Positions 1-64,000 of a DNA stretch of 64,000 nucleotides are shown here, in pieces. Source of the DNA: Actinomycetes bacterium (GTDB lineage: Bacteria > Actinomycetota > Acidimicrobiia > Acidimicrobiales > Microtrichaceae); assembly GCA_024222295.1 (NCBI GenBank), contig JAAEPF010000023.1, forward strand, positions 248,001 to 312,000, in the 5' to 3' direction. Numbering within the stretch: position 1 is the stretch's first letter; the number at the start of each line of letters is the position of its first letter. A program made the translations under genes and the position numbers. The notes under the pieces are model-generated. The model searched no databases. It worked only from the letters and a program-made list of their open reading frames with translations, and was not told where the DNA came from.

Positions 1-1311
1 GTTGGATGAGGTGAGCTCGGCGAGCACCTGCTGTGGTGCGCACATGGCCGGGAAGCCCGGGATCTGCTCCACCGAGCACGTGTACGGATGGCCGTCGAAG
101 CTCGGCACGTCGGTCGACTCGCGGAACGCTTCCATGATCTCATCCGGTGCGGCGTCCGGGCCCAGATCGCTGAGTACCGCCCACAGGTTCATCGCACCAC
201 GGAACGCCACCGTCGCCGCCGACTCGGCTGTGGTGTCGGGGGCGTACTGGCCCATGACCTGGCTGTAGAGCTCGGTGTCCACGACCGGGGAGTCGGCCTG
301 GTTGAGGCGGTTCTCGATGTTGAACCGGGTGCCGGCCACGTTCTCCGAGCCGACCTGGTCGATGACCCGTTGGTCGGCGCAACTGCCGACCATGTACACC
401 TGGGCCTCGGTGCCGAGGTCGCTGAGAGCCTGCATGATCGGGGCACACGAGAGGTCTGCGGCCGACACGAGGATGGCATCGGGGTTGGCGTCAACCGCCT
501 TTTGCACCGGAGCGGTGTAGTCCTGGCTGACGAGCGGATACTCGACCTCGGTGACCTCGGCTCCAAGGGCCTCGGACACGCCGACGCCATAGTCGACCGC
601 AGCGGACTTGACCGACGGGAAGTCGCCGTAGATGACTGCGACCTTCTCTGCACCATCGACGGTCACGGCCTGGTGGGCCATCGCGGTGAATGCGCCGGGG
701 CTACCACCCGAGAACTGGAACGAGATCGGGCTGCTCATCTCCTCTGCGTTGACGGGGATGCCACCGATCCAGGGGATGTCGTTCTCGGCGAGCACGGACA
801 GTGCGGCGCCGGTGGAGAGGCCGATACCGCCGAGCACGGCGACCACGCCTGCTTCGACCATCTTGCGTGCACAGCCCGCAGCTTCCTCGGGTGACATCGC
901 ATTGCCGAGCGGACAAGCCACGACCTCGACGGGGTGGCCGTCGATTCCGCCGAGCTCCTTGTTGACGAACTCGACCCAGCCGTCGACCGCTCCGTGCAGT
1001 TCGGGCATGGCGGCCACCGGTGCTGAATCGACGTTGATGAAGCCGACCTTCACCGGCTCGAGCGACTCGTCTGCAGCAGCAGCGGTGGGGACCGGGCCAT
1101 CGAACCACTCGGCGCCCTCGAACTTGGAGATCACGGTGACGCCGTCGCCCTCGCCGGGCACGAACTCTCCTTCGACCGGCGTCGAGGACGTGGTGGAGGT
1201 GTCCGAACTGGTCTCCGCTTCACTGCATGCTGCCGCCAGCAAGGAGGCTGCGGCGAAGATCGCCACGGCAGTGAGCAGTGTCTTCCCGCGCCCGTTGCGG
1301 TGTTGCAGCAT
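1..1311 (-). CDS. Branched-chain amino-acid-type ABC transporter substrate-binding lipoprotein (3' end beyond window)
   Basis: A minus-strand frame stays open from an ATG at 1309-1311 to the left edge, giving 437 codons without a stop. The start encodes a basic n-region, a hydrophobic segment and a lipobox LLAAAC, so the mature protein should be anchored by a lipid on Cys29. A Ser/Thr/Glu-rich linker follows, then a periplasmic type I binding fold with segments such as VKVGFINVDSAP and VVAVLGGIGLSTGAALS, typical of Leu/Ile/Val-binding receptors. An AGGGGGA-like ribosome site lies just upstream. The partner permeases are not in the window, but livG/livF-like ATPases lie at 13941-15496. Substrate is inferred from the family only. 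Confidence 0.82.
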   Translation of the reverse strand, partial: MLQHRNGRGKTLLTAVAIFAAASLLAAACSEAETSSDTSTTSSTPVEGEFVPGEGDGVTVISKFEGAEWFDGPVPTAAAADESLEPVKVGFINVDSAPVAAMPELHGAVDGWVEFVNKELGGIDGHPVEVVACPLGNAMSPEEAAGCARKMVEAGVVAVLGGIGLSTGAALSVLAENDIPWIGGIPVNAEEMSSPISFQFSGGSPGAFTAMAHQAVTVDGAEKVAVIYGDFPSVKSAAVDYGVGVSEALGAEVTEVEYPLVSQDYTAPVQKAVDANPDAILVSAADLSCAPIMQALSDLGTEAQVYMVGSCADQRVIDQVGSENVAGTRFNIENRLNQADSPVVDTELYSQVMGQYAPDTTAESAATVAFRGAMNLWAVLSDLGPDAAPDEIMEAFRESTDVPSFDGHPYTCSVEQIPGFPAMCAPQQVLAELTSSN

Positions 1312-1433
1312 CGATTCCCCCTGTGATGAACCGTTGGCACCGATTGACGGCGCCGGGACGCCATCTTTGCACTTAACGCCGTAAAGGGGCCAGTGGAGCG
1401 CGTGGGCGAGGTCGAGGATCCTCAGGTGCGGGC

Positions 1434-2519
1434 TCACCCGGTGCCGAACAGCTCGAGGAACTCCGCTGGAACGGGTGAATCGAGCTGGTCCATCGTGCAC
1501 GTCGCCGGCTCGCGGTCCGGGCGCCAGGCCACGAAGCGGGCGGGGTGGCGGAATCTGCCGTTGGACATGTTCTCGCAGGTCACCTCGACCACGCGCTCCG
1601 GCCTGAGCGGGATCCATGGCGCGCTGTTCTTCCCACCGGACCACCTGTTGGGGGCACCGGGCACCCGCGTGCCGGCCTGCGCCGCTTCGGCTGCACCTTC
1701 GGGCGGTCCCCACGGATGGTTGATCGTCGCGCCTTCGGTCAGCGGCGCCAGTTCCCCTTCGAGCGCCTTGCGCCGCGCCGCGGAGAACGCACTGCACACG
1801 CCCACATGGTGCAGCCGCTGTGTGCCGTCGGGGCCCGGCCCGAACAGGCCCAGCTTGATTGACCCCACGCCACCGTTGCGGTGCTCTGCGTACCCGGCGA
1901 CGACACACTCGACGCTGCGGTGGTGTTTCACCTTCACCTGAGCGCGTTTGTCCTCCTGGTACGTGCCGTCCAGGCGTTTGGCCATTACGCCGTCGAAGCC
2001 GCCGCCGTCGAAACGCTCGAACCAGTCCCGTGCGAGGTCCGCGTCCCGCGTGGCGGGGGTCAGGTGCAGCGGGGCGGCGACGTGTTCCAACAGCGACTCG
2101 AGGGTCGTTCTGCGGTTATCCAGCGGCAATGGCCGCAGGTCGAGGTCATCGAGGGCCAGGATGTCGAACACCACCAGCTCGGCGGGGGTCTCCGCTGCGA
2201 GGCGCTGCACGCGCGACTCCGCTGGGTGGATCCGCTGGCTGAGCAGGTCGAAGTCGAGGCTTGTCGCTGCGGGCACCACGAGCTCGGCATCGAGCACACA
2301 GCGATCGGGCACCTGTTCGCGCAGGGGATCCAACAGCTCGGGGAAGTAGCGCGTGAACGACTTCGTGTTGCGCGATGTGAGCTCGACTTCCTCACCGTCG
2401 CGGAACACGAGGCATCGGAACCCGTCCCACTTGGGCTCGTAGAGGAAGTCGCCCCCGGGCACCTCGGTGGCAGCCTTGGCCAGCATCGGCTTCACCGGAG
2501 GCATCACGGGCAGTTCCAT
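1434..2519 (-). CDS. ATP-dependent DNA ligase, LigC type
   Basis: 361 residues, matching the short actinobacterial LigC ligases. The adenylation domain shows motif I EPKWDGFR with the nucleophile Lys30, a motif IV-like DGVMAKRLDG and motif V KVKHHR. The C-terminal part is an OB-fold with VVAGYAEHRNGGVGS. It seals nicks using ATP; LigC proteins are accessory ligases linked to repair rather than to replication. The ATG at 2517-2519 shares one base with the TGA of the upstream LOG gene (TGATG), so translation is probably coupled, and I prefer it to the in-frame upstream start at 2624. No Ku or primase gene is nearby. Confidence 0.85.
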   Translation of the reverse strand: MELPVMPPVKPMLAKAATEVPGGDFLYEPKWDGFRCLVFRDGEEVELTSRNTKSFTRYFPELLDPLREQVPDRCVLDAELVVPAATSLDFDLLSQRIHPAESRVQRLAAETPAELVVFDILALDDLDLRPLPLDNRRTTLESLLEHVAAPLHLTPATRDADLARDWFERFDGGGFDGVMAKRLDGTYQEDKRAQVKVKHHRSVECVVAGYAEHRNGGVGSIKLGLFGPGPDGTQRLHHVGVCSAFSAARRKALEGELAPLTEGATINHPWGPPEGAAEAAQAGTRVPGAPNRWSGGKNSAPWIPLRPERVVEVTCENMSNGRFRHPARFVAWRPDREPATCTMDQLDSPVPAEFLELFGTG

Positions 2520-3109
2520 CAGCGCGCCGATCGGTCCGCATCGGAGCGCACTGCCGCCAGCAACTGCCCGACCACCGTGGCGTCCTCGCCGACGACCAGG
2601 AGTTCGCGCACAACCGGGCGGCACAGGCCCTGCTCAACGGCCTGGTCGAGGAACCGGAGCAGGGGGTCGTAGTAGCTGGACACGTTCACCAGTGCCATCG
2701 GCTTCGGGTGCAGGCCCAGGTAGCCCCAGGTGAGGACCTCGAAGAACTCCTCCATGGTGCCGATCCCGCCCGGAAGCGTGCAGAACGCGTCGGCCTCCGC
2801 GTACATCTGCTGCTTGCGCGCCGGCATGTCGGCCACGACCCGCAACTCTGTCGAGTCGAAGTGGGCGATCTCCTTGTCGCGGAGCTGTTCGGTGATCACG
2901 CCGATCACATGGCTGCCGCCTTCGAGGGCGGCGTCGGCCACCAGGCCCATCAAACCGATGCTTCCGCCGCCGAACACGAGGTCTGCCCCGCCGTCGGCGA
3001 TGGCAGCACCGACCTGCGTGGCAACGCTGGCGTAAGCGGGATCCTCGCCCCGGTGAGAGGCGCAGTACACGGCGATGCGCGGGCGCCCGCCCGCCTGAGT
3101 GTCGGTCAC
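2519..3109 (-). CDS. LOG family protein (cytokinin riboside 5'-monophosphate phosphoribohydrolase-like)
   Basis: 196 residues from a GTG at 3107-3109. It has the Rossmann-type LOG fold: PRIAVYCASHRGEDP near the N-terminus, GGGSIGLMG, and the signature PGGIGTMEEFFE with a conserved Arg-Lys pair (MPARKQQMY) before it. LOG enzymes split nucleoside 5'-monophosphates into base and ribose 5-phosphate; the bacterial substrate is usually unknown. Upstream in-frame codons are antisense to the start of pccB, so the GTG is the sensible start. It is divergent from the carboxylase gene at 3189 and overlaps the ligase gene by one base. Confidence 0.85.
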   Translation of the reverse strand: MTDTQAGGRPRIAVYCASHRGEDPAYASVATQVGAAIADGGADLVFGGGSIGLMGLVADAALEGGSHVIGVITEQLRDKEIAHFDSTELRVVADMPARKQQMYAEADAFCTLPGGIGTMEEFFEVLTWGYLGLHPKPMALVNVSSYYDPLLRFLDQAVEQGLCRPVVRELLVVGEDATVVGQLLAAVRSDADRSAR

Positions 3110-3188
3110 CTGCGCAGGGTAGGTGAGGCTGCGGGCGAACCCCAGTGCCTTTGGGCAGGAGGGGGGACCACAGGTAGTTTCGGTGCCC

Positions 3189-4739
3189 ATGGAACACCCC
3201 ATCCGCGAACGCGTGGAAGACCTCGCGAACCGCGTCGAGCAAGCCATGACCCCTGGATCGGAGCGTTCGATCCAGCGCCAGCACGAGCGCGGCAAGATGC
3301 TCGCCCGCGAGCGGATCGAGTACCTGCTCGACGACGGGTCGTTCCACGAACTCGACATGCTGGCCCGCACCCGCTCGGGCGACGCACTTCCCGAACAGCC
3401 CTACGGCGACGGTGTGATCACGGGCTGGGGCACCATCGATGGCCGCAAGGTGTTCGTGTTCTCCCAGGACTTCACCGTGTTCGGCGGGGCCCTCGGTGAG
3501 GTGTTCGCGGAGAAGATCCACAAGCTGATGGACCTCGGCCTCAAGGTCGGAGCCCCGGTCATCGGTCTCAACGACGGCGCCGGTGCCCGCATCCAGGAAG
3601 GCGTGGTCTCGCTCGCGTCCTACGGAGGCATCTTCTACCGCAACGTGAAGGCGTCGGGTGTCACGCCGCAGATCTCGGTGATCATGGGCCCATGCGCCGG
3701 CGGCGCCGTGTACAGCCCGGTGATGACCGACTTCATCTTCATGGTCGATGAGACCTCCTACATGTTCATCACCGGCCCGGACGTGGTGAAGCAGGTGACC
3801 GGTGAAGAGGTCAGCCAGCAGGACCTGGGTGGCGCGCGCGTCCACACCGGCACCTCCGGTGTGGCCCAGTTCATCAGCTCCAACGACGAGAGCTGCCTCG
3901 ACGACGTCAAGTACCTGCTTTCGTTCCTGCCGTCGAACAACCTCGAGGAAGCGCCCATCGAGCCCACTGCGGACCCGATCGACCGCCGGTGCGAGGAGAT
4001 CTACGACCTGATCCCCGATTCGCCCAACCAGCCCTACGACATGCGCGAGATCATCAAGGCTGTTGCCGATGACGGCGACTTCTTCGAGTACGCCCCCAAC
4101 TGGGCCGGTTCGATCACGTGTGGCTTCATCCGCCTCAATGGCCAGAGCATCGGCGTGGTCGGCAACCAGCCCGCCATGTACGCCGGAGTGCTTGACATCG
4201 AGTCGTCCGCCAAGGGCGCCCGCTTCGTTCGTACGTGCGACTCATTCAACATCCCACTGGTCACCTTCGTGGACGTGCCGGGGTTCCTGCCCGGCGTCGA
4301 CCAGGAACACGGCGGCATCATCCGCCACGGCGCCAAGCTGCTCTACGCCTACTGCGAGGCCACGGTGCCCCGCATCTCGGTGATCACGCGCAAGGCATAC
4401 GGCGGCGCCTACGTGGTCATGGACTCCAAGTCGATCGGCTCCGACCTCGCCTACGCGTTCCCTTCCGCCGAGTTGGCCGTGATGGGCGCCCAGGGCGCAG
4501 TCGAGATCGTGCACCGACGCGCGCTCCAGGATGCCGAGGACCCCGAGGCGCTGCGCGCCGAGTTCGTCGAGGAGTACGAAGAGGAGCACCTCAACCCGTG
4601 GGAGGCCACCAACCGTGGCTACATCGATGCGGTGATCGACCCCGCCGAGCTGCGCCACAAGCTGGTGGCCGGCATGGATCTGTTGCGCACGAAGCGCGAG
4701 GAACTCCCCAACCGCAAGCACGGGAACATCCCGCTGTGA
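3189..4739 (+). CDS. pccB: Acyl-CoA (propionyl-CoA) carboxylase beta subunit, carboxyltransferase
   Basis: 516 residues with both crotonase-like halves of a biotin-dependent carboxyltransferase. The N-terminus matches PccB/AccD proteins (SERSIQRQHERGKMLARERI). The first oxyanion-hole region is MGPCAGGAVYSPV and the second is RKAYGGAYVVM, which bind acyl-CoA and carboxybiotin. It moves CO2 from biotin to propionyl-CoA or a related acyl-CoA. A GTG two codons upstream (3183) is an alternative start, and a purine-rich AGGAGGGGGG lies about 20 nt further up. The epsilon subunit gene overlaps its stop codon. No biotin carboxylase alpha subunit is encoded in the window. Confidence 0.92.
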   Translation: MEHPIRERVEDLANRVEQAMTPGSERSIQRQHERGKMLARERIEYLLDDGSFHELDMLARTRSGDALPEQPYGDGVITGWGTIDGRKVFVFSQDFTVFGGALGEVFAEKIHKLMDLGLKVGAPVIGLNDGAGARIQEGVVSLASYGGIFYRNVKASGVTPQISVIMGPCAGGAVYSPVMTDFIFMVDETSYMFITGPDVVKQVTGEEVSQQDLGGARVHTGTSGVAQFISSNDESCLDDVKYLLSFLPSNNLEEAPIEPTADPIDRRCEEIYDLIPDSPNQPYDMREIIKAVADDGDFFEYAPNWAGSITCGFIRLNGQSIGVVGNQPAMYAGVLDIESSAKGARFVRTCDSFNIPLVTFVDVPGFLPGVDQEHGGIIRHGAKLLYAYCEATVPRISVITRKAYGGAYVVMDSKSIGSDLAYAFPSAELAVMGAQGAVEIVHRRALQDAEDPEALRAEFVEEYEEEHLNPWEATNRGYIDAVIDPAELRHKLVAGMDLLRTKREELPNRKHGNIPL

Positions 4740-4933
4740 GCGACAGCTCCGACCGGCCGGCCATGGGTGTTTCGCCGGAGCCGACCGCCGAGGAGGCCGC
4801 GGCCATCACCGCCGCCGTCACGGTGGCGATGTCAGGTGGAGCAGCGGAGTCCGAAGAGCCACGCGTTCCGCGTTGGAGGTTCTCCGGTCGCTGGTGGTCC
4901 GCTCCGGTCGCCAGCCGCAGGGCCCGTCCCTGA
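4736..4933 (+). CDS. Acyl-CoA carboxylase epsilon subunit (AccE-like)
   Basis: A 65-residue protein starting at a GTG that overlaps the pccB stop (GTGA). It has the layout of actinobacterial carboxylase epsilon subunits: a variable N-terminus, a helix beginning PEPTAEEAAAITAAV, and a Trp/Arg-rich end (RWRFSGRWW). Epsilon subunits stabilise the alpha-beta complex of acyl-CoA carboxylases in Streptomyces and mycobacteria. Tight coupling to pccB is the strongest support, since the sequence is short and weakly conserved. Confidence 0.7.
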   Translation: MSDSSDRPAMGVSPEPTAEEAAAITAAVTVAMSGGAAESEEPRVPRWRFSGRWWSAPVASRRARP

Positions 4934-4986
4934 GTACCCGGGCTGTCGGGGGTCGGCCGCTCCGCGCGCACCCATAGGCTGAGGTT

Positions 4987-5997
4987 GTGACACAGCGGGG
5001 CGAACTCCTCACCTTTGCCGACGACGAGGTCATCGTCTGGCGCGGAGCCGATCAAACCCGCGCGGTCGACCTGCCGCCCGACAGCGAGGTGGTCGTCGAC
5101 GGTGTCGAGGCCGTCACGCTTCCCCGCCGCGGGGAACTGTTGTCCCGCATCGCCACCGTGAACGACGTCCACTTCGGCGAGACCGTTGCGGGCCACATCG
5201 ATGGGGCGGACGAGTTCGAGACGTTCGGCGTGCCCGAAGGTGCGGAGCCCTACCCCGAGGTGATGAGCCGGGGTGCCGTGCACGACATCTCGCAGTGGGA
5301 CCCCGACCTCGTGGTTGCCAAGGGCGACCTCACGTCCAACGGCACCATGGAGGAGTACGAGCGCTTCAGCGAGGTGTGGGACGGTGCGTTCGGTGACCGG
5401 CTCATGACCGTGCGCGGAAACCATGAGAGCTACAACCACCTCGCCGTGGACGACACGCCCTGTCGTGAGCGCAAGCTTCCCGGAGTGACGGTTGCCCTGC
5501 TCGACACTTCCCGCAACGGACACGCCAACGGGACGCTCACAACGCACCAACTCGAGTGGCTTGATGAACTCGGGTCGCGCACGGACCGCCCGGTGCTCGT
5601 GTTCGGCCACCATCCGGTGTGGGACGCCGCCCACGACGAGCGCAGCGAGCACACCTTCGGGCTGTTGCCGGACGCCACCGAAGGGCTCATGGAGGTGTGC
5701 GCCCGGCGCCCGCAGCTGCGCGGGTACTTCGCGGGACACACCCACCGCAACAAGGTGGTGCGGGTGCCGGAACTGCCTGAAGTCCCCTTCGCCGAAGTGG
5801 CCTGCGTGAAGGACTACCCGGGGTCATGGGCCGAGTACAGGGTGTTTGAGGGAGGCATCCTGCAGGTGCACAGACGCATCTCGACGCCAGATGCCTTGGC
5901 GTGGACCGAGACGACCCGGCAGATGTACGCGGGCACCTACCCCTCCTATGCGCGGGGAAGGCGCGCGGACCGGTGCTTCGAGGTGTGTCGCATCTGA
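4987..5997 (+). CDS. Calcineurin-like metallophosphoesterase
   Basis: 336 residues from GTG 4987. The five metallophosphoesterase blocks are intact: NDVH (D60, H62), KGDLTSNG (D114), RGNHES (N145, H146), FGHHP (H208) and GHTH (H251, H253), which together hold a two-metal centre. An N-terminal segment of about 50 residues precedes the catalytic core. No signal peptide is seen, so the enzyme is probably cytoplasmic. A TAGGCT -10-like box at 4975-4980 lies 6 nt before the start codon, suggesting a leaderless message. The substrate cannot be told from sequence. Confidence 0.85.
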   Translation: MTQRGELLTFADDEVIVWRGADQTRAVDLPPDSEVVVDGVEAVTLPRRGELLSRIATVNDVHFGETVAGHIDGADEFETFGVPEGAEPYPEVMSRGAVHDISQWDPDLVVAKGDLTSNGTMEEYERFSEVWDGAFGDRLMTVRGNHESYNHLAVDDTPCRERKLPGVTVALLDTSRNGHANGTLTTHQLEWLDELGSRTDRPVLVFGHHPVWDAAHDERSEHTFGLLPDATEGLMEVCARRPQLRGYFAGHTHRNKVVRVPELPEVPFAEVACVKDYPGSWAEYRVFEGGILQVHRRISTPDALAWTETTRQMYAGTYPSYARGRRADRCFEVCRI

Positions 5998-6045
5998 CTG
6001 CCGCGGCAGTCCTCGCGTGCAGCGCGCCTGCGTAGGATCGCCGGC

Positions 6046-6675
6046 ATGGAACAGTCATCGATGCGGGTCCGCGAGGCATTCGGAGAGGCGGCTGGGTTCC
6101 TGGTGTCTGCTGTCGACAGCGTGCCGCCGGACCGATGGGCCGGCCCCGGGGTGGGCGAATGGACCATCGCCGAGCTGGCGGTGCACGCCTCCCGCGCCGC
6201 CTCAACCCTCGTCACCTATGTCGACGGCGAAACGGACCTGTCCATCGAGTCAGCCGCTGACTACTACGCGGCAGCGCTCAAGATGCCCGATATCAGCAGC
6301 CGGGTAGCGGCGAGGGCACGGGAGCAGGCCGCTGCGATCGACGTCTCGATCCCCGACTACGTGAAGGCTGCCGTGGCCGAGGCCGAACTGGTTCTGTGCC
6401 GCACCCCTGCCAACGCCATCGTCGCCACACCTGTCGGCGGCATGCGCCTGATCGACTACCTGCCGACCCGGATCGTCGAGATGGTCGTGCACGGGATCGA
6501 CCTCTCCGACGCAGTTGATGTGGAGCCCGGGGTGCCCGCCACGGCCATGGCCGTGACGCTCGAGACACTTGCCGACCTCGCGGTTGTTCGCCCCGAGGGG
6601 ATCGACCCCGCTTCGATAGTCCGGGCCCTCACGGGTAGGGGCCGACTTCCGGAGTCCGCCAACCTGCTCGGCTGA
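6046..6675 (+). CDS. Maleylpyruvate isomerase family mycothiol-dependent enzyme (DinB-like fold)
   Basis: 209 residues. The N-terminal four-helix DinB/MDMPI domain shows the usual metal ligands: H48 in WTIAELAVHA, then E145 and H149 in RIVEMVVHGIDL, matching the His-Glu-His triad of mycothiol-dependent maleylpyruvate isomerase. Family members use mycothiol to isomerise or modify small molecules, but most are uncharacterised. A TAGGAT box at 6033-6038 sits 7 nt before the ATG, which fits a leaderless transcript. It stands alone between a phosphoesterase and a convergent hydrolase gene. Confidence 0.78.
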   Translation: MEQSSMRVREAFGEAAGFLVSAVDSVPPDRWAGPGVGEWTIAELAVHASRAASTLVTYVDGETDLSIESAADYYAAALKMPDISSRVAARAREQAAAIDVSIPDYVKAAVAEAELVLCRTPANAIVATPVGGMRLIDYLPTRIVEMVVHGIDLSDAVDVEPGVPATAMAVTLETLADLAVVRPEGIDPASIVRALTGRGRLPESANLLG

Positions 6676-6704
6676 TCCGCCATTTGGCCGCGGTCGGGCT
6701 GGTG

Positions 6705-7682
6705 TCAGTCCTCGCGCTCCAGCAGTGCAAGTGGCTGACCTTCCTCCGCTCCGGGCGACAGCAGCGGCGACCACGAGTCGTCTGCGTAGAGCGTTTCGAG
6801 GAGGAAGGCGGTGACCAGGCGGTTCGTGATCCGCTGCGCCTCGTCGATCACGATCAGTTCGGGCGCACACCCCTCGAGGGCGTATTCCTGCAGAGCCTCG
6901 ACCAGCGCTGCCGGAAGGTCGGGTTGGGACTCCGCGATGCCGAGGTAGTCACAGACGTCGGTGAAGCTCTGGTGTCCGGCGCCGTCTATGTCCGCCCTCA
7001 CCAGCGGTCGCCCCGACACGAGCTCGGCTGGCCGCAGCGTGTCCTCTTCGATCGGAGTCGTTTCGTCGAGGGTGCCTGAGATGAGCAGCGTGGGTACGCC
7101 GACCGCCTCGAGAGTGGTGTCGTCGACGCCGCTGGACGCCGGTGCCAGGCCCACGATCGCGTCCAGGGAGTCGTCGCCCTCGGCCTGCCGGGATGCCAGC
7201 GCCAGCGCGGTGTAGCCACCGAAGCTGTGGCCGATCACCGCCACCTCCTCGCCGTCGACCACCGGGCTCACCTCCTCGAGGCCGGGCTGGCCGCTGGTGG
7301 CGGCATCGATCACCGCCTGCACATCGACCGGTCGGTCCTCGGCGACCTGGTCCGTCTCGTCGCGGCTGCCGAGAAACGTGTCGAGCGCCGTGTTGCCCAC
7401 GTGGTCAGGTGCCATCACCACGAAGCCGTGCGAAGCCATGTGCTCGGCGAGAAACGACGACACGTAGCGCAGGCCGCCGTTGCCGTGGGAGTAGATCACC
7501 AGTGGGAATGGGCCGGGTGCCGGCGATGCTCCGGTCACGGCCCCGGCGGGCACCTCGATCCCCGGGAAGTCATACGTGGCTGGCTCGGCTGTGGCAGCAA
7601 CGGCCGTGTCTACCGGGTACCAGACCTGCACGGGGAGCTGGCGGTCGCGGGCGCCCGTCGTCTCGACGGTCGTGGTGCCCAC
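6705..7682 (-). CDS. Alpha/beta hydrolase, platelet-activating-factor acetylhydrolase-like (catalytic part of an interrupted lipoprotein gene)
   Basis: 325 residues from an internal GTG at 7680-7682. It has an alpha/beta-hydrolase core: the oxyanion strand VIYSHGNGG, the nucleophile elbow IGHSFGGYTAL, an acidic residue in LLISGTLDETTP and a late His in GAGHQSF. It resembles dienelactone hydrolase/PAF-acetylhydrolase proteins. The frame stays open upstream of the GTG through family-like residues (EEPGPWAVGTTTVE) to a TAA at 7782-7784. Beyond that stop, the same frame continues into a lipoprotein signal peptide (7782-7898). The gene was therefore probably a secreted lipoprotein esterase that now carries a nonsense codon. 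Whether this fragment is translated from GTG 7682 is unknown. Confidence 0.75.
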   Translation of the reverse strand: MGTTTVETTGARDRQLPVQVWYPVDTAVAATAEPATYDFPGIEVPAGAVTGASPAPGPFPLVIYSHGNGGLRYVSSFLAEHMASHGFVVMAPDHVGNTALDTFLGSRDETDQVAEDRPVDVQAVIDAATSGQPGLEEVSPVVDGEEVAVIGHSFGGYTALALASRQAEGDDSLDAIVGLAPASSGVDDTTLEAVGVPTLLISGTLDETTPIEEDTLRPAELVSGRPLVRADIDGAGHQSFTDVCDYLGIAESQPDLPAALVEALQEYALEGCAPELIVIDEAQRITNRLVTAFLLETLYADDSWSPLLSPGAEEGQPLALLERED

Positions 7683-7781
7683 AGCCCATGGCCCCGGCTC
7701 CTCGACCTCGGCCGCGAGCGCAGCAAGGTCGGCTTTCGACTCCTCGCCGGACTCCTTGCCCGACTCCTCCGTGCCACCCTC

Positions 7782-7898
7782 TTAGGTGGCGCTCCCTTCC
7801 GCTCCGTCTGCACCATCGGTGTCAGCGTTGTCAGTGCATCCGCAGAGGCCGACGGCCATGGTTGCGGTGATCACCAGGGACATGCGCACGCGCCTCAT
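7782..7898 (-). pseudogene. Detached lipoprotein signal peptide of the hydrolase at 6705-7682
   Basis: ATG at 7896-7898 begins a 38-codon frame with a basic start (MRRVR), a hydrophobic core and a lipobox LCGC (Cys21), followed by an Asp/Gly-rich linker. It ends at TAA 7782-7784, and it is in the same reading frame as the downstream hydrolase (both frames share position modulo 3). After the stop the linker resumes with Glu/Ser/Gly-rich codons until the hydrolase domain. This is best read as the true 5' end of the hydrolase gene, separated from it by one in-frame stop. A sequencing error or stop readthrough are alternatives. Confidence 0.65.
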
Positions 7899-7960
7899 CG
7901 GGCCGAGGCTATGGCAGATCGCAATGTGGCCGCCTTTCGTCGGTCGGTGCACCATGGGGC

Positions 7961-9112
7961 ATGGCGACAGACACACAGCCCACCGCCGGACCGCTGGCGG
8001 ACCTGCGGGTGATCGACCTCGCGACCGTCTTCGCCGGCCCGGGCGCAGCCCGCTACATGGCTGACTTCGGCGCCGACGTGATCAAGGTCGAGCGCCCCGG
8101 TGACGGTGATACCGCCCGGTCGATCGGTTGGCGTCACGTCGATGGCGAAACTCTCTGGTGGAAACTGGTGGGACGCAACAAGCGCACGATCGCGCTCGAC
8201 CTGAAGGATCGGGCCGACCTGGCCCTCATGCAGGACCTGTGTGCCGAGGCGGATGTGCTCGTGGAGAACTTCCGCCCCGGCACTCTCGAACGGCTGGGCC
8301 TCGTGCCCGAGGAGCTCTGGAAACGGAATCCCCGACTGGTGATTACCCGCGTCACGGGGTTCGGCCAGGACGGGCCCTATTCACACAAGCCGGGATTCGC
8401 AACCCAGGCCGAGGCGCTGTCGGGATACGCAGCGATCTCCGGCGAGCCCGACGGCCGGCCGCTCCTTCCGCCGGTCGCGCTGACCGACGAGGTGGCCGCC
8501 CTTGCCGCCGCGTTCGCCACGATGGTTGCTGTCCACTCGGGTGTGGGCCAGGAGGTCGACGTGAGCCTCATCGAGTCGATGCTGCAGATGATGGGCCCGC
8601 TCGTGGCGCTCTACGGACTCACCGGCGAGACCCAGCCGAGGCTGGGTGCAGGCATTCCGTACACAGTGCCGCGCAATACCTACCGCACCTCCGACGGGCA
8701 CTGGGTGGCCATCTCCACGAGCGCCGCCAGTGTGGCTGCGCGGCTGCTGGAACTGGTGGGTCTCGGCGATGACCCCGAGCTGGCCACCTTCGAGGGCCGC
8801 GCAGCCCAGCGGAAGCGCATCGATGCCGCCGTTTCGCAATGGATGGCAGCGCGGACTCGTGACGAGGCGCTGGCCGAACTCGACGAGGCACACGCCGCGG
8901 CGGCGCCGGTACACGACATGGCGGCGATCTATGCCGACGAGCACTTCGCCGCCAGGGGAGCCATCGCCGAGGTCGACGGCGTACCCATGCAGCAGCTGAT
9001 CGCCAGGTTGTCGGCCACACCTGGCTCGGTTCGCTGGGCAGGACGCCCCGTCGACGCGGACGGCGAGTCGATCCGAGCCACCCACTGGACCCCCACCGCA
9101 CACGATCACTGA
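7961..9112 (+). CDS. Class III CoA-transferase (CaiB/BaiF family)
   Basis: 383 residues. The N-terminus LADLRVIDLATVFAGPGAAR and the segments VIKVERPGDGD and VENFRPGTLERLGL are hallmarks of formyl-CoA transferase-like enzymes. Asp176 in VALTDEVAAL aligns with the catalytic Asp that forms an acyl anhydride. The family moves CoA between carboxylic acids and often sits with acyl-CoA degradation genes, in keeping with pccB and the B12 mutase nearby. The two substrates are not predictable. The ATG at 7961 is well placed; the divergent lipoprotein gene fragment starts only 62 nt away. Confidence 0.87.
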   Translation: MATDTQPTAGPLADLRVIDLATVFAGPGAARYMADFGADVIKVERPGDGDTARSIGWRHVDGETLWWKLVGRNKRTIALDLKDRADLALMQDLCAEADVLVENFRPGTLERLGLVPEELWKRNPRLVITRVTGFGQDGPYSHKPGFATQAEALSGYAAISGEPDGRPLLPPVALTDEVAALAAAFATMVAVHSGVGQEVDVSLIESMLQMMGPLVALYGLTGETQPRLGAGIPYTVPRNTYRTSDGHWVAISTSAASVAARLLELVGLGDDPELATFEGRAAQRKRIDAAVSQWMAARTRDEALAELDEAHAAAAPVHDMAAIYADEHFAARGAIAEVDGVPMQQLIARLSATPGSVRWAGRPVDADGESIRATHWTPTAHDH

Positions 9113-9189
9113 GCCCCGTCCCCCGCGGGCTGTGCACGGTCACTCAGCCTCGCCCGGGGCGTGTGCAGGAACACTCAGCCTTGAATCCC

Positions 9190-9224
9190 GAGTAGCTCAG
9201 CGTCGTATCGACGCTGAGCTACTC
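9190..9224. repeat. Perfect 16-bp inverted repeat with 3-nt loop between convergent genes
   Basis: The arms are at 9190-9205 and 9209-9224 with TAT between them. The sequence could form a strong hairpin in either transcript. The motif CTCAGC recurs around it (near 9144, 9174, 9196 and 9243, plus the complementary arm). No T-run follows on either side, so a classical intrinsic terminator is not supported. It may act as a bidirectional U-less terminator or a protein-binding palindrome. Confidence 0.6.
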
Positions 9225-9291
9225 AGGAAAGGAACTCGAGTGGCTCAGCACGCGGTGATGGCGGGTCGCTCCGCCGGGTGGTCGCCGACGC

Positions 9292-10095
9292 CTATTCGGC
9301 GACGGCGACCTCGATGCGGTCCTGGTTCCAAGCCTTGGCGGACTCGAGCGCCTGGTTGGCTGCGTCGAGTAGCTCGGGGCCATCGAACGCGTGGGCGGGG
9401 TAGCAGGCCACTCCCGCCCAGAGCGTGTGATGACCTGATGCACTCACGAGGTTGCGGCGGATCCGCTCGACGGTCCACACCGCACCGTTTTCGGGTGTGT
9501 CCTCGAGGATCACCGCAAACGTGCCATCGCGGAGACGGCAGGCGATGTCGGAGTCGCGCAGGGTGTCGTTGACCGCCTCGGCGACCGTGGCCGGCTCCGC
9601 CTGCAATGGCCCGTCGTCGGGCATCCCCTCTGAAACCTCGAGCACTGCGACCGCGACCGGTCGCAGGTGCCGGCGGGCCGATGCGAGCCTCGAGTCGAGT
9701 GCGACCTTCAGGTAGTCCTCGCTGAACAGGTCGGTCTCGGGGTCGTTCAACGCTGCGCCGTTGAGGCTCGGCCGCGTGTCGGATCCGTCTGCCGCTGCAG
9801 GGTCTAGGAAGGTCATGGGATCGGCCTCGTCGGTGGGACCCGCCGGGGCAGGGTGGCCGCCCCCGCTGCTGCCTGTGGAGAGGTCGACCTCGTCCAACTC
9901 GTGAACCGCAGTTGATGCGGGCTGCATGACGCCGTTGGTGCCGGTCTCGGTGGGAAGCAGGGCCATCAGACCCGCCACGAATCCCACCGCACCTGCGGCC
10001 ATTCCCATGGAAGCGGTATCGCCGATCACCGCCCAGAGCCCGAGCGCCAGGCTCAGGGCGCCGACTATCACCGCCAAGGTCTTCGTGTTCAGCAC
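9292..10095 (-). CDS. Membrane protein with a degenerate GGDEF domain
   Basis: 267 residues from GTG 10093-10095, which has a GGGAG ribosome site 4 nt away; this start is preferred over ATG 10146. Two transmembrane helices occupy roughly residues 4-45, followed by an acidic linker of about 60 residues and a nucleotide-cyclase-like domain. The signature position reads RDGTF instead of GG(D/E)EF (in ACRLRDGTFAVILEDT), so diguanylate cyclase activity is unlikely. The protein could still bind c-di-GMP or serve as a sensor or scaffold. It is convergent with the CoA-transferase gene, and the threonine aldolase gene lies upstream on the same strand. Confidence 0.72.
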   Translation of the reverse strand: MLNTKTLAVIVGALSLALGLWAVIGDTASMGMAAGAVGFVAGLMALLPTETGTNGVMQPASTAVHELDEVDLSTGSSGGGHPAPAGPTDEADPMTFLDPAAADGSDTRPSLNGAALNDPETDLFSEDYLKVALDSRLASARRHLRPVAVAVLEVSEGMPDDGPLQAEPATVAEAVNDTLRDSDIACRLRDGTFAVILEDTPENGAVWTVERIRRNLVSASGHHTLWAGVACYPAHAFDGPELLDAANQALESAKAWNQDRIEVAVAE

Positions 10096-10184
10096 GCAAC
10101 TCCCATCGGCAGAAATGGCCCTCGTCTGAGTGGATTCATGACACAAGGCCGATCCGTATCACCGGCCGGTCCACCAAACCACGC

Positions 10185-11222
10185 TCACAGCGGGCGCGCA
10201 ACCGCCGCCACGAACCTGTCGACTTCGTCGGCTGTGGTCGACCAGCTGGTGACCAGCCGGGCCTCCTTGCGATCGTCGCCGGGCGGTGATGACTCGATGT
10301 AGTACCCGGCCCCGGCCTCTCGGGCCGCGACATCGGTCTCGTGGTCGATCAGCGCGAACACGATGTTGGCCTCGACCGGGTACACGATCTCGACGCCGGC
10401 TCCGGTCAGGCCGTGTGCGAGCCTCGATGCGCACTGGTTGGCGTGGTCCGCGTGTGAAAGCCACGCCCCGTCGTGGAGCCAGGCATTGAACTGTGCAGAA
10501 GCGAAGCGCTGCTTGGAAAGCAGGTGGCCGGTGCGTTTGCGTAGGCGCTCGATGTCGTCACGCAGCTCGTCGGAGAACACCACGACGGCCTCGGCTCCCA
10601 GTGCACCGCCCTTGGTGGCGCCGAAGGACATGATGTCGACGCCTGCGCGCCACGTGAGTTCGGAGGGGCTCGCACCGGCTGCCGCGACCGCGTTGGCGAA
10701 CCGTGCGCCGTCGAGGTGCACCTTCAGCCCATGGGCGTGTGCTGTGTCGCAGAGCGCGCCCACCTCGGCCGGGGAGTAGCGGGTGCCGGCTTCGGTGGCC
10801 TGGGTGATGGACAGCCCGCTCACCGCCGCGGTGTGCACGCCGCTGTCGCGACGGTGCTCGATGTGGTGCTCGATAGTGGCTGGTTCGAGCTTGCCGTGGT
10901 GGCCGGGAAGGGGGGTCACGGTCAGGCCCGAGCCGATCACGGTCGGTGCCGAGCACTCGTCGACCGCGATGTGCGCGAGTTCGTGGCACAGCACGGTGCC
11001 CCACACAGGGTTCGTCGCCGCGAGCGCCAGCGAGTTGGCGGCCGTTCCGGTGGGCACCGGGTAGACGGCGACGGGCCGCTCGAACACCTCGGCCATCGAC
11101 TCCTCGAGGCGAGCCGAGGCTTCGTCCATGCCGTAGGCGGCGTCGAACCGCTCGGCCTCGACCGAGATGGCAGCGAGAACTTCGGGGCAGACGCCCGAGT
11201 TGTTGTCAGAGGTGAGGTTCAC
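10185..11222 (-). CDS. Low-specificity L-threonine aldolase / beta-eliminating lyase family
   Basis: 345 residues from GTG 11220-11222, which gives the usual short N-terminus VNLTSDNNSG; a TTG at 11264 would add 14 residues and overlap the mutase gene. It is a fold-type I PLP enzyme: LHLDGARFANAV holds the Asp that contacts the pyridine nitrogen, and SFGATKGGALGAE holds the PLP-binding lysine (about residue 204). Family members cleave threonine or related beta-hydroxy amino acids to glycine and an aldehyde. The gene follows the B12 mutase by 19 nt and is probably cotranscribed with it. Confidence 0.85.
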   Translation of the reverse strand: MNLTSDNNSGVCPEVLAAISVEAERFDAAYGMDEASARLEESMAEVFERPVAVYPVPTGTAANSLALAATNPVWGTVLCHELAHIAVDECSAPTVIGSGLTVTPLPGHHGKLEPATIEHHIEHRRDSGVHTAAVSGLSITQATEAGTRYSPAEVGALCDTAHAHGLKVHLDGARFANAVAAAGASPSELTWRAGVDIMSFGATKGGALGAEAVVVFSDELRDDIERLRKRTGHLLSKQRFASAQFNAWLHDGAWLSHADHANQCASRLAHGLTGAGVEIVYPVEANIVFALIDHETDVAAREAGAGYYIESSPPGDDRKEARLVTSWSTTADEVDRFVAAVARPL

Positions 11223-11241
11223 TTCGGCGGCCCGACCCAGC

Positions 11242-13221
11242 TCAGCTTCGCTCGGCGAGGGCAAGATCTGCGATCGTGCCCATGATGCGCGTGAGCTCGT
11301 AGTCCTTGGGTGTGAACACCTCGGCCACCCCCAACTCCAACAGCTCCGGGCGGTCCTCCTCGGGGATGATGCCGCCTGCGAACACCGGCGCCTGCACTCC
11401 CTCGGCGCGCAACACCCGCAGCACCTCGGGGATGAGCTCCATGTGCGAGCCGGAGAGGATCGACACGCCGATCACGTCGACGTCTTCGTCGCGCGCCGCT
11501 GCCGCGATCTGCTCGGGCGTCAGCCGGATGCCCTGGTAGATGACCTCGAAGCCGGCGTCTCTTGCTGCCACGGCGACCTGCTCCGCGCCGTTGCTGTGGC
11601 CGTCGAGGCCGGGCTTGGCTATGAGCAGTCGGGGTGGGCCGCCGGGCGATTCCCTGAGTCGCTTCGCGATGCCGGAGAGTCCGTCGTCGGCACCGCGCAC
11701 GCCGACAGCGGCTGCGACGCCTGTGGGTGCGCGGTACTCACCGAAGACCTCACGCAGCAGCCCCGCCCATTCACCGGTGGTGCCGCCCGCGCGGGCGAGT
11801 TCGATGGTGGCGGGCATGATGTTCTCGTCGGTGCGGGCGACCCGCTCGAGTTCGCCGAGTGCAGCCTTCACGGCCTCGCTGTCACGATCGGCGCGCCACT
11901 GCTCCAGCTCGGCAATGGTGTCGGCCTCGACCTGGGGGTCCACCCGCAGGATGTTGTCCTCGCCGCCGAGGGGCGATTCGGCCGTCTCGGTGAACGCGTT
12001 GACGCCGATCACCTGCTGCTCGCCGGTCTCGATGCGGCGCATCCTCTCGGTGTGGGAGCGCACGAGGCGTCCCTTCAGTTCGTCGATGGCCTGGAAAGCA
12101 CCGCCGAGAGCCAGCACCTCGTCAAGTTCGGCCTGCACCGACTCCTCGAGCTCGTCGCACAGCGACTCCATCACGACCGACCCCTCGAACAGGTCGGGGT
12201 ATTCGAGAAGGTCGGTCTCGTTGGCGAGCACCTGCTGGATGCGCAGCGACCACTGCTGGTCCCAGGGGCGTGGGAGCCCGAGTGCCTCGTTCCAGGCGGG
12301 AAGCTGGATCGAGCGGGCCCGGGCGTCGCGCGAGAGCGTGACTCCGAGGGCTTCGAGAACGATGCGCTGGATGTTGTTCTCGGGCTGGGCTTCGGTCAGC
12401 CCGAGGCTGTTGACCTGCACGCCGTAGCGGAAGCGGCGGGCCTTGGGGTCGGTCACCCCGTAGCGCTCCTCGGTGATGCGATCCCACATGCGGGTGAACA
12501 CGCGCATCTTGGCGGTCTCCTCCACGAACCGCATGCCGGAGTTCACGAAGAAGCTGACGGACGCCACGACGCCGGCCATGTTGTCGGGGTCGACCTGGCC
12601 GGAGTCCCGCACGGCGTCGAGCACGCCGATCGCGTTGGCGAGCGAGTAGGCGATCTCCTGGGTGGGGGTCGCGCCGGCTTCCTGCAGGTGGTAGGAGCAC
12701 ACGTTCATCGGGTTCCACCGGGGAACGTGCTCGTTGCAGAACGCGAACATGTCGACGATGAGCCGCCGTGACGCCTCGGGCGGGAAGATGTAGGTGCCGC
12801 GGCTCAGGTACTCCTTGACGATGTCGTTCTGGGTGGTGCCGCGCAGTTCGGTGGACTCGACGCCCTGCTCGGCGGCGTTGGCGACGTAGAGCCCGAGCAG
12901 CCACGCGGCCGGGGCGTTGATCGTCATAGACGTGTTCATCTCGCCGGGCGGGATCCCGTCCAGGAGTGTGCGCATGTGGCCCAGGTGGGCGACGGGTACC
13001 CCGACCTTGCCGACCTCGCCGCGCGCGAGCACGTGGTCGGGGTCGTATCCGGTCTGGGTGGGTAGGTCGAAGGCGATGGAGAGACCGGTCTGCCCCTTGG
13101 CCAGGTTGGTGCGGTACAGCTCGTTGGAGGCCTTGGCCGTGGAATGCCCCGAGTAGGTGCGCATCATCCAGGGCCGGTCTCGCTGCTCGAGGTGTGCGGG
13201 CGACTCGGCGGTGTCCGTCAT
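11242..13221 (-). CDS. B12-dependent acyl-CoA mutase, MeaA/ethylmalonyl-CoA mutase type
   Basis: 659 residues from ATG 13219-13221. The N-terminal TIM-barrel mutase domain begins RDRPWMMRTYSGHSTA and contains GLSIAFDLPTQTGYDPDHV and NPMNVCSYHLQEAGATP. The C-terminal cobalamin domain has the base-off motif DxHxxG (D540, H542, G545), followed by SILSGSH and VFAGGIIP. The length and the motif set are closer to MeaA/ethylmalonyl-CoA mutases than to methylmalonyl-CoA mutases of about 730 residues, but substrate cannot be settled by eye. Either role fits the acyl-CoA carboxylase nearby. A long leader with an attenuator-like structure precedes it. Confidence 0.88.
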   Translation of the reverse strand: MTDTAESPAHLEQRDRPWMMRTYSGHSTAKASNELYRTNLAKGQTGLSIAFDLPTQTGYDPDHVLARGEVGKVGVPVAHLGHMRTLLDGIPPGEMNTSMTINAPAAWLLGLYVANAAEQGVESTELRGTTQNDIVKEYLSRGTYIFPPEASRRLIVDMFAFCNEHVPRWNPMNVCSYHLQEAGATPTQEIAYSLANAIGVLDAVRDSGQVDPDNMAGVVASVSFFVNSGMRFVEETAKMRVFTRMWDRITEERYGVTDPKARRFRYGVQVNSLGLTEAQPENNIQRIVLEALGVTLSRDARARSIQLPAWNEALGLPRPWDQQWSLRIQQVLANETDLLEYPDLFEGSVVMESLCDELEESVQAELDEVLALGGAFQAIDELKGRLVRSHTERMRRIETGEQQVIGVNAFTETAESPLGGEDNILRVDPQVEADTIAELEQWRADRDSEAVKAALGELERVARTDENIMPATIELARAGGTTGEWAGLLREVFGEYRAPTGVAAAVGVRGADDGLSGIAKRLRESPGGPPRLLIAKPGLDGHSNGAEQVAVAARDAGFEVIYQGIRLTPEQIAAAARDEDVDVIGVSILSGSHMELIPEVLRVLRAEGVQAPVFAGGIIPEEDRPELLELGVAEVFTPKDYELTRIMGTIADLALAERS

Positions 13222-13421
13222 GGGCACATTCTGCCTGCTTGGGCGGGCTGAAAACGAAAGAGGCCCCGGCCGGTGGCCGGGGCGATCACAGCAGCGGGGC
13301 GGAGCGAGGGTCACAAGGCGCCAGCACCTGGAGGGCGCTGGTGGCGATGCGTTTGGAGGGAGATTACGTGTCCCTCGCTCCATTGCCCCGGCTGTGTTTC
13401 GGTGGGGGCGAATCCACCGAT
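13222..13421 (-). promoter_or_regulatory. Structured 5' leader of the B12 mutase gene, attenuator-like
   Basis: About 200 nt separate the predicted transcription start (near 13421) from the mutase ATG. The leader can form a perfect 10-bp stem between 13372-13381 and 13301-13310, extended by three more pairs past an A-A mismatch. It encloses an 8-bp hairpin (13321-13328 with 13334-13341). A GC-rich terminator-like hairpin lies at 13263-13283. The segment at 13385-13392 is complementary to the 5' arm of that hairpin (13276-13283), so an antiterminator is possible. I could not find the B12 box or another known riboswitch core. It also accounts for the gene-free stretch here. Confidence 0.5.
13263..13283 (-). 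terminator. Intrinsic-terminator-like hairpin in the mutase leader
   Basis: A perfect 9-bp GC stem (13263-13271 with 13275-13283) with a 3-nt loop. Read on the minus strand it is followed directly by the T-rich run CTCTTTCGTTTT (13251-13262). It lies inside the leader, 40 nt before the mutase start codon, so it would act as an attenuator rather than a gene-end terminator. Confidence 0.55.
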
Positions 13422-13427
13422 GACCTG

Positions 13428-13456
13428 ATTATGGCTACTTACGGTGCAAATGCCAA
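13428..13456 (-). promoter_or_regulatory. Sigma-70-type promoter for the B12 mutase gene
   Basis: On the minus strand TTGGCA (13451-13456) and CATAAT (13428-13433) are separated by exactly 17 nt. They lie in a short AT-rich patch that stands out from the GC-rich surroundings. Initiation is expected near 13421. Confidence 0.6.
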
Positions 13457-13593
13457 CACCCATGGCGCCAAATTTTGTTATTTCATTGCGCCTGCCACTT
13501 TCAGTGACCTGACACGGCCGTCAAGTCTGAGTCGCTCACACTAAGTGACGAGTCGGGTTCAGCTGATGCAACGGGCCCGACCACAATGGAGCC

Positions 13594-13905
13594 ATGATCA
13601 CAGCCGCAACAGGCGCAGGACTGCTCGCCCAGGACGACTTCGAGTTCTTCCTGGGCGAGGACTTCTGGCCCTGGATGATCCTCGCACTCGGCGCGGCGCT
13701 CGTTGTGGGCAACGTGCTTGCACTGGTGCGCCCACCGGCCGATGTACGCGGCGGCTCGGCCGGCAATGCCCGCAAGGCCGGTGACAAGGGGTCAAGGGGT
13801 GGCGGATCGGTGGCCGCCGAGCGCCCACCGCTGGCCCGGAGCGTGGTGCTGATCGTGCTCGGCCTCGCAGCATCCGCCTGGGGTCTTGCCTCGCTGCTCG
13901 CCTGA
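13594..13905 (+). CDS. Small two-helix membrane protein, unknown function
   Basis: 103 residues. One hydrophobic helix covers roughly residues 26-45 (PWMILALGAALVVGNVLAL) and a second lies at the C-terminus (SVVLIVLGLAASAWGLASLL). A basic, Gly/Ser-rich loop of about 35 residues joins them and should face the cytoplasm. I do not recognise the family. It precedes the livG-like ATPase gene by 35 nt on the same strand, and a functional link is only possible, not shown. Confidence 0.6.
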   Translation: MITAATGAGLLAQDDFEFFLGEDFWPWMILALGAALVVGNVLALVRPPADVRGGSAGNARKAGDKGSRGGGSVAAERPPLARSVVLIVLGLAASAWGLASLLA

Positions 13906-13940
13906 AGGCCCGGCGTGACCGTCGCCTAGAGTCTCGTGCC

Positions 13941-14798
13941 GTGTTCGACGCGCTTCTCGAGACCCTGGACCTGAGTGTCCACTACGGCGGTGTCGTCGCC
14001 GTGGACCACACGAGCCTGCGAATAGGCGAGGGCGAGCTGGTTGGGCTGATCGGCCCCAACGGTGCAGGCAAGACCACCACGGTTGACGCCATGACCGGGT
14101 TCACCGCCCACACCGGTCGCGTGATCCTCGCCGGTGCCGACGTGTCGGAGGCGCAGCCCCACGAGCGGGCGCGGGCGGGCATGGCGCGCACATGGCAGTC
14201 CGTGGAACTGTTCGAGGACCTCAGCGTGCGTCAGCACTGTGAGGTGGCTGCGCACCGCGCCGGCTGGCGCGAGTTGTTCGTAGACGCTCTCGCTCCCTCC
14301 CGCACCCGTGACGGCGTGGCGGTGGAAGCGGCCCTTGATGCGATGGACCTCTGCGACGTCGCGTCGGAGAAGCCAACCGAGCTCCCACATGGCACCCAGA
14401 AGCTCGTGGGGGTCGCCCGCGCGCTCGCCTCGGAGCCGTCGGTGGTGCTGCTCGACGAGCCGGCAGCCGGCCTCGACTCCGCGGAGAGCCAGGAGTTCGG
14501 GCAGAAGCTGCGGAACATCGTTGACTCGGGTACCGCAGGCTTGCTGATCGACCACGACACGCAGTTGGTGCTCAGCGTGTGTGATCGGGTGTACGTGCTC
14601 GACTTCGGCTCCGTGATCGCCGAGGGCACTCCCGATGAGATCCGCAACGACCCGAAGGTGATCGAGGCATACCTCGGTGTTGGCGCCGAGCGAAAGGCCG
14701 AGTCGGCAAGCGAGGATCCCGCCCGGCCGCCGACCGTTGGCCGGTTCGCCGAAGCGGACGCCGACGCCGACCCCGATGGAGCAGGGGCAGAGTCGTGA
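13941..14798 (+). CDS. livG: Branched-chain amino-acid-type ABC transporter ATPase (LivG-like)
   Basis: 285 residues from GTG 13941. Walker A is GPNGAGKTT, the Q-loop region is RTWQSVELF, Walker B is VVLLDEPAAGLD and the switch His is in LLIDHDTQLV. The ABC signature is unusual: LPHGTQKLVGVARAL where LSYGxQR or LSGGQ is expected. The insert after the Walker A subdomain fits the LivG subclass. A low-complexity Asp/Ala tail of about 40 residues follows the core. The stop overlaps livF (GTGA). A TAGAGT box 8 nt before the start suggests a leaderless transcript. No LivH/LivM permease is in the window. Confidence 0.82.
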   Translation: MFDALLETLDLSVHYGGVVAVDHTSLRIGEGELVGLIGPNGAGKTTTVDAMTGFTAHTGRVILAGADVSEAQPHERARAGMARTWQSVELFEDLSVRQHCEVAAHRAGWRELFVDALAPSRTRDGVAVEAALDAMDLCDVASEKPTELPHGTQKLVGVARALASEPSVVLLDEPAAGLDSAESQEFGQKLRNIVDSGTAGLLIDHDTQLVLSVCDRVYVLDFGSVIAEGTPDEIRNDPKVIEAYLGVGAERKAESASEDPARPPTVGRFAEADADADPDGAGAES

Positions 14799-15496
14799 AG
14801 GTGCTCGACGTGTCCGGGCTGGACGCCGGCTACGAAGGACTCGCCGTCGTGCGAGGTCTCGACCTGTCGGTGTCAGAGGGCGAGGTCGTAGCCCTCCTCG
14901 GCCCCAACGGAGCGGGTAAGACCACCACGCTGCTCACGATCTCGGGTCTGCTGTCGCCGATGGCCGGCACGATCGAGTACCTCGGCGAGTCGGTCGCCGG
15001 GCGCAAGCCGTACCGGCTCGCCCGCGAGGGCCTGGCCCAGGTGCCCGACGACCGGGGGCTGTTCCCGGGCCTCACGGTCGAGGAACACCTCGACGTCGGA
15101 GTGTCCCGCAAGATGCGCGAAGAGGCCAAGGGTCGGGTACTCGGTTGGTTCCCTGCGCTGCGGCCGCTCATGGACCGCCGCGCCGGCCTGCTCTCGGGCG
15201 GCGAGCAGCAGATGCTCGCCCTCGCCCAGGTGCTCCTGCGCGAACCCAAGCTGTTGATGATCGACGAGATGAGCCTCGGGCTGGCCCCGATCGTGGTCGA
15301 GAGCCTGCTTCCCACCGTGCGGTCGATCGCCGAGCAGTCCGGGTGCGGAATCCTGCTGGTGGAGCAGCACGCTCCGATGGCCCTCGAGGTCGCCGACAGA
15401 GCCGTGATGCTCAACCACGGTGACGTGGTGGCCTCGGGCAGCGCTTCGGAAATAGCGGCGGACTGGGAGACCCTGCTGCAGGGCTACCTCGGCTGA
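14795..15496 (+). CDS. livF: Branched-chain amino-acid-type ABC transporter ATPase (LivF-like)
   Basis: 233 residues, the usual LivF length. Walker A GPNGAGKTT, Q-loop VPDDRGLFPGLTV, signature LLSGGEQQMLALAQ, Walker B LLMIDEMSLGLAP and switch ILLVEQH are all canonical. The VPDDRGLF segment and the LAPIVVE sequence after Walker B are typical of LivF. The GTG start overlaps the livG stop by 4 nt, so the two ATPases should be made together and form a heterodimer. The substrate-binding lipoprotein at 1-1311 is a possible partner, inferred from family only. Confidence 0.88.
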   Translation: MKVLDVSGLDAGYEGLAVVRGLDLSVSEGEVVALLGPNGAGKTTTLLTISGLLSPMAGTIEYLGESVAGRKPYRLAREGLAQVPDDRGLFPGLTVEEHLDVGVSRKMREEAKGRVLGWFPALRPLMDRRAGLLSGGEQQMLALAQVLLREPKLLMIDEMSLGLAPIVVESLLPTVRSIAEQSGCGILLVEQHAPMALEVADRAVMLNHGDVVASGSASEIAADWETLLQGYLG

Positions 15497-15604
15497 GCCG
15501 GGTCCGACCGTGCGATCCACTCTTCACAGGGCCGCCGGTACAATTCCCGTCCGGCTCGAGACGCGGGCCACGACCGCTACGGCGGAGAAGAAGGGACCCC
15601 CCAC

Positions 15605-16102
15605 ATGGCTGACCTGATCGCCATCGGATATGACGACATGACCACTGCCGAGCAGGCGCTCGACAAGGCCGAGGAGCTCGCGAAGGACCTCATCATCCAG
15701 CCCGACGCGCTGGCCGCGATCGTGCGCAAGGAAGACGGCAAGTTCCGCACGATCACCAACCAGCACGAGGTCGGCGCGGGTGCCACCTGGGGCCTTTTCT
15801 GGGGTCTGCTGTTTGGCGTGCTGTTCTTCATCCCCTTCTTCGGGATGGCGCTCGGAGCAGCGTTCGGCGCCCTCGGCGGCAAGCTCGCCAAGGACTCGAT
15901 CGACAAGAACTTCCAGGAGCAGGTGCGCGAGGCCCTTCAGCCCGGCACTTCGGCGTTGTTCATGATCGTTGAGCAGATGACGGGCGACAAGGCCCTCGAG
16001 GGCTTGGCACCGTTCGGCGGCACGGTCATCAAGACCTCCCTCTCCAACGAGGTCGAGGAAGAGCTCCAGCGTGAGCTCACCGGTGGCAGCGCCGACGCCT
16101 GA
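15605..16102 (+). CDS. DUF1269 family membrane protein
   Basis: 165 residues with the DUF1269 layout: an N-terminal alpha/beta segment (LIAIGYDDMTTAEQALDKAE), a Gly-rich hydrophobic hairpin around residues 58-95 (GLFWGLLFGVLFFIPFFG, then a Gly/Ala helix), and a C-terminal ferredoxin-like half (FGGTVIKTSLSNEVEEEL). The function is unknown; such proteins are often stress-linked. A TACAAT -10 box is present at 15539-15544, with a purine-rich site before the ATG. It ends before a strong hairpin at 16141-16179. Confidence 0.8.
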   Translation: MADLIAIGYDDMTTAEQALDKAEELAKDLIIQPDALAAIVRKEDGKFRTITNQHEVGAGATWGLFWGLLFGVLFFIPFFGMALGAAFGALGGKLAKDSIDKNFQEQVREALQPGTSALFMIVEQMTGDKALEGLAPFGGTVIKTSLSNEVEEELQRELTGGSADA

Positions 16103-16140
16103 GTCACTGGCTCGGCTGACGCCCACCTCATCGATGTTCC

Positions 16141-16179
16141 GTTGGTGCTGGACCACGCCAGGCGTGGCCCAGCACCAAC
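16141..16179. terminator. Long hairpin between convergent genes
   Basis: An outer stem of 11 bp (16141-16151 with 16169-16179) encloses an inner stem of about 7 bp closing near 16160. It is nearly symmetric and lies between the DUF1269 gene and the convergent peptidase gene. There is no T-run on either side, so it would be a U-less bidirectional terminator, a type proposed for Actinobacteria. Confidence 0.55.
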
Positions 16180-16228
16180 AGATCGGTGGCCTGAAGCGGT
16201 CGCCGGTCGGTCCCCGACGGCGGACGTG

Positions 16229-18043
16229 TCAGGAGCCGCCGGTCATGCAGCCGAGGGTGGCCCGCGAGACCGACTCGGTGAGGGCGTCGATGTCGTCGCC
16301 GAGCAGCAGCTCGTCGAGGCCCGAAGCGCCGAATTCGTTCTCCAGGGAGTCGACGATGCAGTTGGCCACATCCGCGGGAAGTCCGGCTGCGGTGATCTCG
16401 TCTATGAGCTGTTGGCGAATCCCCGCGAACGAGCCGCCGTCACCCGCGTCTGCTGCGGCACATCTCGTGCCGGCAGCGGGCAACGTGAGGTCGACCAGGT
16501 ACGCGACCACGGCGTCGTTGATGCAGGGGCCGGCCCGGAGGAAGGCCGTGTGGCCATCGCCCTCGTAGGTGAGCAGCACCGACTCGATCAGCGCGTCGTC
16601 CATTTGCTCTGACCATTCGTAAGGAGTGGCGGGGTCGCCAATCGTGCCGATCACGAGGATCGGCGGAGCGCCTGCGGCGGTCCACTCGGGCACGGGATTG
16701 GCGGCCAGCGGCCAGTCCAGGCAACCGATCGATCCGGTACGGAAGATGTCCCCGAAGGTCGGCGAGGCGGCTGCCAGCGTGTCGCCGTCCTCGACGGCCT
16801 GCTCGAGGCTGGGGCGGTAGCCGGAGTCGGCACAACCGACCATGGTCTGTGCGTCAGAGGAGTTGTCCCACGTGCCGTCGGGGTTGCGGCCGAGCTGCCG
16901 GTCGGCCAGCGACAGCAGGAACTCGCCGCCGCCATCCTCGAGGTCCCGGATCGAGCGCGCGAGCGGGCCCCAGGTGGTTGTGTCATACAGCGCCGTGGCG
17001 AGGCCAAGGTCGAACAGGTCCCGTGTCAGCTCGCGTTCTCCGCTGGGTGTGTCCACCGCCAGCGGCTCGGCGTCGAGCGCGGCCCTGGAAGAGTCAACCG
17101 TCGCGGCGGTGCTGCCGGAGAGGGCGCACTCGGGGTCGGAGTCGCAAGCCGACACGAAGTTCAGGTACGTCCGCTCGAACCCCTGGGCCTGCGCCACGCC
17201 CTGCTCAACATCCGTTGCCGAGGGTGACACGGACCCGTCGAGCACCATTGCGCGCACCTTGTCGGGGAACATGGTTGCGTAGGTGGCGCCGATCGCGGTG
17301 CCATAGGAGAAGCCGACGTAGTTGAGTTGGTCGTCGCCGAGTGCCTGGCGGATCAGGTCCATGTCGGCGGCTACATCGGCAGTCGACATGTGTTCGATCA
17401 TGTCGGGGTGGTTGGCCTCGCAGCCCTGCAGGAACTCCTCCTGGTCCTCGACCGCCTGCTCCAGCTCGGCCTCGGTGTCGGGGCTCAGGTCGCCCTCGAT
17501 CTGCTCGTCCTTCGCCGAGTCGGACAGGCATCGCACCGGCGTGCTCTCGGCAACGCCCCGCGGGTCCCAGCTCACCAGGTCGAACCGGGCCTGGACCTCG
17601 TCGGGCATGATCGCCGAGGCGTTGGCGAGGAACTCGATTCCGGAACCGCCGGGCCCACCGGGGTTGAACAGAAGTGAACCGATGCGCTCACTGTCGGACC
17701 CGGTCGCCTCCTGGCGCACGAGTTCGAGGTCGATCGATTCGCCGTTCGGGTCGCTGTGGTCCAGCGGCACGGCAAGGGTGCTGCATTCGAGCGGCGGAAG
17801 CAGCCCCGCCATGTCGCTGTCGCTGCGCAGCTGCGCCATCTCGCTCGCGCACCCACCCCACTGCAGGTCACCCGATGATGCGCTCGCTCCAGTGGACTCG
17901 CCGCGCTCGTTGCTGGCCTCGGCATCGAGTACCGAGTTGCGGTCCGAACAGGCGGAGGCCACCAGGGCCAGCGTGAACACGATCGCTGCTGCCAGCCGCA
18001 CGGGCTTGCGGCGCATTCGGGGGCGTGTATTCGTCGGCACCAT
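16229..18043 (-). CDS. Secreted alpha/beta-hydrolase peptidase (TAP-like tripeptidyl aminopeptidase), lipoprotein
   Basis: About 604 residues from ATG 18041-18043 (18016 is an alternative). A signal peptide ends in VASAC, a lipobox. The core shows LFNPGGPGGSGIEF (oxyanion region), DLVSWDPRGV, the nucleophile elbow VGFSYGTAIG, the acid in IGTIGDPATP and the His in EGDGHTAF, all as in SlpD/TAP exopeptidases. Many paired cysteines fit an exported protein. After the TAP C-terminal domain there is an extra segment of about 65 residues (IRQQLIDEITAAG to the end) with Cys residues and an acidic character, whose role I do not know. It probably releases N-terminal peptides outside the cell. Confidence 0.85.
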   Translation of the reverse strand: MVPTNTRPRMRRKPVRLAAAIVFTLALVASACSDRNSVLDAEASNERGESTGASASSGDLQWGGCASEMAQLRSDSDMAGLLPPLECSTLAVPLDHSDPNGESIDLELVRQEATGSDSERIGSLLFNPGGPGGSGIEFLANASAIMPDEVQARFDLVSWDPRGVAESTPVRCLSDSAKDEQIEGDLSPDTEAELEQAVEDQEEFLQGCEANHPDMIEHMSTADVAADMDLIRQALGDDQLNYVGFSYGTAIGATYATMFPDKVRAMVLDGSVSPSATDVEQGVAQAQGFERTYLNFVSACDSDPECALSGSTAATVDSSRAALDAEPLAVDTPSGERELTRDLFDLGLATALYDTTTWGPLARSIRDLEDGGGEFLLSLADRQLGRNPDGTWDNSSDAQTMVGCADSGYRPSLEQAVEDGDTLAAASPTFGDIFRTGSIGCLDWPLAANPVPEWTAAGAPPILVIGTIGDPATPYEWSEQMDDALIESVLLTYEGDGHTAFLRAGPCINDAVVAYLVDLTLPAAGTRCAAADAGDGGSFAGIRQQLIDEITAAGLPADVANCIVDSLENEFGASGLDELLLGDDIDALTESVSRATLGCMTGGS

Positions 18044-18158
18044 CCCGATGGTAACTAGGCAAGGGTGCGGTTCCTTCGGCGCGATGTGGTCGATCTGAGA
18101 GCCCTCGAAGCCCGCGTTGGCAGTGCCGGTGGGTGTCGCAGTCGGCAATGATGTGGCG

Positions 18159-19697
18159 GTGAACCGAAGCGCAGCCCTGGGTGTGGACGTCGGCACGACC
18201 AACGTGAAGGTCGTGCTGGTCGACGGATCGGGCGCGATCGCCTCGTCGGCGCGCCGTTCACTGACCACTCACACCGACGGTCACATCGGTGAGCAGGACG
18301 CCGGCGAGACCTGGCTGGCGACCTGCGATGCGATCGCCGAGGCCTGCGCCGGCGCTCCGCCCGTGGCGGCGGAGGTCGGAGCCATCGGCGTGTGCAGCCA
18401 GTATTCGTCGATCGTACCGGTGGGCGCGGCCGGCGATCCGGTGGCACCGATGGTGATGTGGACCGACAAGCGTGGCACGGACCTGAGCTGGGAGCTCCTC
18501 GCCGCCGACGGCGCCATGGACACCTGGGTGGACCATCACGGCATTCCACCGGTTGGCAACGGCCTCGCCCTGGCTCACATGCTTCACCTCCAGCACGAGC
18601 GCCCGGAGGTCCACGCCGCCACTGCTACATGGCTCGAGCCGATGGACTTCATCACCATGAAGCTCACCGGGGAGGTCGCGGCCAACCAGGGCACGATGTT
18701 CATGAGCCAGCTGTGCGACAACCGCACGCTCGGTGTCACCGAGTACGACCCCGAGCTGGTGACCCTCAGTGGTATCGACGCCGACCGCCTGCCGAGGCTC
18801 GCCGCATTCGATGAGCCCGTGGGCACGCTGCGCGCCGATGTGGCCGAGCAGGTCGGGTTGCCGGCCGAGGCGATCGTGTACGGCGGGGTAAACGACACCG
18901 TTGCAGCAGCTGTCGCAACCGGTGCGTTCGAGCCGGGGCGGGGCGGCCTGTCGATCGGCACCACGAGCGTGCTGATCGACACTCTCGACTCGAAGCGCGT
19001 CGACCTCGACCACGAGCTGCTGTCGATGCCGAGCCCGTTCGATGACACCTACGTGCTGTGGGCGGAGAACGGCATCGGTGGGCGTGCCCTCGAGCACATC
19101 CTCGTTCATGTGGTGCACGCGGTGGATGCCCTCGCCGACCACCAGACCGACGACGAGTTCGCGATGCTCGACGCGGCGCTCGGGTCGGTGGATGCGGGTA
19201 GCGGCGGCGTGCTGTTCCTGCCGTGGCTCAACGGCTCGCTGTCACCGTCGAGCTCGGCGACCATGCGGGGCGGTTTCATCAACATGTCGCTGGAGTCAAC
19301 GCGCGCGTCGCTCGTTAGGTCGGTCACCGAGGGAGTCGCCCACAACCTCCGGTGGCTGTTGCCGTTCGCAGAGGACTTCACCGGCTCCCGGATGGACGAG
19401 ATCGCCTTTCTGGGAGGCACGGCGCGGTCACACGAGTGGTGCCAGATCCTGGCCGACATACTTGACCGGCCGATCGGGTCGCTCCAGAACGCCGACTGGG
19501 CGGTAGCCGGCGGCGTGGCCGCGCTGGCCCGCAAACGCCACGGTGTGATCGACCGCGCGGATCTCGACACGCGACCCGAGCTAGCTGCACGCTTTGAGCC
19601 GCAGCCGGCCAACCGGCAGCTCTACGACGAGATGCACGAACAGTTCGAAGCGGCGTACACCGCGCTGCTGCCCATTCATGAAGCACTGAACGGCTGA
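18159..19697 (+). CDS. FGGY-family carbohydrate kinase (xylulokinase-like)
   Basis: 512 residues from GTG 18159; GTG 18153 and an upstream ATG at 18117 are alternatives, the latter running antisense into the peptidase 5' region. The first ATPase subdomain starts LGVDVGTTNVKVVLVD; the second has GLSIGTTSVLI and FLGGTARSHEWCQILAD, the classic FGGY kinase C-terminal signature. WTDKRGTDL and GVNDTVAAAVATG are also typical. It should phosphorylate a sugar or polyol with ATP; xylulose is the nearest guess. It is followed 21 nt later by the PLP-lyase gene, probably in one operon. Confidence 0.82.
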   Translation: MNRSAALGVDVGTTNVKVVLVDGSGAIASSARRSLTTHTDGHIGEQDAGETWLATCDAIAEACAGAPPVAAEVGAIGVCSQYSSIVPVGAAGDPVAPMVMWTDKRGTDLSWELLAADGAMDTWVDHHGIPPVGNGLALAHMLHLQHERPEVHAATATWLEPMDFITMKLTGEVAANQGTMFMSQLCDNRTLGVTEYDPELVTLSGIDADRLPRLAAFDEPVGTLRADVAEQVGLPAEAIVYGGVNDTVAAAVATGAFEPGRGGLSIGTTSVLIDTLDSKRVDLDHELLSMPSPFDDTYVLWAENGIGGRALEHILVHVVHAVDALADHQTDDEFAMLDAALGSVDAGSGGVLFLPWLNGSLSPSSSATMRGGFINMSLESTRASLVRSVTEGVAHNLRWLLPFAEDFTGSRMDEIAFLGGTARSHEWCQILADILDRPIGSLQNADWAVAGGVAALARKRHGVIDRADLDTRPELAARFEPQPANRQLYDEMHEQFEAAYTALLPIHEALNG

Positions 19698-19718
19698 CGA
19701 CAGCCGCGAGGAGACCAG

Positions 19719-21107
19719 ATGACCGCTCATCCATACGCCGACCGCTTCGAAGTCATGCGGGCCATTCCCGCCGAGGGGCGAGACGAGTCTGCGATCCTCG
19801 CCGAGCTGGCCGAGATGGCGACCGAAGAGGACGCCTTCTGGGAGACCGGCAAGTGTTCCGGCACCATGTACTGCGGCGACCACGACCACTACGACTTCAT
19901 GCAGCAGGCGTTCGGCAAGTTCGCCCACATGAACACGCTGCAGCGCGACATGTGCCCGAGCGCGACGCGATTCGAGGGCGAGATCATCGCCATGACCCTC
20001 GCTCTGATGCACGGCGAGGCCGTCCGGGGCACCGAGCCGGTCGGCCTGGTCACCAGCGGTGGCTCCGGCTCGATTGCTCATGCCGTGCTCGCCTACCGCG
20101 ACCGGGCCCAGCAGGAGAGCGGCGTCATGGAGCCCAACTTCGTGAAGCCGGAGACGGGGCACCCGGCGTTCGACAAGGCGTGCCACCTGTTCGGCGTGGA
20201 GTTGCGCACTGTGCCGGTGGACCCGGACACGACCAAGGTCGACCCCGACGTGATGGCCGAGGCGATCGACGACAACACCGTCGCGATCATGGGTTCCGCC
20301 TGCAACTACGGCTACGGCACCATCGATCCGATCGGCGAGCTGAGCGACCTGGCGCTCGAGCGCGGCGTTGGCCTGCACGTGGACGGCTGCCTCGGCGGGT
20401 TCATCCTGCCGTGGGGCGAGAAGCTCGGCTTCGACATCCCGGCGTTCGACTTCCGCCACCCCGGAGTCACCACGATCAGTGCGGACACCCACAAGTACGC
20501 CTACGGCTTCAAGGGCACCTCTGTGCTGTTGTTCCGCGACAAGGCGCTGCGCAACTCGCAGTACTTCTACCTCGAGGACTGGACGGGCGGTAAGTACTGC
20601 TCGCCGGGCATGGACGGATCGCGCTCCAACGGCCTCATCGCCGCCACTTGGGCCGGCATGGTGCGCCTCGGTGAGAAGGGTTACCTCGACTACGCCAAGG
20701 CGATCTTCGAGACCGCATACGCGATGCAGGCCATCGTTCGGAGCTATCCGGAGCTACACGTGATCGGCGATCCGAGCTTCTGCTTCAGCTTCACTTCCGA
20801 CGAGTTCGACATCTACCACGTGAACGATTTCATGCGTCAGCGTGGTTGGCGCTTCAACGGCCAGCAGTACCCCAACGCGATCCACATGGCCGTCACTCGT
20901 CCGCAGACCCAGCCCGGGGTGGTGGACACCTTTGCGGCGGACCTCGCAGAGGCAGTGCCGTATGCGAAGCAGCACGCTGATGAGCAACCCGCGAGCGGCG
21001 CCATCTACGGCGGGGTCGAAGGCGGCATGAACGAGGAAGCGGGCGTGTTCATCCGCTCGATCATGGAGGACCTCATGGACTCCCAGCAGGAGCTGCCCGA
21101 TGGCTGA
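19719..21107 (+). CDS. PLP-dependent lyase/decarboxylase resembling sphingosine-1-phosphate lyase
   Basis: 462 residues. It belongs to the group II decarboxylase/SPL branch of fold-type I PLP enzymes. LVTSGGSGSIAHAVLAYRDR marks the phosphate-binding start, GSACNYGYGTIDPI the pocket loop, HVDGCLGGFILPW the Asp222 that pairs with pyridine N, and SADTHKYAYGFKGTSVLLF the Schiff-base lysine (K259 in THKYAYG). These match S1P lyases more than glutamate decarboxylases. The reaction is probably retro-aldol cleavage of a phosphorylated amino alcohol, or an amino-acid decarboxylation. It follows an FGGY kinase, which could supply a phosphorylated substrate; that is inference. Confidence 0.8.
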   Translation: MTAHPYADRFEVMRAIPAEGRDESAILAELAEMATEEDAFWETGKCSGTMYCGDHDHYDFMQQAFGKFAHMNTLQRDMCPSATRFEGEIIAMTLALMHGEAVRGTEPVGLVTSGGSGSIAHAVLAYRDRAQQESGVMEPNFVKPETGHPAFDKACHLFGVELRTVPVDPDTTKVDPDVMAEAIDDNTVAIMGSACNYGYGTIDPIGELSDLALERGVGLHVDGCLGGFILPWGEKLGFDIPAFDFRHPGVTTISADTHKYAYGFKGTSVLLFRDKALRNSQYFYLEDWTGGKYCSPGMDGSRSNGLIAATWAGMVRLGEKGYLDYAKAIFETAYAMQAIVRSYPELHVIGDPSFCFSFTSDEFDIYHVNDFMRQRGWRFNGQQYPNAIHMAVTRPQTQPGVVDTFAADLAEAVPYAKQHADEQPASGAIYGGVEGGMNEEAGVFIRSIMEDLMDSQQELPDG

Positions 21108-21258
21108 CCTCAAGACCTAGAAGAACACGGCCAGCGTCTCCGACTTCATCGAGGCCGTCGAGCACGACGGTCGCCGAGAGGACGCGCACATGATGGTCGC
21201 AATGCTCGAGGAGGTGGGCAAGCACAAGGTCGGCCTGTCGGCATCCGACGGGCTCTAC
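21100..21258 (+). pseudogene. DUF1801 gene remnant with early stop and internal deletion
   Basis: An ATG at 21100, overlapping the stop of the PLP-lyase gene, opens MADLKT, then a TAG at 21118-21120. The frame continues in DUF1801 style: KNTASVSDFIEAVEHDGRRE and DAHMMVAMLEEV. The text then jumps to GKHKVGLSASDGLY, which resembles the family's C-terminal end (GKHKxGxSCLY). About 70 central residues, including the MWGxSIVGFG core, are missing. The stop sits where a Lys codon (AAG) would be expected, so a single A-to-T change explains it. I read this as a decayed gene. Confidence 0.6.
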
Positions 21259-21268
21259 CCTCGCTGCC

Positions 21269-21667
21269 GTGGCCCATCCGCAGATGTTCGATGACGACGA
21301 CCCCGTGCTGGTGCAGGTTCGCGAGACCGCCCTCGCCATGCCCGGCGCCGATGAGAAGGTCTCCCATGGTCGTCCGGCCTTCTTCACGAAGAAGGTGTTC
21401 GCCTACTACGGCGGATCGGTGAAGGTGGACGGTGAGTACGAACAGCACCCACATTGCATCGTTGTGCTGGCCGAGGCCGATGAGCGGCGTGCGCTGCTGG
21501 AACTCGACGCCGTCTACGAGCCGGCGTATCTCGCTCCGTCGGGTTGGATCGGCTTCGACATCGACGACTCGACCGACTGGTCAGAGGTCGCCGAGCTGCT
21601 GGATGCTTCCTACCGCCTGACCGCTCCGAGGAAGCTCGTGGCCGAGTTGGACGACGGTCCTGATTGA
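21269..21667 (+). CDS. YjbR/MmcQ family protein
   Basis: 132 residues from GTG 21269. Conserved features include ETALAMPGADEKVSHGRPAFF, the FAYYGG strand and a late LDASYRLTAPRKLVAEL helix, all typical of the MmcQ/YjbR double-wing fold. The fold resembles DNA-binding CyaY-like domains, but no molecular role is established. It starts just after the DUF1801 remnant, and the two families are often neighbours in actinobacteria (general knowledge, not shown here). Confidence 0.78.
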   Translation: MAHPQMFDDDDPVLVQVRETALAMPGADEKVSHGRPAFFTKKVFAYYGGSVKVDGEYEQHPHCIVVLAEADERRALLELDAVYEPAYLAPSGWIGFDIDDSTDWSEVAELLDASYRLTAPRKLVAELDDGPD

Positions 21668-21707
21668 GACCCACGACCGGGTGACCCCATCAGGGTCACT
21701 GCTGTTG

Positions 21708-21753
21708 AGCGGGTGGCGGGAATGGAACCCGCGTCGTCAGCTTGGCAAGCCGA
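21708..21753 (-). repeat. tRNA-Gly 3'-half remnant (GCC-type anticodon arm)
   Basis: 46 nt that align with 24973-25018 of the intact tRNA-Gly gene at 40 of 46 positions. The anticodon loop would read TTGCCAA (anticodon GCC) and the T-loop has lost a conserved base (TTCCATT). The 5' half of a tRNA is absent, so it is not a functional tRNA. It is the most diverged of the three copies and the farthest from the intact gene. Confidence 0.75.
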
Positions 21754-21834
21754 AGGTTGTGCAACGGCGATGTCGAGTGCCGTGCCGGTCGTGTTGGGCC
21801 AGGCGGCAGGGCTCGGTGAACGGGTTTGTCGTCG

Positions 21835-22860
21835 TCATGGCAGCGTCCAGATGACCGTGGTGACCAGCCAACCCAGAGTGGCGACACACGCCACGACCCC
21901 GACGATGAGGGCCCACCCTCGCAGGTACAGGGCCCGTTCTTCGCGCCGGTCGCAGCGGGTCCATTTCCCGAGCTGGGGATTCACGACATACGGCATCGTG
22001 AGGAACGTCATCACGACGACTGCGGACACGTTTGTCAACAGCAGGCGTTCCCAAAGGGCAAGGTCCGCGGGGAGCACCACGCCGAGCACCACCGACAGCA
22101 CCAGCACGGTCGGGTACAACCCGAGCACGATCGACGCCGCAGTGCGTGTCCGGCTCGGTCGCGCCTCGGACGCGTCGTCGGATTGGTCGCTGTCGGACCC
22201 CTCGAACCAGGAGCCGAACGAGCTGTCGATTCGTCGTACGACGGGCGTGCCGAATCGGCGTCCATCGGCTCGTAGGTCGGCCCATGCCGAGGACTGCAAC
22301 CAGGCCTCCATGGCAGTGGCACTCCCGTAACGGAACACGGCAGTCCATTCGAGCTGCACGCCGGGTACAGGCCGGAACAGCTCCGAGCCGCGGAACTCAT
22401 CGTCGTCTCGTTGCGCCTGAAGGACTCTGTCGTACCAGGCGAGGAAGTCATCGGTGAGGGCAGCTTCCACGGGGTAGTCGATCACGAGGGTCGCGAGCGG
22501 AGCCGGATGCTCGGCCCCCGGGGCGGTGATCACCCTCTGGCTCGCAGGGCCGGCCGCCATTGCCGAGACGTCCTCCAGCATGGTCTGGCGCCGGGGCGAA
22601 TCCATCCAGGCCCGCAGGTTCGCGATGGTGTCGAAGCGGAACAGGCCGGTCCATTCGCCACCCTCCTCAGATGGGGGAATGCTCCGTGCCTCGCGGCAGC
22701 CCGACGCGTTGGCAGCGTCTGCCACGAGTCCCTCCGCCCACCCTGCGAAGTCCTTCTCGCTGCCGGCTCGGACCGGGCGGCCGGCGATGAGTGTCACCTC
22801 GGACACAGCCGCGTCCGGTCCCGCGTCGCCTTGGGTCGTGCCGTCTGGCATAGAGGACAT
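21835..22860 (-). CDS. Antibiotic biosynthesis monooxygenase (ABM)-domain membrane protein
   Basis: 341 residues from ATG 22858-22860, which has a perfect AGGAGGT ribosome site 10 nt upstream. The N-terminal two-thirds hold two dimeric alpha/beta-barrel (ABM-like) units, roughly residues 20-100 (EKDFAGWAEGLVADA) and 120-200 (DFLAWYDRVLQAQRDD). The C-terminal third has three transmembrane helices (VLGLYPTVLVLSVVLGVVLP, LLLTNVSAVVVMTFLTM and WALIVGVVACVATLGWLV). Such proteins are annotated as monooxygenases but their substrates are unknown. It is the only gene in the cassette between two tRNA-Gly fragments. Confidence 0.75.
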   Translation of the reverse strand: MSSMPDGTTQGDAGPDAAVSEVTLIAGRPVRAGSEKDFAGWAEGLVADAANASGCREARSIPPSEEGGEWTGLFRFDTIANLRAWMDSPRRQTMLEDVSAMAAGPASQRVITAPGAEHPAPLATLVIDYPVEAALTDDFLAWYDRVLQAQRDDDEFRGSELFRPVPGVQLEWTAVFRYGSATAMEAWLQSSAWADLRADGRRFGTPVVRRIDSSFGSWFEGSDSDQSDDASEARPSRTRTAASIVLGLYPTVLVLSVVLGVVLPADLALWERLLLTNVSAVVVMTFLTMPYVVNPQLGKWTRCDRREERALYLRGWALIVGVVACVATLGWLVTTVIWTLP

Positions 22861-23245
22861 CGATGCACCGACCTCCTGGATCCGGGTGGCTCGCGTGGTC
22901 AACCAACTGTATGACGACGACGTTGTGATTCCGACGCCCCGGAGCCTCCCGCCGGTCGACGAACCGGCCCATGGCGGCGAGACAGTCGAACTGACGCTCG
23001 CGTGCCAAGAGGTCCACCTCGTTCGCGTCCACACCTGGAGGAGCCCGCAGGCGGTGATGTAGTTCGCGCCGCTCACGAACCCCTGAATCCCGAGGATCTT
23101 CTGACGACCACAACACCGCAACCGAGTTCTCGTCCAGCCGTCAGATTGCCAGACTTCTGACTACCAGCCGCCAGTCACTGCCGCCGCTTGCCCGCATGAC
23201 TTGCGAAGCAGTTTCCTACTGCGACACCCCTCGCGAACAGCGGTG
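22861..23245. other. Gene-free stretch upstream of the ABM-domain gene
   Basis: About 385 bp between the ABM gene start and the tRNA-Gly remnant at 23246. I see only the AGGAGGT ribosome site (about 22871-22877) and a short inverted repeat (GACACC/GGTGTC near 23224-23248). Open frames here continue from neighbours and resemble no family. It may hold decayed element DNA. Confidence 0.4.
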
Positions 23246-23294
23246 TCTGAGAGAGCGGGTGACGGGAATCGAACCCGCGATATCAGCTTGGGAA
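23246..23294 (-). repeat. tRNA-Gly(CCC) 3'-half remnant
   Basis: 49 nt identical to 24965-25013 at 48 positions; the match includes 8 nt beyond the 3' end of the tRNA and stops inside the anticodon stem. The 2TM gene ends 10 nt to the right. Interpreted as a leftover attachment half-site. Confidence 0.8.
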
Positions 23295-23304
23295 TCCCCC
23301 GGGG

Positions 23305-23583
23305 TCAGACGGGCCCCTCCCGGCCCTCGCTGCGGTTCATCTCGGCCTGCACGTCGGCCTCGGTGATCGGCTTCGAGCCGTACGTGTTCCACGCCATGAA
23401 GGCCATTCCGATTCCCCACCCGAGGGTCACCCAGACCGGCCACGGATAGCCGGCGCCGGTGACGGCCCAGATGATCCAGAGGAACGCGTTGATGATGACG
23501 TAGGAGACTGCGACGGTCTTGAACGCCCGCTTGGCCTTGAGGCTCTCGAGGGCCTGGTCCCGCGATGTGATTGGTCCGCTCAT
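23305..23583 (-). CDS. 2TM domain-containing small membrane protein
   Basis: 92 residues from ATG 23581-23583. A charged helix (DQALESLKAKRAFKTVAVSY) leads into two transmembrane helices (VIINAFLWIIWAVTG and WPVWVTLGWGIGMAFMAW), with a charged tail. This matches the 2TM domain family, in which the hairpin is often attached to histidine kinases but also occurs alone. The function is unknown. It is the only gene in a 470-bp cassette bounded by tRNA-Gly fragments. Confidence 0.78.
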   Translation of the reverse strand: MSGPITSRDQALESLKAKRAFKTVAVSYVIINAFLWIIWAVTGAGYPWPVWVTLGWGIGMAFMAWNTYGSKPITEADVQAEMNRSEGREGPV

Positions 23584-23762
23584 GGATCCGACGGTATTCG
23601 AGTTCGGTTCGACTCACAACTAGTTCTGAGGTCGACCGGTTGCGCCGTCCACAAGACTCACAGCCGTGGCACCGACCCACTTGCCTTCCCAGCTCAACTC
23701 CCCGACCGAAACGGGCGTCTGGGCAGACTTGGCTACCAAGAGCTGAGATCCCGTTACTGGCC

Positions 23763-23820
23763 GGGATCTGATCGAGCGGGTGACGGGAATCGAACCCGCG
23801 TTATCAGCTTGGGAAGCTGA
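23763..23820 (-). repeat. tRNA-Gly(CCC) 3'-half remnant, nearest copy
   Basis: 58 nt identical to 24961-25018 at 56 positions, including 12 nt downstream of the tRNA 3' end. It breaks off after the anticodon stem, so the D-arm and acceptor 5' strand are missing. The first bases (GGGATCT) also pair with AGATCCC at 23746-23752 to form a 7-bp hairpin. Confidence 0.8.
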
Positions 23821-23998
23821 TGGTGCGAAGCCGTCCTGTTCGGCCGGGAGGTCGTCGACCCTGTGGTGCCTGGTCTCTGGCCGGTGCCGCTGACGAATGT
23901 GCACTTCTGGTGTTACGGGGGACTGCGGGCCGATCGGAGCGGGCGCGTTGACGTCCGTGCGGCCAGCTGCGAGGGTCGCCCAGACCACGGAGGCACAC

Positions 23999-24823
23999 AT
24001 GACCACTTCCCGCACGATCGATGGACTGACCGTCTGCGTCACCGGCGCCTCTAGCGGCATCGGGCGCAGCATCGCAAGACACCTCGGGTCACTCGGCGCC
24101 CATGTGTTCCTGATGGGCCGAACCGCCGAGCCGATGGAGCAGACCGCGGAGGAGATCGCCGCCGCAGGCGGCCGGGCGGACGTGTCCGTGTTCGACGTCA
24201 CCGACTCGGCGGCATTGCAGGAGTGGATCTCCGGCGCGGCCGATGCGACGGGTCGTCTGGACGTGATGGTGAACAACGCCGGGTTCGGTGACGTGGGTTC
24301 CACGATTGCCGATGGAGACGTCGAGATGTGGCGCTCGATGCTCGAGGTGAACGTGCTCGCCCTCGCCGTCGGCTGCCAGGCCGCGATCCGGACCATGCGC
24401 GACGGGGGAGGCGAGGGGAACATCATCAACATCTCCTCGGTGGCTGCGCTGCGCCGCGAGTCGGGCTTCTACGGCGCCACCAAGCACGCCGTGAACTGCA
24501 TCAACTCGTCGCTGCGCCTCGAGCTCCAGGAGGAACCCATCCGGGTGACCTCGATCCTTCCCGGCGTGTTCGCCACGAACTTCACCCGCAACGTGGACCG
24601 CAGTCTTGTCGAGGGGATGGCCGCAATGGCCGGGGTCGAGGAGATCGAGTTCGACGACGAGGGCCGGGTCCCCGAGGACCAGATCGACGACCTCCAGAAG
24701 GGCATGAAGGCCATGGTCGGCAATGTCGAGTACATCGCGCAGGCCGTCGAGTACGTGATCTCCCAGCCGATCGAGCTCAACATCGAGGAGCTCGTGATCC
24801 GCCCGCAGAAGACCATGTTCTAG
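23999..24823 (+). CDS. Short-chain dehydrogenase/reductase
   Basis: 274 residues from ATG 23999, chosen because GGAGG lies 6-7 nt upstream; the frame extends further 5' but without family sequence. The cofactor motif is VTGASSGIGRSIARHLG, followed by NNAG (VMVNNAGFGDVG), the catalytic Ser in INISSVAALR and the YxxxK pair in FYGATKHAVN. Arg in FLMGRTAEP after the second strand suggests a preference for NADP(H). The substrate is unknown. The gene occupies the cassette next to the intact tRNA-Gly. Confidence 0.85.
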   Translation: MTTSRTIDGLTVCVTGASSGIGRSIARHLGSLGAHVFLMGRTAEPMEQTAEEIAAAGGRADVSVFDVTDSAALQEWISGAADATGRLDVMVNNAGFGDVGSTIADGDVEMWRSMLEVNVLALAVGCQAAIRTMRDGGGEGNIINISSVAALRRESGFYGATKHAVNCINSSLRLELQEEPIRVTSILPGVFATNFTRNVDRSLVEGMAAMAGVEEIEFDDEGRVPEDQIDDLQKGMKAMVGNVEYIAQAVEYVISQPIELNIEELVIRPQKTMF

Positions 24824-24972
24824 GGATGCGCATCGAGCCGACCCGTTCGATGGAGCCGATCCACGGCAACGTGGAGCAGGCTCCACGCTTCCCGCGGACC
24901 GCCCGTAACGCGATCAGGGCCAGCTGAGGGCCCTCGGAGGCCGCATCCCGCGCCAGTGTTGGGATCTGAGAG

Positions 24973-25043
24973 AGCGGGTGACGGGAATCGAACCCGCGTT
25001 ATCAGCTTGGGAAGCTGAAGTTCTGCCATTGAACTACACCCGC
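24973..25043 (-). tRNA. tRNA-Gly (anticodon CCC)
   Basis: A 71-nt cloverleaf on the minus strand. Acceptor strands GCGGGTG and CACCCGC pair fully, with discriminator T. The D-stem is GTTC/GAAC, the anticodon loop is TTCCCAA and the T-arm contains GGTTCGATTCC. CCA is not encoded. It is the only complete copy of the sequence repeated at 21708, 23246 and 23763. Confidence 0.93.
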
Positions 25044-25392
25044 GAGATCGCCAAAAATCCAGTGCTCCGTTGGATTGTGGGCGATTTGTGACCTATTGGA
25101 GTGTTCCCCGGAATACTAGGTGATTCTGGGGGTGTGCCTGCCGGGAGTCACGGCCGACGAAATTAGCAGACGGGCGTCAGGCCCCGGCATGGAACCCCTC
25201 GATGTGGGCGCAGGTGTGGGGCCACAAGCGCGTTCCCTATATCGCCGGTCCGCCTGCAAGCCGGTCCATCAGACCCAGTGCGGCTCCATTCTGGGCACAC
25301 ACACGCACCGGCTGACCCGTCCGTCTGTCCGTGTGACATGGGAATCCTCGTCTCGTCCTCACCCGTCTGCCGGGACAGCTACGGTGCTCGGC
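25044..25392. other. Gene-free stretch between tRNA-Gly and dcd
   Basis: 349 bp. The first 80 bp are noticeably AT-rich and probably contain the tRNA-Gly promoter, but I could not pick confident -35/-10 boxes. The rest shows no convincing gene, repeat or structure; the open frame upstream of dcd lacks family sequence. Confidence 0.4.
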
Positions 25393-25959
25393 GTGATCCT
25401 GAGCGATGCCACCATCCGAACCGAGATCGGCGAAGGCCGAATCGTCGTCGACCCTTTCGACGACGCCATGGTGCAGCCCAGTTCGATCGACGTCCGCCTC
25501 GATCCGCGGTTCCTGGTGTTCCGCAACCACACCCGGGCGATCATCGACGTCAAGGAAGACCTCAGTGACCTCACCGAGCCGGTGGAGGCCAACGAGAAGG
25601 AGCCTTTCATCCTCCACCCGGGTGAATTCGTGCTCGGCGCCACCGCCGAGCGTTTCGCCCTGCCCGATGACATTGTCGGCCGCGTCGAGGGCAAGAGCTC
25701 GCTCGGTCGGTTGGGACTGCTGATCCACACGACAGCCGGGTTCGTCGACGCGGGCTTCGAGGGCCAGCTCACACTCGAGCTCTCCAATGTGGCGACCCTG
25801 CCGATCACCCTCTACCCGGGGATGAAGATCGGCCAGCTCAGCTTCCTGCGGATGGACCGCCCCGCCGAAGTCCCCTACGGCGCCGACTCACTCGGCTCCA
25901 AGTACCGCGGCCAGGTCGGACCGACACCCAGCCAGTACTGGAAGAACTTCGACCAGTAG
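25393..25959 (+). CDS. dcd: dCTP deaminase (probably dUMP-forming)
   Basis: 188 residues from GTG 25393, the normal Dcd length. Conserved features are [54 protein letters not shown] with the catalytic region, [17 protein letters not shown] and the C-terminal [13 protein letters not shown]. The enzyme deaminates dCTP; mycobacterial homologues go straight to dUMP, and the close similarity of these motifs suggests the same here. It supplies dUMP for thymidylate synthesis. The upstream in-frame extension to 25120 is not family sequence. Confidence 0.92.
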
Positions 25960-25972
25960 TGCGCCTGGTGGG

Positions 25973-26425
25973 TCAGTCGGGAGCCGGGTCCTGCGTGAGC
26001 GTGTCCGACGGGCTGCGCCACGACCGCCAAGCGCCGGTCGACCACAGCGCCCACGCGATCAGCACCGGCTGGAAGAACAGCCGAGTGAGCCGGGCGGAGT
26101 CCGAATCGAGGCCGAAGGCGTCAGTGCCCTCCATGTACTGCGCGATGTTGCCGGGGAAGATCACCAAGAAGAACGCAGCTGTGACCCAGCCGACCTGAAC
26201 GCGGCGCGACCGCCACCCGATCAGCGAGGTTCCCAGCGCTATCTCGACCACGCCCGATCCGAGCACGACCAGGTCCGCGTCCAGCGGGAACCATCCCGGC
26301 ACCTGGGCCTGGAACTCCTCGCGCTGGAAGGTCATGTGACCCACGCCGGCGAACACGAGGAACGCGCCGAGCAGGAGCCTCGCGGCGGTGCGCACCCGCC
26401 CCGATGAGGTCGGCGTGTCGTTCAT
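25973..26425 (-). CDS. DoxX-like family membrane protein
   Basis: 150 residues with four predicted membrane helices: ARLLLGAFLVFAGVGHM, VVLGSGVVEIALGTSLIGW, VGWVTAAFFLVIFPGNIAQY and RLFFQPVLIAWALW. The GVGHMTF and FPGNIAQYMEG segments fit the DoxX/DUF4267-like group. No enzymatic role is established. It lies 27 nt downstream of the etfD-like gene on the same strand, so the two may be cotranscribed, and it converges with dcd. Confidence 0.75.
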   Translation of the reverse strand: MNDTPTSSGRVRTAARLLLGAFLVFAGVGHMTFQREEFQAQVPGWFPLDADLVVLGSGVVEIALGTSLIGWRSRRVQVGWVTAAFFLVIFPGNIAQYMEGTDAFGLDSDSARLTRLFFQPVLIAWALWSTGAWRSWRSPSDTLTQDPAPD

Positions 26426-26452
26426 CGCAGTCCGTACCTCCTGTGGCGGGTC

Positions 26453-28738
26453 CTACGAGTCGTGGGTGTCGCCGGCGTCGATGGCGTCACCGGCACTGAC
26501 TGCCGCAGCGATCGGCTCGGCGTTCTCGAGGGCTTCGAGCAGGTGCATGGCGAGGTCGCCGACCCTCACATCGTCTTCCTCGACGCCTTGGGCCTTCACG
26601 CCGTCGTCGATCATCACGTAGCAGAAGGGACACGCAGTGGCGATACGTTCGGCGCCCGTCGCAAGCAGCTCCTGGGAGCGCTCCACGTTGACCTGCTTGC
26701 CGATGTGCTCCTCCATCCACATGCGCGCACCGCCGGCGCCACAGCACATGCCCTTGGTGCCGTTGCGGTCGGCCTCCACGATGTCGATGCCCTCGAGCGA
26801 ACCGATCACCTTGCGGGGCGCCATGTACACGTCGTTGTGGCGGCCGAGGTAGCAGGAGTCGTGGTACACGATGCGCTCGTCGAGCTTCGCGCCGGACAGG
26901 TCGAGGCGGCCCGAGTCGATGAGCTCCTCGAGGAACTGGCTGTGGTGCACGACCTCGTAGTGGCCGCCCAGCTGCGGGTACTCGTTGCCGAGGGTGTTGA
27001 AGCAGTGCGGGCACTGGGTGACGATCTTGCGCACGCCCATCTCGTTGAGCATCTCGATGTTCTGCATGGCGAGCATCTGGAAGATGTACTCGTTGCCCGA
27101 ACGGCGGGCCGGATCACCCGTGCAGTTCTCCGACGGGCCGAGGATCGAGAAGCTCACCTCCGCTCGCTGGAGCAGCTTGGCCATCGATTGCGTGACCTTC
27201 TTGTTCTTGTCGTCGAATGCTCCCGCGCAGCCGACCCAGTAGAGGTACTCGGCTTCGAAGGGGTCGCCGCCGTCGATCACCTCGATTCCCTCGAGGTCCT
27301 TGGCCCAGTCGGCCCGTTCGGTCTGGGACATGCCCCACGGGTTGCCGGAGTTCTCCATGCCTCGGTAGGCGGCGCCGAGCTCCGTCGGGAAGTCGGACTC
27401 CATCAGCGACAGGTAGCGTCGCATGTCGAGGATCTTGTCGAGGATCTCGATGTTGACCGGGCAGTTCTCGTCGCAGGCCTTGCAGGTGGTGCAGGCCCAG
27501 ACTTCGTCGGACGTGATCCGTTCGAACACCGAATCGGCGGATACCGTGATCTCGGCGTCGACGCCGATCGGGGGCGACACAACCGGATCGCCGGTGGCGT
27601 CCATGACCTCGCCGGTCTTGAGCACGATCTCGCGGGGATCCAGCGGCTTGCCGGTGGCGTGGGCGGGGCACACCGCCGTGCACCGGCCACACATCGTGCA
27701 GGCGTCGGTGTCGAGCAGCTGCTTCCAGGTGAAGTCCTCCACGGCGCTGGCGCCGAAGGACTCCATCTCGGTTTCCATGAGGTTGGGCATCGCCTTCATG
27801 GCGCCCTTCGGGCGGTCCTTGTCGCTCAGGTACATGTTGAGCGGCGAGGTGAAGATGTGGCGCAGCATCGTGACCGGCAGGATCAGCAGGAAGGCGATGA
27901 AGCTGAGCACGTGGATGATCCACAGCGTCTGGTGCAGCGTGGACAGGGCGCTCTCGCTCATGCCGTCGACGGCTTGGGCGAGCGGGTATCCGATGAAGGA
28001 CCACTTCTCGATGTCCGGGGTGCCCTCCCATGCGATGCGGGCGCCCTCGGCGAGGAACCCGCTCACACCGATCAGCAGCAGCACGCCGAGAATCACTGCG
28101 TGCTCGGGCTTGGTCTTGATGCGGATGCGGTAGGGCTTCTGGATGTAGCGACGAACGATGGCCCACACGATGCCGGCGGTGAATACGACGCCGGCTGCGT
28201 CGCCCACGAATGAGTAGGCCTGGTAGGTGGTTCCGTGCAGGAACTTCGCGGACTCGGGCAGCTGGTGGTTGATTTCGAGCACGGTCGTGACGGCGAGGAG
28301 GATCAGGAAGCCGAAGTAGATGAGCGAGTGCATGATGCCGGCGGCTGGGTCCCTGAGCAGGGTCTGCATGTAGAGGCCCGCTCGCAGGTTCTCCAGGCGC
28401 TTCTTGGCGTTCTTCGGCGTGATGTCGCGGCGGTCGGGGCCGCCCCGGTTCCAGTTCTTCATCCGCTGAGCGAAGACGAACCCGCCGTAGACGATGACGA
28501 TCGGCACCACCGTGTAGAAGGTGACCTTCAGCCAGGTGGGGATGTTGGCGAACACCTCGCGGGTCACTGGGCTGTCGTCGTGCCACTGGGTTATCGCGGC
28601 GAAGATGCCCGAACCCACGGTCACCAGCGCGACCAGCACACCGACCACGATGGCGATCTGGTAGGGCTGGAGGCGCTTGGGGCCTGGCACCTCGGGCTTC
28701 TCGGAGGACACGTCGGGGGCGGTCTCTGTTGCAGTCAT
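26453..28738 (-). CDS. etfD: Membrane Fe-S oxidoreductase, EtfD-like (ETF:menaquinone oxidoreductase)
   Basis: 761 residues. The N-terminal third contains about five membrane helices of a NarI-like diheme cytochrome b domain. Two 4Fe-4S motifs follow, CTMCGRCTAVCP and CTTCKACDENCP, then two CCG domains with NCTGDPARR, TQCPHCFNTL, HDSCYLGRHN, CCGAGGARMW and ACPFCYVM. This order matches mycobacterial EtfD, which passes electrons from acyl-CoA dehydrogenases via ETF to menaquinone, so it is central to fatty-acid oxidation. The alternative is a generic heterodisulfide-reductase-like protein. The ATG at 28736 is well placed. etfA/etfB are not in the window. Confidence 0.83.
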   Translation of the reverse strand: MTATETAPDVSSEKPEVPGPKRLQPYQIAIVVGVLVALVTVGSGIFAAITQWHDDSPVTREVFANIPTWLKVTFYTVVPIVIVYGGFVFAQRMKNWNRGGPDRRDITPKNAKKRLENLRAGLYMQTLLRDPAAGIMHSLIYFGFLILLAVTTVLEINHQLPESAKFLHGTTYQAYSFVGDAAGVVFTAGIVWAIVRRYIQKPYRIRIKTKPEHAVILGVLLLIGVSGFLAEGARIAWEGTPDIEKWSFIGYPLAQAVDGMSESALSTLHQTLWIIHVLSFIAFLLILPVTMLRHIFTSPLNMYLSDKDRPKGAMKAMPNLMETEMESFGASAVEDFTWKQLLDTDACTMCGRCTAVCPAHATGKPLDPREIVLKTGEVMDATGDPVVSPPIGVDAEITVSADSVFERITSDEVWACTTCKACDENCPVNIEILDKILDMRRYLSLMESDFPTELGAAYRGMENSGNPWGMSQTERADWAKDLEGIEVIDGGDPFEAEYLYWVGCAGAFDDKNKKVTQSMAKLLQRAEVSFSILGPSENCTGDPARRSGNEYIFQMLAMQNIEMLNEMGVRKIVTQCPHCFNTLGNEYPQLGGHYEVVHHSQFLEELIDSGRLDLSGAKLDERIVYHDSCYLGRHNDVYMAPRKVIGSLEGIDIVEADRNGTKGMCCGAGGARMWMEEHIGKQVNVERSQELLATGAERIATACPFCYVMIDDGVKAQGVEEDDVRVGDLAMHLLEALENAEPIAAAVSAGDAIDAGDTHDS

Positions 28739-28894
28739 AGCGACCAGAAACCTACCGCGGCGGTGACCCTGTACACATCCTCAGGCCGTGTGTCTTGTGG
28801 CGGCTCCCCACTCTGGGCCGGTTGGTGGGGTTGAATGGGCGAATCATCAGCGGGTGTCCGCAGGACATCCAGCGTGCCGAGACAGGGGAAACAC

Positions 28895-29638
28895 ATGCGG
28901 GTCATCGCCGTGGCAGGCGCCAAGGGAGGGGTGGGCAAGACCGCGGTGGCGGTCAACCTCGCCATGCTCTCTGCCCGCTCCGGGCGCCGGACGCTGCTGT
29001 GGGACCTCGACCCCCAGGCAGCCGCGACCCACTGTTACCGTCTCAAGGCAAAGGTCAAGGGCGGCGCCGGGCGGATGCTCGGCGGCAAGCGCGACCTCCA
29101 GGCGTTCGTCCGCCACACCGACTATGACGGCCTGGACGTCGTGCCGGCGGACAAGTCCTTCAGGGTGGTCGACACCGTGTTGTCGGCGCGACGCTGGCCC
29201 GACCGGGCCATACGCAAGCTGCTGCGGCCGGTGGCGGGCGACTACGACGTGGCGATCCTCGATTGCGCGCCGGGGCTCGGCGTGATGGCCGAGTCGGTGT
29301 TTGCGGCGGCCGACCTTGTGCTGGCCCCGATCGTGCCCGCACCCCTGGCGGTGCGCAGCCTCGACCAGATGTCGGACTTCATCGACGACAACAATGACGG
29401 ACTGCCGCTGCTGGCCGTGCTGTCGATGGTCGATCGCCGAAAGGTTCTGCATCGCCAGATGCTTCAGAAGGTCGAGGATGACGAGCGCTTCTCCAGAGCC
29501 GCGGTGCCCCTGTCGTCCTCGGTTGAGCGGATGGGTCTGGAGCAGATCCCCGCTGTGATCGCGTCGCCGCGCAATCTGTCGGCCAAGGCGTTCCGCGAAC
29601 TGTGGTCCGACGTCGAGGACCGCCTGGAGATGTCCTGA
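28895..29638 (+). CDS. ParA/MinD-like P-loop ATPase
   Basis: 247 residues from ATG 28895, with a GGGGAA site before it. The deviant Walker A motif is AGAKGGVGKTAVAV, Walker A' is LLWDLDPQAAATH and Walker B is VAILDCAPGLGVMAESV. It lacks an N-terminal HTH and no parB-like gene is next to it, so it may position cargo other than the chromosome or regulate an envelope process. Its stop lies one base from the stop of the convergent gpmA. Confidence 0.82.
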   Translation: MRVIAVAGAKGGVGKTAVAVNLAMLSARSGRRTLLWDLDPQAAATHCYRLKAKVKGGAGRMLGGKRDLQAFVRHTDYDGLDVVPADKSFRVVDTVLSARRWPDRAIRKLLRPVAGDYDVAILDCAPGLGVMAESVFAAADLVLAPIVPAPLAVRSLDQMSDFIDDNNDGLPLLAVLSMVDRRKVLHRQMLQKVEDDERFSRAAVPLSSSVERMGLEQIPAVIASPRNLSAKAFRELWSDVEDRLEMS

Positions 29639-29639
29639 G

Positions 29640-30401
29640 CTACTTGCCGGCGGCCTGGGCGGCTACTGCGGCAGCGCGGGCCTTCACCTCTGCGGGGTCC
29701 ATCAGGTAGCGCTGTTCGACTGGCATGTCAGCGGTCGGTGACATGTCGTCGCCGAGTTCGTAGCGCAGGGGCACACCCGTGGGGATGTTGAGCTCGGTTA
29801 TCTCGTCGTCGGAGATGCCGTCCAGGTGCTTGACCAGAGCCCTCAGCGAGTTGCCGTGGGCGGCCACGAGCACCCGGTTGCCAGCCCGCAGGTCGGGCAC
29901 GATCGCGTCGTACCAGTAGGGGAGCATCCGCTCCACCACGTCCTTCAGGCACTCGCCCACGGGAACGAGCTCGGGCGGCAGTGATGCGTAGCGCTCGTCG
30001 TCGTTGGGGTTGTACTCGTTGGTCGCTTCGATCGGCGGCGGCGGGGTGTCGTAGCTGCGGCGCCAGACCTTCACCTGGTCCGCGCCGTACTGCTCGGTGG
30101 TCTCTGCCTTGTTCTTGCCGGTCAGTTCACCGTAGTGGCGCTCGTTGAGTCGCCAGTTGCGGCGCACCGGGATCCACATCCGGCCCATGGAGTCGAGGGC
30201 GAGGTTGGCCGTGCGAATGGCGCGCACCTGCAGCGAGGTGTGCACCACGTCGGGATGGAAGCCGGCGTCGCGCATCATGTCACCGGAGGCCGCGGCCTCG
30301 GCGGCGCCGGCCTCGGTGAGGTCGCAGTCGTACCAGCCGGTGAAGAGGTTGAGCTTGTTCCACTCGCTCTGGCCGTGGCGGAGCAGTACGAGTTCTGGCA
30401 T
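29640..30401 (-). CDS. gpmA: 2,3-bisphosphoglycerate-dependent phosphoglycerate mutase
   Basis: 253 residues from ATG 30399-30401, with GGGAGG 4-5 nt upstream. The catalytic motif is [12 protein letters not shown] (His phosphorylated), with [26 protein letters not shown] and the second His in [17 protein letters not shown]. It interconverts 3- and 2-phosphoglycerate in glycolysis and gluconeogenesis. The length and motifs match GpmA closely. Confidence 0.93.
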
Positions 30402-30507
30402 CGGGCCTCCCGGGGCCTGGCTCGCCACTTGCGGCGGCCTGTTTGTCGCCCTGTGATGCTGCCCCAGCGCGGCTGCCCGGGCCAACACCGGGCCTACACT
30501 CGCCGCG

Positions 30508-31506
30508 ATGAGCGAGTCGAGCCCGCGCGTCACGGTCGTGATCCCGTGCCACAACTCACTGCGTTGGCTGCCCCGGACGCTCGACGCGGTCCTGGGGCAG
30601 GGCTTCGAGGACCTCGAGGTCGTGCTGGTCGACGACGGTGGCGATGACGACCTCGCCGGATGGGCCGCCCGGGTCGGTGATGACCGCGTGCGGGTGGTGC
30701 GCCAGGACAACGCGGGCGTCGCGGCCGCCCGCAACCGGGGCATCGACGAGGCCCGCGGTGAACTGGTTGCGTTCTGCGACTCAGATGACGTTTGGGTGCC
30801 CCATGCCCTCGAAGCCATGCTGCGCCGCTACGACGAGCTGTCCAGCGAGCCCAACGACCGCCCGGTGGGCCTCGTGTACGGCTGGTACCAGGTGGTGCTG
30901 GCCGACGGGTCGCCCACCGGCCGTGTGGAGGCCCATGAGGCCGAGGGCGACTGCTGGGAGTACTTCGTCACGGCCAATCCGGTCGGCATGTCGGCCACGC
31001 TCGTGCCCAGGGCGGTGTTGGACGAGCTCGGCGGATTCGAGGTCAACCGCGACGAGTTCCCAATCGACGTGGAGGACTGGGAGCTCTGGATCCGCATCGC
31101 GGCCGGCTACCGGGTCGGGCTGGTGCGCGACGTGCTGTACCACTACCGGCGCCACGACTCGAACTCCTCCACGGCGGTCGATTCGCTGGACCTGGCCTAC
31201 CGTCGGTTGCTCACCAACGCCTTCGCGGGCGTATCCGCGAAGCGCCGCGAGCTGCGTCCCCGGGCCACTGCGCACATCGACAAGATCCTCGCCTGGCAGA
31301 GCCTGAACGACGAGCGTGACGCGACCAAGGCTCTGGCCTACCGCCGTTCTGCGCGCCGCCACGACCCGGCGGTGATGACGACCCCCGACTACTGGCGCCT
31401 GGGAGCGGCCGCCAGGGCCATGAGCCTGCTCGGCCAGGGCGGCTATGAAGCGTTGCGCTCGTCCGCCGGGAGCGCTCGCCGGCTGCTGGGCCTGCGCCGC
31501 GGCTGA
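30508..31506 (+). CDS. Family 2 glycosyltransferase
   Basis: 332 residues. The GT-A core starts [28 protein letters not shown] and the metal-binding FCDSDD (DxD) motif follow, then an acceptor-side ED(W) in [15 protein letters not shown]. The C-terminal 80 residues are helical and basic, with no membrane helix. The donor and acceptor are unknown; a cell-envelope polysaccharide is likely. A TACACT box at 30495-30500 lies 7 nt before the ATG, suggesting leaderless expression. Confidence 0.85.
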
Positions 31507-31574
31507 GATTGCGGATTCCCCGTCTGCTTCTGTGAGGGCCGTTCTCTGTGGGCGCTCCCAGCCTCACTCACAAA

Positions 31575-31606
31575 CCTGACAATTAGGCACTCAAGTTTGC
31601 TACGAT
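31575..31606 (+). promoter_or_regulatory. dnaK operon promoter with degenerate HAIR-like operator
   Basis: One intact half-site ACTCAAG (31589-31595) is preceded at the right 7-nt spacing by CCTGACA, which keeps four of seven bases of CTTGAGT. CTGACA (31576-31581) may double as a -35 and TACGAT (31601-31606) as the -10, although the spacer is 19 nt. Transcription would start near 31613, leaving a leader of about 118 nt before dnaK. HspR is the expected repressor. Confidence 0.55.
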
Positions 31607-31730
31607 GATCAGGCGCATCCGCCTTGTAATCCGGCGCAGATGCCCCTACAAATAGACGAACAACCCCCAAGAAGCCGGGCGCAGGACCACGCGACGCCGC
31701 CCGCGACAAGAAGAAACAGGAGCACCAGAC

Positions 31731-33605
31731 ATGCCCAAGGCCGTAGGAATCGATCTCGGCACGACCAACTCCGTCGTCAGCGCCCTCGAGGCCGGCGAGC
31801 CCGTCGTCGTGCCCAACGCAGAAGGCGCCCGCACGACCCCCTCGGTCGTCGCGTTCAAGGACGGCGAGGTACTCGTCGGCGAGGTTGCCAAGCGCCAGGC
31901 CGTCACCAACGCGGATCACACGATCCGCTCGGTGAAGCGCCACATGGGCACCAACTGGTCCACCGAGATCGACGGCAAGAAGTACACCTCGCAGGAGATC
32001 TCGGCACGCACCCTGCAGAAGCTGAAGCGCGACGCCGAGTCCTACCTCGGTGACACCGTCACACAGGCCGTGATCACCGTGCCGGCCTACTTCGACGACG
32101 CCCAGCGCACCGCTACCAAGGAAGCCGGCCAGATCGCCGGCCTCGAGGTGCTGCGAATCATCAACGAGCCCACCGCGGCGGCGCTCGCCTACGGCATGGA
32201 TGCCGAGAGCGACGACCAGACGATCCTCGTTTTCGACCTGGGCGGCGGCACGTTCGACGTGTCGGTGCTCGAGATCGGCGACGGCGTGTTCGAGGTGAAG
32301 TCCACCCATGGCGACACCAGCCTCGGTGGCGACGACTGGGACGACCGCGTCATGGACTGGCTCGTTACCCAGTTCAAGAATGAGAACGGAGTCGACCTCT
32401 CCAAGGACAACATGGCGATGCAGCGCCTCAAGGAAGCTGCCGAGAAGGCCAAGATCGAGCTGAGCCAGGTGGCGCAGACCCAGATCAACCTCCCCTTCGT
32501 CACCGCCACCGACTCCGGGCCGCTGCACCTCGACATGACCCTCACGAGGGCCAAGTTCCAGGAGATGACCCAGGACCTGATCGACCGGTGCAAGAGCCCC
32601 TTCGAGCAGGCGCTCAAGGACGCCGGTGTGACCAAGGACGGCCTCGACCACGTGATCATGGTCGGCGGCTCCACCCGTATGCCTGCCGTGCAGGAACTCG
32701 TGCACGACCTCACCGGCAAGGAGCCTCACAAGGGCGTCAACCCCGACGAGGTCGTTGCCATGGGCGCCGCCATCCAGGCGGGCGTGCTCAAGGGCGACGT
32801 CAAGGACGTGCTGCTGCTCGATGTCACTCCGCTCTCGCTCGGCATCGAGACCAAGGGCGGCGTGATGACCAAGCTGATCGAGCGGAACACGACCATCCCC
32901 ACCCGCAAGACCGAGGTGTTCACCACCGCTGAGGACAACCAGCCGTCGGTGGAGATCCACGTTCTTCAGGGTGAGCGCGAGATGGCCGACTTCAACAAGA
33001 CGCTGGGCAAGTTCCAGCTGGTCGACCTCCCACCGGCCCCGCGCGGGATGCCGCAGATCGAGGTCACCTTCGACATCGACGCCAATGGCATCGTCAACGT
33101 GTCCGCCAAGGACCGTGCCACCGAAAAGGAGCAGTCGATCACCATCACCGGTCAGTCCTCGCTCTCGAAGGACCAGATCGACCAGATGGTGCGCGACGCC
33201 GAGTCCCACGCAGAGGAAGACGCTCGCCGCAAGGAAGAGGCCGACGCCCGCAACACCGGTGACTCGCTCGTGTACCAGACCGAGAAGCTGCTCTCCGAGC
33301 AGGGCGACAAGCTGCCCGACGACGACCGCTCCACGGTCGAGTCGGCCCTGGCCGAACTCAAGGAAGCCCTCGGCGGCACCGATGCCGACGCGATCAAGGG
33401 TGCGACCGAGCAACTCATGGAAGCCAGTCAGAAGGTCTCCCAGGTGCTCTATGAGCAGGCATCGGCCGAGTCCGCCGCCGGCGCCGAGGGTGCACCCGGG
33501 CAGGGTGACGCCTCGGGCGACGACGACGAGGTCGTCGATGCAGAGGTCGTCGACGCGGAGGTTGTCGACGACGCTGAGACCGAAGGTGACGAGGAAGCAC
33601 AGTGA
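31731..33605 (+). CDS. dnaK: Molecular chaperone DnaK (Hsp70)
   Basis: 624 residues. The ATPase domain begins [20 protein letters not shown] and contains [17 protein letters not shown], the [10 protein letters not shown] phosphate loop and [14 protein letters not shown]; the substrate-binding domain has [14 protein letters not shown] and ends in an acidic tail ([14 protein letters not shown]). It is the ATP-driven folding chaperone of the cytosol and the first gene of the HspR-controlled operon. AGGAGC lies close to the ATG at 31731. Length and motifs are normal. Confidence 0.97.
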
Positions 33606-34162
33606 GCCCCTCCGACGGGCCGTCCCCGGAAGGGGCGGCACCGGATCCCGCCGAGGGGCCGACCGATGCCGACCCCTCCGACGGGCTGTCGGTGGAGGCC
33701 ATGGAAGCCACCGAGCAGACCGCCGAGTCAGCCGTGGCAGAGGCCGTCGAGCTGGCGCGTCGTTTCGAGGGCGAGCGCGACGAGTACCTCGACCACCTGC
33801 GGCGGCTGCAGGCCGAGTTCGAGAACTACAAGCGTCGGACCGAGACGCAGGCCTCCGAGCAGCGGGCGAGGGCGGCGACTGACCTCGTGCGCGAGCTTCT
33901 GCCGGTGCTGGATGCCTGCGACGCCGCGCTGTCACATGGCGAGGACCAGGTCGAACCGGTCCGCGCCCAGTTGCTCGGGATCCTCGAGGCCCAGGGGCTC
34001 AAGCCCGTGGGTGAGTTGGGCGAGCCGTTCGACCCCAACATCCACGAGGCAGTGATGCACGAGGCCGGCGAAGGCGACGCGGTGGTCGCAGAAGTGATGC
34101 GCACCGGGTACCTGTGGAAGGACCTCGTTGTGCGTGCCGCGATGGTGAAGGTGCGCGGGTAG
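33602..34162 (+). CDS. grpE: Nucleotide exchange factor GrpE
   Basis: 186 residues from GTG 33602, overlapping the dnaK stop by 4 nt. An acidic, low-complexity N-terminus precedes the long coiled-coil dimerisation helix ([20 protein letters not shown]) and the conserved [12 protein letters not shown]; the beta domain shows [12 protein letters not shown] and [16 protein letters not shown]. It releases ADP from DnaK. Position and motifs leave little doubt. Confidence 0.95.
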
Positions 34163-34171
34163 GAGCAGCCG

Positions 34172-35281
34172 ATGGACGTTGACAGGGAGTGGTTCGACAA
34201 GGACTACTACGCGACGCTCGGCGTGGCGAAGGACGCGTCGGCCAAGGACATCACCAGCGCCTACCGCAAACTGGCGCGTCAGCTTCACCCCGACGCCAAC
34301 CCGGGCGACACTGCCGCCGAGGAGCGTTTCAAGGAGGTCTCCGCCGCCTACGAGGTGGTTGGCGATCCCGACAAGCGCAGCCGCTACGACGAGGTGCGTG
34401 CCATGGGTCCGATGGCCGGTGGGTTCGCGCCCGGCGGTGGCCCCGGTCCCGGTGGCGGATTCGACGGGGTGGACCTCGGCGACCTGCTGGGTGGCATGTT
34501 CAGCCGCAACCGCAGCACGCGCCGTCCGCAGGGGCCCCAGCGGGGCCAGGACCTCGAGGCGGCGCTCACCATGCCGTTCGAGTCAGCCATAGCGGGTGCC
34601 ACGACCACCGTGCAGGTCACCTCCGATGTGAGGTGTCCCGACTGTTCCGGCAGCGGAGCCGCGCCCGGCACGTCACCGCGACCTTGTGGCGTCTGTGACG
34701 GCCGCGGGGCGGTGGATGAGGACCAGGGCTTCTTCAGCTTCAGCCGCCCGTGCCAGGCATGCGGCGGCCGTGGTTCGGTCATCGAGACGCCTTGCCCCAC
34801 CTGTGCGGGAGCCGGCGCCGTGCACCGCCCGCGCGAGATCAAGGTACGCATCCCGAGGGGCGTGCGCGACGGCCAGCGCATCCGCGTCAAGGGTCGTGGC
34901 GCAGCCGGGCTCAACGGCGGACCCGACGGCGACCTGTTCGTGCGGGTGCACGTACAGCCGCACGCGACGTTTGGCCGCAAGGGCGACCACCTGTCGATCA
35001 CCGTTCCGATCACGATGGCCGAGGCAGCGCTCGGCGCGGATGTGTCCGTGCCCACCCTCGAGGGTGACCCGGTCACGATCCGGGTGCCTGCAGGAACCCA
35101 ATCGGCAAAGACCTTCCGCGTGCGCGACCGCGGGGTGAAGACCTCGAAGTCCACCGGTGACCTGCTGGTCACCGTCGAGGTCGACGTCCCGGCCCAGCTC
35201 AACGACGCACAGCGCGAAGCACTCGAGGCGCTGGCCCTGGCGACTCCGTCCCCGCGGGCGACCACCGAGCCGGCGAGGTGA
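34172..35281 (+). CDS. dnaJ: Co-chaperone DnaJ
   Basis: 369 residues. The J domain has YYATLGVAKDASAKDI and the HPD motif in LHPDANPG. A Gly/Phe/Pro-rich linker follows (FAPGGGPGPGGGFDG), then four CxxCxGxG zinc repeats (CPDCSGSG, CGVCDGRG, CQACGGRG, CPTCAGAG) and the C-terminal substrate domain. It stimulates DnaK ATPase and delivers clients. It lies 9 nt after grpE. Confidence 0.95.
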   Translation: MDVDREWFDKDYYATLGVAKDASAKDITSAYRKLARQLHPDANPGDTAAEERFKEVSAAYEVVGDPDKRSRYDEVRAMGPMAGGFAPGGGPGPGGGFDGVDLGDLLGGMFSRNRSTRRPQGPQRGQDLEAALTMPFESAIAGATTTVQVTSDVRCPDCSGSGAAPGTSPRPCGVCDGRGAVDEDQGFFSFSRPCQACGGRGSVIETPCPTCAGAGAVHRPREIKVRIPRGVRDGQRIRVKGRGAAGLNGGPDGDLFVRVHVQPHATFGRKGDHLSITVPITMAEAALGADVSVPTLEGDPVTIRVPAGTQSAKTFRVRDRGVKTSKSTGDLLVTVEVDVPAQLNDAQREALEALALATPSPRATTEPAR

Positions 35282-35342
35282 GCTGTGCACGACCCCCGCG
35301 CAGCACTTCGTTCCGTTCGCGACCCGAAAGCACGGTGTAGCG

Positions 35343-35723
35343 ATGCCTGAGTTCCACCAAGCCGTCTATGTGATCTCGGTTGCCGCCGAGCTCGCTGGAG
35401 CCCACCCGCAGACCCTGCGCATCTACGAGCGCAAGGGCCTTGTAACGCCCGGGCGCACCAGCGGCGGCAGTCGCCGCTACAGCGAAGCCGACATCGAATT
35501 GCTCTGCCGCATCCAGGAGCTGACCAACGAGGGCCTCAACCTCGCCGGCGTGAAGCGCGTCATGAAACTGGAGGCCGAGCTCGCCGAAGCACGCGCCGAC
35601 CTCGAGGCGTCCCGCGAGGCCCTCGCCAAAGAGGTGGAGTCAGTCCACCGCCAGTACAGGCGCGACCTCGTACCGTTGCGCCAGACCGTCGTGCCCTTCG
35701 GCCAGCGACGCCGACGGACCTGA
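35343..35723 (+). CDS. hspR: Heat-shock repressor HspR (MerR family)
   Basis: 126 residues from ATG 35343. The MerR winged helix shows VYVISVAAELAGAHPQTLRI followed by YERKGLVTPGRTSGGSRRYS, then ELLCRIQELTNEGLNLAGVK and a long coiled coil. HspR with DnaK as co-repressor binds HAIR sites (CTTGAGT-N7-ACTCAAG). A perfect HAIR precedes clpB at 36680 and a degenerate one precedes dnaK, so it likely controls both transcripts. The longer in-frame 5' extension is shadow of the dnaJ end. Confidence 0.94.
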   Translation: MPEFHQAVYVISVAAELAGAHPQTLRIYERKGLVTPGRTSGGSRRYSEADIELLCRIQELTNEGLNLAGVKRVMKLEAELAEARADLEASREALAKEVESVHRQYRRDLVPLRQTVVPFGQRRRRT

Positions 35724-35726
35724 CCG

Positions 35727-36626
35727 GTGCACCACCCCCGGTCGGTGGCGACGGTGCTTGGCGTCGCCGCAACGCTCGCCGTCACTTGTGTGGCACTGGC
35801 CGCGCCGGCTTCGGCCACCCGCGCCGACGCGGCCACCCGCCAGGACCCGGGTGCTGCAGCTGAGGGCCAGGCCGCGCCCGCCGGCAGGGTGCTGCTGGTC
35901 GGTGACTCGATCATGCTCGGAGCTGCCCCCCAGCTCGAAGCGTCGTTCGCGCAGGCCGGCTACCAGGCCGTCGTTGATGCCGACGAATCGAGGTCCACTG
36001 CCGCCGGTGCCGTGACGGCGTCGCGTCGCCTCACCGAGGGCGCGGATGCGGTCGTGGTCATGCTCGGAGCCAATGACGCGGGCAACCCCGAGTCGTACCG
36101 ACAGCGGGTCAAGGAAGTGGTGGCCGCCACCGCCTGGGTGCCCCACCTCTACTGGATGACCATTCCCGAGGTCCGCGGCTACTACCCGGCGGCCAATCAG
36201 GTCGTTCGCGAGGAGCTCGCCCTGCGCCCGGGCGCCGAGGTACTCGACTGGAACTCCGTCAGTGCCAGCGGCGGGATGACAGCAGGCGACGGGCTCCACC
36301 TGACCCCGGCGGGTGCCAACGCGATGGCGTGGTTCGTGACCGTAAACGTGCTGGAGGACCTGGCCGCGACCACGACCACCACGACCACCACGACCACGAC
36401 GACCACCGAGCCGCCGGCGACGACCGCGGCGCCGAGCACGAGCCAGTCACCCTCCGCTGACATCCGCCAGACCGCCGAGCGGGCGGCGCAGACCGCTGCC
36501 GATTCCTCGGTGTGGGGCTTCGCAACCACCACCGCGTACGCATTTGCCGTAGTTCTCGCGGTGCTCGTGATCCTCGGTGCCAGCCTCGCAATCTGGGCCC
36601 TCTGGCGTACGCGGGGTTCGGCCTGA
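35727..36626 (+). CDS. Secreted, membrane-anchored SGNH/GDSL-like hydrolase
   Basis: 299 residues from GTG 35727, 3 nt after hspR. A signal peptide ends near ALAAPASA. The SGNH blocks are visible: VLLVGDSIMLG (Ser), VVMLGANDAG (Asn of block III) and GDGLHLTPAGA (DxxH of block V). A run of 13 Thr, encoded by repeated ACC/ACG codons at about 36368-36408, forms a linker, and a C-terminal transmembrane helix follows (AFAVVLAVLVILGASLAIWA) with an Arg-containing tail. It probably acts on an acyl or acetyl ester outside the membrane. Its place between hspR and clpB suggests heat or envelope-stress expression. Confidence 0.78.
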   Translation: MHHPRSVATVLGVAATLAVTCVALAAPASATRADAATRQDPGAAAEGQAAPAGRVLLVGDSIMLGAAPQLEASFAQAGYQAVVDADESRSTAAGAVTASRRLTEGADAVVVMLGANDAGNPESYRQRVKEVVAATAWVPHLYWMTIPEVRGYYPAANQVVREELALRPGAEVLDWNSVSASGGMTAGDGLHLTPAGANAMAWFVTVNVLEDLAATTTTTTTTTTTTTEPPATTAAPSTSQSPSADIRQTAERAAQTAADSSVWGFATTTAYAFAVVLAVLVILGASLAIWALWRTRGSA

Positions 36627-36679
36627 CCGGTTCCTGAGACCCCTCGCAGACAGTTGGTCCCAGACAGGAACACGCCAAA

Positions 36680-36714
36680 CTTGAGTGTCAAACACTCAAG
36701 TTTTCTGCTATCAT
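36680..36714 (+). promoter_or_regulatory. Perfect HAIR operator and promoter of clpB
   Basis: CTTGAGT (36680-36686), seven spacer bases, then ACTCAAG (36694-36700): an exact match to the HspR-binding consensus. A -10 box TATCAT (36709-36714) follows 8 nt later and the clpB ATG begins 6 nt after it, so the message should be leaderless and HspR would block the promoter directly. Confidence 0.9.
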
Positions 36715-36720
36715 GTACCC

Positions 36721-39243
36721 ATGACGATTGACCCCAACACCTGGACCCTGAAGACCCAGGAAGCAGTGAATGCCGCCATGGGGGCGGCAAAGGAAGCCTC
36801 CAACGCCGAGGTTACGCCCGACCACGTCCTCGCCGCCCTGCTGCGCCAGGACGACGGCGTCGTGCTGCCGGTCATCCGCAAGCTCGACGCCGACCCCCTG
36901 GAGCTGCGCAACCGGGCGGACGAGGCCGTCTCGAAGCTCCCGACCGCCTACGGCACCGATACGCGCGTCGGGCGCGACTTCACGAAGCTGTTCGAAGCGG
37001 CCGACGCTTCGCGCGCGGAACTGACCGACGACTACCTGTCCACCGAGCACGTGCTGCTCGCCCTCGTGTCGGAGGACGCTGAGCGCAGCGACGCCGACAA
37101 GCGCCTGCCGGGCATCGGGCGCGAAGACCTCCTGTCGGCGCTGTCAGAGGTGCGCGGCTCACAGCGCGTCACCTCCCAGAACCCCGAGGACACCTACCAG
37201 GCGCTCGAGAAGTACGGCCAGGACCTCACCGAAGCGGCGCGTTCGGGCAGGCTCGACCCGGTGATCGGCCGCGACAGCGAGATCCGCCGTGTGGTGCAGG
37301 TGCTGAGCCGCCGTACCAAGAACAACCCGGTGCTCATCGGTGAGCCCGGCGTGGGCAAGACCGCCGTGGTGGAGGGCCTCGCCCAGCGCATCGTTGAGGG
37401 CGACGTGCCCGACTCCCTGCGCAACAAGCGTCTCGTCGCGCTGGACCTCACCTCGATGGTCGCCGGCGCCAAGTACCGCGGCGAGTTCGAGGAGCGCCTC
37501 CAGGCCGTGCTGTCGGAGATCAAGGAATCCGATGGCGAGGTCATCACCTTCATCGACGAGATGCACACCGTGGTGGGCGCCGGAGCCAGCGGCGAAGGAG
37601 CGATGGACGCCGGCAACATGCTCAAGCCGATGCTGGCGCGCGGTGAGCTGCGCCTGGTGGGTGCCACCACGCTGGACGAGTTCCGCAAGCACATCGAGAA
37701 GGACCCTGCGCTGGAGCGCCGCTTCCAGCAGGTGTTCGTGGGCGAGCCCTCGGTCGAGGCCTCGGTCGCAATCCTGCGCGGCCTCAAGGAGCGCTACGAA
37801 GTGCACCATGGCGTGCGCATCCAGGATCCGGCCCTCGTGGCGGCCGCCGTGCTGTCCGACCGCTACCTCACCGGCCGCTTCCTGCCCGACAAGGCGATCG
37901 ACCTCGTCGACGAGGCGGCGTCCAGCCTGCGTATCGAGATCGACTCGGTGCCCACCGAGATCGATGTGGTGGAGCGCCGCATCCGTGGCCTCGAGATAGA
38001 GCGTGTCGCGCTGGAGAAGGAAACCGACGACACCTCGAAGGAACGGCTTTCCACGCTCGACGAGGAACTTGCCAACCTCCGCGAGGAGGCCGACTCGATG
38101 CGCGGCCACTGGCAGATGGAAAAGGACAGGATCGTCGCGATCCAGGAGATCAAGGAGCGTGCCGAGCAACTCCGCGCCGAAGCCGAGCGCTGCGAGCGTG
38201 AGGGCGACCTGAGCCGAGCTTCGGAGATCACCTACGGCCACCTTCCCGTGCTCGAGCGCGAGGTCGAGGTGGCGACCGCCGAGCTCGCCGAGCTCCAGTC
38301 CGACCGCAAGATGCTCAAGGAGGAGGTAGACGAGGAAGACATCGCCGAAGTCGTGTCCCGCTGGACCGGCGTGCCGGTCAGCCGCCTCATGGAAGGCGAG
38401 ATGGCCAAGCTCGTTCGCCTCGAAGAGGTGCTGCACGAGCGAGTGGTCGGCCAGGACGACGCCGTGTCTGCGGTTGCCAACGCCATCCGGCGCAGCCGTG
38501 CCGGCCTGTCCGACCCCAACCGGCCGATCGGCAGCTTCCTGTTCCTCGGTCCCACGGGTGTGGGCAAGACCGAGCTGGCACGCAGCCTCGCCGACTACCT
38601 GTTCGACGACGAGCGGGCGATGGTGCGCATCGACATGTCCGAGTACATGGAGAAGCACGCCGTCAGCCGCCTCATCGGCGCCCCTCCCGGCTACGTCGGC
38701 TACGACGAAGGCGGCCAGCTGACCGAGGCCGTGCGTCGGCGCCCGTATGCCGTGGTGCTGCTCGACGAGGTCGAAAAGGCCCACGGCGACGTGTTCAACG
38801 TGCTGTTGCAGCTGCTCGACGACGGCCGCCTCACCGATGGCCAGGGCCGCACGGTCGATTTCACCAACACGGTGCTGATCATGACCTCCAACCTGCCGGG
38901 CGACCCGCGCGACTTCTTCCGGCCCGAGTTCATCAACCGCGTCGACGAGATGGTTCGATTCCGCGAGCTCGTCGAGAGCGACCTCGAGAAGATCGTGGGC
39001 ATCCAGCTGGCACAGCTGCGCAAGCGGCTCGCCGACCGACGCATCGAGCTCACCGTGACCGACGAGGCCATGGCCAAGCTCGCACACGACGGCTACGACC
39101 CGGCGTTCGGTGCCCGGCCGCTCAAGAGGCTGATCCAGACCGAGGTGGGTGACCGTCTCGCCATGGGCATCCTCGAAGGCAAGCTCGCCGAAGGCGACTC
39201 GGTCACCCTCGGGGTGGCCGACGGCGACTTCACCGTCACCTGA
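36721..39243 (+). CDS. clpB: ATP-dependent disaggregase ClpB
   Basis: 840 residues from ATG 36721. The order is: N-domain, AAA-1 with Walker A GEPGVGKT and [12 protein letters not shown], the middle coiled coil (residues about 400-520, e.g. [19 protein letters not shown]-like charged repeats), AAA-2 with Walker [10 protein letters not shown], pore loop [10 protein letters not shown] and Walker [11 protein letters not shown], and the C-terminal domain. With DnaK it rescues aggregated protein. The region between sensor-1 ([11 protein letters not shown]) and FFRPEFINR is about 10 residues shorter than in the mycobacterial protein. It is under a perfect HAIR site. Confidence 0.96.
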
Positions 39244-39377
39244 AACCCGCCGGCGGGCCGCTGCGCACCCCTCGAATCCGTGGGACCTGCGACCTGGTAG
39301 AACGAATCGACGGGATGCCGGACGACGATTGGTGAGCACCGGGCTTGGCAGCGGCTGCCTGAAGCCTCCAAGCTTGG

Positions 39378-40616
39378 GTGGTGGAACCAGGGGGCGGTGC
39401 ACACACGGCGGCCGGCAGCCGCGCCGAGGCCACCAAGGGGGGCGTGACCTCCGGCATGCTCGTGCGCCTCGGGCTGGTGCTCACGATCATCGTGTTGCTT
39501 CTCGCATCGGTGCGTTTCGCCCGTTACGACTGGGCACCAATACGCCTGGAGCTGATCCCGGATTCGGTGACCCGCGAGGTCTCCACCGACTGCACCGAGC
39601 AGATCGGCACCTACATCACCGACGACGGCCGGATCGTCGAGCCGGTCACGGTCGACGACGAGCAGTACATGTCGATGGTGGCGATGTACCGCGGCGTCGA
39701 GCGGGCCGATCTCCAGTCCGAGTGCATCTACCGGCCATACGTGTCCCGATTCGCCCAGCCGTGGGTGGCCTCGCTGCTTCCGTTCGGTGAGGCGACGTCG
39801 CTGGCGATCACCAATGTCGTGCTGATGGTCGCCGCCGTATGGGCGATGCTCGCCGCGCTGCGCGCCCAGCGGGTGTCCGCGCGCACGTTCGTGGTGGTGG
39901 GCACGCTGTTCGCCGTCGGGTGGAACACCCTCATGTCCTCGTCGGTGATCATGACCGACTCGGGAATCCTCGCTGCGATGACGTTCGCCTGGTGGCTGGT
40001 GGCCTCGCGCCGGCTCTGGTGGGCCCTCGCTTTCGTGGCGGTCGCCGTGCCGATCCGCGAGACCGTGCTGCTCATGGCGCCGGTCATCCTCGCGGCGGGC
40101 TTCGCGCAGGCCCGGGTGCGAGCCCGCAGCGACGGCTGGCCCGCCGCTGTGCGCTCCGGCTTCGGTGTTTTCGCCGTCGCCTGCGTGGTCATCCCGCTCG
40201 TCGCCCTGCTGGCCTGGGGTCAGTTCGCCCCGGAAGCCGACGCAAGCTGGGGGTCCAGCCCGCGCCTGTCGCTTCTCATCTCCAATGCGTTGTCGCCAAG
40301 TCTCGTGGCAGTGGTGATAGCCGGGTTCACCCTCTTCCTGCCGGCCTTGCTGTACCTGATCGGGCGCATCCGCTCCGATGGCTGGTTCGATGCCGTGACC
40401 GAGCCTGCGGCGGTCGGATTCATCCTCGTGTGCGCATTGTGCGTGTGGGTGCTGGCATCGGCCGACCTGAGTCCCCGGTTCCTGTGGGTCGGGTTCCCGT
40501 TCGCCGCCTCCATGACGGCGGACTGGCTCGCGCAGGGCCACCTGGGCCCACTTCTCGAACGCCTCGCTCCGGAGCGCCTCGTCGGTGCCGACGACCGCGC
40601 CCGTGCGGCGGGCTGA
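39378..40616 (+). CDS. Polytopic membrane protein, unknown function
   Basis: 412 residues from GTG 39378; a GTG at 39444 just before SGMLVRLG is an alternative start. One N-terminal helix (LGLVLTIIVLLLASVRFA) is followed by an external loop of about 90 residues with cysteines (VSTDCTEQIG, QSECIYRPY), then around eight more helices. The layout, with a first helix, a large outer loop and a polytopic body, resembles GT-C glycosyltransferase-like or DUF2029-like integral proteins, but no catalytic motif is clear. It stands alone between clpB and purA. Confidence 0.65.
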   Translation: MVEPGGGAHTAAGSRAEATKGGVTSGMLVRLGLVLTIIVLLLASVRFARYDWAPIRLELIPDSVTREVSTDCTEQIGTYITDDGRIVEPVTVDDEQYMSMVAMYRGVERADLQSECIYRPYVSRFAQPWVASLLPFGEATSLAITNVVLMVAAVWAMLAALRAQRVSARTFVVVGTLFAVGWNTLMSSSVIMTDSGILAAMTFAWWLVASRRLWWALAFVAVAVPIRETVLLMAPVILAAGFAQARVRARSDGWPAAVRSGFGVFAVACVVIPLVALLAWGQFAPEADASWGSSPRLSLLISNALSPSLVAVVIAGFTLFLPALLYLIGRIRSDGWFDAVTEPAAVGFILVCALCVWVLASADLSPRFLWVGFPFAASMTADWLAQGHLGPLLERLAPERLVGADDRARAAG

Positions 40617-40685
40617 CGTCGTTGCACAGCGTGCTTCACGGCTAACATCGGCCGTTCGCAATTTTCACGGAGTAGGTGATTTCGC

Positions 40686-41966
40686 GTGCCGGCAACGGTT
40701 GTCGTGGGGACCCAATGGGGCGATGAGGGCAAGGGCAAACTGACCGACCTCATCGCCAAGGAGATGCAGATGGTCGTGCGCTACCAGGGCGGCCACAATG
40801 CTGGTCACACCCTGGTTGTCGACGGCGAGTCCTTCGCACTCCAACTCGTGCCGTCGGGGGTGCTCTATGACCACATCACCCCGGTCATCGGCAACGGCGT
40901 CGTGGTCGACCCGTTCGTGCTCCTCGCCGAGATCGACACCCTGGAGAGCAAGGGAGTCGACTGCTCGCGGCTCAAGGTGTCCGGCAACGCCCACCTCATC
41001 CTGCCGTACCACCAGGAAATCGACATGCTCACCGAGCGGTACCTCGGCAAGAACAAGCTCGGCACCACCAAGCGCGGGATCGGTCCCACCTATGCCGACA
41101 AGTCCATGCGGGTTGGCATCCGGGTGCAGGACCTGCTCGACAAGAAGATCTTCCGCGAGAAGCTCGACGCCGTGCTCGCCGACAAGAACACAGTGCTCGC
41201 CAAGGTCTACAACCGGCTCCCGGTCGAACCTGCCGAACTGGCGGACCGGGTCATGGCCGAGGTCGTGCCCCGCCTGACCCCGTACGTGGCCGATTCGGTC
41301 TCGCTCGTGCACGAGTCACTCGAAGCCGGCCAGCACGTTCTGTTCGAGGGCGCCCAGGCAACCTTCCTCGACCTCGACCACGGCACCTACCCATACGTGA
41401 CCTCTTCCAACCCCGTCGCCGGTGGTGCATGCACCGGGGCAGGAGTGGGCCCGCGCGACATCCAGCGCGTCGTCGGGATCGCCAAGGCCTACATCACCCG
41501 CGTCGGTGCGGGACCTTTCCCCACAGAGCTGTTCGACGCCGACGGCGACACGCTCGTCGACCGGGGCCACGAGTTCGGCACCAACACCGGACGCCGTCGC
41601 CGCCCGGGCTGGTTCGACGCAGTGATGATGCGCCAGGCGGTACGGCTCAACTCGCTGTCCGAGGTGGCCATCACCAAGCTCGACATCCTCGACACCTTCG
41701 AGACCCTCAAGATGTGTGTGGCCTACGACGTCGACGGCACTCGCCACGAGCACCTGCCTTACCACCAGAGCGACCTGCACACGGCCAAGCCGATCTACGA
41801 ATCGCTGCAGGGGTGGCAGACCGACCTCACGCAGGTGCGTGAGCGAGCGGACCTGCCGGCGGCCGCGGTGACCTACCTGGAGTTCCTCCAGGAGCAGATC
41901 GGCGTACCCATCACGTTGGTCGGCGTCGGTCCGGGTCGTGACCAGTTCGTCCACTTCAACGCCTAG
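40686..41966 (+). CDS. purA: Adenylosuccinate synthetase
   Basis: 426 residues from GTG 40686. The GTP-binding loop [20 protein letters not shown], the IMP site region [46 protein letters not shown] and [14 protein letters not shown] are all conserved. It converts IMP plus aspartate to adenylosuccinate using GTP, the first step to AMP. It opens the purine gene run; the mhuD-like gene follows 9 nt later. Confidence 0.97.
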
Positions 41967-41975
41967 GGAGGCCAA

Positions 41976-42350
41976 GTGAGTGTCGTGAAGATCAACGCCA
42001 TCGAGGTGCCGGAGGGCGCCGGTGCAGAGTTGGAGAAGCGCTTCGCCGCTCGTGCCGGGGCGGTGGAGAACTCGGCGGGCTTCGAGTCGTTCCAGCTGCT
42101 GCGGCCCACCGAGGGCGAGACCCGCTACTTCGTGGTGACCCAGTGGGAGAGCGAGGAAGCCTTCCAGGGCTGGTTGTCGAGCCGGGATTTCGCGAAGGGC
42201 CACGCCAATGCGGGTGGGTCCGACGCAGCGGCCCCCGGCGGCGGTCACCCCGGTGGCGGCCATCCGGGTGGGGACGAGAAGCCGGTCTCCACCGGGGCCT
42301 CACTGCTGTCCTTCGAGGTCGTCGAGCAGATCCCGGCTCAAGGCGCCTGA
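41976..42350 (+). CDS. mhuD: MhuD-like heme-degrading monooxygenase (ABM fold)
   Basis: 124 residues from GTG 41976. The N-terminus VVKINAIEVPEGAG and the core ENSAGFESFQLLRPTEGETR and YFVVTQWESEEAFQGW closely follow mycobacterial MhuD. The heme-site residues are present: Asn7, Trp66 and a proximal His (His76). After that His there is an insert of about 24 residues, Gly/His-rich (GGGHPGGGHPGG), before the conserved STGASLLSFEVV strand. MhuD opens heme to mycobilin and frees iron. The gene lies between purA and purD (9 and 2 nt gaps), so it should be cotranscribed with purine genes. Confidence 0.85.
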   Translation: MSVVKINAIEVPEGAGAELEKRFAARAGAVENSAGFESFQLLRPTEGETRYFVVTQWESEEAFQGWLSSRDFAKGHANAGGSDAAAPGGGHPGGGHPGGDEKPVSTGASLLSFEVVEQIPAQGA

Positions 42351-42352
42351 GC

Positions 42353-43579
42353 ATGCGCGTCTGTGTCGTCGGCGGCGGCGGACGCGAGCACGCCCTCGCC
42401 GATGTGCTCGGGCGCACGGCCGAGGTCGTGGTCACACCTGGCAACCCGGGCATCCCTGGGTCGGTCGACACGCCACCCGAGGAGGTCCAGGCCGACCTGT
42501 TCGTGATAGGGCCCGAGGCGCCGCTGGTGGACGGTCTCGCCGACCGCCTTCGGGCTGCGGGGCGACTCGTGTTCGGACCGGGCGCGGATGGCGCACGGCT
42601 CGAGGGGTCCAAGGCCTGGATGAAGGAGCTGCTCGATGAGGCGGGGGTTCCCACCGCTGCGCACGGCACGTTCACCGAGAGCGGGCCCGCGATGGAGTTC
42701 CTCGACACAATGGCGCCGCCATTCGTGGTCAAGACCGACGGCCTCGCTGCCGGCAAGGGAGTGGTGGTCACCGAGTCGCTCACCGAGGCGCGCAACGCGA
42801 TCGAGGACTACCTCTCGGGCGCAGCGTTCGGTGATGCGGGGCGCCGCCTCGTGATCGAAGAGGGTCTGGTCGGACCGGAGCTGTCCGTGCTCGCAGTGTG
42901 CGATGGCACCAAGGCGTGGCCCCTACCTCCAGCACAGGACTTCAAGCGGGCGCTCGACGGGGACCTCGGTCCCAACACGGGAGGCATGGGGGCATACTCG
43001 CCGGTGCCGGCGGCGCCGCCCGAGCTGCTCGACACCGTGATGGTGGACTTCGTCGAGCCCACGCTGGCCGCTCTGAGCGCCCGGGGCATCGACTACCGCG
43101 GAGTGCTCTACGCCGGACTCATGCTCACCGCCGACGGGCCGAAGATGCTCGAGTACAACGTGCGCTTCGGCGACCCGGAGACGCAGGTGGTGCTGCCCCG
43201 ACTCGAGAGCGACCTCGCGGAACTCCTGGCCGGCGCCGCCGCCGGCGACCTCGGCGAGACGATCCGCTGGAGCGACGACGCAGTTGTGACCGTGGTGTGT
43301 GCCAGCGAGGGCTACCCCGCCTCCCCGCGCACCGGCGATGTGATCGAGGGAATCGAAGCGGCCGAGTCGATCGAAGGGGTCCAGGTGTTCTGTGCGGGAG
43401 TCGGCGGCGAGTCCGGATCACTTCTCACCTCCGGTGGCCGGGTGCTCAATGTGACCGGAAGGGCGCCCACGCTGGCAGCGGCACGGGCACGGGCCATGGA
43501 GGGGGTCAACCGCATCTCGTGGCCCGGCATGCAGTTCCGCACCGACATAGCGCTGATCGCCTCGGAGGCCGCGTCCTGA
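42353..43579 (+). CDS. purD: Phosphoribosylamine-glycine ligase (GAR synthetase)
   Basis: 408 residues from ATG 42353. The N-domain starts RVCVVGGGGREHALADVL, the ATP-grasp part has PPFVVKTDGLAAGKGVVV and LVIEEGLVGPELSVLAV, and the metal/phosphate site contains GDLGPNTGGMGAYSPVP and EYNVRFGDPETQVVLPRL. It joins glycine to phosphoribosylamine (step 2 of purine synthesis). It starts 2 nt after the mhuD-like stop. The long 5' extension of the frame to 42143 is not family sequence. Confidence 0.96.
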   Translation: MRVCVVGGGGREHALADVLGRTAEVVVTPGNPGIPGSVDTPPEEVQADLFVIGPEAPLVDGLADRLRAAGRLVFGPGADGARLEGSKAWMKELLDEAGVPTAAHGTFTESGPAMEFLDTMAPPFVVKTDGLAAGKGVVVTESLTEARNAIEDYLSGAAFGDAGRRLVIEEGLVGPELSVLAVCDGTKAWPLPPAQDFKRALDGDLGPNTGGMGAYSPVPAAPPELLDTVMVDFVEPTLAALSARGIDYRGVLYAGLMLTADGPKMLEYNVRFGDPETQVVLPRLESDLAELLAGAAAGDLGETIRWSDDAVVTVVCASEGYPASPRTGDVIEGIEAAESIEGVQVFCAGVGGESGSLLTSGGRVLNVTGRAPTLAAARARAMEGVNRISWPGMQFRTDIALIASEAAS

Positions 43580-43611
43580 GCGGCGGCTCCGCCCGCGGCG
43601 GCCCGGCACCC

Positions 43612-44760
43612 GTGCTGGGCATCGTCGGGGGTGGGCAGCTCGCGCGGATGCTCACCGAGGCCGCGACGCCGCTGGGCGTCGTTGTCAGGGTGCTGGCGGC
43701 CGAGGGCGAGCAGGGCGCCATCGGCGTTGCATCGGATGTCGTGACCGGCTCCGCGGCCGATCCCGAAGCGCTCAGGTCGTTTGCCGGTTCCGTGGACGTG
43801 CTGACCATCGACCATGAGAACGTGGACCACGACACATTCGCGGTGCTGCAGCAGCAGGGCGTGGCCGTGCGGCCCTCGGTGTCCACGCTGGCCTATTCCG
43901 ACAAGGCCCACCAGAGACGCAGTTTCGCAGCGGCAGGACTCCCCGTGCCTGACTTCGCGGTGGTGAACCCTGTCTCGGACCTCGAGGGTGCGACCCGCGA
44001 GAGCCGGGGGTTCGCAGCCCGACACGGCGGCCGGCTCGTCGCCAAGGCGTCGCGCGGGGGCTATGACGGCCGCGGCGTCTGGATGCTCGCCGAGGCCGAC
44101 ATCGAGTCCTTCCTGGCCGACTACGAGGGCGCCCCCCTCGTGTTGGAGCCACGCCTCGACCTGGACATCGAGCTCGCCGTGCTGGTGGCTCGCAGTCCGT
44201 CGGGACAGGTGCGCACCTGGCCGGTGCTCGAGACCGTGCAGGTGGACGGAATGTGCGACGAGGTCGTGTTCCCGGCTCCGCTCGACGAGGCAACCTCGAG
44301 CCGGGCCCGCGAGGTGGCCACCGCAGTCGCGGACGTGACAGGTGCTGTCGGCGTGCTCGCAATCGAGTTGTTCGTCACCGGGGGAGAGGTGCTGGTCAAC
44401 GAGATCGCTCCGCGCGTGCACAACTCGGGACACATGTCCATCGAAGCGTTCGCCACCTCGCAGTTCGAGCAGCACATCCGCGCAGTGCTCGACTGGCCGC
44501 TCGGGCCCACGGATCCCACAGCTCCGGTCGCGGTGATGGCCAACGTGATCGGTCAGGCGGGTCGTGACCCGCTCGACCGACAGCCGCTCGCTCTGGAAAT
44601 GGTGCCCGAAGCGCACTTGCACCTCTATGCAAAGACCCCGCGCGACAAGCGCAAGATCGGTCACGTGACCGTGCTGGGCGACGACCGCGAGGCCGTGAGG
44701 GCGGCCGCAGCCCGTGCGGCGGCTGTGCTCGCCGGCGATGACCCGTACGATGGCCGGTGA
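43612..44760 (+). CDS. purK: N5-carboxyaminoimidazole ribonucleotide synthase
   Basis: 382 residues from GTG 43612, where [18 protein letters not shown] begins as in other PurK proteins. ATP-grasp motifs follow: [18 protein letters not shown], the acidic [20 protein letters not shown] and [18 protein letters not shown]. It carboxylates AIR with ATP and bicarbonate to N5-CAIR, the substrate of PurE. The start is the least certain part: an upstream GTG (43517) would overlap purD. The stop overlaps purE. Confidence 0.94.
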
Positions 44761-45266
44761 TGAGCGACAGCGACGGTGAGACCAAGCCCCTCGTGGGAAT
44801 CATCATGGGCAGCAGCAGCGACGCTCCTGTGATGGCAGAGGCCGCGGACGCGCTCGCCGAGTTCGGCATCGACCACGAAGTGCACGTTGTGTCGGCGCAC
44901 CGCAGCCCGGAGAGGATGGTCGACTACGCCCGCAACGCCGCCGGTCGCGGCCTGCGCGTCATCGTGGCGGGCGCCGGCGGAGCGGCGCACCTACCCGGGA
45001 TGGTCGCATCGTTGACGACCCTTCCCGTGATCGGCGTGCCGGTGCCCACGAAGCACCTCGGCGGGCAGGACTCGCTGCTGTCGATCGCCCAGATGCCCGG
45101 GGGAGTCCCGGTGGCCACGATGGCCATCGGCGGGGCGCGCAACGCCGGCCTGATGGCGGCGCGGATCCTCGGCACCTCGGACCCGGAGTTGGCTGAGGCG
45201 CTGGAGCAGTTCCGGCTGTCGCTCGTGGACTACTCGGTGAACCAGGACGCCGGGCTGGAGCGCTGA
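44757..45266 (+). CDS. purE: N5-carboxyaminoimidazole ribonucleotide mutase
   Basis: 169 residues from GTG 44757, overlapping the purK stop (GTGATGA); ATG 44760 is equally possible. The class I PurE motif [25 protein letters not shown] (catalytic His) and [15 protein letters not shown] are intact, as are [17 protein letters not shown] and [11 protein letters not shown]. It shifts the carboxylate of N5-CAIR to give CAIR. The purK-purE pair is translationally coupled. Confidence 0.96.
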
Positions 45267-45284
45267 CGCGACCGGCTGCTGGTC

Positions 45285-45623
45285 TCAGAACCTCTTCGAC
45301 CAACCGCCGGCTTGTTCGGCATCGATCTCACCTGCCAACCACGCCTCGTCGGAGTCCTCGGACTCGGTCGGCGCGGGTGGTGGGAGGGGCTCCGGTGCCT
45401 CGTCGGCCTTGTCGGCCAGCCGTTGCTTGACCTGCTTGTTCGCCAGCCGTGGCCGTCCCGTGTGCTGCTTGCGCACGCCACCCGCCTCCAGCGCACATGA
45501 AATGCAGAGCGGAGCCTTGGCGAGGCCGAATGGGAACACCACGCATTCGGGGCAGAACTCGTGTCCACAGCGGCCACAAACGTGATCGGACACTGCCATC
45601 GGGTGTTGCACGCATGATCCCAT
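45285..45623 (-). CDS. Small zinc-ribbon/B-box-like protein, unknown function
   Basis: 112 residues from ATG 45621. The N-terminal 45 residues carry CxxC-type pairs and histidines (CVQHPMAVSDHVCGRCGHEF, then CPECVVFPFG and CISCAL), as in B-box-like zinc domains that precede membrane or proteolytic domains in actinobacteria. The rest is a basic segment followed by a Pro/Glu-rich tail with no domain. It lies opposite to, and upstream of, purB inside the purine run and could be a small scaffold. The role is unknown. Confidence 0.68.
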   Translation of the reverse strand: MGSCVQHPMAVSDHVCGRCGHEFCPECVVFPFGLAKAPLCISCALEAGGVRKQHTGRPRLANKQVKQRLADKADEAPEPLPPPAPTESEDSDEAWLAGEIDAEQAGGWSKRF

Positions 45624-45736
45624 GCCCTCCGATCGGCGTCCGGTGGCGCGTTCTTGAAGGATTCGGCAGCCTCCGGCGGACCCGTCGCGTGGCGACGGAG
45701 GCAGCTCCGGTCGCCGGGTTGGGCGAGAATGGCTGT

Positions 45737-47170
45737 GTGAGCGAACCAGGCCCAGTTCCCAACGTCCTCGCCAACCGCTACGCCAGCGTCGAGATGACGC
45801 AGCTCTGGTCCCCCGACCACAAGGTCGTGCTGGAGCGCCGGCTGTGGCTGGCCGTGATGCGAGCCCAGGCCGAGCTCGGCGTCGACATCCCGACCGAGGC
45901 GATAGCGGCCTATGAGTCCGTGGTCGACGAGGTCGACCTCGAGTCGATCGCAGCGCGCGAGCGCGTCACGCGCCACGACGTGAAAGCCCGCATCGAGGAG
46001 TTCTCCGACCTTGCCGGCCACGAGTACGCACACACCGGGATGACATCGCGCGATCTCACCGAGAACGTCGAGCAGTTGCAGGTGCGCCGGTCCCTGGAGA
46101 TGATGCGTGACCGTTCGGTGGCGGCACTCGTGCGCCTGGCGGATCTTGCGGTCGAACATGGAGAAACCGTCGTGGTCGGTCGCAGCCACAACGTGGCCGC
46201 CCAGGCCACGACGCTCGGCAAGCGCTTCGCCAACGCCGGCCAGGAGCTGCTGGTCGCTCATCGAGCGCTCCAGGGCCTGATCGACACGTACCCGCTGCGC
46301 GGCCTGAAGGGGCCGGTGGGCACACAGCAGGACCAGCTCGACCTGCTCGACGGTGATGTCGATGCAGTCGAGCGGCTGGAGGCGGCTGTCGCCCGACACC
46401 TCGGGTTCGCCAACGTGCTCGGCAGCGTTGGTCAGGTATACCCGCGCTCGATGGACCTGCAGGTGGTGTCGGCGCTGGTGCACCTGGTGGCGGGGCCGGC
46501 CTCACTGGCCACCACGATCCGGTTGATGGCCGGCAACGAGTTGGTCACCGAGGGGTTCCGCGAGGGTCAGGTGGGGTCGTCCGCGATGCCCCACAAGATG
46601 AACTCGCGCAGTTGCGAGCGGATCTCGGGATTCCGCGTGATCCTCGATGGCCACCTCACCATGGCTGCGGGCATGGCAGGCGAGCAGTGGAACGAGGGCG
46701 ACGTGTCGTGTTCGGTGGTTCGACGGGTCCTGCTGCCCGACGCGTTCTTCGCCGCCGACGGCGTGTTCCAGACGCTGCTGGACGTGCTCGGGGGTTTCGG
46801 TTCATACCCGGCCGTGATCGACCGCGAGCTGCGGCGCTACCTGCCGTTCCTCGCGACCACGAGCGTTCTCATGGCAGCTGTTCGAAACGGCGTGGGTCGC
46901 GAGGCCGCGCACGAAGCCATCAAGGAGAACGCGGTGGCCGTTGCGCTCGACATGCGTGAGCACGGCACCGAGGTGAACGATCTCGTTGAGCGCCTGGCCG
47001 CCGATCCCCGCCTCGGTCTCGACCAGCAAACGCTTCGGGAGGCGATCGGGGATCCGGTGCGATTCGTGGGTCGTGCCCCCGCGCAGGTCGCCGCCTTCGC
47101 GTCGGAGGTGGCAGGTATCGCCGCCGAGTTCCCCGAGGCCGCTGCGTACGAGGCGGGCGACATTCTGTGA
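45737..47170 (+). CDS. purB: Adenylosuccinate lyase
   Basis: 477 residues from GTG 45737, which follows a GAGAAT -10-like box; the upstream frame to 45449 is antisense to the zinc-ribbon gene. It starts PNVLANRYASVEMTQLWSPD, has AHTGMTSRDLTENVEQLQ with the catalytic His region, and the fumarase-superfamily signature GSSAMPHKMNSRSCERISG. It makes two fumarate-releasing steps: SAICAR to AICAR and adenylosuccinate to AMP. purC overlaps its stop by 4 nt. Confidence 0.96.
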   Translation: MSEPGPVPNVLANRYASVEMTQLWSPDHKVVLERRLWLAVMRAQAELGVDIPTEAIAAYESVVDEVDLESIAARERVTRHDVKARIEEFSDLAGHEYAHTGMTSRDLTENVEQLQVRRSLEMMRDRSVAALVRLADLAVEHGETVVVGRSHNVAAQATTLGKRFANAGQELLVAHRALQGLIDTYPLRGLKGPVGTQQDQLDLLDGDVDAVERLEAAVARHLGFANVLGSVGQVYPRSMDLQVVSALVHLVAGPASLATTIRLMAGNELVTEGFREGQVGSSAMPHKMNSRSCERISGFRVILDGHLTMAAGMAGEQWNEGDVSCSVVRRVLLPDAFFAADGVFQTLLDVLGGFGSYPAVIDRELRRYLPFLATTSVLMAAVRNGVGREAAHEAIKENAVAVALDMREHGTEVNDLVERLAADPRLGLDQQTLREAIGDPVRFVGRAPAQVAAFASEVAGIAAEFPEAAAYEAGDIL

Positions 47171-48084
47171 GCACGCTGGCTGCCACACCTCCGCTGGACC
47201 TGGAGCACCTGCACCGGGGGAAGGTCCGGGACCTGTTCGATGCCGGCGACGGCCGGATCCTCATGGTGGCGAGCGACCGGCTGAGCGCGTTCGATGTGGT
47301 CATGGCGGAGCCCGTGCCCGACAAGGGCAGGGTGCTCACTGCCATGTCGTCGTTCTGGTTCGACGAGCTGTCCGATGTGATCGGCAACCATCTGGTGTCG
47401 ACCGACCTCGCGGCCCTGCCCGAGCCGGCACGCCTCGACGAGTTGGCCGGGCGCGTGATGCTGTGCCGACGGGCGCGGATGCTGCCGATCGAGTGCATCG
47501 TGCGCGGCTACGTGGCCGGCTCGGCTTGGAAGGAGTACAGCCGCAACGGCACGATCCACCACATGGAGGCGCCCGCCGGCCTCACGGAGGCCGAGCGCCT
47601 GCCCTCGCCGATGTTCACACCGTCGACCAAGGCCGAAGTCGGCGACCACGACGAGAACATCGCATTTGATGTCGCCGTCGAGATGGTGGGCGGCGATGTG
47701 GCCGAAGCCGCCCGGGAGTTGAGCCTGGCCATGTTCGAGCGTGCTTCCGCCCGGGCAGAAGCAGCGGGCTTCCTGCTGGCCGACACCAAGTTCGAGCTCG
47801 GCTTCGTCACCGACGAGTCGGGCGCGGACCAGTTGGTGGTGGCCGATGAGGTGCTCACGCCCGACTCGTCAAGGTTCTGGGCGGCTGCCGACTGGTCACC
47901 CGGATCCACTCCCCACGGCTTCGACAAGCAGCCGGTGCGGGACTTTCTCGACGGCCTCGAATGGGACAAGACGCCACCTCCACCGGCGCTCCCAGCCGAG
48001 GTGGTGGACGCGACCGCGCAGCGCTACCGCGACGCCTACGAGCAGATCTGTGGCCTCTCGCTGCACGACTGGCCCGGCGCCTGA
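47167..48084 (+). CDS. purC: Phosphoribosylaminoimidazole-succinocarboxamide synthase (SAICAR synthetase)
   Basis: 305 residues from GTG 47167, sharing GTGA with purB. Conserved parts are HRGKVRDLFDAGDGRILMVA, SDRLSAFDVVMAEPVPDKG, PIECIVRGYVAGSAWKEY and the ADTKFELGF, VADEVLTPDSSRFW and FDKQPVRDFL motifs. The length fits the longer PurC type found in actinobacteria. It couples CAIR with aspartate using ATP. Confidence 0.96.
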   Translation: MSTLAATPPLDLEHLHRGKVRDLFDAGDGRILMVASDRLSAFDVVMAEPVPDKGRVLTAMSSFWFDELSDVIGNHLVSTDLAALPEPARLDELAGRVMLCRRARMLPIECIVRGYVAGSAWKEYSRNGTIHHMEAPAGLTEAERLPSPMFTPSTKAEVGDHDENIAFDVAVEMVGGDVAEAARELSLAMFERASARAEAAGFLLADTKFELGFVTDESGADQLVVADEVLTPDSSRFWAAADWSPGSTPHGFDKQPVRDFLDGLEWDKTPPPPALPAEVVDATAQRYRDAYEQICGLSLHDWPGA

Positions 48085-48138
48085 GCGCTGTCAGGGGCCC
48101 TGTCGGAGCATCCCTTCGGGGTGTGCCAATGTTGGGCC

Positions 48139-48393
48139 ATGACCTTCGATGTCGTGGTTGAAGTGACCCTCCGCCCCGGGATCGCCGATCCTCAGGGAGC
48201 GACGATCGAACGTGCCCTGCCGGCGCTCGGCTTTGACGGCGTGAGCGACGTTGCGGTGGGCAAGAGCATCCGGTTCACGCTGGAAGGCGCGGACGAGGCG
48301 GCTGCTCGTGCCGAGGTCGACGACCTGTGCCACCGCTTCCTGTCGAACCCGGTGATCGAAGACACTGCGGTCACCCTTTCGGCGGCTTCCTGA
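48139..48393 (+). CDS. purS: FGAM synthase subunit PurS
   Basis: 84 residues from ATG 48139. VVVEVTLRPGIADPQGATIE, ALPALGFDGVSDVAVGKSI and the LCHRFLSNPVIEDTAV end are standard PurS. It bridges PurQ and PurL in the three-part FGAM synthase. Its TGA overlaps the purQ ATG by one base. Confidence 0.93.
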   Translation: MTFDVVVEVTLRPGIADPQGATIERALPALGFDGVSDVAVGKSIRFTLEGADEAAARAEVDDLCHRFLSNPVIEDTAVTLSAAS

Positions 48394-49073
48394 TGGCAAC
48401 CAAGGTCGCAGTGGTGCGCTTCCCGGGCACGAACTGCGAGTTCGACGTCGTGGAAGCTGTCGAGCAGCTCGGTGCAACCGCCGAGCTGGTGTTCCATGAC
48501 AGCACCGATCTCGGCGGCGCCGACTGCGTGGTCATCGCTGGTGGGTTCGCCCATGGCGACTACCTGCGGCCCGGGGCCATCGCCCGCTTCTCACCGGTTA
48601 TGGACGAAGTGAGCGCACTCGCTGCCGACGGTGGGGCTGTCGTCGGAATCTGCAATGGCTTCCAGGTGCTCACCGAAACACATCTGCTTCCCGGTGCACT
48701 CCAGAAGAATGCAGGGCTGAAGTTCCGCTGCGGGCAGGCACGAATCCGTGTCGAGACGACCGACTCGGTACTCACCTCCGAGGCGACTGTTGGTGACGAG
48801 CTGTCGATCCCGATCAACCACTTCGAGGGCAATTACACATGTTCCGGGGAGACCCTCGCCGAGCTGCGGTCCGAGGACCGGATCGTGTTCCGCTATGTCG
48901 ACAACCCCAACGGTTCTATTGACGACATAGCGGGTATCTGCAACGAGGGGCGCAACGTGGTGGGGCTAATGCCCCACCCCGAGCGGGCATGCCATCCGCT
49001 ACTCGGCTCAACCGATGGCGTCCCCCTGATGCGCTCGCTGCTGGCTGCGCCGCTGGCGGTCGCGGCCGGCTAG
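48393..49073 (+). CDS. purQ: FGAM synthase glutaminase subunit PurQ
   Basis: 226 residues from ATG 48393 (TGATG coupling with purS). Class I glutaminase: VAVVRFPGTNCEFDVV, CVVIAGGFAHGDYLRPGA, the nucleophile VVGICNGFQVL, and the His-Glu pair in GLMPHPERACHP. It supplies ammonia from glutamine to PurL. Its TAG stop overlaps the stop of the opposite-strand gene at 49070 (shared CTAG). Confidence 0.96.
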   Translation: MATKVAVVRFPGTNCEFDVVEAVEQLGATAELVFHDSTDLGGADCVVIAGGFAHGDYLRPGAIARFSPVMDEVSALAADGGAVVGICNGFQVLTETHLLPGALQKNAGLKFRCGQARIRVETTDSVLTSEATVGDELSIPINHFEGNYTCSGETLAELRSEDRIVFRYVDNPNGSIDDIAGICNEGRNVVGLMPHPERACHPLLGSTDGVPLMRSLLAAPLAVAAG

Positions 49074-49477
49074 CTGACGGCTCCGCGACCTATGCCGGCG
49101 GCCTTGAGGGTTGCTGCTGGCACACCCACCTCGCGCCAGGCTCCGTAGCTGATGCCCTTGCGGCCGCTGTACCCGGCTGCGACATCCACGAAGGCCTTCT
49201 CGATCTCAGCGAACTCCGACGCGTTTTCCGTGCTGGCCAGCTCGTTGCGGAGGTCGATCCGCTCCTGCACCAGATTGAGCCTCTTGAGCGGATCCGAGTC
49301 GGCAATGGTCGCTTCGATGCCATCAAGACGCTTGCGGATGCTCTCGGGTGTGCGCTTACGGCCGCGCTTGGGCTTGTTTTCCTCGAGTGCTTCGAGGTAG
49401 GCCTTCACAACGCGACCTTCGACGCGCCCGGCGGCCATTGCCTTCTTGTGTGAATCGGAAACCTGTCGCTTTGCCAT
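49070..49477 (-). CDS. Conserved actinobacterial-type basic helical protein, unknown function
   Basis: 135 residues from ATG 49475. The sequence is charged and mostly helical: a Lys/Arg-rich first third (KKAMAAGRVEGRVVKAY, ENKPKRGRKRTPESIRKRL), a central coiled-coil-like part (KRLNLVQERIDLRNELAS) and a C-terminal segment GISYGAWREVGVPAATLKAA with an HTH-like look. The KRGRKR stretch is AT-hook-like, so DNA binding is possible. I recall similar hypothetical proteins but no function. It sits opposite to the purine genes and its stop codon overlaps that of purQ. Confidence 0.72.
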   Translation of the reverse strand: MAKRQVSDSHKKAMAAGRVEGRVVKAYLEALEENKPKRGRKRTPESIRKRLDGIEATIADSDPLKRLNLVQERIDLRNELASTENASEFAEIEKAFVDVAAGYSGRKGISYGAWREVGVPAATLKAAGIGRGAVS

Positions 49478-49650
49478 AGTCGCGAATATATCCCCGCGCT
49501 CGGCGGATGCAAGGCGGCGCACCCGGTCAACGCCATTGACGGAATGCGCGGCGGTCCATTTGGGCAATAGAGTCAGTTGGGGTCCTCATCCCGAGCGGAC
49601 GATGCGACGTGGTCTGATGCATGCCCCGGCGGCTTGTAGGTTTGGCCGCG

Positions 49651-51876
49651 ATGTCGAGTGATGCAGCAGATGAGGCGACATACCGGGCCCTCGGGCTCAC
49701 CGATGACGAGTACGACCTGATTGCGTCGACCCTCGATCGCGCGCCCAACCACCTCGAACTGGCCATGTACTCGGTCATGTGGTCCGAGCACTGCTCCTAC
49801 AAGAGCTCGCGGATCCATCTGAAGCGCTTCCCCACGGAGGCCCCATGGGTATTGGTGGGTCCTGGCGAGGGAGCCGGGGTCATCGATGTCGGCGACGGAA
49901 TCGCAGTGGCCATCCGAATCGAGAGCCACAACCATCCGAGCGCGATCGAGCCGCACCAGGGAGCTGCCACAGGTGTTGGCGGCATTCTGCGCGACATCTT
50001 CTCGGTCGGCGCACGACCGATCGCGGTCATGGATCCACTGCGGTTCGGCCCGCTCGAGGACGCGAGGTCGCGCTGGATCGCCGAGGGTGTGGTGTCGGGA
50101 ATCTCCCACTACGGCAATTCCGTCGGGGTGCCGACGGTCGGCGGCGAGACCGTCTTTGACGAGACCTACGCTGACAACCCGCTGGTCAACGTGTTGTGCC
50201 TCGGCACCATGCCAACGGAGAGGCTGGTGCTCGGTCGGGCAGAAGGCACGGGCAACCTCGCGGTCCTGCTCGGCTCCTCGACCGGGCGCGACGGCATCGG
50301 CGGTGTGTCGGTGCTGGCCTCAGCGGGCTTTTCGGACTCTGAGGCCGACGCCGGTAAGCGCCCCAGCGTGCAGGTGGGTGATCCGTTCGAGGAGAAGCGG
50401 CTGATCGAGGCGTGCCTTGAACTGCTCGACCGCGACCTGGCCGTGGGAGTGCAGGACCTCGGCGGTGCCGGCATCACCTGTGCCACGTCTGAGACCGCTG
50501 CCAAGGGTGGCGCCGGCATGGACGTGGTGGTCAGTTCGATACCGGCGCGCGAACCCCACATGGAGCCCTTCGAGGTGATGACCTCGGAGTCCCAGGAGCG
50601 CATGCTCGCCATCGTGGAGCCGGCCAAGCTCGACGATGTGCTCGACATCGCGCGGCGCTGGGAGGTCACCGCCACGGTCATCGGCGACGTGACCGGAAGT
50701 GGCAAGCTCAGGGTGCTCGACGGCCCGGATGGCGAAGTGCTCGCGGAGGTGCCCGCCAGCTCACTCGAGCACGACGCTCCGCTGTATGACCGTCCGCGCG
50801 CCGAGCCCGCGGACCTTGCCCAGCGCCGGACCGACTCGGCTGATCGCCTCGATCCGGGTGACCCGGCTGCTGACCTTCTCGCCATGCTCGCAGGCACCGA
50901 GTGGGTCTGGTCCCAATACGACCACATGCTGTTCCTCAACACCGTCGCCGGGCCCGGCTCCGACGCGGCCGTGCTGCGCCTCAAGCACCCCACCACGGGT
51001 GCCGACACGGGGCGCGGCCTTGCGGTCACCACCGATGGCAACCACCTGTGGTGTGCGGTCGACCCCCGCGCGGGCGGTGCGATGACGGTCGTGGAGTCGG
51101 TCATGAACCTCGCGGTGGTGGGCGCTGAGCCAAGGGCGATGGTCAACTGCCTCAACTTCGGCAACCCGGAGCACCCCGAGGTGATGTGGCAGCTGTCCGA
51201 GGCGGTTGATGGACTGTCAGCGGCACTCGACGCATTCGGCGTGCCCTGCGTGGGCGGCAACGTGAGCCTCTACAACGAGTCCCGCGGCTCTGATATCGAC
51301 CCCACGCCGATAATCGGGTTGCTCGGCGTGATCGCCTCGCTCGACGAGCCACCCCCGCCACCGACACTCGTCGACGGCGGTCGGCTGCTGCTGGTCGGCG
51401 ACGCCCCGTCGGGCCTCTCGGGCTCTCGTTGGGCTGCGACAAGGGGTCACCGCGGCCGTGGTGAGCTGCCGGCGACCGACCTTGCCACCGCCGGCCGTAC
51501 CGCCGCTGTCGTGCGGGACCTGGTTCGCCATCCGGCGGTGCTCGGTGCCCACGATGTCGCTTCCGGAGGGGTAGGCCTTGCCTTGGCCGAGATGTGTGCA
51601 TCGGCGGGTATCGGAGCCACGGTGGCGAGGATCGCGGACCATGTGGAGCTGTTCTCCGAGGCGCCGGGGCGCGCTCTGCTCTGTGTCGACCCGGAGCAGG
51701 TGGCCGAGGTCGTCGCCACCATCGAGGCAGCCGGTGTGTCTTGTTCGCGCATCGGCGTGGCGGGAGGCGACTCGTTGTCGGTCAAGGGCCTGCTCGACCT
51801 GCCCGTTGCCGATCTGGTCGGCGCGTGGAGCGACACACTGCCGGACGCCCTCGGCTCGGGTACGACCCAGGGGTAA
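49651..51876 (+). CDS. purL: FGAM synthase large subunit PurL (small-type)
   Basis: 741 residues from ATG 49651, with a TAGGTT -10-like box 8 nt upstream. Motifs include MYSVMWSEHCSYKSSRIHLK, AVAIRIESHNHPSAIEPHQG, GVGGILRDIFSVGARPIAV, VGVQDLGGAGITCATSE and VNCLNFGNPEHPEVMWQL. The length is that of PurL needing separate PurS and PurQ, both encoded just upstream. It forms FGAM from FGAR. A short opposite-strand gene separates it from purQ. Confidence 0.97.
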   Translation: MSSDAADEATYRALGLTDDEYDLIASTLDRAPNHLELAMYSVMWSEHCSYKSSRIHLKRFPTEAPWVLVGPGEGAGVIDVGDGIAVAIRIESHNHPSAIEPHQGAATGVGGILRDIFSVGARPIAVMDPLRFGPLEDARSRWIAEGVVSGISHYGNSVGVPTVGGETVFDETYADNPLVNVLCLGTMPTERLVLGRAEGTGNLAVLLGSSTGRDGIGGVSVLASAGFSDSEADAGKRPSVQVGDPFEEKRLIEACLELLDRDLAVGVQDLGGAGITCATSETAAKGGAGMDVVVSSIPAREPHMEPFEVMTSESQERMLAIVEPAKLDDVLDIARRWEVTATVIGDVTGSGKLRVLDGPDGEVLAEVPASSLEHDAPLYDRPRAEPADLAQRRTDSADRLDPGDPAADLLAMLAGTEWVWSQYDHMLFLNTVAGPGSDAAVLRLKHPTTGADTGRGLAVTTDGNHLWCAVDPRAGGAMTVVESVMNLAVVGAEPRAMVNCLNFGNPEHPEVMWQLSEAVDGLSAALDAFGVPCVGGNVSLYNESRGSDIDPTPIIGLLGVIASLDEPPPPPTLVDGGRLLLVGDAPSGLSGSRWAATRGHRGRGELPATDLATAGRTAAVVRDLVRHPAVLGAHDVASGGVGLALAEMCASAGIGATVARIADHVELFSEAPGRALLCVDPEQVAEVVATIEAAGVSCSRIGVAGGDSLSVKGLLDLPVADLVGAWSDTLPDALGSGTTQG

Positions 51877-51986
51877 CCGCCGCCGGGCCCGGCGCCCGGC
51901 TGGATCGCCGAGATGGTGGTCCGTAGCCTGTTGTGTACGCAGAATCGCCCTCTGGAGAGGGTGTGAGCCCAGGTGGGAGCAAGGCA

Positions 51987-54149
51987 ATGAAACATCGGCG
52001 GAGCATATTGGGCGGCTTCTCGGCCCTTGTGGTGCTCGCGCTCGTGTCCACCGGTTGCCTGCTGCCGGGCCAGTTCGATCCCACCGGAGGTGCTCCCATC
52101 GGCAGCCTCGACCTCGTGGTCGACGCAGGCGGCGCGATCCGCGTGGTCGGTTGGGCACTCGACCCGGAGACCGCCGGCCCGATCGTGATCAAGGTCGGCT
52201 CCGAAGGGGTCGTGCACGACGTTGTGGCCGACAGCCCCCGGTCCGACATCGCTGCCGCCTACCCCGGCCATGGCGCAGCCCATGGTTTCGACTACACCTT
52301 CAGCGGCCTCGCTCCGGGCCTGCGCGGCATATGCGTGTGGGCCCCCAACACCGTCGGCGTTGGCGATGACCGGCTGCTCGGGTGCGCCAACATCGAAGTG
52401 TCCGACGGAACTCCGATCGGCAGCCTGGACTTCGCCACCTCGCTGGCGCCGCGCACCGTGACCGTCGGCGGCTGGGTGTTCGACAAGAACCTGGCAGGCA
52501 GCTCCGAGATCGTCGTGAACGTCGACGGCCAACTCGCCAACCGGTCCGTGGCGTCCAACTACCGGCCCGACGTAGGGACCGTGTTCGGCCGGCCCAACTC
52601 CGGGTTCCAGGTCGAGGTGCCCACCTCTGCGGGATCACACCAGGTGTGTGTGGCCACGTTCAACGCGGGTCCGGGAGTGGACAGGCTGCTCGGTTGCCGC
52701 ACCGTGGTCGTCGCCGAGTCCACCGAGGAACGCCGGCCCGTCGGTGAGCTGACCGCGGTCACGCCGGCCTCGCACGGCACGGTCATGGTGACAGGCGAGG
52801 CGTCGGACCCCGACGGTTCCGCCGGGCTCCAGGTGCGCCTCGACATCGACACGGGTACCCCCGACGCGCAAAGTGTCACGCTGCCCGTCAGCGGTGGCGT
52901 GTTCAGTACGACCATCAACGGGCTCGAGGCGGGCCTGCACACGATCTGCCCGGTCGGGCTCGACGTCAACGGCGGGTTCGGAGTCACCGGCGACCGGGCC
53001 TTCATCTGTGGATCCACCGTGGTGGGTGAGCTCTCGGTGGGAACGGGAGGTGCTGCGTCGGACAAGAACTGGGTGGCGCCCTCGCAGGGGCACCCGCTAC
53101 GTGATGCCGAGCGCGACGCCGGGGTTTCCGTCGAGCTGTCCGATGGCTCGGTGATGTGGTTCTTCGGCGACACCCTGGCCCGTGACTCCGTGGGCAACGT
53201 GGAGTACTTCGTCAACAACACAGCCGCCTGGGCGTCTGCAGGTGCCCCCACGGTCACCCGCGACGGCACGGTCGGCAACAACCCCGTGCAGTTCGTGTCG
53301 CCCCCGCCCGGCATGTGCGACGGAGCACAGTTCCCCACAGCGGCCCTCTGGCCGGAGTCGGCGGTGGCCGTGCCCCAGGGCGGCGGGACCGACAAGGTGC
53401 TCGTGTTCGCGTCGAAGGTCTGCCTCGGCACGAACTTCCTCGACATCGAAGCGCGGGGCATGGCGCTGGTGGAACTGGACTACGACAGCTCGTCGCCGCC
53501 GGTCGACACTCCCGTCACGGGTGCGGTGACCCAGGCGAACCTGTTCGACGCGACGGATCCCTATGGCCGCGGTGCCGTGCTCGATGCCGACGAAACGACG
53601 ATCTACACCTACCAGTGCGGCCGTTTCGACCCGGCGGACACGTCGGACTGGGGGCCGTGCAACGTGGGTCGCGTCGACTTCGTTGACCGCACAGTTCCCG
53701 CCAACTGGGAGTACTGGGACGGCGGCGACTGGACCAGCGACGCGAGCTGGGTGGTCAGTGCGGCGTCAGCTGCGCCGATCGAATCGCCCACTGGCAGCGA
53801 CGTAACCGTGCCCGTTGCGGCCTTCACCGTCACATACGACGCGGCACACAATGCCTGGCTCATGGTCTACAGCCCCTGGCCCGGGTTCACCGACAGGGTC
53901 GAGGTGCGCGTGGCCGACACTCCGGTGGGGCCGTTCAGCGACCCGGTCACCGTCTACCTGCCGGGTTGCAACGACACCACAGGCGGGGTCGCCTACTACT
54001 GCTACGCGGGTACGGCCCAGCCGAAGCTGAGCTCCACCGGCCTGCTTGGCGTCGGCTACTACGACCAACTGATCTCCGTGGCACCGCTTCGGGCGCAGTA
54101 CGTGACGGTCACGGTGCCGTTCTCGGTGGTTGTGACCCCGGCGCCCTGA
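51987..54149 (+). CDS. Large surface lipoprotein with beta-sandwich repeats and a C-terminal propeller-like domain
   Basis: 720 residues from ATG 51987, which has GGGAG 8 nt upstream; GTG 51933 lies just after a TAGCCT box and would extend the n-region. The lipobox is VSTGC (Cys24). Two repeats of about 106 residues start at 37 and 143 (PIGSLD, then GW and DRLLGC), and a third, diverged one starts at 251. The rest (from about 350) has MWFFGDTLARDS and VYSPWPGF-type strands, as in secreted DUF4185-like proteins that resemble glycosidase propellers. It is probably an extracellular binding or hydrolytic protein. It stands among purine genes without an obvious link. Confidence 0.65.
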   Translation: MKHRRSILGGFSALVVLALVSTGCLLPGQFDPTGGAPIGSLDLVVDAGGAIRVVGWALDPETAGPIVIKVGSEGVVHDVVADSPRSDIAAAYPGHGAAHGFDYTFSGLAPGLRGICVWAPNTVGVGDDRLLGCANIEVSDGTPIGSLDFATSLAPRTVTVGGWVFDKNLAGSSEIVVNVDGQLANRSVASNYRPDVGTVFGRPNSGFQVEVPTSAGSHQVCVATFNAGPGVDRLLGCRTVVVAESTEERRPVGELTAVTPASHGTVMVTGEASDPDGSAGLQVRLDIDTGTPDAQSVTLPVSGGVFSTTINGLEAGLHTICPVGLDVNGGFGVTGDRAFICGSTVVGELSVGTGGAASDKNWVAPSQGHPLRDAERDAGVSVELSDGSVMWFFGDTLARDSVGNVEYFVNNTAAWASAGAPTVTRDGTVGNNPVQFVSPPPGMCDGAQFPTAALWPESAVAVPQGGGTDKVLVFASKVCLGTNFLDIEARGMALVELDYDSSSPPVDTPVTGAVTQANLFDATDPYGRGAVLDADETTIYTYQCGRFDPADTSDWGPCNVGRVDFVDRTVPANWEYWDGGDWTSDASWVVSAASAAPIESPTGSDVTVPVAAFTVTYDAAHNAWLMVYSPWPGFTDRVEVRVADTPVGPFSDPVTVYLPGCNDTTGGVAYYCYAGTAQPKLSSTGLLGVGYYDQLISVAPLRAQYVTVTVPFSVVVTPAP

Positions 54150-54220
54150 GCCCTGGACGCCCTCTCGCCGCGGACAACGTGTCGTCACAGACGACGGGTC
54201 GCCGCGGTCACAATGGGGCC

Positions 54221-55132
54221 GTGACCACGGGCAGATTCGCGCCGAGCCCCTCGGGGCGCCTGCATCTGGGCAATCTGCGAACGGCCCTGCTGGCGTGGTG
54301 CCTGGCCCGCCATGACGGCGGGCGGTTCCTGGTTCGGATGGAGGACCTGACCACACAGGCAGTGGCTGACCGCGATGCGGAGCAGTTGCGCGATCTCACC
54401 GCGGTCGGAATCGACCATGACGGCCCGGTCTGGCGCCAGTCGGAGCGAGGCGAGGCCTACCACTCGGCACTGCGGCAGTTGCAGGAGGCCGGTCTCACGT
54501 ATCCGTGCTTCTGCACGCGCCGCGAGATCCGCGAGGCCGCCGTAGCGCCTCACGGCGCCTCTGTGGAAGGCGCGTACCCGGGAACCTGCGCCGCGCTGCC
54601 CGACTCCGAGGTGCGGGCGCGCACGGCCGAGGGTCGCGATCCGGCCACCAGGCTCCGCGCCAGGGGTGAGGTCGTGTCGGTGAGCGATTCGATGCTCGGC
54701 ACGATCGAGTACCAGGTCGACGACTTCGTGCTGCGGCGCGGTGATGGTGTCGCCGCCTACAACCTGGCGGTGGTCGTGGACGACGCGGCCCAGGGCGTGG
54801 ACCAGGTGGTGCGCGGCGATGATCTGGCCCCGACGACCCCCCGCCAGGTACTGCTGCAGCGCCTGCTGGGCCTGCCGACGCCCGCTTACGTACATGTGCC
54901 GCTCGTGGTCGGGCCAGACGGCGACCGGCTGGCGAAGCGTCATGGAGCCGTCACCCTCGAGGCCCTGGCCGGCTTGGGCATCGGGCCCTCGGGCGTGCTG
55001 GCCATGCTCGCCTGCTCCCTGGGGCTGGCCGGGCCGGGCGAGTCGGTCACGCCCGATCAACTGCTGCGACGGTTCGACCCCGATGACATCCCTGTGGAGC
55101 CGTGGGTCTACGAGGCGCCTGGGGGCAGCTGA
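54221..55132 (+). CDS. gluQ: Glutamyl-Q tRNA(Asp) synthetase
   Basis: 303 residues from GTG 54221. The class I signature is APSPSGRLHLGNLR (HIGH-like) with a KMSKS-like LAKRHGAV. Zinc ligands lie in YPCFCTRREIREA and a later YPGTC. It lacks the tRNA anticodon domain of GluRS, as in YadB/GluQ enzymes, which attach glutamate to queuosine in tRNA-Asp. The long N-terminal frame from 53966 is a shadow of the lipoprotein gene. It lies 39 nt before purF. Confidence 0.9.
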   Translation: MTTGRFAPSPSGRLHLGNLRTALLAWCLARHDGGRFLVRMEDLTTQAVADRDAEQLRDLTAVGIDHDGPVWRQSERGEAYHSALRQLQEAGLTYPCFCTRREIREAAVAPHGASVEGAYPGTCAALPDSEVRARTAEGRDPATRLRARGEVVSVSDSMLGTIEYQVDDFVLRRGDGVAAYNLAVVVDDAAQGVDQVVRGDDLAPTTPRQVLLQRLLGLPTPAYVHVPLVVGPDGDRLAKRHGAVTLEALAGLGIGPSGVLAMLACSLGLAGPGESVTPDQLLRRFDPDDIPVEPWVYEAPGGS

Positions 55133-55171
55133 GCCGGGTCGGCCGGTGTCACTGCGGTGTGCCACGATGGC

Positions 55172-56824
55172 ATGGTGACCCCAGAGGGTGCCCCGGCCTC
55201 TACGTCCTCCCACGTTGGATTCGATCCAGCAGCCGCGTCAGCGGCCGACGCCGCCGACGGCGGCAAGCCACGGGAGGCCTGTGGAGTCTTCGGTGTCTAC
55301 GCCCCCGGCCAGCCCGTGGCGCACCACGCATACCTGGGCATCTACGCCTTGCAGCACCGAGGGCAGGAATCGGCCGGCATCGCTACCTCCGACGGCAACC
55401 ACCTGACGGTGGTGAAGGACATGGGCCTCGTGTCCAACGTGTTCGATGACCGCACGCTCGTCGCCCTCGACGGCGACCTGGCGATCGGCCACACCCGATA
55501 CTCCACGACCGGCTCCAGCATGTGGAAGAACTCCCAGCCGGTGTTCCGCGACTGCGAGCACACGCAGTTCGCGCTGGCCCACAACGGCAACCTCGTGAAC
55601 ACCTCGAAGCTGGCGGAGGAGGCAGGCGTACTGCCGGGCACCGTCACGAGCGACACGGACGCGATGGCGGAGTGGATCAGCCGGGCGGTTGCCGAGCACG
55701 GCATCGATGACGACGGCGCCCTGGTGCCTGCCATGTGCGAGGTGCTGCCCCATTTCGAGGGCGCCTTCTCGCTCGTGGTGATGGACCGCAAGCGTGTCAT
55801 CGGTGTGCGTGACCCGCGGGGTTTCCGCCCCTTGTGCCTCGGCAAGCTCGAGACAGGCTGGGTGCTGGCTTCGGAGACTCCTGCGCTCGACGTGGTCGGC
55901 GCCCACTTCGTGCGCGAGCTTGACCCCGGCGAGATGGTCGTGATCGACGACACCGGGGTGAAGTCGCACCGGCCGTTCGACGACGTGAGCGTCGATCCGA
56001 AGCTGTGCCTGTTCGAGTTCGTCTACTTCGCCCGTCCGGATTCACAGCTCTATGGGCGCAACGTGCACCAGGCCCGGGTTCACATGGGCGAACAGCTTGC
56101 TGAGCAGACCCCGGTCGAAGCCGACCTCGTGATGGGTGTGCCGGAATCCGGGATACCCGCCGCCGAAGGCTACGCGAGGCGCTCCGGGATTCCGTTCGGC
56201 CACGGGCTGGTGAAGAACCGCTACATCGGGCGCACCTTCATCGCCCCCAGCCAGGAGATGCGTTCGCTGGGCGTGCGGATGAAGCTGAACCCACTGCGCG
56301 ACAACATCGCCGGCCAGCGGCTGGTGGTGGTGGACGACTCGATCGTGCGCGGCACCACGACCCGGTCGATGGTGCAGATGCTCCGCGAGAGCGGCGCCAA
56401 GGAGGTCCACATGATGATCTCCTCCCCGCCGTACCGCTGGCCCTGCTTCTACGGCATGGACACCGGCTCGCGGGGCGAGCTCCTGGCGGCCAACATGGAG
56501 GTCGACGAGATCCGCGACTACCTGGGTGTCGACACGTTGTCCTACCTGTCGCTGGATTCACTGATCGATGCCGTGGGTGCGCCCGGCGCCGGTTTCTGCA
56601 CGGCATGCCTCACCGGTGACTATCCGGTGCCGATCCCGCCCGAGGCGGGCAAGGGTGTGCTCGAGGGCGGCGAGACCGAGGCGCCGGAGCCACAGTCGCT
56701 GTTCCAGGGCTCGATGTTCGGCGGCGGCGATGCGACCATGCCCGCCCAGGAGGCCGCCGGCTCGGCTGCCGCACGCACAGACCCGACGAGCGCGGGCCAA
56801 CCGATGGACGGGGCAGATGGGTGA
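55172..56824 (+). CDS. purF: Amidophosphoribosyltransferase
   Basis: 550 residues from ATG 55172 (GTG 55157 also in frame). A propeptide of 36 residues precedes the catalytic Cys37 (PREACGVFGVY), which implies self-cleavage. The glutaminase half has LQHRGQESAGIA and GHTRYSTTG; the PRPP-binding site is LVVVDDSIVRGTTT. Cysteines in LCLFEF, RWPCFYGMD and GFCTACLTG fit the 4Fe-4S cluster of the Bacillus-type enzyme. It makes phosphoribosylamine, the committed step. purM overlaps its end by 8 nt. Confidence 0.96.
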   Translation: MVTPEGAPASTSSHVGFDPAAASAADAADGGKPREACGVFGVYAPGQPVAHHAYLGIYALQHRGQESAGIATSDGNHLTVVKDMGLVSNVFDDRTLVALDGDLAIGHTRYSTTGSSMWKNSQPVFRDCEHTQFALAHNGNLVNTSKLAEEAGVLPGTVTSDTDAMAEWISRAVAEHGIDDDGALVPAMCEVLPHFEGAFSLVVMDRKRVIGVRDPRGFRPLCLGKLETGWVLASETPALDVVGAHFVRELDPGEMVVIDDTGVKSHRPFDDVSVDPKLCLFEFVYFARPDSQLYGRNVHQARVHMGEQLAEQTPVEADLVMGVPESGIPAAEGYARRSGIPFGHGLVKNRYIGRTFIAPSQEMRSLGVRMKLNPLRDNIAGQRLVVVDDSIVRGTTTRSMVQMLRESGAKEVHMMISSPPYRWPCFYGMDTGSRGELLAANMEVDEIRDYLGVDTLSYLSLDSLIDAVGAPGAGFCTACLTGDYPVPIPPEAGKGVLEGGETEAPEPQSLFQGSMFGGGDATMPAQEAAGSAAARTDPTSAGQPMDGADG

Positions 56825-57848
56825 GACCTACGAAGCCGCCGGTGTCTCGATAGACGCCGGCGAGGAGGCAGTCGAGCGCATCAAGGCCGACGTGCGCTCC
56901 ACATTCCGCCCCGAGGTGATCGGCGACATCGGAGGTTTCGGCGGTCTGTTCCGGTTCGACCCGAGCAGGTATCGCGATCCGGTACTCGTTTCCACCACCG
57001 ACGGTGTGGGCACCAAGGCGATCGTTGCCCGCTCGGCCGGTCGGTTCGACACGATCGGCCTCGACCTCGTGGCGATGTGTGTCGATGACCTGGTCTGCCA
57101 GGGAGCCGAGCCGCTGTTCTTCCTCGACTACATCGCGGTCGGCCAGCTCGACCCCGACCAGGTCGAGCAACTCGTCGGAGGCATCGCCGAAGGCTGCCGG
57201 CAGGCGGGGTGTGCGCTGGTCGGCGGTGAGATGGCCGAGCATCCAGGGGCGATGAAACCCGGCGAGTTCGACCTGGTCGGTTTCGCGGTCGGGGTCGTGG
57301 AACGCGACGCCATGCTGCCCTCGGGTGTGTCCAAGGGCGACCTCGTGCTCGGGATCCCGTCGCCCGGGCTGCGCTCGAACGGCTACTCGCTGGCGCGGCG
57401 CCTCATGTTCGAAGTCGGTGGCAAGTCACTCACCGACCCGGCGTGGGACGATCCCCATGCGCCGACCGTGCAGGAGGAGCTCCTTCGGCCATCGGTCATC
57501 TACGCCCCGGCGATCCGGGCGCTGAGCGAGGCCGCGGAAGTCCACGCGGTGGCACACATCACCGGCGGCGGCTTGCCCGGCAACATCGTGCGTGTGTTGC
57601 CCGACGAACTCGACGCCTCGATCGACGAGTCGAGCTGGGAACCACCGCGCCTGTTCGCCGAGCTCCAGCGGCTCGGCGGGGTGGAGCCACAAGAGATGCG
57701 CCGGGTGTTCAACATGGGCATCGGCATGATCGCGGTCGTGCCGCCCGAAGCGTCCAACCGGGCGCTCGACGTATTGCGCACTGCGGGGCACCGAGCGTCG
57801 GTGATCGGAGAAGTCACAGGCGGTTCGGGCGAGGTTCGCTTCCCCTGA
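56817..57848 (+). CDS. purM: Phosphoribosylformylglycinamidine cyclo-ligase (AIR synthetase)
   Basis: 343 residues from ATG 56817, inside the end of purF. It starts TYEAAGVSIDAGEEAVERIK, has VSTTDGVGTKAIVA, DDLVCQGAEPLFFLDYIAVG, LVGGEMAEHPGAM and the GLRSNGYSLARRLMFE and HITGGGLPGNIVRVLP motifs. It closes FGAM to AIR with ATP. The 8-nt overlap with purF indicates coupled translation. Confidence 0.96.
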   Translation: MGETYEAAGVSIDAGEEAVERIKADVRSTFRPEVIGDIGGFGGLFRFDPSRYRDPVLVSTTDGVGTKAIVARSAGRFDTIGLDLVAMCVDDLVCQGAEPLFFLDYIAVGQLDPDQVEQLVGGIAEGCRQAGCALVGGEMAEHPGAMKPGEFDLVGFAVGVVERDAMLPSGVSKGDLVLGIPSPGLRSNGYSLARRLMFEVGGKSLTDPAWDDPHAPTVQEELLRPSVIYAPAIRALSEAAEVHAVAHITGGGLPGNIVRVLPDELDASIDESSWEPPRLFAELQRLGGVEPQEMRRVFNMGIGMIAVVPPEASNRALDVLRTAGHRASVIGEVTGGSGEVRFP

Positions 57849-57896
57849 CCGTAGGCGACACACGGTCAGTGACCGTTCGCCTGTATGTTCCGGGCC

Positions 57897-59075
57897 ATGG
57901 CCGCATTCAGCAGACCCCCCGTGCACGGATCCCTGTCGTCGTTCGACGACTTCCCGGTTCACCAGACCGCGGAGACCGTGCGCCACGCCGTCACCTCCGA
58001 CCGCAACTTCTATGACCGGTACTACTTCAACTGTCATTCCAACGACGGCGAGGCCTTCCTGATCTTCGGGTTGGGCCAGTACCCCAACCTGTCCACCACC
58101 GACTGCTTCGCGCTGCTGGTCACCGGCAACACCCACCGGGTGGTGAGGGCGTCGCGCGAACTGGGTGACCGGATGGACACGTCGGTCGGCCCCCTCTCGG
58201 TGGAGGTCGTCAAGCCGCTCGAGGAACTGCGCATCTCGTGCTTGCCGCGCAACGACGAAGAGGCCGCCCATGGCCTCTCATTCGACCTGCACTGGACGGG
58301 CTCGATTCCGGCCTACGAGGAGCCCCGCCAGTTCCAGCGCATGCACGGCCGCCCCGTGTTCGACACGATGCGCCTCGCCCAGACAGGCCGCTGGCAAGGA
58401 CACATCGAGCTCGACGGCCGGACCTTCGATGTCACTCCCGATTCATGGTGGGGCACACGGGACCGCAGTTGGGGTGTGAGGCCGGTGGGTGAGGCGGAGC
58501 CACCCGGCATCCGCACGGAGGGCCAGATGCAGGGCTTCTGGAACTACGTTCCGATGCAGTTCGAGGACCACTCGATCATCTACATGGTCAACGAGCACGA
58601 CGACGGTACGAGGGTGCTCGAGGAGGCGACCCGGATCTGGAACGACCCGCAGCGTGCCCCGGAGCACCTGGGCCGGCCTGAGCACGACGCCGTTCTCACT
58701 CCCGGCACGCGCCACGTGAGCGGCTCCACTCTGCTGTTTCCCGATGCTCCCGGCGGCGGCTTCAAGGTGTCGGTCGAGCCGATGCTCGAGGCGTGGCTGC
58801 TCCTCGGAACCGGCTACGGGATCGAGGAGGACTGGCGTTTCGGCATGTACCAGGGCCCCGAAGAGGTCGTACAGGTGGTCGAGATCGACTACGAGCGCGA
58901 TTCCGAGCGTCTGTTCGGGCTGGTCGACCAGGTGGGCCGCTTCACCCAGAAGGGCGGCCAGTCCGACGGTGCAGTCGGCTTCGGCTTGCACGAGTTCTTC
59001 TTCGTGGACACGTTCAGCCGCTACGGCCTTTCGGGCTGGGACCCCACGCTCGCAACGCAATGGGATGACGGCTGA
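57897..59075 (+). CDS. AttH-like / carotenoid-hydratase-fold protein, unknown function
   Basis: 392 residues from ATG 57897; a TATGTT box 7 nt earlier supports this over ATG 57885. The sequence is beta-rich with many Trp and aromatic residues (NFYDRYYFNCHSNDGEAFLI, DSWWGTRDRSWGVRPVG, GFWNYVPMQFEDHSIIYMV), like lipocalin-type AttH or hydroxyneurosporene-synthase proteins. The WWGTRDRSWG motif is a family hallmark. No catalytic residues can be named and no signal peptide is present. The gene precedes the malic enzyme gene by 22 nt. Confidence 0.7.
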   Translation: MAAFSRPPVHGSLSSFDDFPVHQTAETVRHAVTSDRNFYDRYYFNCHSNDGEAFLIFGLGQYPNLSTTDCFALLVTGNTHRVVRASRELGDRMDTSVGPLSVEVVKPLEELRISCLPRNDEEAAHGLSFDLHWTGSIPAYEEPRQFQRMHGRPVFDTMRLAQTGRWQGHIELDGRTFDVTPDSWWGTRDRSWGVRPVGEAEPPGIRTEGQMQGFWNYVPMQFEDHSIIYMVNEHDDGTRVLEEATRIWNDPQRAPEHLGRPEHDAVLTPGTRHVSGSTLLFPDAPGGGFKVSVEPMLEAWLLLGTGYGIEEDWRFGMYQGPEEVVQVVEIDYERDSERLFGLVDQVGRFTQKGGQSDGAVGFGLHEFFFVDTFSRYGLSGWDPTLATQWDDG

Positions 59076-59097
59076 GAGTCGCACTACCCTCGCCGCG

Positions 59098-60504
59098 ATG
59101 GCCGATACACCCACCCCTGCCTACTCAGTGCGTATCCGCGTCCGGATGAGCAACCAGCCGGGCATGCTCGGCAAGGTCGCTATAGCCATCGGCGAGGTCG
59201 GCGGCAACATCTCGGCCCTGCAGGGCTTCGAGGTGAAGACCGCCAGCCTGGATGAGGACCTGGTGGTCAACTGCACCAGCGAGGCCCACCAGGAGCAGGT
59301 GCGCACTGCGCTCGAGGAGCTCGACGGCATAGAGATCCTCGACTTCGAGGACCGCACCTTCCGTATGCACGAAGGCGGCAAGATCGAGGTGCTGTCGCTG
59401 GCGCCTGTGCGTGATGTGGAGGACCTCTCCATGGCCTACACCCCGGGCGTGGCCCGCGTGTGCCGCGAGATCGAGAAGAACCCGGCTGCGGCGCACGACT
59501 ACACGATCAAGAAGAACACCGTGGCCATCGTCACGGACGGCACTGCGGTGCTGGGCCTGGGCGACATCGGCCCAGCAGCGGCCATGCCGGTGATGGAGGG
59601 CAAGGCGCTCCTGTTCAAGCACTTCGCGGGTGTCGACGCGTTCCCGGTGTGCCTCAACACTTCTGACACCGAGGAGATCATCGAGACCGTGAAGCGCCTG
59701 GAGCCCACGTTCGGTGGGATCAACCTCGAGGACATCGCGGCGCCCGGTGCGTTCGAGGTCGAAGAGCGCCTCGATGCCGAGATGGACATCCCCGTGTTCC
59801 ACGACGACCAGCACGGCACCGCGATCGTTACCCTCGCAGCGCTGGAGAACGCCCTTCGGATCGTCGGCAAGCAGATGGGCGACATCAAGGTCGTCGTGGC
59901 CGGCGTCGGTGCGGCCGGCGTGGCCGTATCGAAGATCCTGATGAACGCGGGTGTGGTGAACATCGTGGGGTGTGACCGGCAGGGCGCTGTGCACACAGGT
60001 CGCGACGGGCTCAACGATTCCAAGCAGTGGTTCGCCGAGAACACCAACCCCGAGGGCCTCACGGGGTCACTGGCGTCGGTCATGCCCGACTCCGACGTGT
60101 TCATCGGGTTGTCCGGCCCTGACCTGATCACCGTCGACGACGTCGCCTCGATGGCCAGCGACCCGATCGTGTTCGCGATGGCCAACCCCGATCCGGAGAT
60201 CCGCCCCGAGCTGATAGCCGACATCGCAGCCGTGATCGCGACGGGTCGCTCCGACTTCCCGAACCAGATCAACAACGTGCTGGCCTTTCCCGGTGTGTTC
60301 CGGGGTGCCCTTGATGCCGGAGCCACCCGCATCACGGAGAACATGAAGGTGGCCGCAGCCCGGGCGATCGCCTCGGTGATCTCCGCGGAGGAACTGGCGT
60401 CGGACTACATCATTCCGTCGGTGTTCCACCAGGGCGTGGCGCCGGCAGTTGCCGAGGCATGCGCGGCGGCGGCCGAGGCGGATGGAGTGTGCCGCCACAG
60501 TTGA
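59098..60504 (+). CDS. NAD(P)-dependent malic enzyme with N-terminal ACT domain
   Basis: 468 residues from ATG 59098, with TACCCT 7 nt upstream; ATG 59065 is an alternative start. The first 85 residues form an ACT-like regulatory domain (YSVRIRVRMSNQPGMLGKVA). The malic core follows: MAYTPGVARVCREIEKNP, TDGTAVLGLGDIGPAAAMPV, the metal-binding EVEERLDAEMDIPVFHDDQHGT stretch, the GVGAAGVAV dinucleotide loop and FPNQINNVLAFPGVFRGALD. The enzyme decarboxylates malate to pyruvate. An ACT domain suggests control by an amino acid or similar small molecule. No phosphotransacetylase domain is fused. Confidence 0.9.
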   Translation: MADTPTPAYSVRIRVRMSNQPGMLGKVAIAIGEVGGNISALQGFEVKTASLDEDLVVNCTSEAHQEQVRTALEELDGIEILDFEDRTFRMHEGGKIEVLSLAPVRDVEDLSMAYTPGVARVCREIEKNPAAAHDYTIKKNTVAIVTDGTAVLGLGDIGPAAAMPVMEGKALLFKHFAGVDAFPVCLNTSDTEEIIETVKRLEPTFGGINLEDIAAPGAFEVEERLDAEMDIPVFHDDQHGTAIVTLAALENALRIVGKQMGDIKVVVAGVGAAGVAVSKILMNAGVVNIVGCDRQGAVHTGRDGLNDSKQWFAENTNPEGLTGSLASVMPDSDVFIGLSGPDLITVDDVASMASDPIVFAMANPDPEIRPELIADIAAVIATGRSDFPNQINNVLAFPGVFRGALDAGATRITENMKVAAARAIASVISAEELASDYIIPSVFHQGVAPAVAEACAAAAEADGVCRHS

Positions 60505-60547
60505 CCCACCGGCACAGCGGCCAAGGCAGCGCACACGGCCGCGGCCG

Positions 60548-60982
60548 TCAGGTGTCCCAGGGTTCCCAACTCTCGGCGCGGTAGAGGTGGTCCGCGGCCT
60601 TGGTGTTGCACACAGCCTCGTACCGCTGCTGCCAGGAGCAGCCCACAGCGTCGAATCGCCAGTCGTGCACCCTCACGATCTGGAAGCAACCAGCGGCGCT
60701 GCTGCGGGCATTCTGTGCATCGGGCTGGTTGCGCGACTCCCGCCACACGATCGCCCGCGCCGTCTCCTCGTCTCCCGAGAAGTGCACAAGGGCGCTGTAG
60801 CAGTCCGGCGGTTGCGTCGTGCTGGCGGCCTCGTCGGCAGCCGCAGCGGCCGTGGAAGACCCGGTCCCGTCGTCGCCGAGGGATCTGAGGGCGAGCACGC
60901 CCAGCAGGAGGGCCCCCACGCCGCAGGTGACTGCGACCACCCGCAGGGGCAGTGGGCGGGGCGGTGCCTCTGAGGGCTGCAT
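60548..60982 (-). CDS. Membrane-anchored lysozyme-like/transglycosylase-like protein
   Basis: 144 residues from ATG 60980. A single N-terminal helix (VVAVTCGVGALLLGVLAL) anchors it and an Ala/Thr-rich linker follows. The C-terminal 75 residues resemble a small SLT/lysozyme domain: ARAIVWRESRNQPDAQN with a likely catalytic Glu, SSAAGCFQIV, and NTKAADHLYRAESWEPWD. Cysteines suggest disulfides outside the cell. It probably trims peptidoglycan. The frame's upstream part is without family sequence. Confidence 0.68.
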   Translation of the reverse strand: MQPSEAPPRPLPLRVVAVTCGVGALLLGVLALRSLGDDGTGSSTAAAAADEAASTTQPPDCYSALVHFSGDEETARAIVWRESRNQPDAQNARSSAAGCFQIVRVHDWRFDAVGCSWQQRYEAVCNTKAADHLYRAESWEPWDT

Positions 60983-61178
60983 CCCGCAGTCTTCAGCTGC
61001 TGCGAACGGAGCGGCCCGCAGGCGTCGAGGCGGTTTGGGTGGCGACTTCGCGGCGAAGAACGAGTTCCGCCCCGTGGAGGCGATCGAGGTCGTCGAGCAG
61101 CATCCGTGACACGCCAGAGAAGCTAGCGCCGCGTGTCGGCGGCTGTCGGTGCGCTCGACGCCGGCGGTCAGCACGCGA

Positions 61179-61206
61179 GCGAAGCCCCCGCCGGGGCGGG
61201 GGCTTC
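61179..61206 (-). terminator. Strong hairpin after the tRNA-Glu-Asp-Phe transcript
   Basis: A perfect 13-bp stem (61179-61191 with 61194-61206) lies 8 nt beyond the tRNA-Phe 3' end on the minus strand. No T-run follows, as is common in high-GC Actinobacteria. It most likely ends the tRNA transcript. Confidence 0.65.
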
Positions 61207-61213
61207 GTCGATG

Positions 61214-61286
61214 TGGTCGGGACCGGCGTCGATCCGGTGACCTACCGCTTTTCAGGCGGTCGCTCTGCCAACTGAGCTACCCGACC
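61214..61286 (-). tRNA. tRNA-Phe (anticodon GAA)
   Basis: A 73-nt cloverleaf. Acceptor GGTCGGG/CCCGACC, D-arm GCTC/GAGC, anticodon loop CTGAAAA between ACCGC and GCGGT, and T-arm with GGATCGACGCC. Discriminator A, CCA not encoded. Last of three tRNA genes on this strand. Confidence 0.93.
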
Positions 61287-61313
61287 GTGTTGTCCGAACC
61301 CTAGGTTCGGTTG

Positions 61314-61388
61314 CGGTCCCGACGAGATTTGAACTCGCGACCTCCGCCTTGACAGGGCGGCGTGCACTCCAAGCTGCACCACGGGACC
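61314..61388 (-). tRNA. tRNA-Asp (anticodon GTC)
   Basis: A 75-nt cloverleaf with acceptor GGTCCCG/CGGGACC, anticodon loop CTGTCAA between CCGCC and GGCGG, T-arm GAGTTCAAATCTC and discriminator G, an identity element of tRNA-Asp. Encoding a GTC anticodon fits with a gluQ gene in the window, whose product glutamylates queuosine in this tRNA. Confidence 0.94.
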
Positions 61389-61413
61389 AATCCGTGCCAC
61401 CAAAGGGTGGACG

Positions 61414-61486
61414 CACCCCCAACGGGATTCGAACCCGTGTTACCGCCTTGAAAGGGCGGCGTCCTGGGCCGCTGGACGATGGGGGC
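61414..61486 (-). tRNA. tRNA-Glu (anticodon TTC)
   Basis: A 73-nt cloverleaf with acceptor GCCCCCA/TGGGGGT (first pair G-U), anticodon loop CTTTCAA between CCGCC and GGCGG, T-arm GGGTTCGAATCCC and discriminator G. First gene of the tRNA trio when read on the minus strand. Confidence 0.94.
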
Positions 61487-61560
61487 TCGCACCCAATGGG
61501 AGCCGAGTCAACATAGCAGCACACCGGCGGCCTTCCAAAGGACAACAAGGGGCCCGGAGC

Positions 61561-62061
61561 TCAGTTGGCCGAGCCCCCGACGTCGTCGCCGGGTAGGTCC
61601 TCGATGGTCGAGTTGAGGGGCACCACGATCACCTCGAGGAGGTAGCCGAGGTACTCGTACACGGCGTAGGTGTCTGCCATGTCCTCGGCGATGTCAGGCA
61701 TCGCGTGGTCGTTGTCGATTCCGAGCAGCGTGCCGAGAACCAGGCGCATGTCGTTGATCGAGCGCATCCAGGCCATGAGCTCCTCGGCGGTGAGGCTCGT
61801 CGCCCGGAGTGTCTCTCGCAGAGTGGCGATGGCAGCGGTGCGGTTGTCCATCAATTCGGGAGTCGCCAACGCCGCGTAACCCTCGTTGCGCTCCTCATCG
61901 TCCCCGTAGGGGGGAGGGAACAGTCTTGTGAGCAGCGGGCTGTCGCTCTCGAGGAGTGCCTCGAGCTCAGCGCACATGTGCTCGAGCATGTCGAGCACCG
62001 ACGGGTCGAGCTCGATGGAGAAGTCACCTGACGGCTCGCGGCGAATGGGCTGGGGAGGCAT
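61561..62061 (-). CDS. DUF2017 family protein
   Basis: 166 residues from ATG 62059, sharing one base with the clpS stop (TGATG). It is mainly helical and acidic, with DPSVLDMLEHMCAELEALLE, RLFPPPYGDDEERNEGYAAL and SLTAEELMAWMRSINDMRLV. These segments match DUF2017, which is nearly always next to clpS in actinobacteria. The function is unknown; the coupling suggests a role in or regulation of the Clp N-end-rule pathway. Confidence 0.87.
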   Translation of the reverse strand: MPPQPIRREPSGDFSIELDPSVLDMLEHMCAELEALLESDSPLLTRLFPPPYGDDEERNEGYAALATPELMDNRTAAIATLRETLRATSLTAEELMAWMRSINDMRLVLGTLLGIDNDHAMPDIAEDMADTYAVYEYLGYLLEVIVVPLNSTIEDLPGDDVGGSAN

Positions 62062-62351
62062 CAGTCCTGCTGCATCGTGGCCCACAGGCCGTGTTCGTGG
62101 AGGCGGAACACATCGCGCTCCGCTTCGCTGCGCGAACCCGACGAGACGACAGCCTTGCCCTCGTTGTGCACCTGCAGCATCAGCTTGTGGGCCTTGGACT
62201 CGGAGTACCCGAAGAGCTTGCGGAAGACGAACTCCACGTAGCTCATCAGGTTGATCGGGTCGTTCCACACGAGCACGACCCAGGGGGTGGCCACCTGTTC
62301 GGCCATGCCCAGGTCGGGCTCGCGGACCTCCTGCGGGGCGGTCGTGCTCAC
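62061..62351 (-). CDS. clpS: ATP-dependent Clp protease adaptor ClpS
   Basis: 96 residues from GTG 62349. The core [20 protein letters not shown], with Asn-Asp-Pro, and [17 protein letters not shown] with the substrate-pocket His are typical. ClpS hands proteins with N-degron residues to ClpAP or ClpCP. Its start overlaps the ctaA stop by 4 nt (GTGA). Confidence 0.94.
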
Positions 62352-63286
62352 ACTTCGAGACTACCTGCGGGAGTGCGCTCGGACGCCGGGGTGATCCGCC
62401 ACAGCCCCAGCTGGAACCAGGTGGCCGAGATGGCGATGCATGTGGCGCCGACAATGTGGGCGAGCACCAACCAGGCCGGGATGCCGAGTTCGTACTGTGT
62501 GTAGCCGATGGCCCCCTGGGCCACGATCACGCCGAGCAGCACCCGCCCCCGCCGCTGTACCGCAGCAGGCGCGCCGTTGCGGTACAGCCCCACCAGCAGC
62601 ACCACCACGAGCAGGCAGAACAGCCAGGCACTCAGGCTGTGGATGCGTGCCGCGTCGGGGATGGCCACCGAGAACCGCCGTGCAGAGCCGTCTCCGGCAT
62701 GGGGGCCGGAGCCGGTCACCAGAGGCCCCGTGACCGCGAGCACGAGTGCGCCAGCCGCCATCGCAAACCAGCTGAGCCGTACCTCGGCGGGCTTCACCAG
62801 TGCTGTCGCACGGCCGTCGTCGGTCGCGCCCGCGCGCCACACCAGCACGGTGGCGTCGACCACGAGGATCATCGACAACAGGAAGTGGCCCGCCACCGAC
62901 ACCGGGTGCAGGTGTGTCAGCACGGTCACGCCACCGAGCACGATCTGGGCGACCACGCCGGCGACAAGGCCCCATGACAGCCAGACGAGGTCGCGGCGTC
63001 GGGGAGCCAGCATGTAGGACCCGAGCACCGCCGCGGCCACGCCGATGGACACGAGGCCGGTGAACAGTCGGTTGATCTGCTCGACCGCCTGGTTGGGCGT
63101 CGAGATCTCGATGAACTGGCCCGGCTCGCAGTTGGGCCATTCAGAGCAGCCCATCCCCGAGCCCGTCAGGCGCACCGCTGCGCCGCTGACCACGATCGCG
63201 CACAGCAACAGCAATGCGACCACGGCCACGCGCCTGTAGGCGGCCAGGCTCAGGGTTCGCCGGGGTGTGGGGGCGTCGGGCGACAC
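62348..63286 (-). CDS. ctaA: Heme A synthase (COX15/CtaA)
   Basis: 312 residues from GTG 63284. About eight helices are seen, with [38 protein letters not shown] (the extracellular Cys pair), [12 protein letters not shown] (first conserved His is replaced here by an E(Q)INR context typical of CtaA), [13 protein letters not shown] and [10 protein letters not shown]. It oxidises heme O to heme A for cytochrome aa3. The gene is divergent from ctaB, which makes its substrate. Confidence 0.9.
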
Positions 63287-63408
63287 GCCTGAAGCGTACG
63301 GCCGGCCGTTGCCGCAGGGCCATACGCGCCCGTGTGACGCAGGTCCTGTCGGCTGAGCCCTCCCTGTGCTGGCGCTGTGCGCGGCAACCTCCTACTTTTG
63401 TGGCCGTC

Positions 63409-64000
63409 ATGGTCGCCCCGGCACTTCCCGCACGGCAGTCGATCGGCGCCAAGGTCGGTGCGTACATCGCGCTGACCAAGCCGCGGATCATCGAACTGCT
63501 GCTCGTCACAACCGTCCCGGTGATGGTCGTGGCCGAACAGGGCTTCCCGTCGGTCTGGTTGATCGTGGCCACGGTTGTCGGTGGCTCGCTGAGCGCCGGT
63601 GGTGCCAACGCGATCAACATGTACGTCGACCGCGACATAGACGCAGTGATGCAACGCACGCGCAACCGTCCGCTGGTCACCGGCGAGATGACCCCGTCGG
63701 CCGCCCTCGTGTTCGCCATCACGCTCGAGGCAGTTGCCTTCGTGTGGTTGTGGGCGTTCGTGAATCTGCTCTCTGCGGTGCTGGCCCTCGCCGCCTGCCT
63801 CTTCTACGTGTTCATCTACACCCTCTGGCTGAAGCGAACCTCCACCCAGAACATCGTGATCGGGGGAGCGGCAGGCGCCGTGCCCGTGCTCATCGGTTGG
63901 TCCTCGGTGACCAACACCGTGTCGGTGTCGGCGCTGGTGCTGTTCGGGGTCGTGTTCTTCTGGACACCGCCGCACTTCTGGGCACTGGCGATCAAGTACT
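63409..64000 (+). CDS. ctaB: Protoheme IX farnesyltransferase (heme O synthase), 3' end beyond window
   Basis: 197 codons are present before the right edge. From ATG 63409 (GTG 63400 is in frame) the UbiA fold shows [20 protein letters not shown], the Mg/prenyl-PP motif [20 protein letters not shown] followed by RPLVTGEM, and [15 protein letters not shown], specific to heme O synthases. It adds a farnesyl group to heme B. A TACTTT box at 63393-63398 implies a near-leaderless message. The gene runs off the window. Confidence 0.93.

Follow-up and report, generated by a model that had tools for sequence, protein, structure and literature searches.

Introduction

The 6C RNA (Rfam RF01066) is an sRNA with C-rich loops. 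The RNA presented here is like it in having single-stranded C-rich segments that are able to pair with Shine-Dalgarno sequences and, in some cases, a 3' terminator. The fold is different, however, and there is no Rfam match to the present RNA even at permissive thresholds. Small RNAs transcribed with a flagellar-type sigma factor form another group for comparison, for example the sigma-28-dependent UhpU, MotR, FliX and FlgO of E. coli (PMC10578931) and the sigma-28-dependent sRNAs known in C. jejuni (PMC11187230). The present RNA resembles these in being a small RNA under a sigma factor of that type, here predicted from the promoter sequence. The E. coli sRNAs derive from UTRs and are tied to flagella (PMC10578931), whereas the present RNA would have a gene of its own in another phylum.

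The third related system is the actinobacterial WhiG regulon with its RsiG-(c-di-GMP)-WhiG switch (PMC8325347). The flagellar promoter consensus that WhiG shares comprises TAAA at -35 and GCCGATAA at -10, and a twin-motif RsiG is reported in three of four Acidimicrobiales species (PMC8325347). The present RNA may be linked to this regulon, to judge from its promoter motif, the presence of WhiG and the GGDEF genes near the RNA. The regulon members in the corresponding passages of that article are sporulation genes, pili and c-di-GMP enzymes, with no sRNA among them, whereas the present case is most likely an sRNA. Among the papers listed in searches of the literature on small RNAs and riboswitches of Acidimicrobiia and on WhiG-linked sRNAs, none was seen to describe such an RNA.

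A sequence-only reading of the locus had proposed an attenuator-like structured leader in front of a B12-dependent mutase gene, possibly of an undescribed class. Comparison with relatives, in which the RNA is conserved and shows compensatory base changes, upholds one half of this proposal: the structures are real and belong to a conserved RNA that fits no described class. The other half, a leader or attenuator of the mutase, was not upheld. We take the RNA to represent a family that is new and not in Rfam but of a familiar type, most likely the sRNA.

Results and discussion

Structure of the locus

The window, i.e. the whole 64,000-nucleotide stretch that was analysed, contains the RNA on its minus strand upstream of the mutase gene (Table 1). 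The promoter, the 10-bp stem, the inner hairpin and the 9-bp GC hairpin of the sequence-only reading were all found in place on that strand. The promoter is the sole promoter-like match in 12900-13700, a region in which shuffles give 0.1, and the GC hairpin is followed by CTCTTTCGTT. The minimum-energy fold of the 211-nt leader has an energy of -103.9 kcal/mol compared with -75.5 +/- 5.1 for dinucleotide shuffles (z = -5.6), and none of 200 shuffles was as low. Both the 10-bp stem and the inner hairpin are part of this fold. The long stem extends further than previously described, and there is an extra 5' hairpin. The segment 13392-13385, earlier assigned the role of an antiterminator, and the 5' arm of the terminator hairpin can form 8 bp in the window; however, in the minimum-energy fold it stays in the long stem and the terminator forms too. 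A translated small ORF was rejected, as its ATG at 13383 is not conserved and relatives read CAAAGG, CCAAGG or CATAGG.

Table 1 Features of the RNA locus and its flanks in the window.
Feature	Position	Strand	Basis and remarks
RNA promoter	13428-13456	-	TTGGCA-17-CATAAT, at the site of T[AC]AAG-N15..17-CG[AT] (WhiG/flagellar type) in 60/79 RNAs
Conserved structured RNA, model positions 1-135	13287-13421	-	Covariance model matches; most likely a stand-alone sRNA
Predicted RNA 5' end	near 13421	-	Promoter spacing
5' hairpin, 7 bp, conserved TCGCC in loop	13399-13420	-	Covariation, conservation
Long stem, outer part, 5' strand	13385-13395	-	Pairs with 13300-13288; holds the formerly proposed antiterminator segment
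Long stem, 5' strand	13372-13381	-	10 bp with 13310-13301; continues as 13370-13368 with 13314-13312
Conserved unpaired core CTCCCTCCAAACGCATCGCCA, proposed seed	13342-13362	-	Alignment of relatives, conservation
Inner hairpin	13321-13341	-	13341-13334 with 13328-13321; fold and covariation
Long stem, 3' strand	13288-13314	-	Blocks 13314-13312, 13310-13301, 13300-13295, 13292-13288
Intrinsic terminator	13251-13283	-	9-bp GC hairpin at 13283-13263, then a T-rich tail; taken as sRNA 3' end
AGAATG, -10-like box just 5' of mutase ATG	13227-13232	-	Kept in 20/20 RNA-adjacent mutase genes
B12-dependent acyl-CoA mutase gene, 659 aa	11242-13221	-	MM_CoA_mutase and B12-binding; neighbour, not thought part of the RNA gene
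Divergent small membrane-protein gene	13594-13905	+	Most constant RNA neighbour

An Rfam search of the window at gathering level gave nothing except four tRNAs, and in a search of 12900-13700 at E values up to 5 the sole match was a weak one to a promoter family, at 17 bits where the cut-off is 42. The alternative of a diverged cobalamin element was rejected: no cobalamin model matched at either level, and neither the window region nor the RNA of the relatives matches another known riboswitch in Rfam. The four tRNA genes are located at 24973-25043 and 61214-61486 on the minus strand, three of them consecutive.

Conservation and distribution

The mutase protein search yielded matches in 58 of 61 related genomes, and the best 30 loci were taken. 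The motif of the conserved core, used as an anchor, occurs in 21 of these 30, of which 20 were kept for alignment; one locus (L026) was excluded from the first alignment because the anchor match fell within the mutase coding region. In the unfitted MAFFT alignment of the 20 sequences, for which no structure was used, 15 of the 39 pairs have compensatory changes and 88.3% of cells are paired; its covariation score was reached by none of 500 shuffles. In alignments fitted to the model, both sides change in 33 of the 39 pairs when 37 rows are used and in 38 when 57 rows are used. These numbers are biased towards structure, and 15/39 is the cleaner count. The covariance check that the sequence-only reading had called for therefore revealed conserved pairing in the homologous leaders, not its absence. 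Comparison shows a fold under selection for pairing that consists of a 5' hairpin, a long interrupted stem, a large internal loop that contains an invariant core, and an inner hairpin.

In an alignment whose members had not been chosen by the exact core, conservation is highest in the unpaired core, at CUCCCUCC and GCAUCGCC, and in the TCGCC loop of the 5' hairpin. Loop and core each contain ATCGCC in 30 of the 79 distinct RNAs, 79 being the number that remained for promoter and terminator counts after identical RNAs among 94 rows were merged. A local alternative hairpin of 5-7 bp between the core and the 5' strand of the stem could in principle form in 37/37 RNAs.

The covariance model built from the 20 relatives detects the RNA in 37 of the 61 related genomes, always as a single copy, and finds none in the other 24. 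A draw from the class contains the RNA in 22 of 395 genomes and a draw from the phylum in 4 of 396, all four of the same order; none was found outside the order in the latter draw. The strict filters of the 61-genome, class and phylum searches lose weak matches, which makes these absences soft. The exact core pattern retrieved 60 stretches from 84,980 species genomes. The 42 with a model match are mostly labelled Acidimicrobiia or actinobacteria, a few being named otherwise (Acidobacteria, Actinomyces), and the 18 without carry other labels, e.g. Phycisphaerales, Burkholderiales and Nocardioides. Candidatus Microthrix (L159) is among the carriers. A core-pattern match on a viral contig was discarded for lack of a model match (L211). 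Tandem copies, two or three, occur in seven loci (L157, L172, L175, L177, L196, L205, L206), and the majority of these copies each have an upstream promoter-like motif of their own. As judged from these searches, the RNA family is conserved across one group of environmental actinobacteria (Acidimicrobiia).

Promoter and sigma factor

The motif T[AC]AAG-N15..17-CG[AT] is found 34-39 nt 5' of the 5' hairpin in 60 of the 79 distinct RNAs, compared with 6 of 2940 control windows. All 60 spacers are 16 or 17 nt long, which gives the form TMAAG-N16/17-CGAT/CGTT. The remaining 19 RNAs, including that of the window, are without the WhiG-type motif; the window and the nearest genera have TTGGCA or TTGGAA at the -35 place, and the window's own RNA promoter looks like the sigma-70 type.

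A FliA/WhiG homologue scoring at least 212 bits, a cut that was our own choice, is encoded by all 37 RNA carriers but by only 12 of 24 non-carriers (exact P = 1.6e-6). Counted by family, such homologues occur in 10/10 with the RNA versus 9/19 (P = 0.005). The WhiG homologue of the window genome, with its N-terminus left off, reaches 333.9 bits against the WhiG model, which has a cut-off of 343. From the promoter sequences and this co-occurrence we infer that the RNA ancestrally belonged to the regulon of a WhiG-type sigma factor. A flagellar role was rejected because FlhA was found in only 9 of the 61 genomes and 6 of the 37 carriers; the 31 carriers that show none also set the RNA apart from the flagellar sigma-28 sRNAs.

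The pattern CTCAAG-N12..20-CGATA is not in genome-wide excess, with 64 matches in 11 genomes compared with 62 for the reversed control. Among 30 pattern loci read, those with spacers of 16-18 are more often intergenic by crude ORF calls (12/21) than the others (1/9). The window genome encodes a second, divergent FliA/WhiG-like sigma factor (L131, G000:C23:104160-104822), and in five of the 64 genome pattern matches the RNA-type promoter precedes a second sigma gene of this type. Nineteen second-sigma loci were read (among L131 and L133-L150), five of them preselected by the pattern match; the RNA-type promoter is present at 4 of the 14 that were not. These second sigma genes with an RNA-type promoter appear as if autoregulated.

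Genomic neighbourhood and alternative readings

In 22 of the 37 carriers the RNA is followed by the mutase gene in the same orientation, with 26-186 nt between the RNA and the mutase start. In the other 15 the two are not adjacent. In six of these a same-strand gene begins about 156-233 nt 3' of the RNA; for most of the rest, crude ORF calling gives a convergent gene as the next one. All three tested same-strand genes downstream of the RNA, which come from other genera (L061, L063, L069), encode a GGDEF domain. The window itself has a GGDEF-domain gene at 9292-10146 (-). At another locus (L064, 1592-3604) a gene near the RNA encodes a DnaB that includes an intein-splicing domain.

The proximity of RNA and mutase in the 22 genomes, where some cis effect is possible, is what a riboswitch or attenuator of the mutase would call for, in which a ligand or the ribosome chooses between the long stem and the antiterminator and the hairpin at 13283-13263 acts as terminator. 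In the window and several relatives a terminator does stand between the RNA and the ATG, and in the window the competing pairing of 8 bp is available. Against this, 10 other relatives that have a terminator retain only 3-6 bp of the pairing, the RNA is located elsewhere in 15 genomes, no riboswitch of Rfam matches, and in one genome (G003) the mutase adjoins the same small gene as in the window yet no match to the RNA model is found. Moreover, the box A[GC]A[AC]T[GA] is positioned 4-7 nt before the start codon, i.e. between the RNA and the ATG, in 20/20 RNA-adjacent mutase loci, and in 3/10 mutase loci without the RNA. A -10 box just before the start codon is the promoter layout for leaderless mRNA, which is established for actinobacteria. 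Because of this conserved -10-like box, a separate transcript is predicted for the mutase, which probably has its own, leaderless mRNA; such a predicted start close to the ATG corresponds to the second outcome that the sequence-only reading had named as speaking against a leader. A similar -10-like box is seen at the small membrane-protein gene of the window. A strict terminator follows 12 of 78 RNAs, compared with 1% of shuffles; elsewhere the 3' end must form otherwise. Given the changing gene context, the unconserved antiterminator and the box before the mutase, the terminator at 13283-13263 is best understood as marking where the RNA gene ends. A leader reading is not supported by these comparisons, which do not point to a switch or attenuator for the mutase, and we regard a cis-acting role of this sort as unlikely; no link between the RNA and B12 was found.

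The most constant neighbour of the RNA is the small membrane-protein gene, which is divergent and at most 300 nt away in 49 of the 69 loci whose flanks are long enough, as would be expected if the two formed one functional unit in which the RNA regulates the gene or a regulatory region is shared. However, the gene occurs in 50 of the 61 genomes, 13 of which are without the RNA, and is thus older or wider than the RNA. There is no antisense overlap, and complementarity of the RNA core to the gene is not notable (mean z 0.4 in 63 loci), which leaves such a unit improbable. The gene product has no Pfam or NCBIfam match. The size and long interrupted stem of the RNA also fit, loosely, a 6S-like RNA that binds RNA polymerase by mimicking an open promoter, in genomes without a recognizable 6S RNA. 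Rfam 6S was detected in only one of the 61 genomes (L212, G023:C191:1701-1881), a 76% complete assembly in which the match may be a contaminant, and a 6S-like RNA of actinobacteria has been described (PMC8539372). Nonetheless, the RNA does not match 6S RNA (RF00013), permissive thresholds included, or any other family, and it is absent from 24 of the 61 relatives. Conservation is concentrated in the C-rich core, which is unpaired, and in the loop of the 5' hairpin, unlike the usual plan of 6S RNA. An RNA of the 6S kind is accordingly very improbable.

Proposed function

A stand-alone sRNA gene of ~135-170 nt is the likely identity of this locus, with its own promoter, in most lineages probably for a WhiG/FliA-type sigma factor, with a product that may act in trans, and with the mutase as a neighbour. 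The RNA is present as a single copy in most genomes and in tandem in some. In most lineages it would be transcribed by RNA polymerase with a sigma factor of the WhiG/FliA type (sigma-28 family); in the lineage of the window the -35 element seems to have become TTGGCA, so the housekeeping sigma factor may now serve. In the window and close relatives the RNA would end at the intrinsic terminator, and the downstream mutase would use its own promoter, probably leaderless.

The complementarity of CUCCCUCC to Shine-Dalgarno sequences and the conserved C-rich core and loop are suggestive of an RNA that acts in trans by means of exposed C-rich seeds. It might pair in trans, a weaker part of the proposal, through CUCCCUCC, which is anti-Shine-Dalgarno-like, and AUCGCC segments held single-stranded by the stems. 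One seed pattern gave 34 matches, and the 30 of these loci that were read include no recurrent target; pairing with the mutase start is not notable (mean z 0.6 in 21 loci). The RNA may act through protein binding.

More tentatively, the sRNA family might relay WhiG-type sigma factor output, which c-di-GMP may control via RsiG, to post-transcriptional regulation in mostly non-flagellated actinobacteria, by means of two exposed AUCGCC-type motifs and the anti-Shine-Dalgarno core. A B12-enzyme riboswitch is what this stretch would otherwise be annotated as, a likely error that is corrected here. The result is a covarying, conserved RNA family that is missing from Rfam, in a bacterial class without an sRNA study in the literature searched. 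If the promoter reading is true, sRNA control of the sigma-28 type would extend from flagella to the WhiG regulon, and the RNA would provide a testable output of WhiG in bacteria that are mostly without flagella.

Follow-up and report, generated by a model that had tools for sequence, protein, structure and literature searches.

The window, by which we mean the whole 64,000-nucleotide stretch of DNA analysed here, probably carries a tandem of CIME-like, integrase-less remnants left by repeated site-specific integration at a tRNA-Gly(CCC) gene, with the newest remnant beside the tRNA. The contig containing it is 425 kb long and belongs to a draft genome (G000) of 3.76 Mb that is 97% complete. 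An earlier note on this DNA had described an intact tRNA-Gly gene and three same-strand copies of its 3′ half, and the match counts given there (56/58, 48/49 and 40/46) were reproduced exactly. The features of the locus, in order of position, are as follows.

19719..21107, plus strand: PLP-dependent decarboxylase family gene, neighbour (82% in G001, same order)
21269..21667, plus strand: YjbR-domain gene, neighbour past copy 3 (71% in G001, same place)
21707..21762, minus strand: copy 3, outermost (tRNA positions ~18-72, 48/56, one gap)
21763..23252, no strand: cassette 3, between copies 2 and 3 (period 1,546 bp)
21835..22851, minus strand: ABM-domain protein with C-terminal membrane part, ~338 aa, cassette 3 (Pfam ABM)
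23246..23294, minus strand: copy 2 (tRNA positions 31-72, 41/42, plus 7 bases beyond, 7/7)
23295..23773, no strand: cassette 2, between copies 1 and 2 (period 521 bp)
23305..23583, minus strand: 2TM-domain protein, 92 aa, cassette 2 (Pfam 2TM)
23763..23820, minus strand: copy 1 (tRNA positions 26-72, 47/47, plus 11 bases beyond, 9/11)
23821..24971, no strand: cassette 1, between intact tRNA and copy 1 (1,198 bp period from repeat to repeat)
23999..24823, plus strand: short-chain dehydrogenase/reductase (SDR), 274 aa, intact, cassette 1 (Pfam adh_short)
24972..25043, minus strand: intact tRNA-Gly(CCC), whose 3′ end is at 24972, serving as attachment site (ARAGORN)
25411..25959, plus strand: dcd (dCTP deaminase), neighbour conserved 5′ of the tRNA

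All three copies have the orientation of the intact tRNA gene. A 46-nt tRNA half matched at 46 (intact gene), 46 (copy 1), 42 (copy 2) and 40 (copy 3) of 46 positions; the best match in 100 mononucleotide-shuffled windows was 29/46. Copy 1 is the displaced 3′ half of tRNA-Gly(CCC); ARAGORN reports it as a tRNA gene, although the sequence of its 5′ part is unrelated. The tRNA 5′ half is not repeated anywhere in the window, and a search of the genome assembly for further tRNA-Gly fragments, which the earlier note had proposed, returned only the paralogous tRNA-Gly genes. The farthest copy is indeed the most diverged, with 0, 1 and 6 mismatches going outward, a series that fits displacement as far as three points can. 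The bases just past the tRNA 3′ end, said to be common to two copies, agree with those of the intact gene at 7/7 in copy 2 (TCTCAGA) and 9/11 in copy 1, and copy 3 has none in common. The three window cassettes have a common base-level left flank (TCTCAGA or GATCAGATCCC), which is missing at copy 3. The GCC-type loop ascribed to copy 3 held only in part: a GCC anticodon is present, but the copy is nearest to the CCC gene and not to the genome's own tRNA-Gly(GCC) gene. Copy 3 is therefore a decayed CCC copy, and its apparent GCC loop is one C-to-G change in the anticodon.

The break point of the repeats is the same across genomes. In G000 and ten other genomes (G040, G035, G037, G024, G002, G058, G081, G394, G266 and G238) the repeats run from tRNA position 23-31 to the 3′ end, with the weakly matching copy 3 starting at about position 18. 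Copy 2 starts precisely where the anticodon loop does, and divergence of the G081 copy sets in within that loop. The crossover would accordingly lie in the anticodon loop or next to it, as is consistent with tyrosine integrases at tRNA genes in general and with the Islander summary (PMC4383910). The repeat anatomy of the window and of its relatives shows a rebuilt tRNA with the old half pushed outward. Each incoming element would supply its own anticodon-arm-to-3′-end half, so that the whole tRNA is rebuilt and the old half is displaced; at least three serial integrations would have taken place in the window. The SDR cassette, adjoining the tRNA, would be the newest, and cassettes 2 and 3 would have arrived in turn before it.

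Comparison with relatives showed that the site varies. The tRNA-Gly(CCC) gene adjoins dcd in many relatives. In G001, the closest relative in which the gene order is kept, the series is FGGY kinase, PLP decarboxylase, YjbR, tRNA-Gly, dcd and FeS protein, without the three cassettes, and homologues of the SDR and ABM proteins were not found in the whole G001 genome at the thresholds used. A different gene, encoding a 218-codon membrane protein, lies between YjbR and the tRNA in G001; the site there is empty of the window's cassettes rather than pristine, and this imperfect emptiness counts against the remnant reading. In two further members of the genus of G001 the site is occupied by different elements: that of G016 is single, bounded by repeats, 15.4 kb long and equipped with a tyrosine integrase, and those of G024 are three in tandem, of 7.3, 4.1 and 11.9 kb. 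The window's order of genes and fragments was thus not shared by relatives, G001, G016 and G024 all differing from it. The site is a presence/absence polymorphism with patchily distributed cargo. Repeated insertion beside the tRNA, as the earlier note had it, is borne out by the cassette-free site in G001, by the other elements in G016 and G024, and by integrases found at this tRNA across the order.

Each of the three window cassettes holds one gene, which is intact; Pfam agrees with the assignments made from the sequence alone (SDR, 2TM, and ABM with a membrane part). The SDR was found in 15/298 genomes of the order (E <= 1e-30), a patchy distribution. Its nearest homologue, at 69% identity, is in G237, a genome of another family (dN 0.24, dS 0.97); a tRNA-Ala lies near the G237 SDR locus, but repeats were not found there. 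The ABM protein was found in 11/298 genomes of the order and had no homologue in any other tested member of the host's family. In relatives, cargo at the hotspot includes restriction and toxin-antitoxin genes.

A tyrosine integrase lies within a repeat-bounded interval or adjoins tRNA-Gly(CCC) in G058, G035, G024, G045 and G016. These integrases, together with two beside tRNA-Gly(UCC), form one family of ~37-48% identity, which few other integrases from the same genomes match. A profile search (E 1e-50) found members in 106/298 genomes of the order, and an intact tRNA-Gly(CCC) lies within 1.5 kb of 14 of the best 30 loci, several of the others having a different tRNA. The tRNA-Gly(CCC) gene beside dcd would accordingly serve, in this order, as a recurrent attachment site for elements with a dedicated tyrosine-integrase family. 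The G058 element contains a TrwC relaxase, and so at least one element looks mobilizable; on a phage contig of 82.7 kb from IMG/VR there is a tRNA half without the 5′ part, suggesting that phages probably use the site too.

The state of the integrase was determined in 18 repeat-bounded intervals at tRNA-Gly(CCC), picked for giving hits, so that the fractions are not population estimates: it was intact in 4 (G016, the first of G024, G035 and G058), broken in 3 (G002, G266 and G144) and undetected in 11 (three in G000, two each in G024 and G394, and one each in G040, G037, G081 and G238), the intervals of G394, G266, G238 and G144 being checked with the family profile only. The clearest broken copy is that of G002, which is 88% identical to the G024 integrase over 257 residues, after which ~60 residues are missing and the frame changes. 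One G394 interval is 1.12 kb long and holds one HepT gene between repeats matching at 47/47, and in G037 the repeats have nothing between them.

In the window itself, the absence of a recombinase was confirmed. The cassette region has no PF00589 match, searches with integrase profiles and Pfam revealed no integrase vestige in the three intervals, and no transfer genes were found within them by Pfam. A tblastn integrase match (E 0.006) overlapping copy 1 was unconvincing, the profile search finding nothing there. The G000 assembly has no member of the tRNA-Gly integrase family by the family profile, and no serine recombinases. PF00589 matches three of its proteins, one XerC-like, one XerD-like and one partial and XerA-like; the last, on contig C62, was considered as a helper and set aside, as it lies beside IS21 istAB, is cut by the contig end and belongs to another family. 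A tRNA covariance search of G000, together with inspection of regions, mostly downstream ones, at nearly all tRNA genes, revealed the half-tRNA signature without an integrase at tRNA-Thr(TGT) (4.0 kb) and, with a single gene in each interval, at tRNA-Val(CAC) (1.0 kb) and tRNA-Thr(CGT) (1.4 kb). Together with the three window intervals, this makes six in one assembly without a tRNA-targeting integrase.

The earlier note had left two possibilities, decay of the elements to their cargo or movement of very small cassettes by an enzyme encoded elsewhere. The first is favoured, given that intervals of other genomes contain broken integrases and that the G000 assembly has no tRNA-targeting integrase. 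The three intervals were presumably once part of integrase-bearing elements; each would have lost its integrase, or never had one, while retaining one intact cargo gene, and all three are likely to be immobile now. Several observations count against decay. With no integrase vestige in any of the three intervals, it is not seen directly here; the intervals are small (0.5-1.5 kb) and their cargo genes intact; and copy 1, still 47/47, implies little time in which to lose all but one gene.

The chief alternative is that the cassettes are minimal one-gene units that never had an integrase and were moved in trans by the integrases of visiting elements, in the manner of MITEs or integrase-less integron arrays. 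Small size and intact cargo would suit such units, as would the several independent tiny intervals with perfect or nearly perfect repeats (cassette 1, G394 and G037), the single genes in the Val(CAC) and Thr(CGT) intervals, the left-flank bases that the window cassettes share and copy 3 lacks, and a right end of ~30 bp that, by eye, is common to the integrase-bearing and one integrase-less element of G024. However, G000 has no member of the integrase family, only the XerC-like and XerD-like proteins and the IS21-linked partial recombinase, the same kind of half-site interval contains broken integrases elsewhere, and no cassette was found twice across genomes or sites. Movement in trans is therefore considered unlikely. 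Its wider form, a pool of one-gene cassettes loaded by the integrases of passing elements into Gly-CCC, Thr-TGT, Thr-CGT and Val-CAC, is somewhat more doubtful still; if true, it would make tRNA 3′ ends integron-like landing arrays in these bacteria.

Two other explanations carry very little weight. Plain duplication, whether tandem or segmental, of a portion of the tRNA gene with no recombinase involved would account for direct repeats near the source gene, but every copy, in G000 and the ten other genomes, starts at the anticodon arm and ends at the 3′ end, the flanks are not duplicated and the intervals contain unrelated, patchily distributed genes, so that it is highly improbable. It is just as hard to credit that the halves are relics of genuine tRNA genes, or that they act between adjacent genes as terminators or processing signals. 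In favour are the 21.6 bits that copy 3 reaches along its length under the tRNA model and the inverted repeats after copies 1 and 2; against it, relatives have the same break point with integrases adjoining, and the hairpins were rejected as terminators because the sequences past the copies were no more stable in folding than random window stretches.

As accreted remnants, the intervals belong to a known kind, with precedents in CIME accretion, the Dehalococcoides ssrA islands and the Methylophilaceae tRNA-Lys islands. CIMEs are derivatives of ICEs and IMEs that arise by deletion and tandem accretion, an element decaying to a CIME before the next one integrates in its att site (PMC5704250). 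The window resembles them in its tandem intervals, bounded by att-like repeats, at the 3′ end of a tRNA, where three half repeats and an intact gene stand in place of attL and attR and no integration or transfer genes lie inside, and in having integrase-bearing relatives at the same site; it differs in that the array has no functional ICE or IME and its intervals, of 0.5-1.5 kb, hold one gene each. Among the ssrA-specific genomic islands of Dehalococcoides, 15/31 have no integration module (PMC3146451). These too are tandem intervals bounded by 3′-end repeats of one RNA gene, but they are larger and depend on a serine recombinase and the tmRNA T-loop, whereas the hotspot described here involves a tyrosine integrase family and the tRNA anticodon loop. 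In the additive flexible island of Methylophilaceae the last 20 bp of tRNA-Lys are repeated (PMC10872708); there too variable islands, of 330 bp-42 kb and 1-63 genes, are marked by tRNA 3′-end repeats, but no integrase family is assigned to them, and the 20 bp repeat contrasts with the window's 42-56 bp repeat, which reaches the anticodon arm. Islander tDNA genomic islands have a whole tRNA gene and a displaced fragment at their ends and are required to contain an integrase (PMC4383910); the window has the intact tDNA and displaced fragment, and no integrase inside. Tycheposons, as quoted in PMC10872708, are 4-200 kb long and carry a tyrosine recombinase and cargo at tRNA genes. On that description the window is similar in its cargo at a tRNA gene and departs in its periods of 1,198, 521 and 1,546 bp without a recombinase. 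Integron cassette arrays (CALIN) have folding attC ends, and the ends here are tRNA-Gly halves.

The most distinctive features are the three one-gene intervals in their regular stack and the integrase family behind the hotspot; the arrangement is of a known kind, though unusually small and neat in its stacking. Island searches that demand an internal integrase overlook such intervals, although acquired genes lie inside. The analysis identifies a dedicated tyrosine-integrase family and its hotspot at tRNA-Gly(CCC) across an actinobacterial order that is little studied and mostly uncultured, and in which elements with an integrase, intervals with a broken one and one-gene remnants form a visible series.

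Examination of other tRNA genes in the genome that contains the window (G000) showed that 3′-half copies also lie downstream of three further tRNA genes, Thr-TGT, Val-CAC and Thr-CGT, and that the intervals so bounded are integrase-less:

L193:11807-15885, tRNA-Thr-TGT interval, no integrase
L202:743-1836, tRNA-Val-CAC interval, no integrase
L203:11868-13355, tRNA-Thr-CGT interval, no integrase

A C-terminal fragment of TypA/BipA was also observed inside the Thr-TGT interval. At a further G000 locus, L205, a decayed tRNA-Met-like copy was found 2.4 kb downstream of tRNA-Met:

L205:971-1047, tRNA-Met
L205:3430-3502, second, tRNA-Met-like copy

This copy is nearly whole and is followed by a hairpin sequence near-identical to that after tRNA-Met; it looks like the product of gene duplication and decay rather than an att half. 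The 4.4 kb G000 contig C62 (L114) carries IS21 istA/istB and a XerA-like tyrosine recombinase gene, which is incomplete, being interrupted by the contig end.

In relatives, the cargo of the tRNA-Gly(CCC) hotspot includes many defence and toxin-antitoxin families (loci L083, L092, L084, L120, L312 and L315), among them GmrSD, NA37, DUF433/DUF5615, Schlafen AlbA_2, HepT, and PIN with Phd/YefM. Between the tRNA-Gly 5′ end and dcd, genus g2 has a gene, about 1,493 codons long, that the window lacks:

L090:11125-15603, gene of about 1,493 codons
L089:1648-6135, gene of about 1,493 codons

In relative G238, a 5′-half copy (L314:2986-3013; tRNA positions 1-28, 89%) lies upstream of the intact tRNA-Gly(CCC); the arrangement resembles what an insertion 5′ of the tRNA would leave. 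Three public records titled Bifidobacterium breve MAG (L257, L267 and L289) encode an Acidimicrobiia PLP decarboxylase (66-69% identity); these titles are probably wrong.

Inspection of the 3′ flanks showed no GGTCA box in the window's three cassettes. In relatives (e.g., loci L322, L324, L316, L083 and L314), this box lies at a fixed 13-15 bases past the 3′ end of the intact tRNA-Gly(CCC), and it is commoner where an integrase of the tRNA-Gly family is adjacent (11/19 versus 9/37; Fisher p 0.019), which makes it a candidate integrase arm site.
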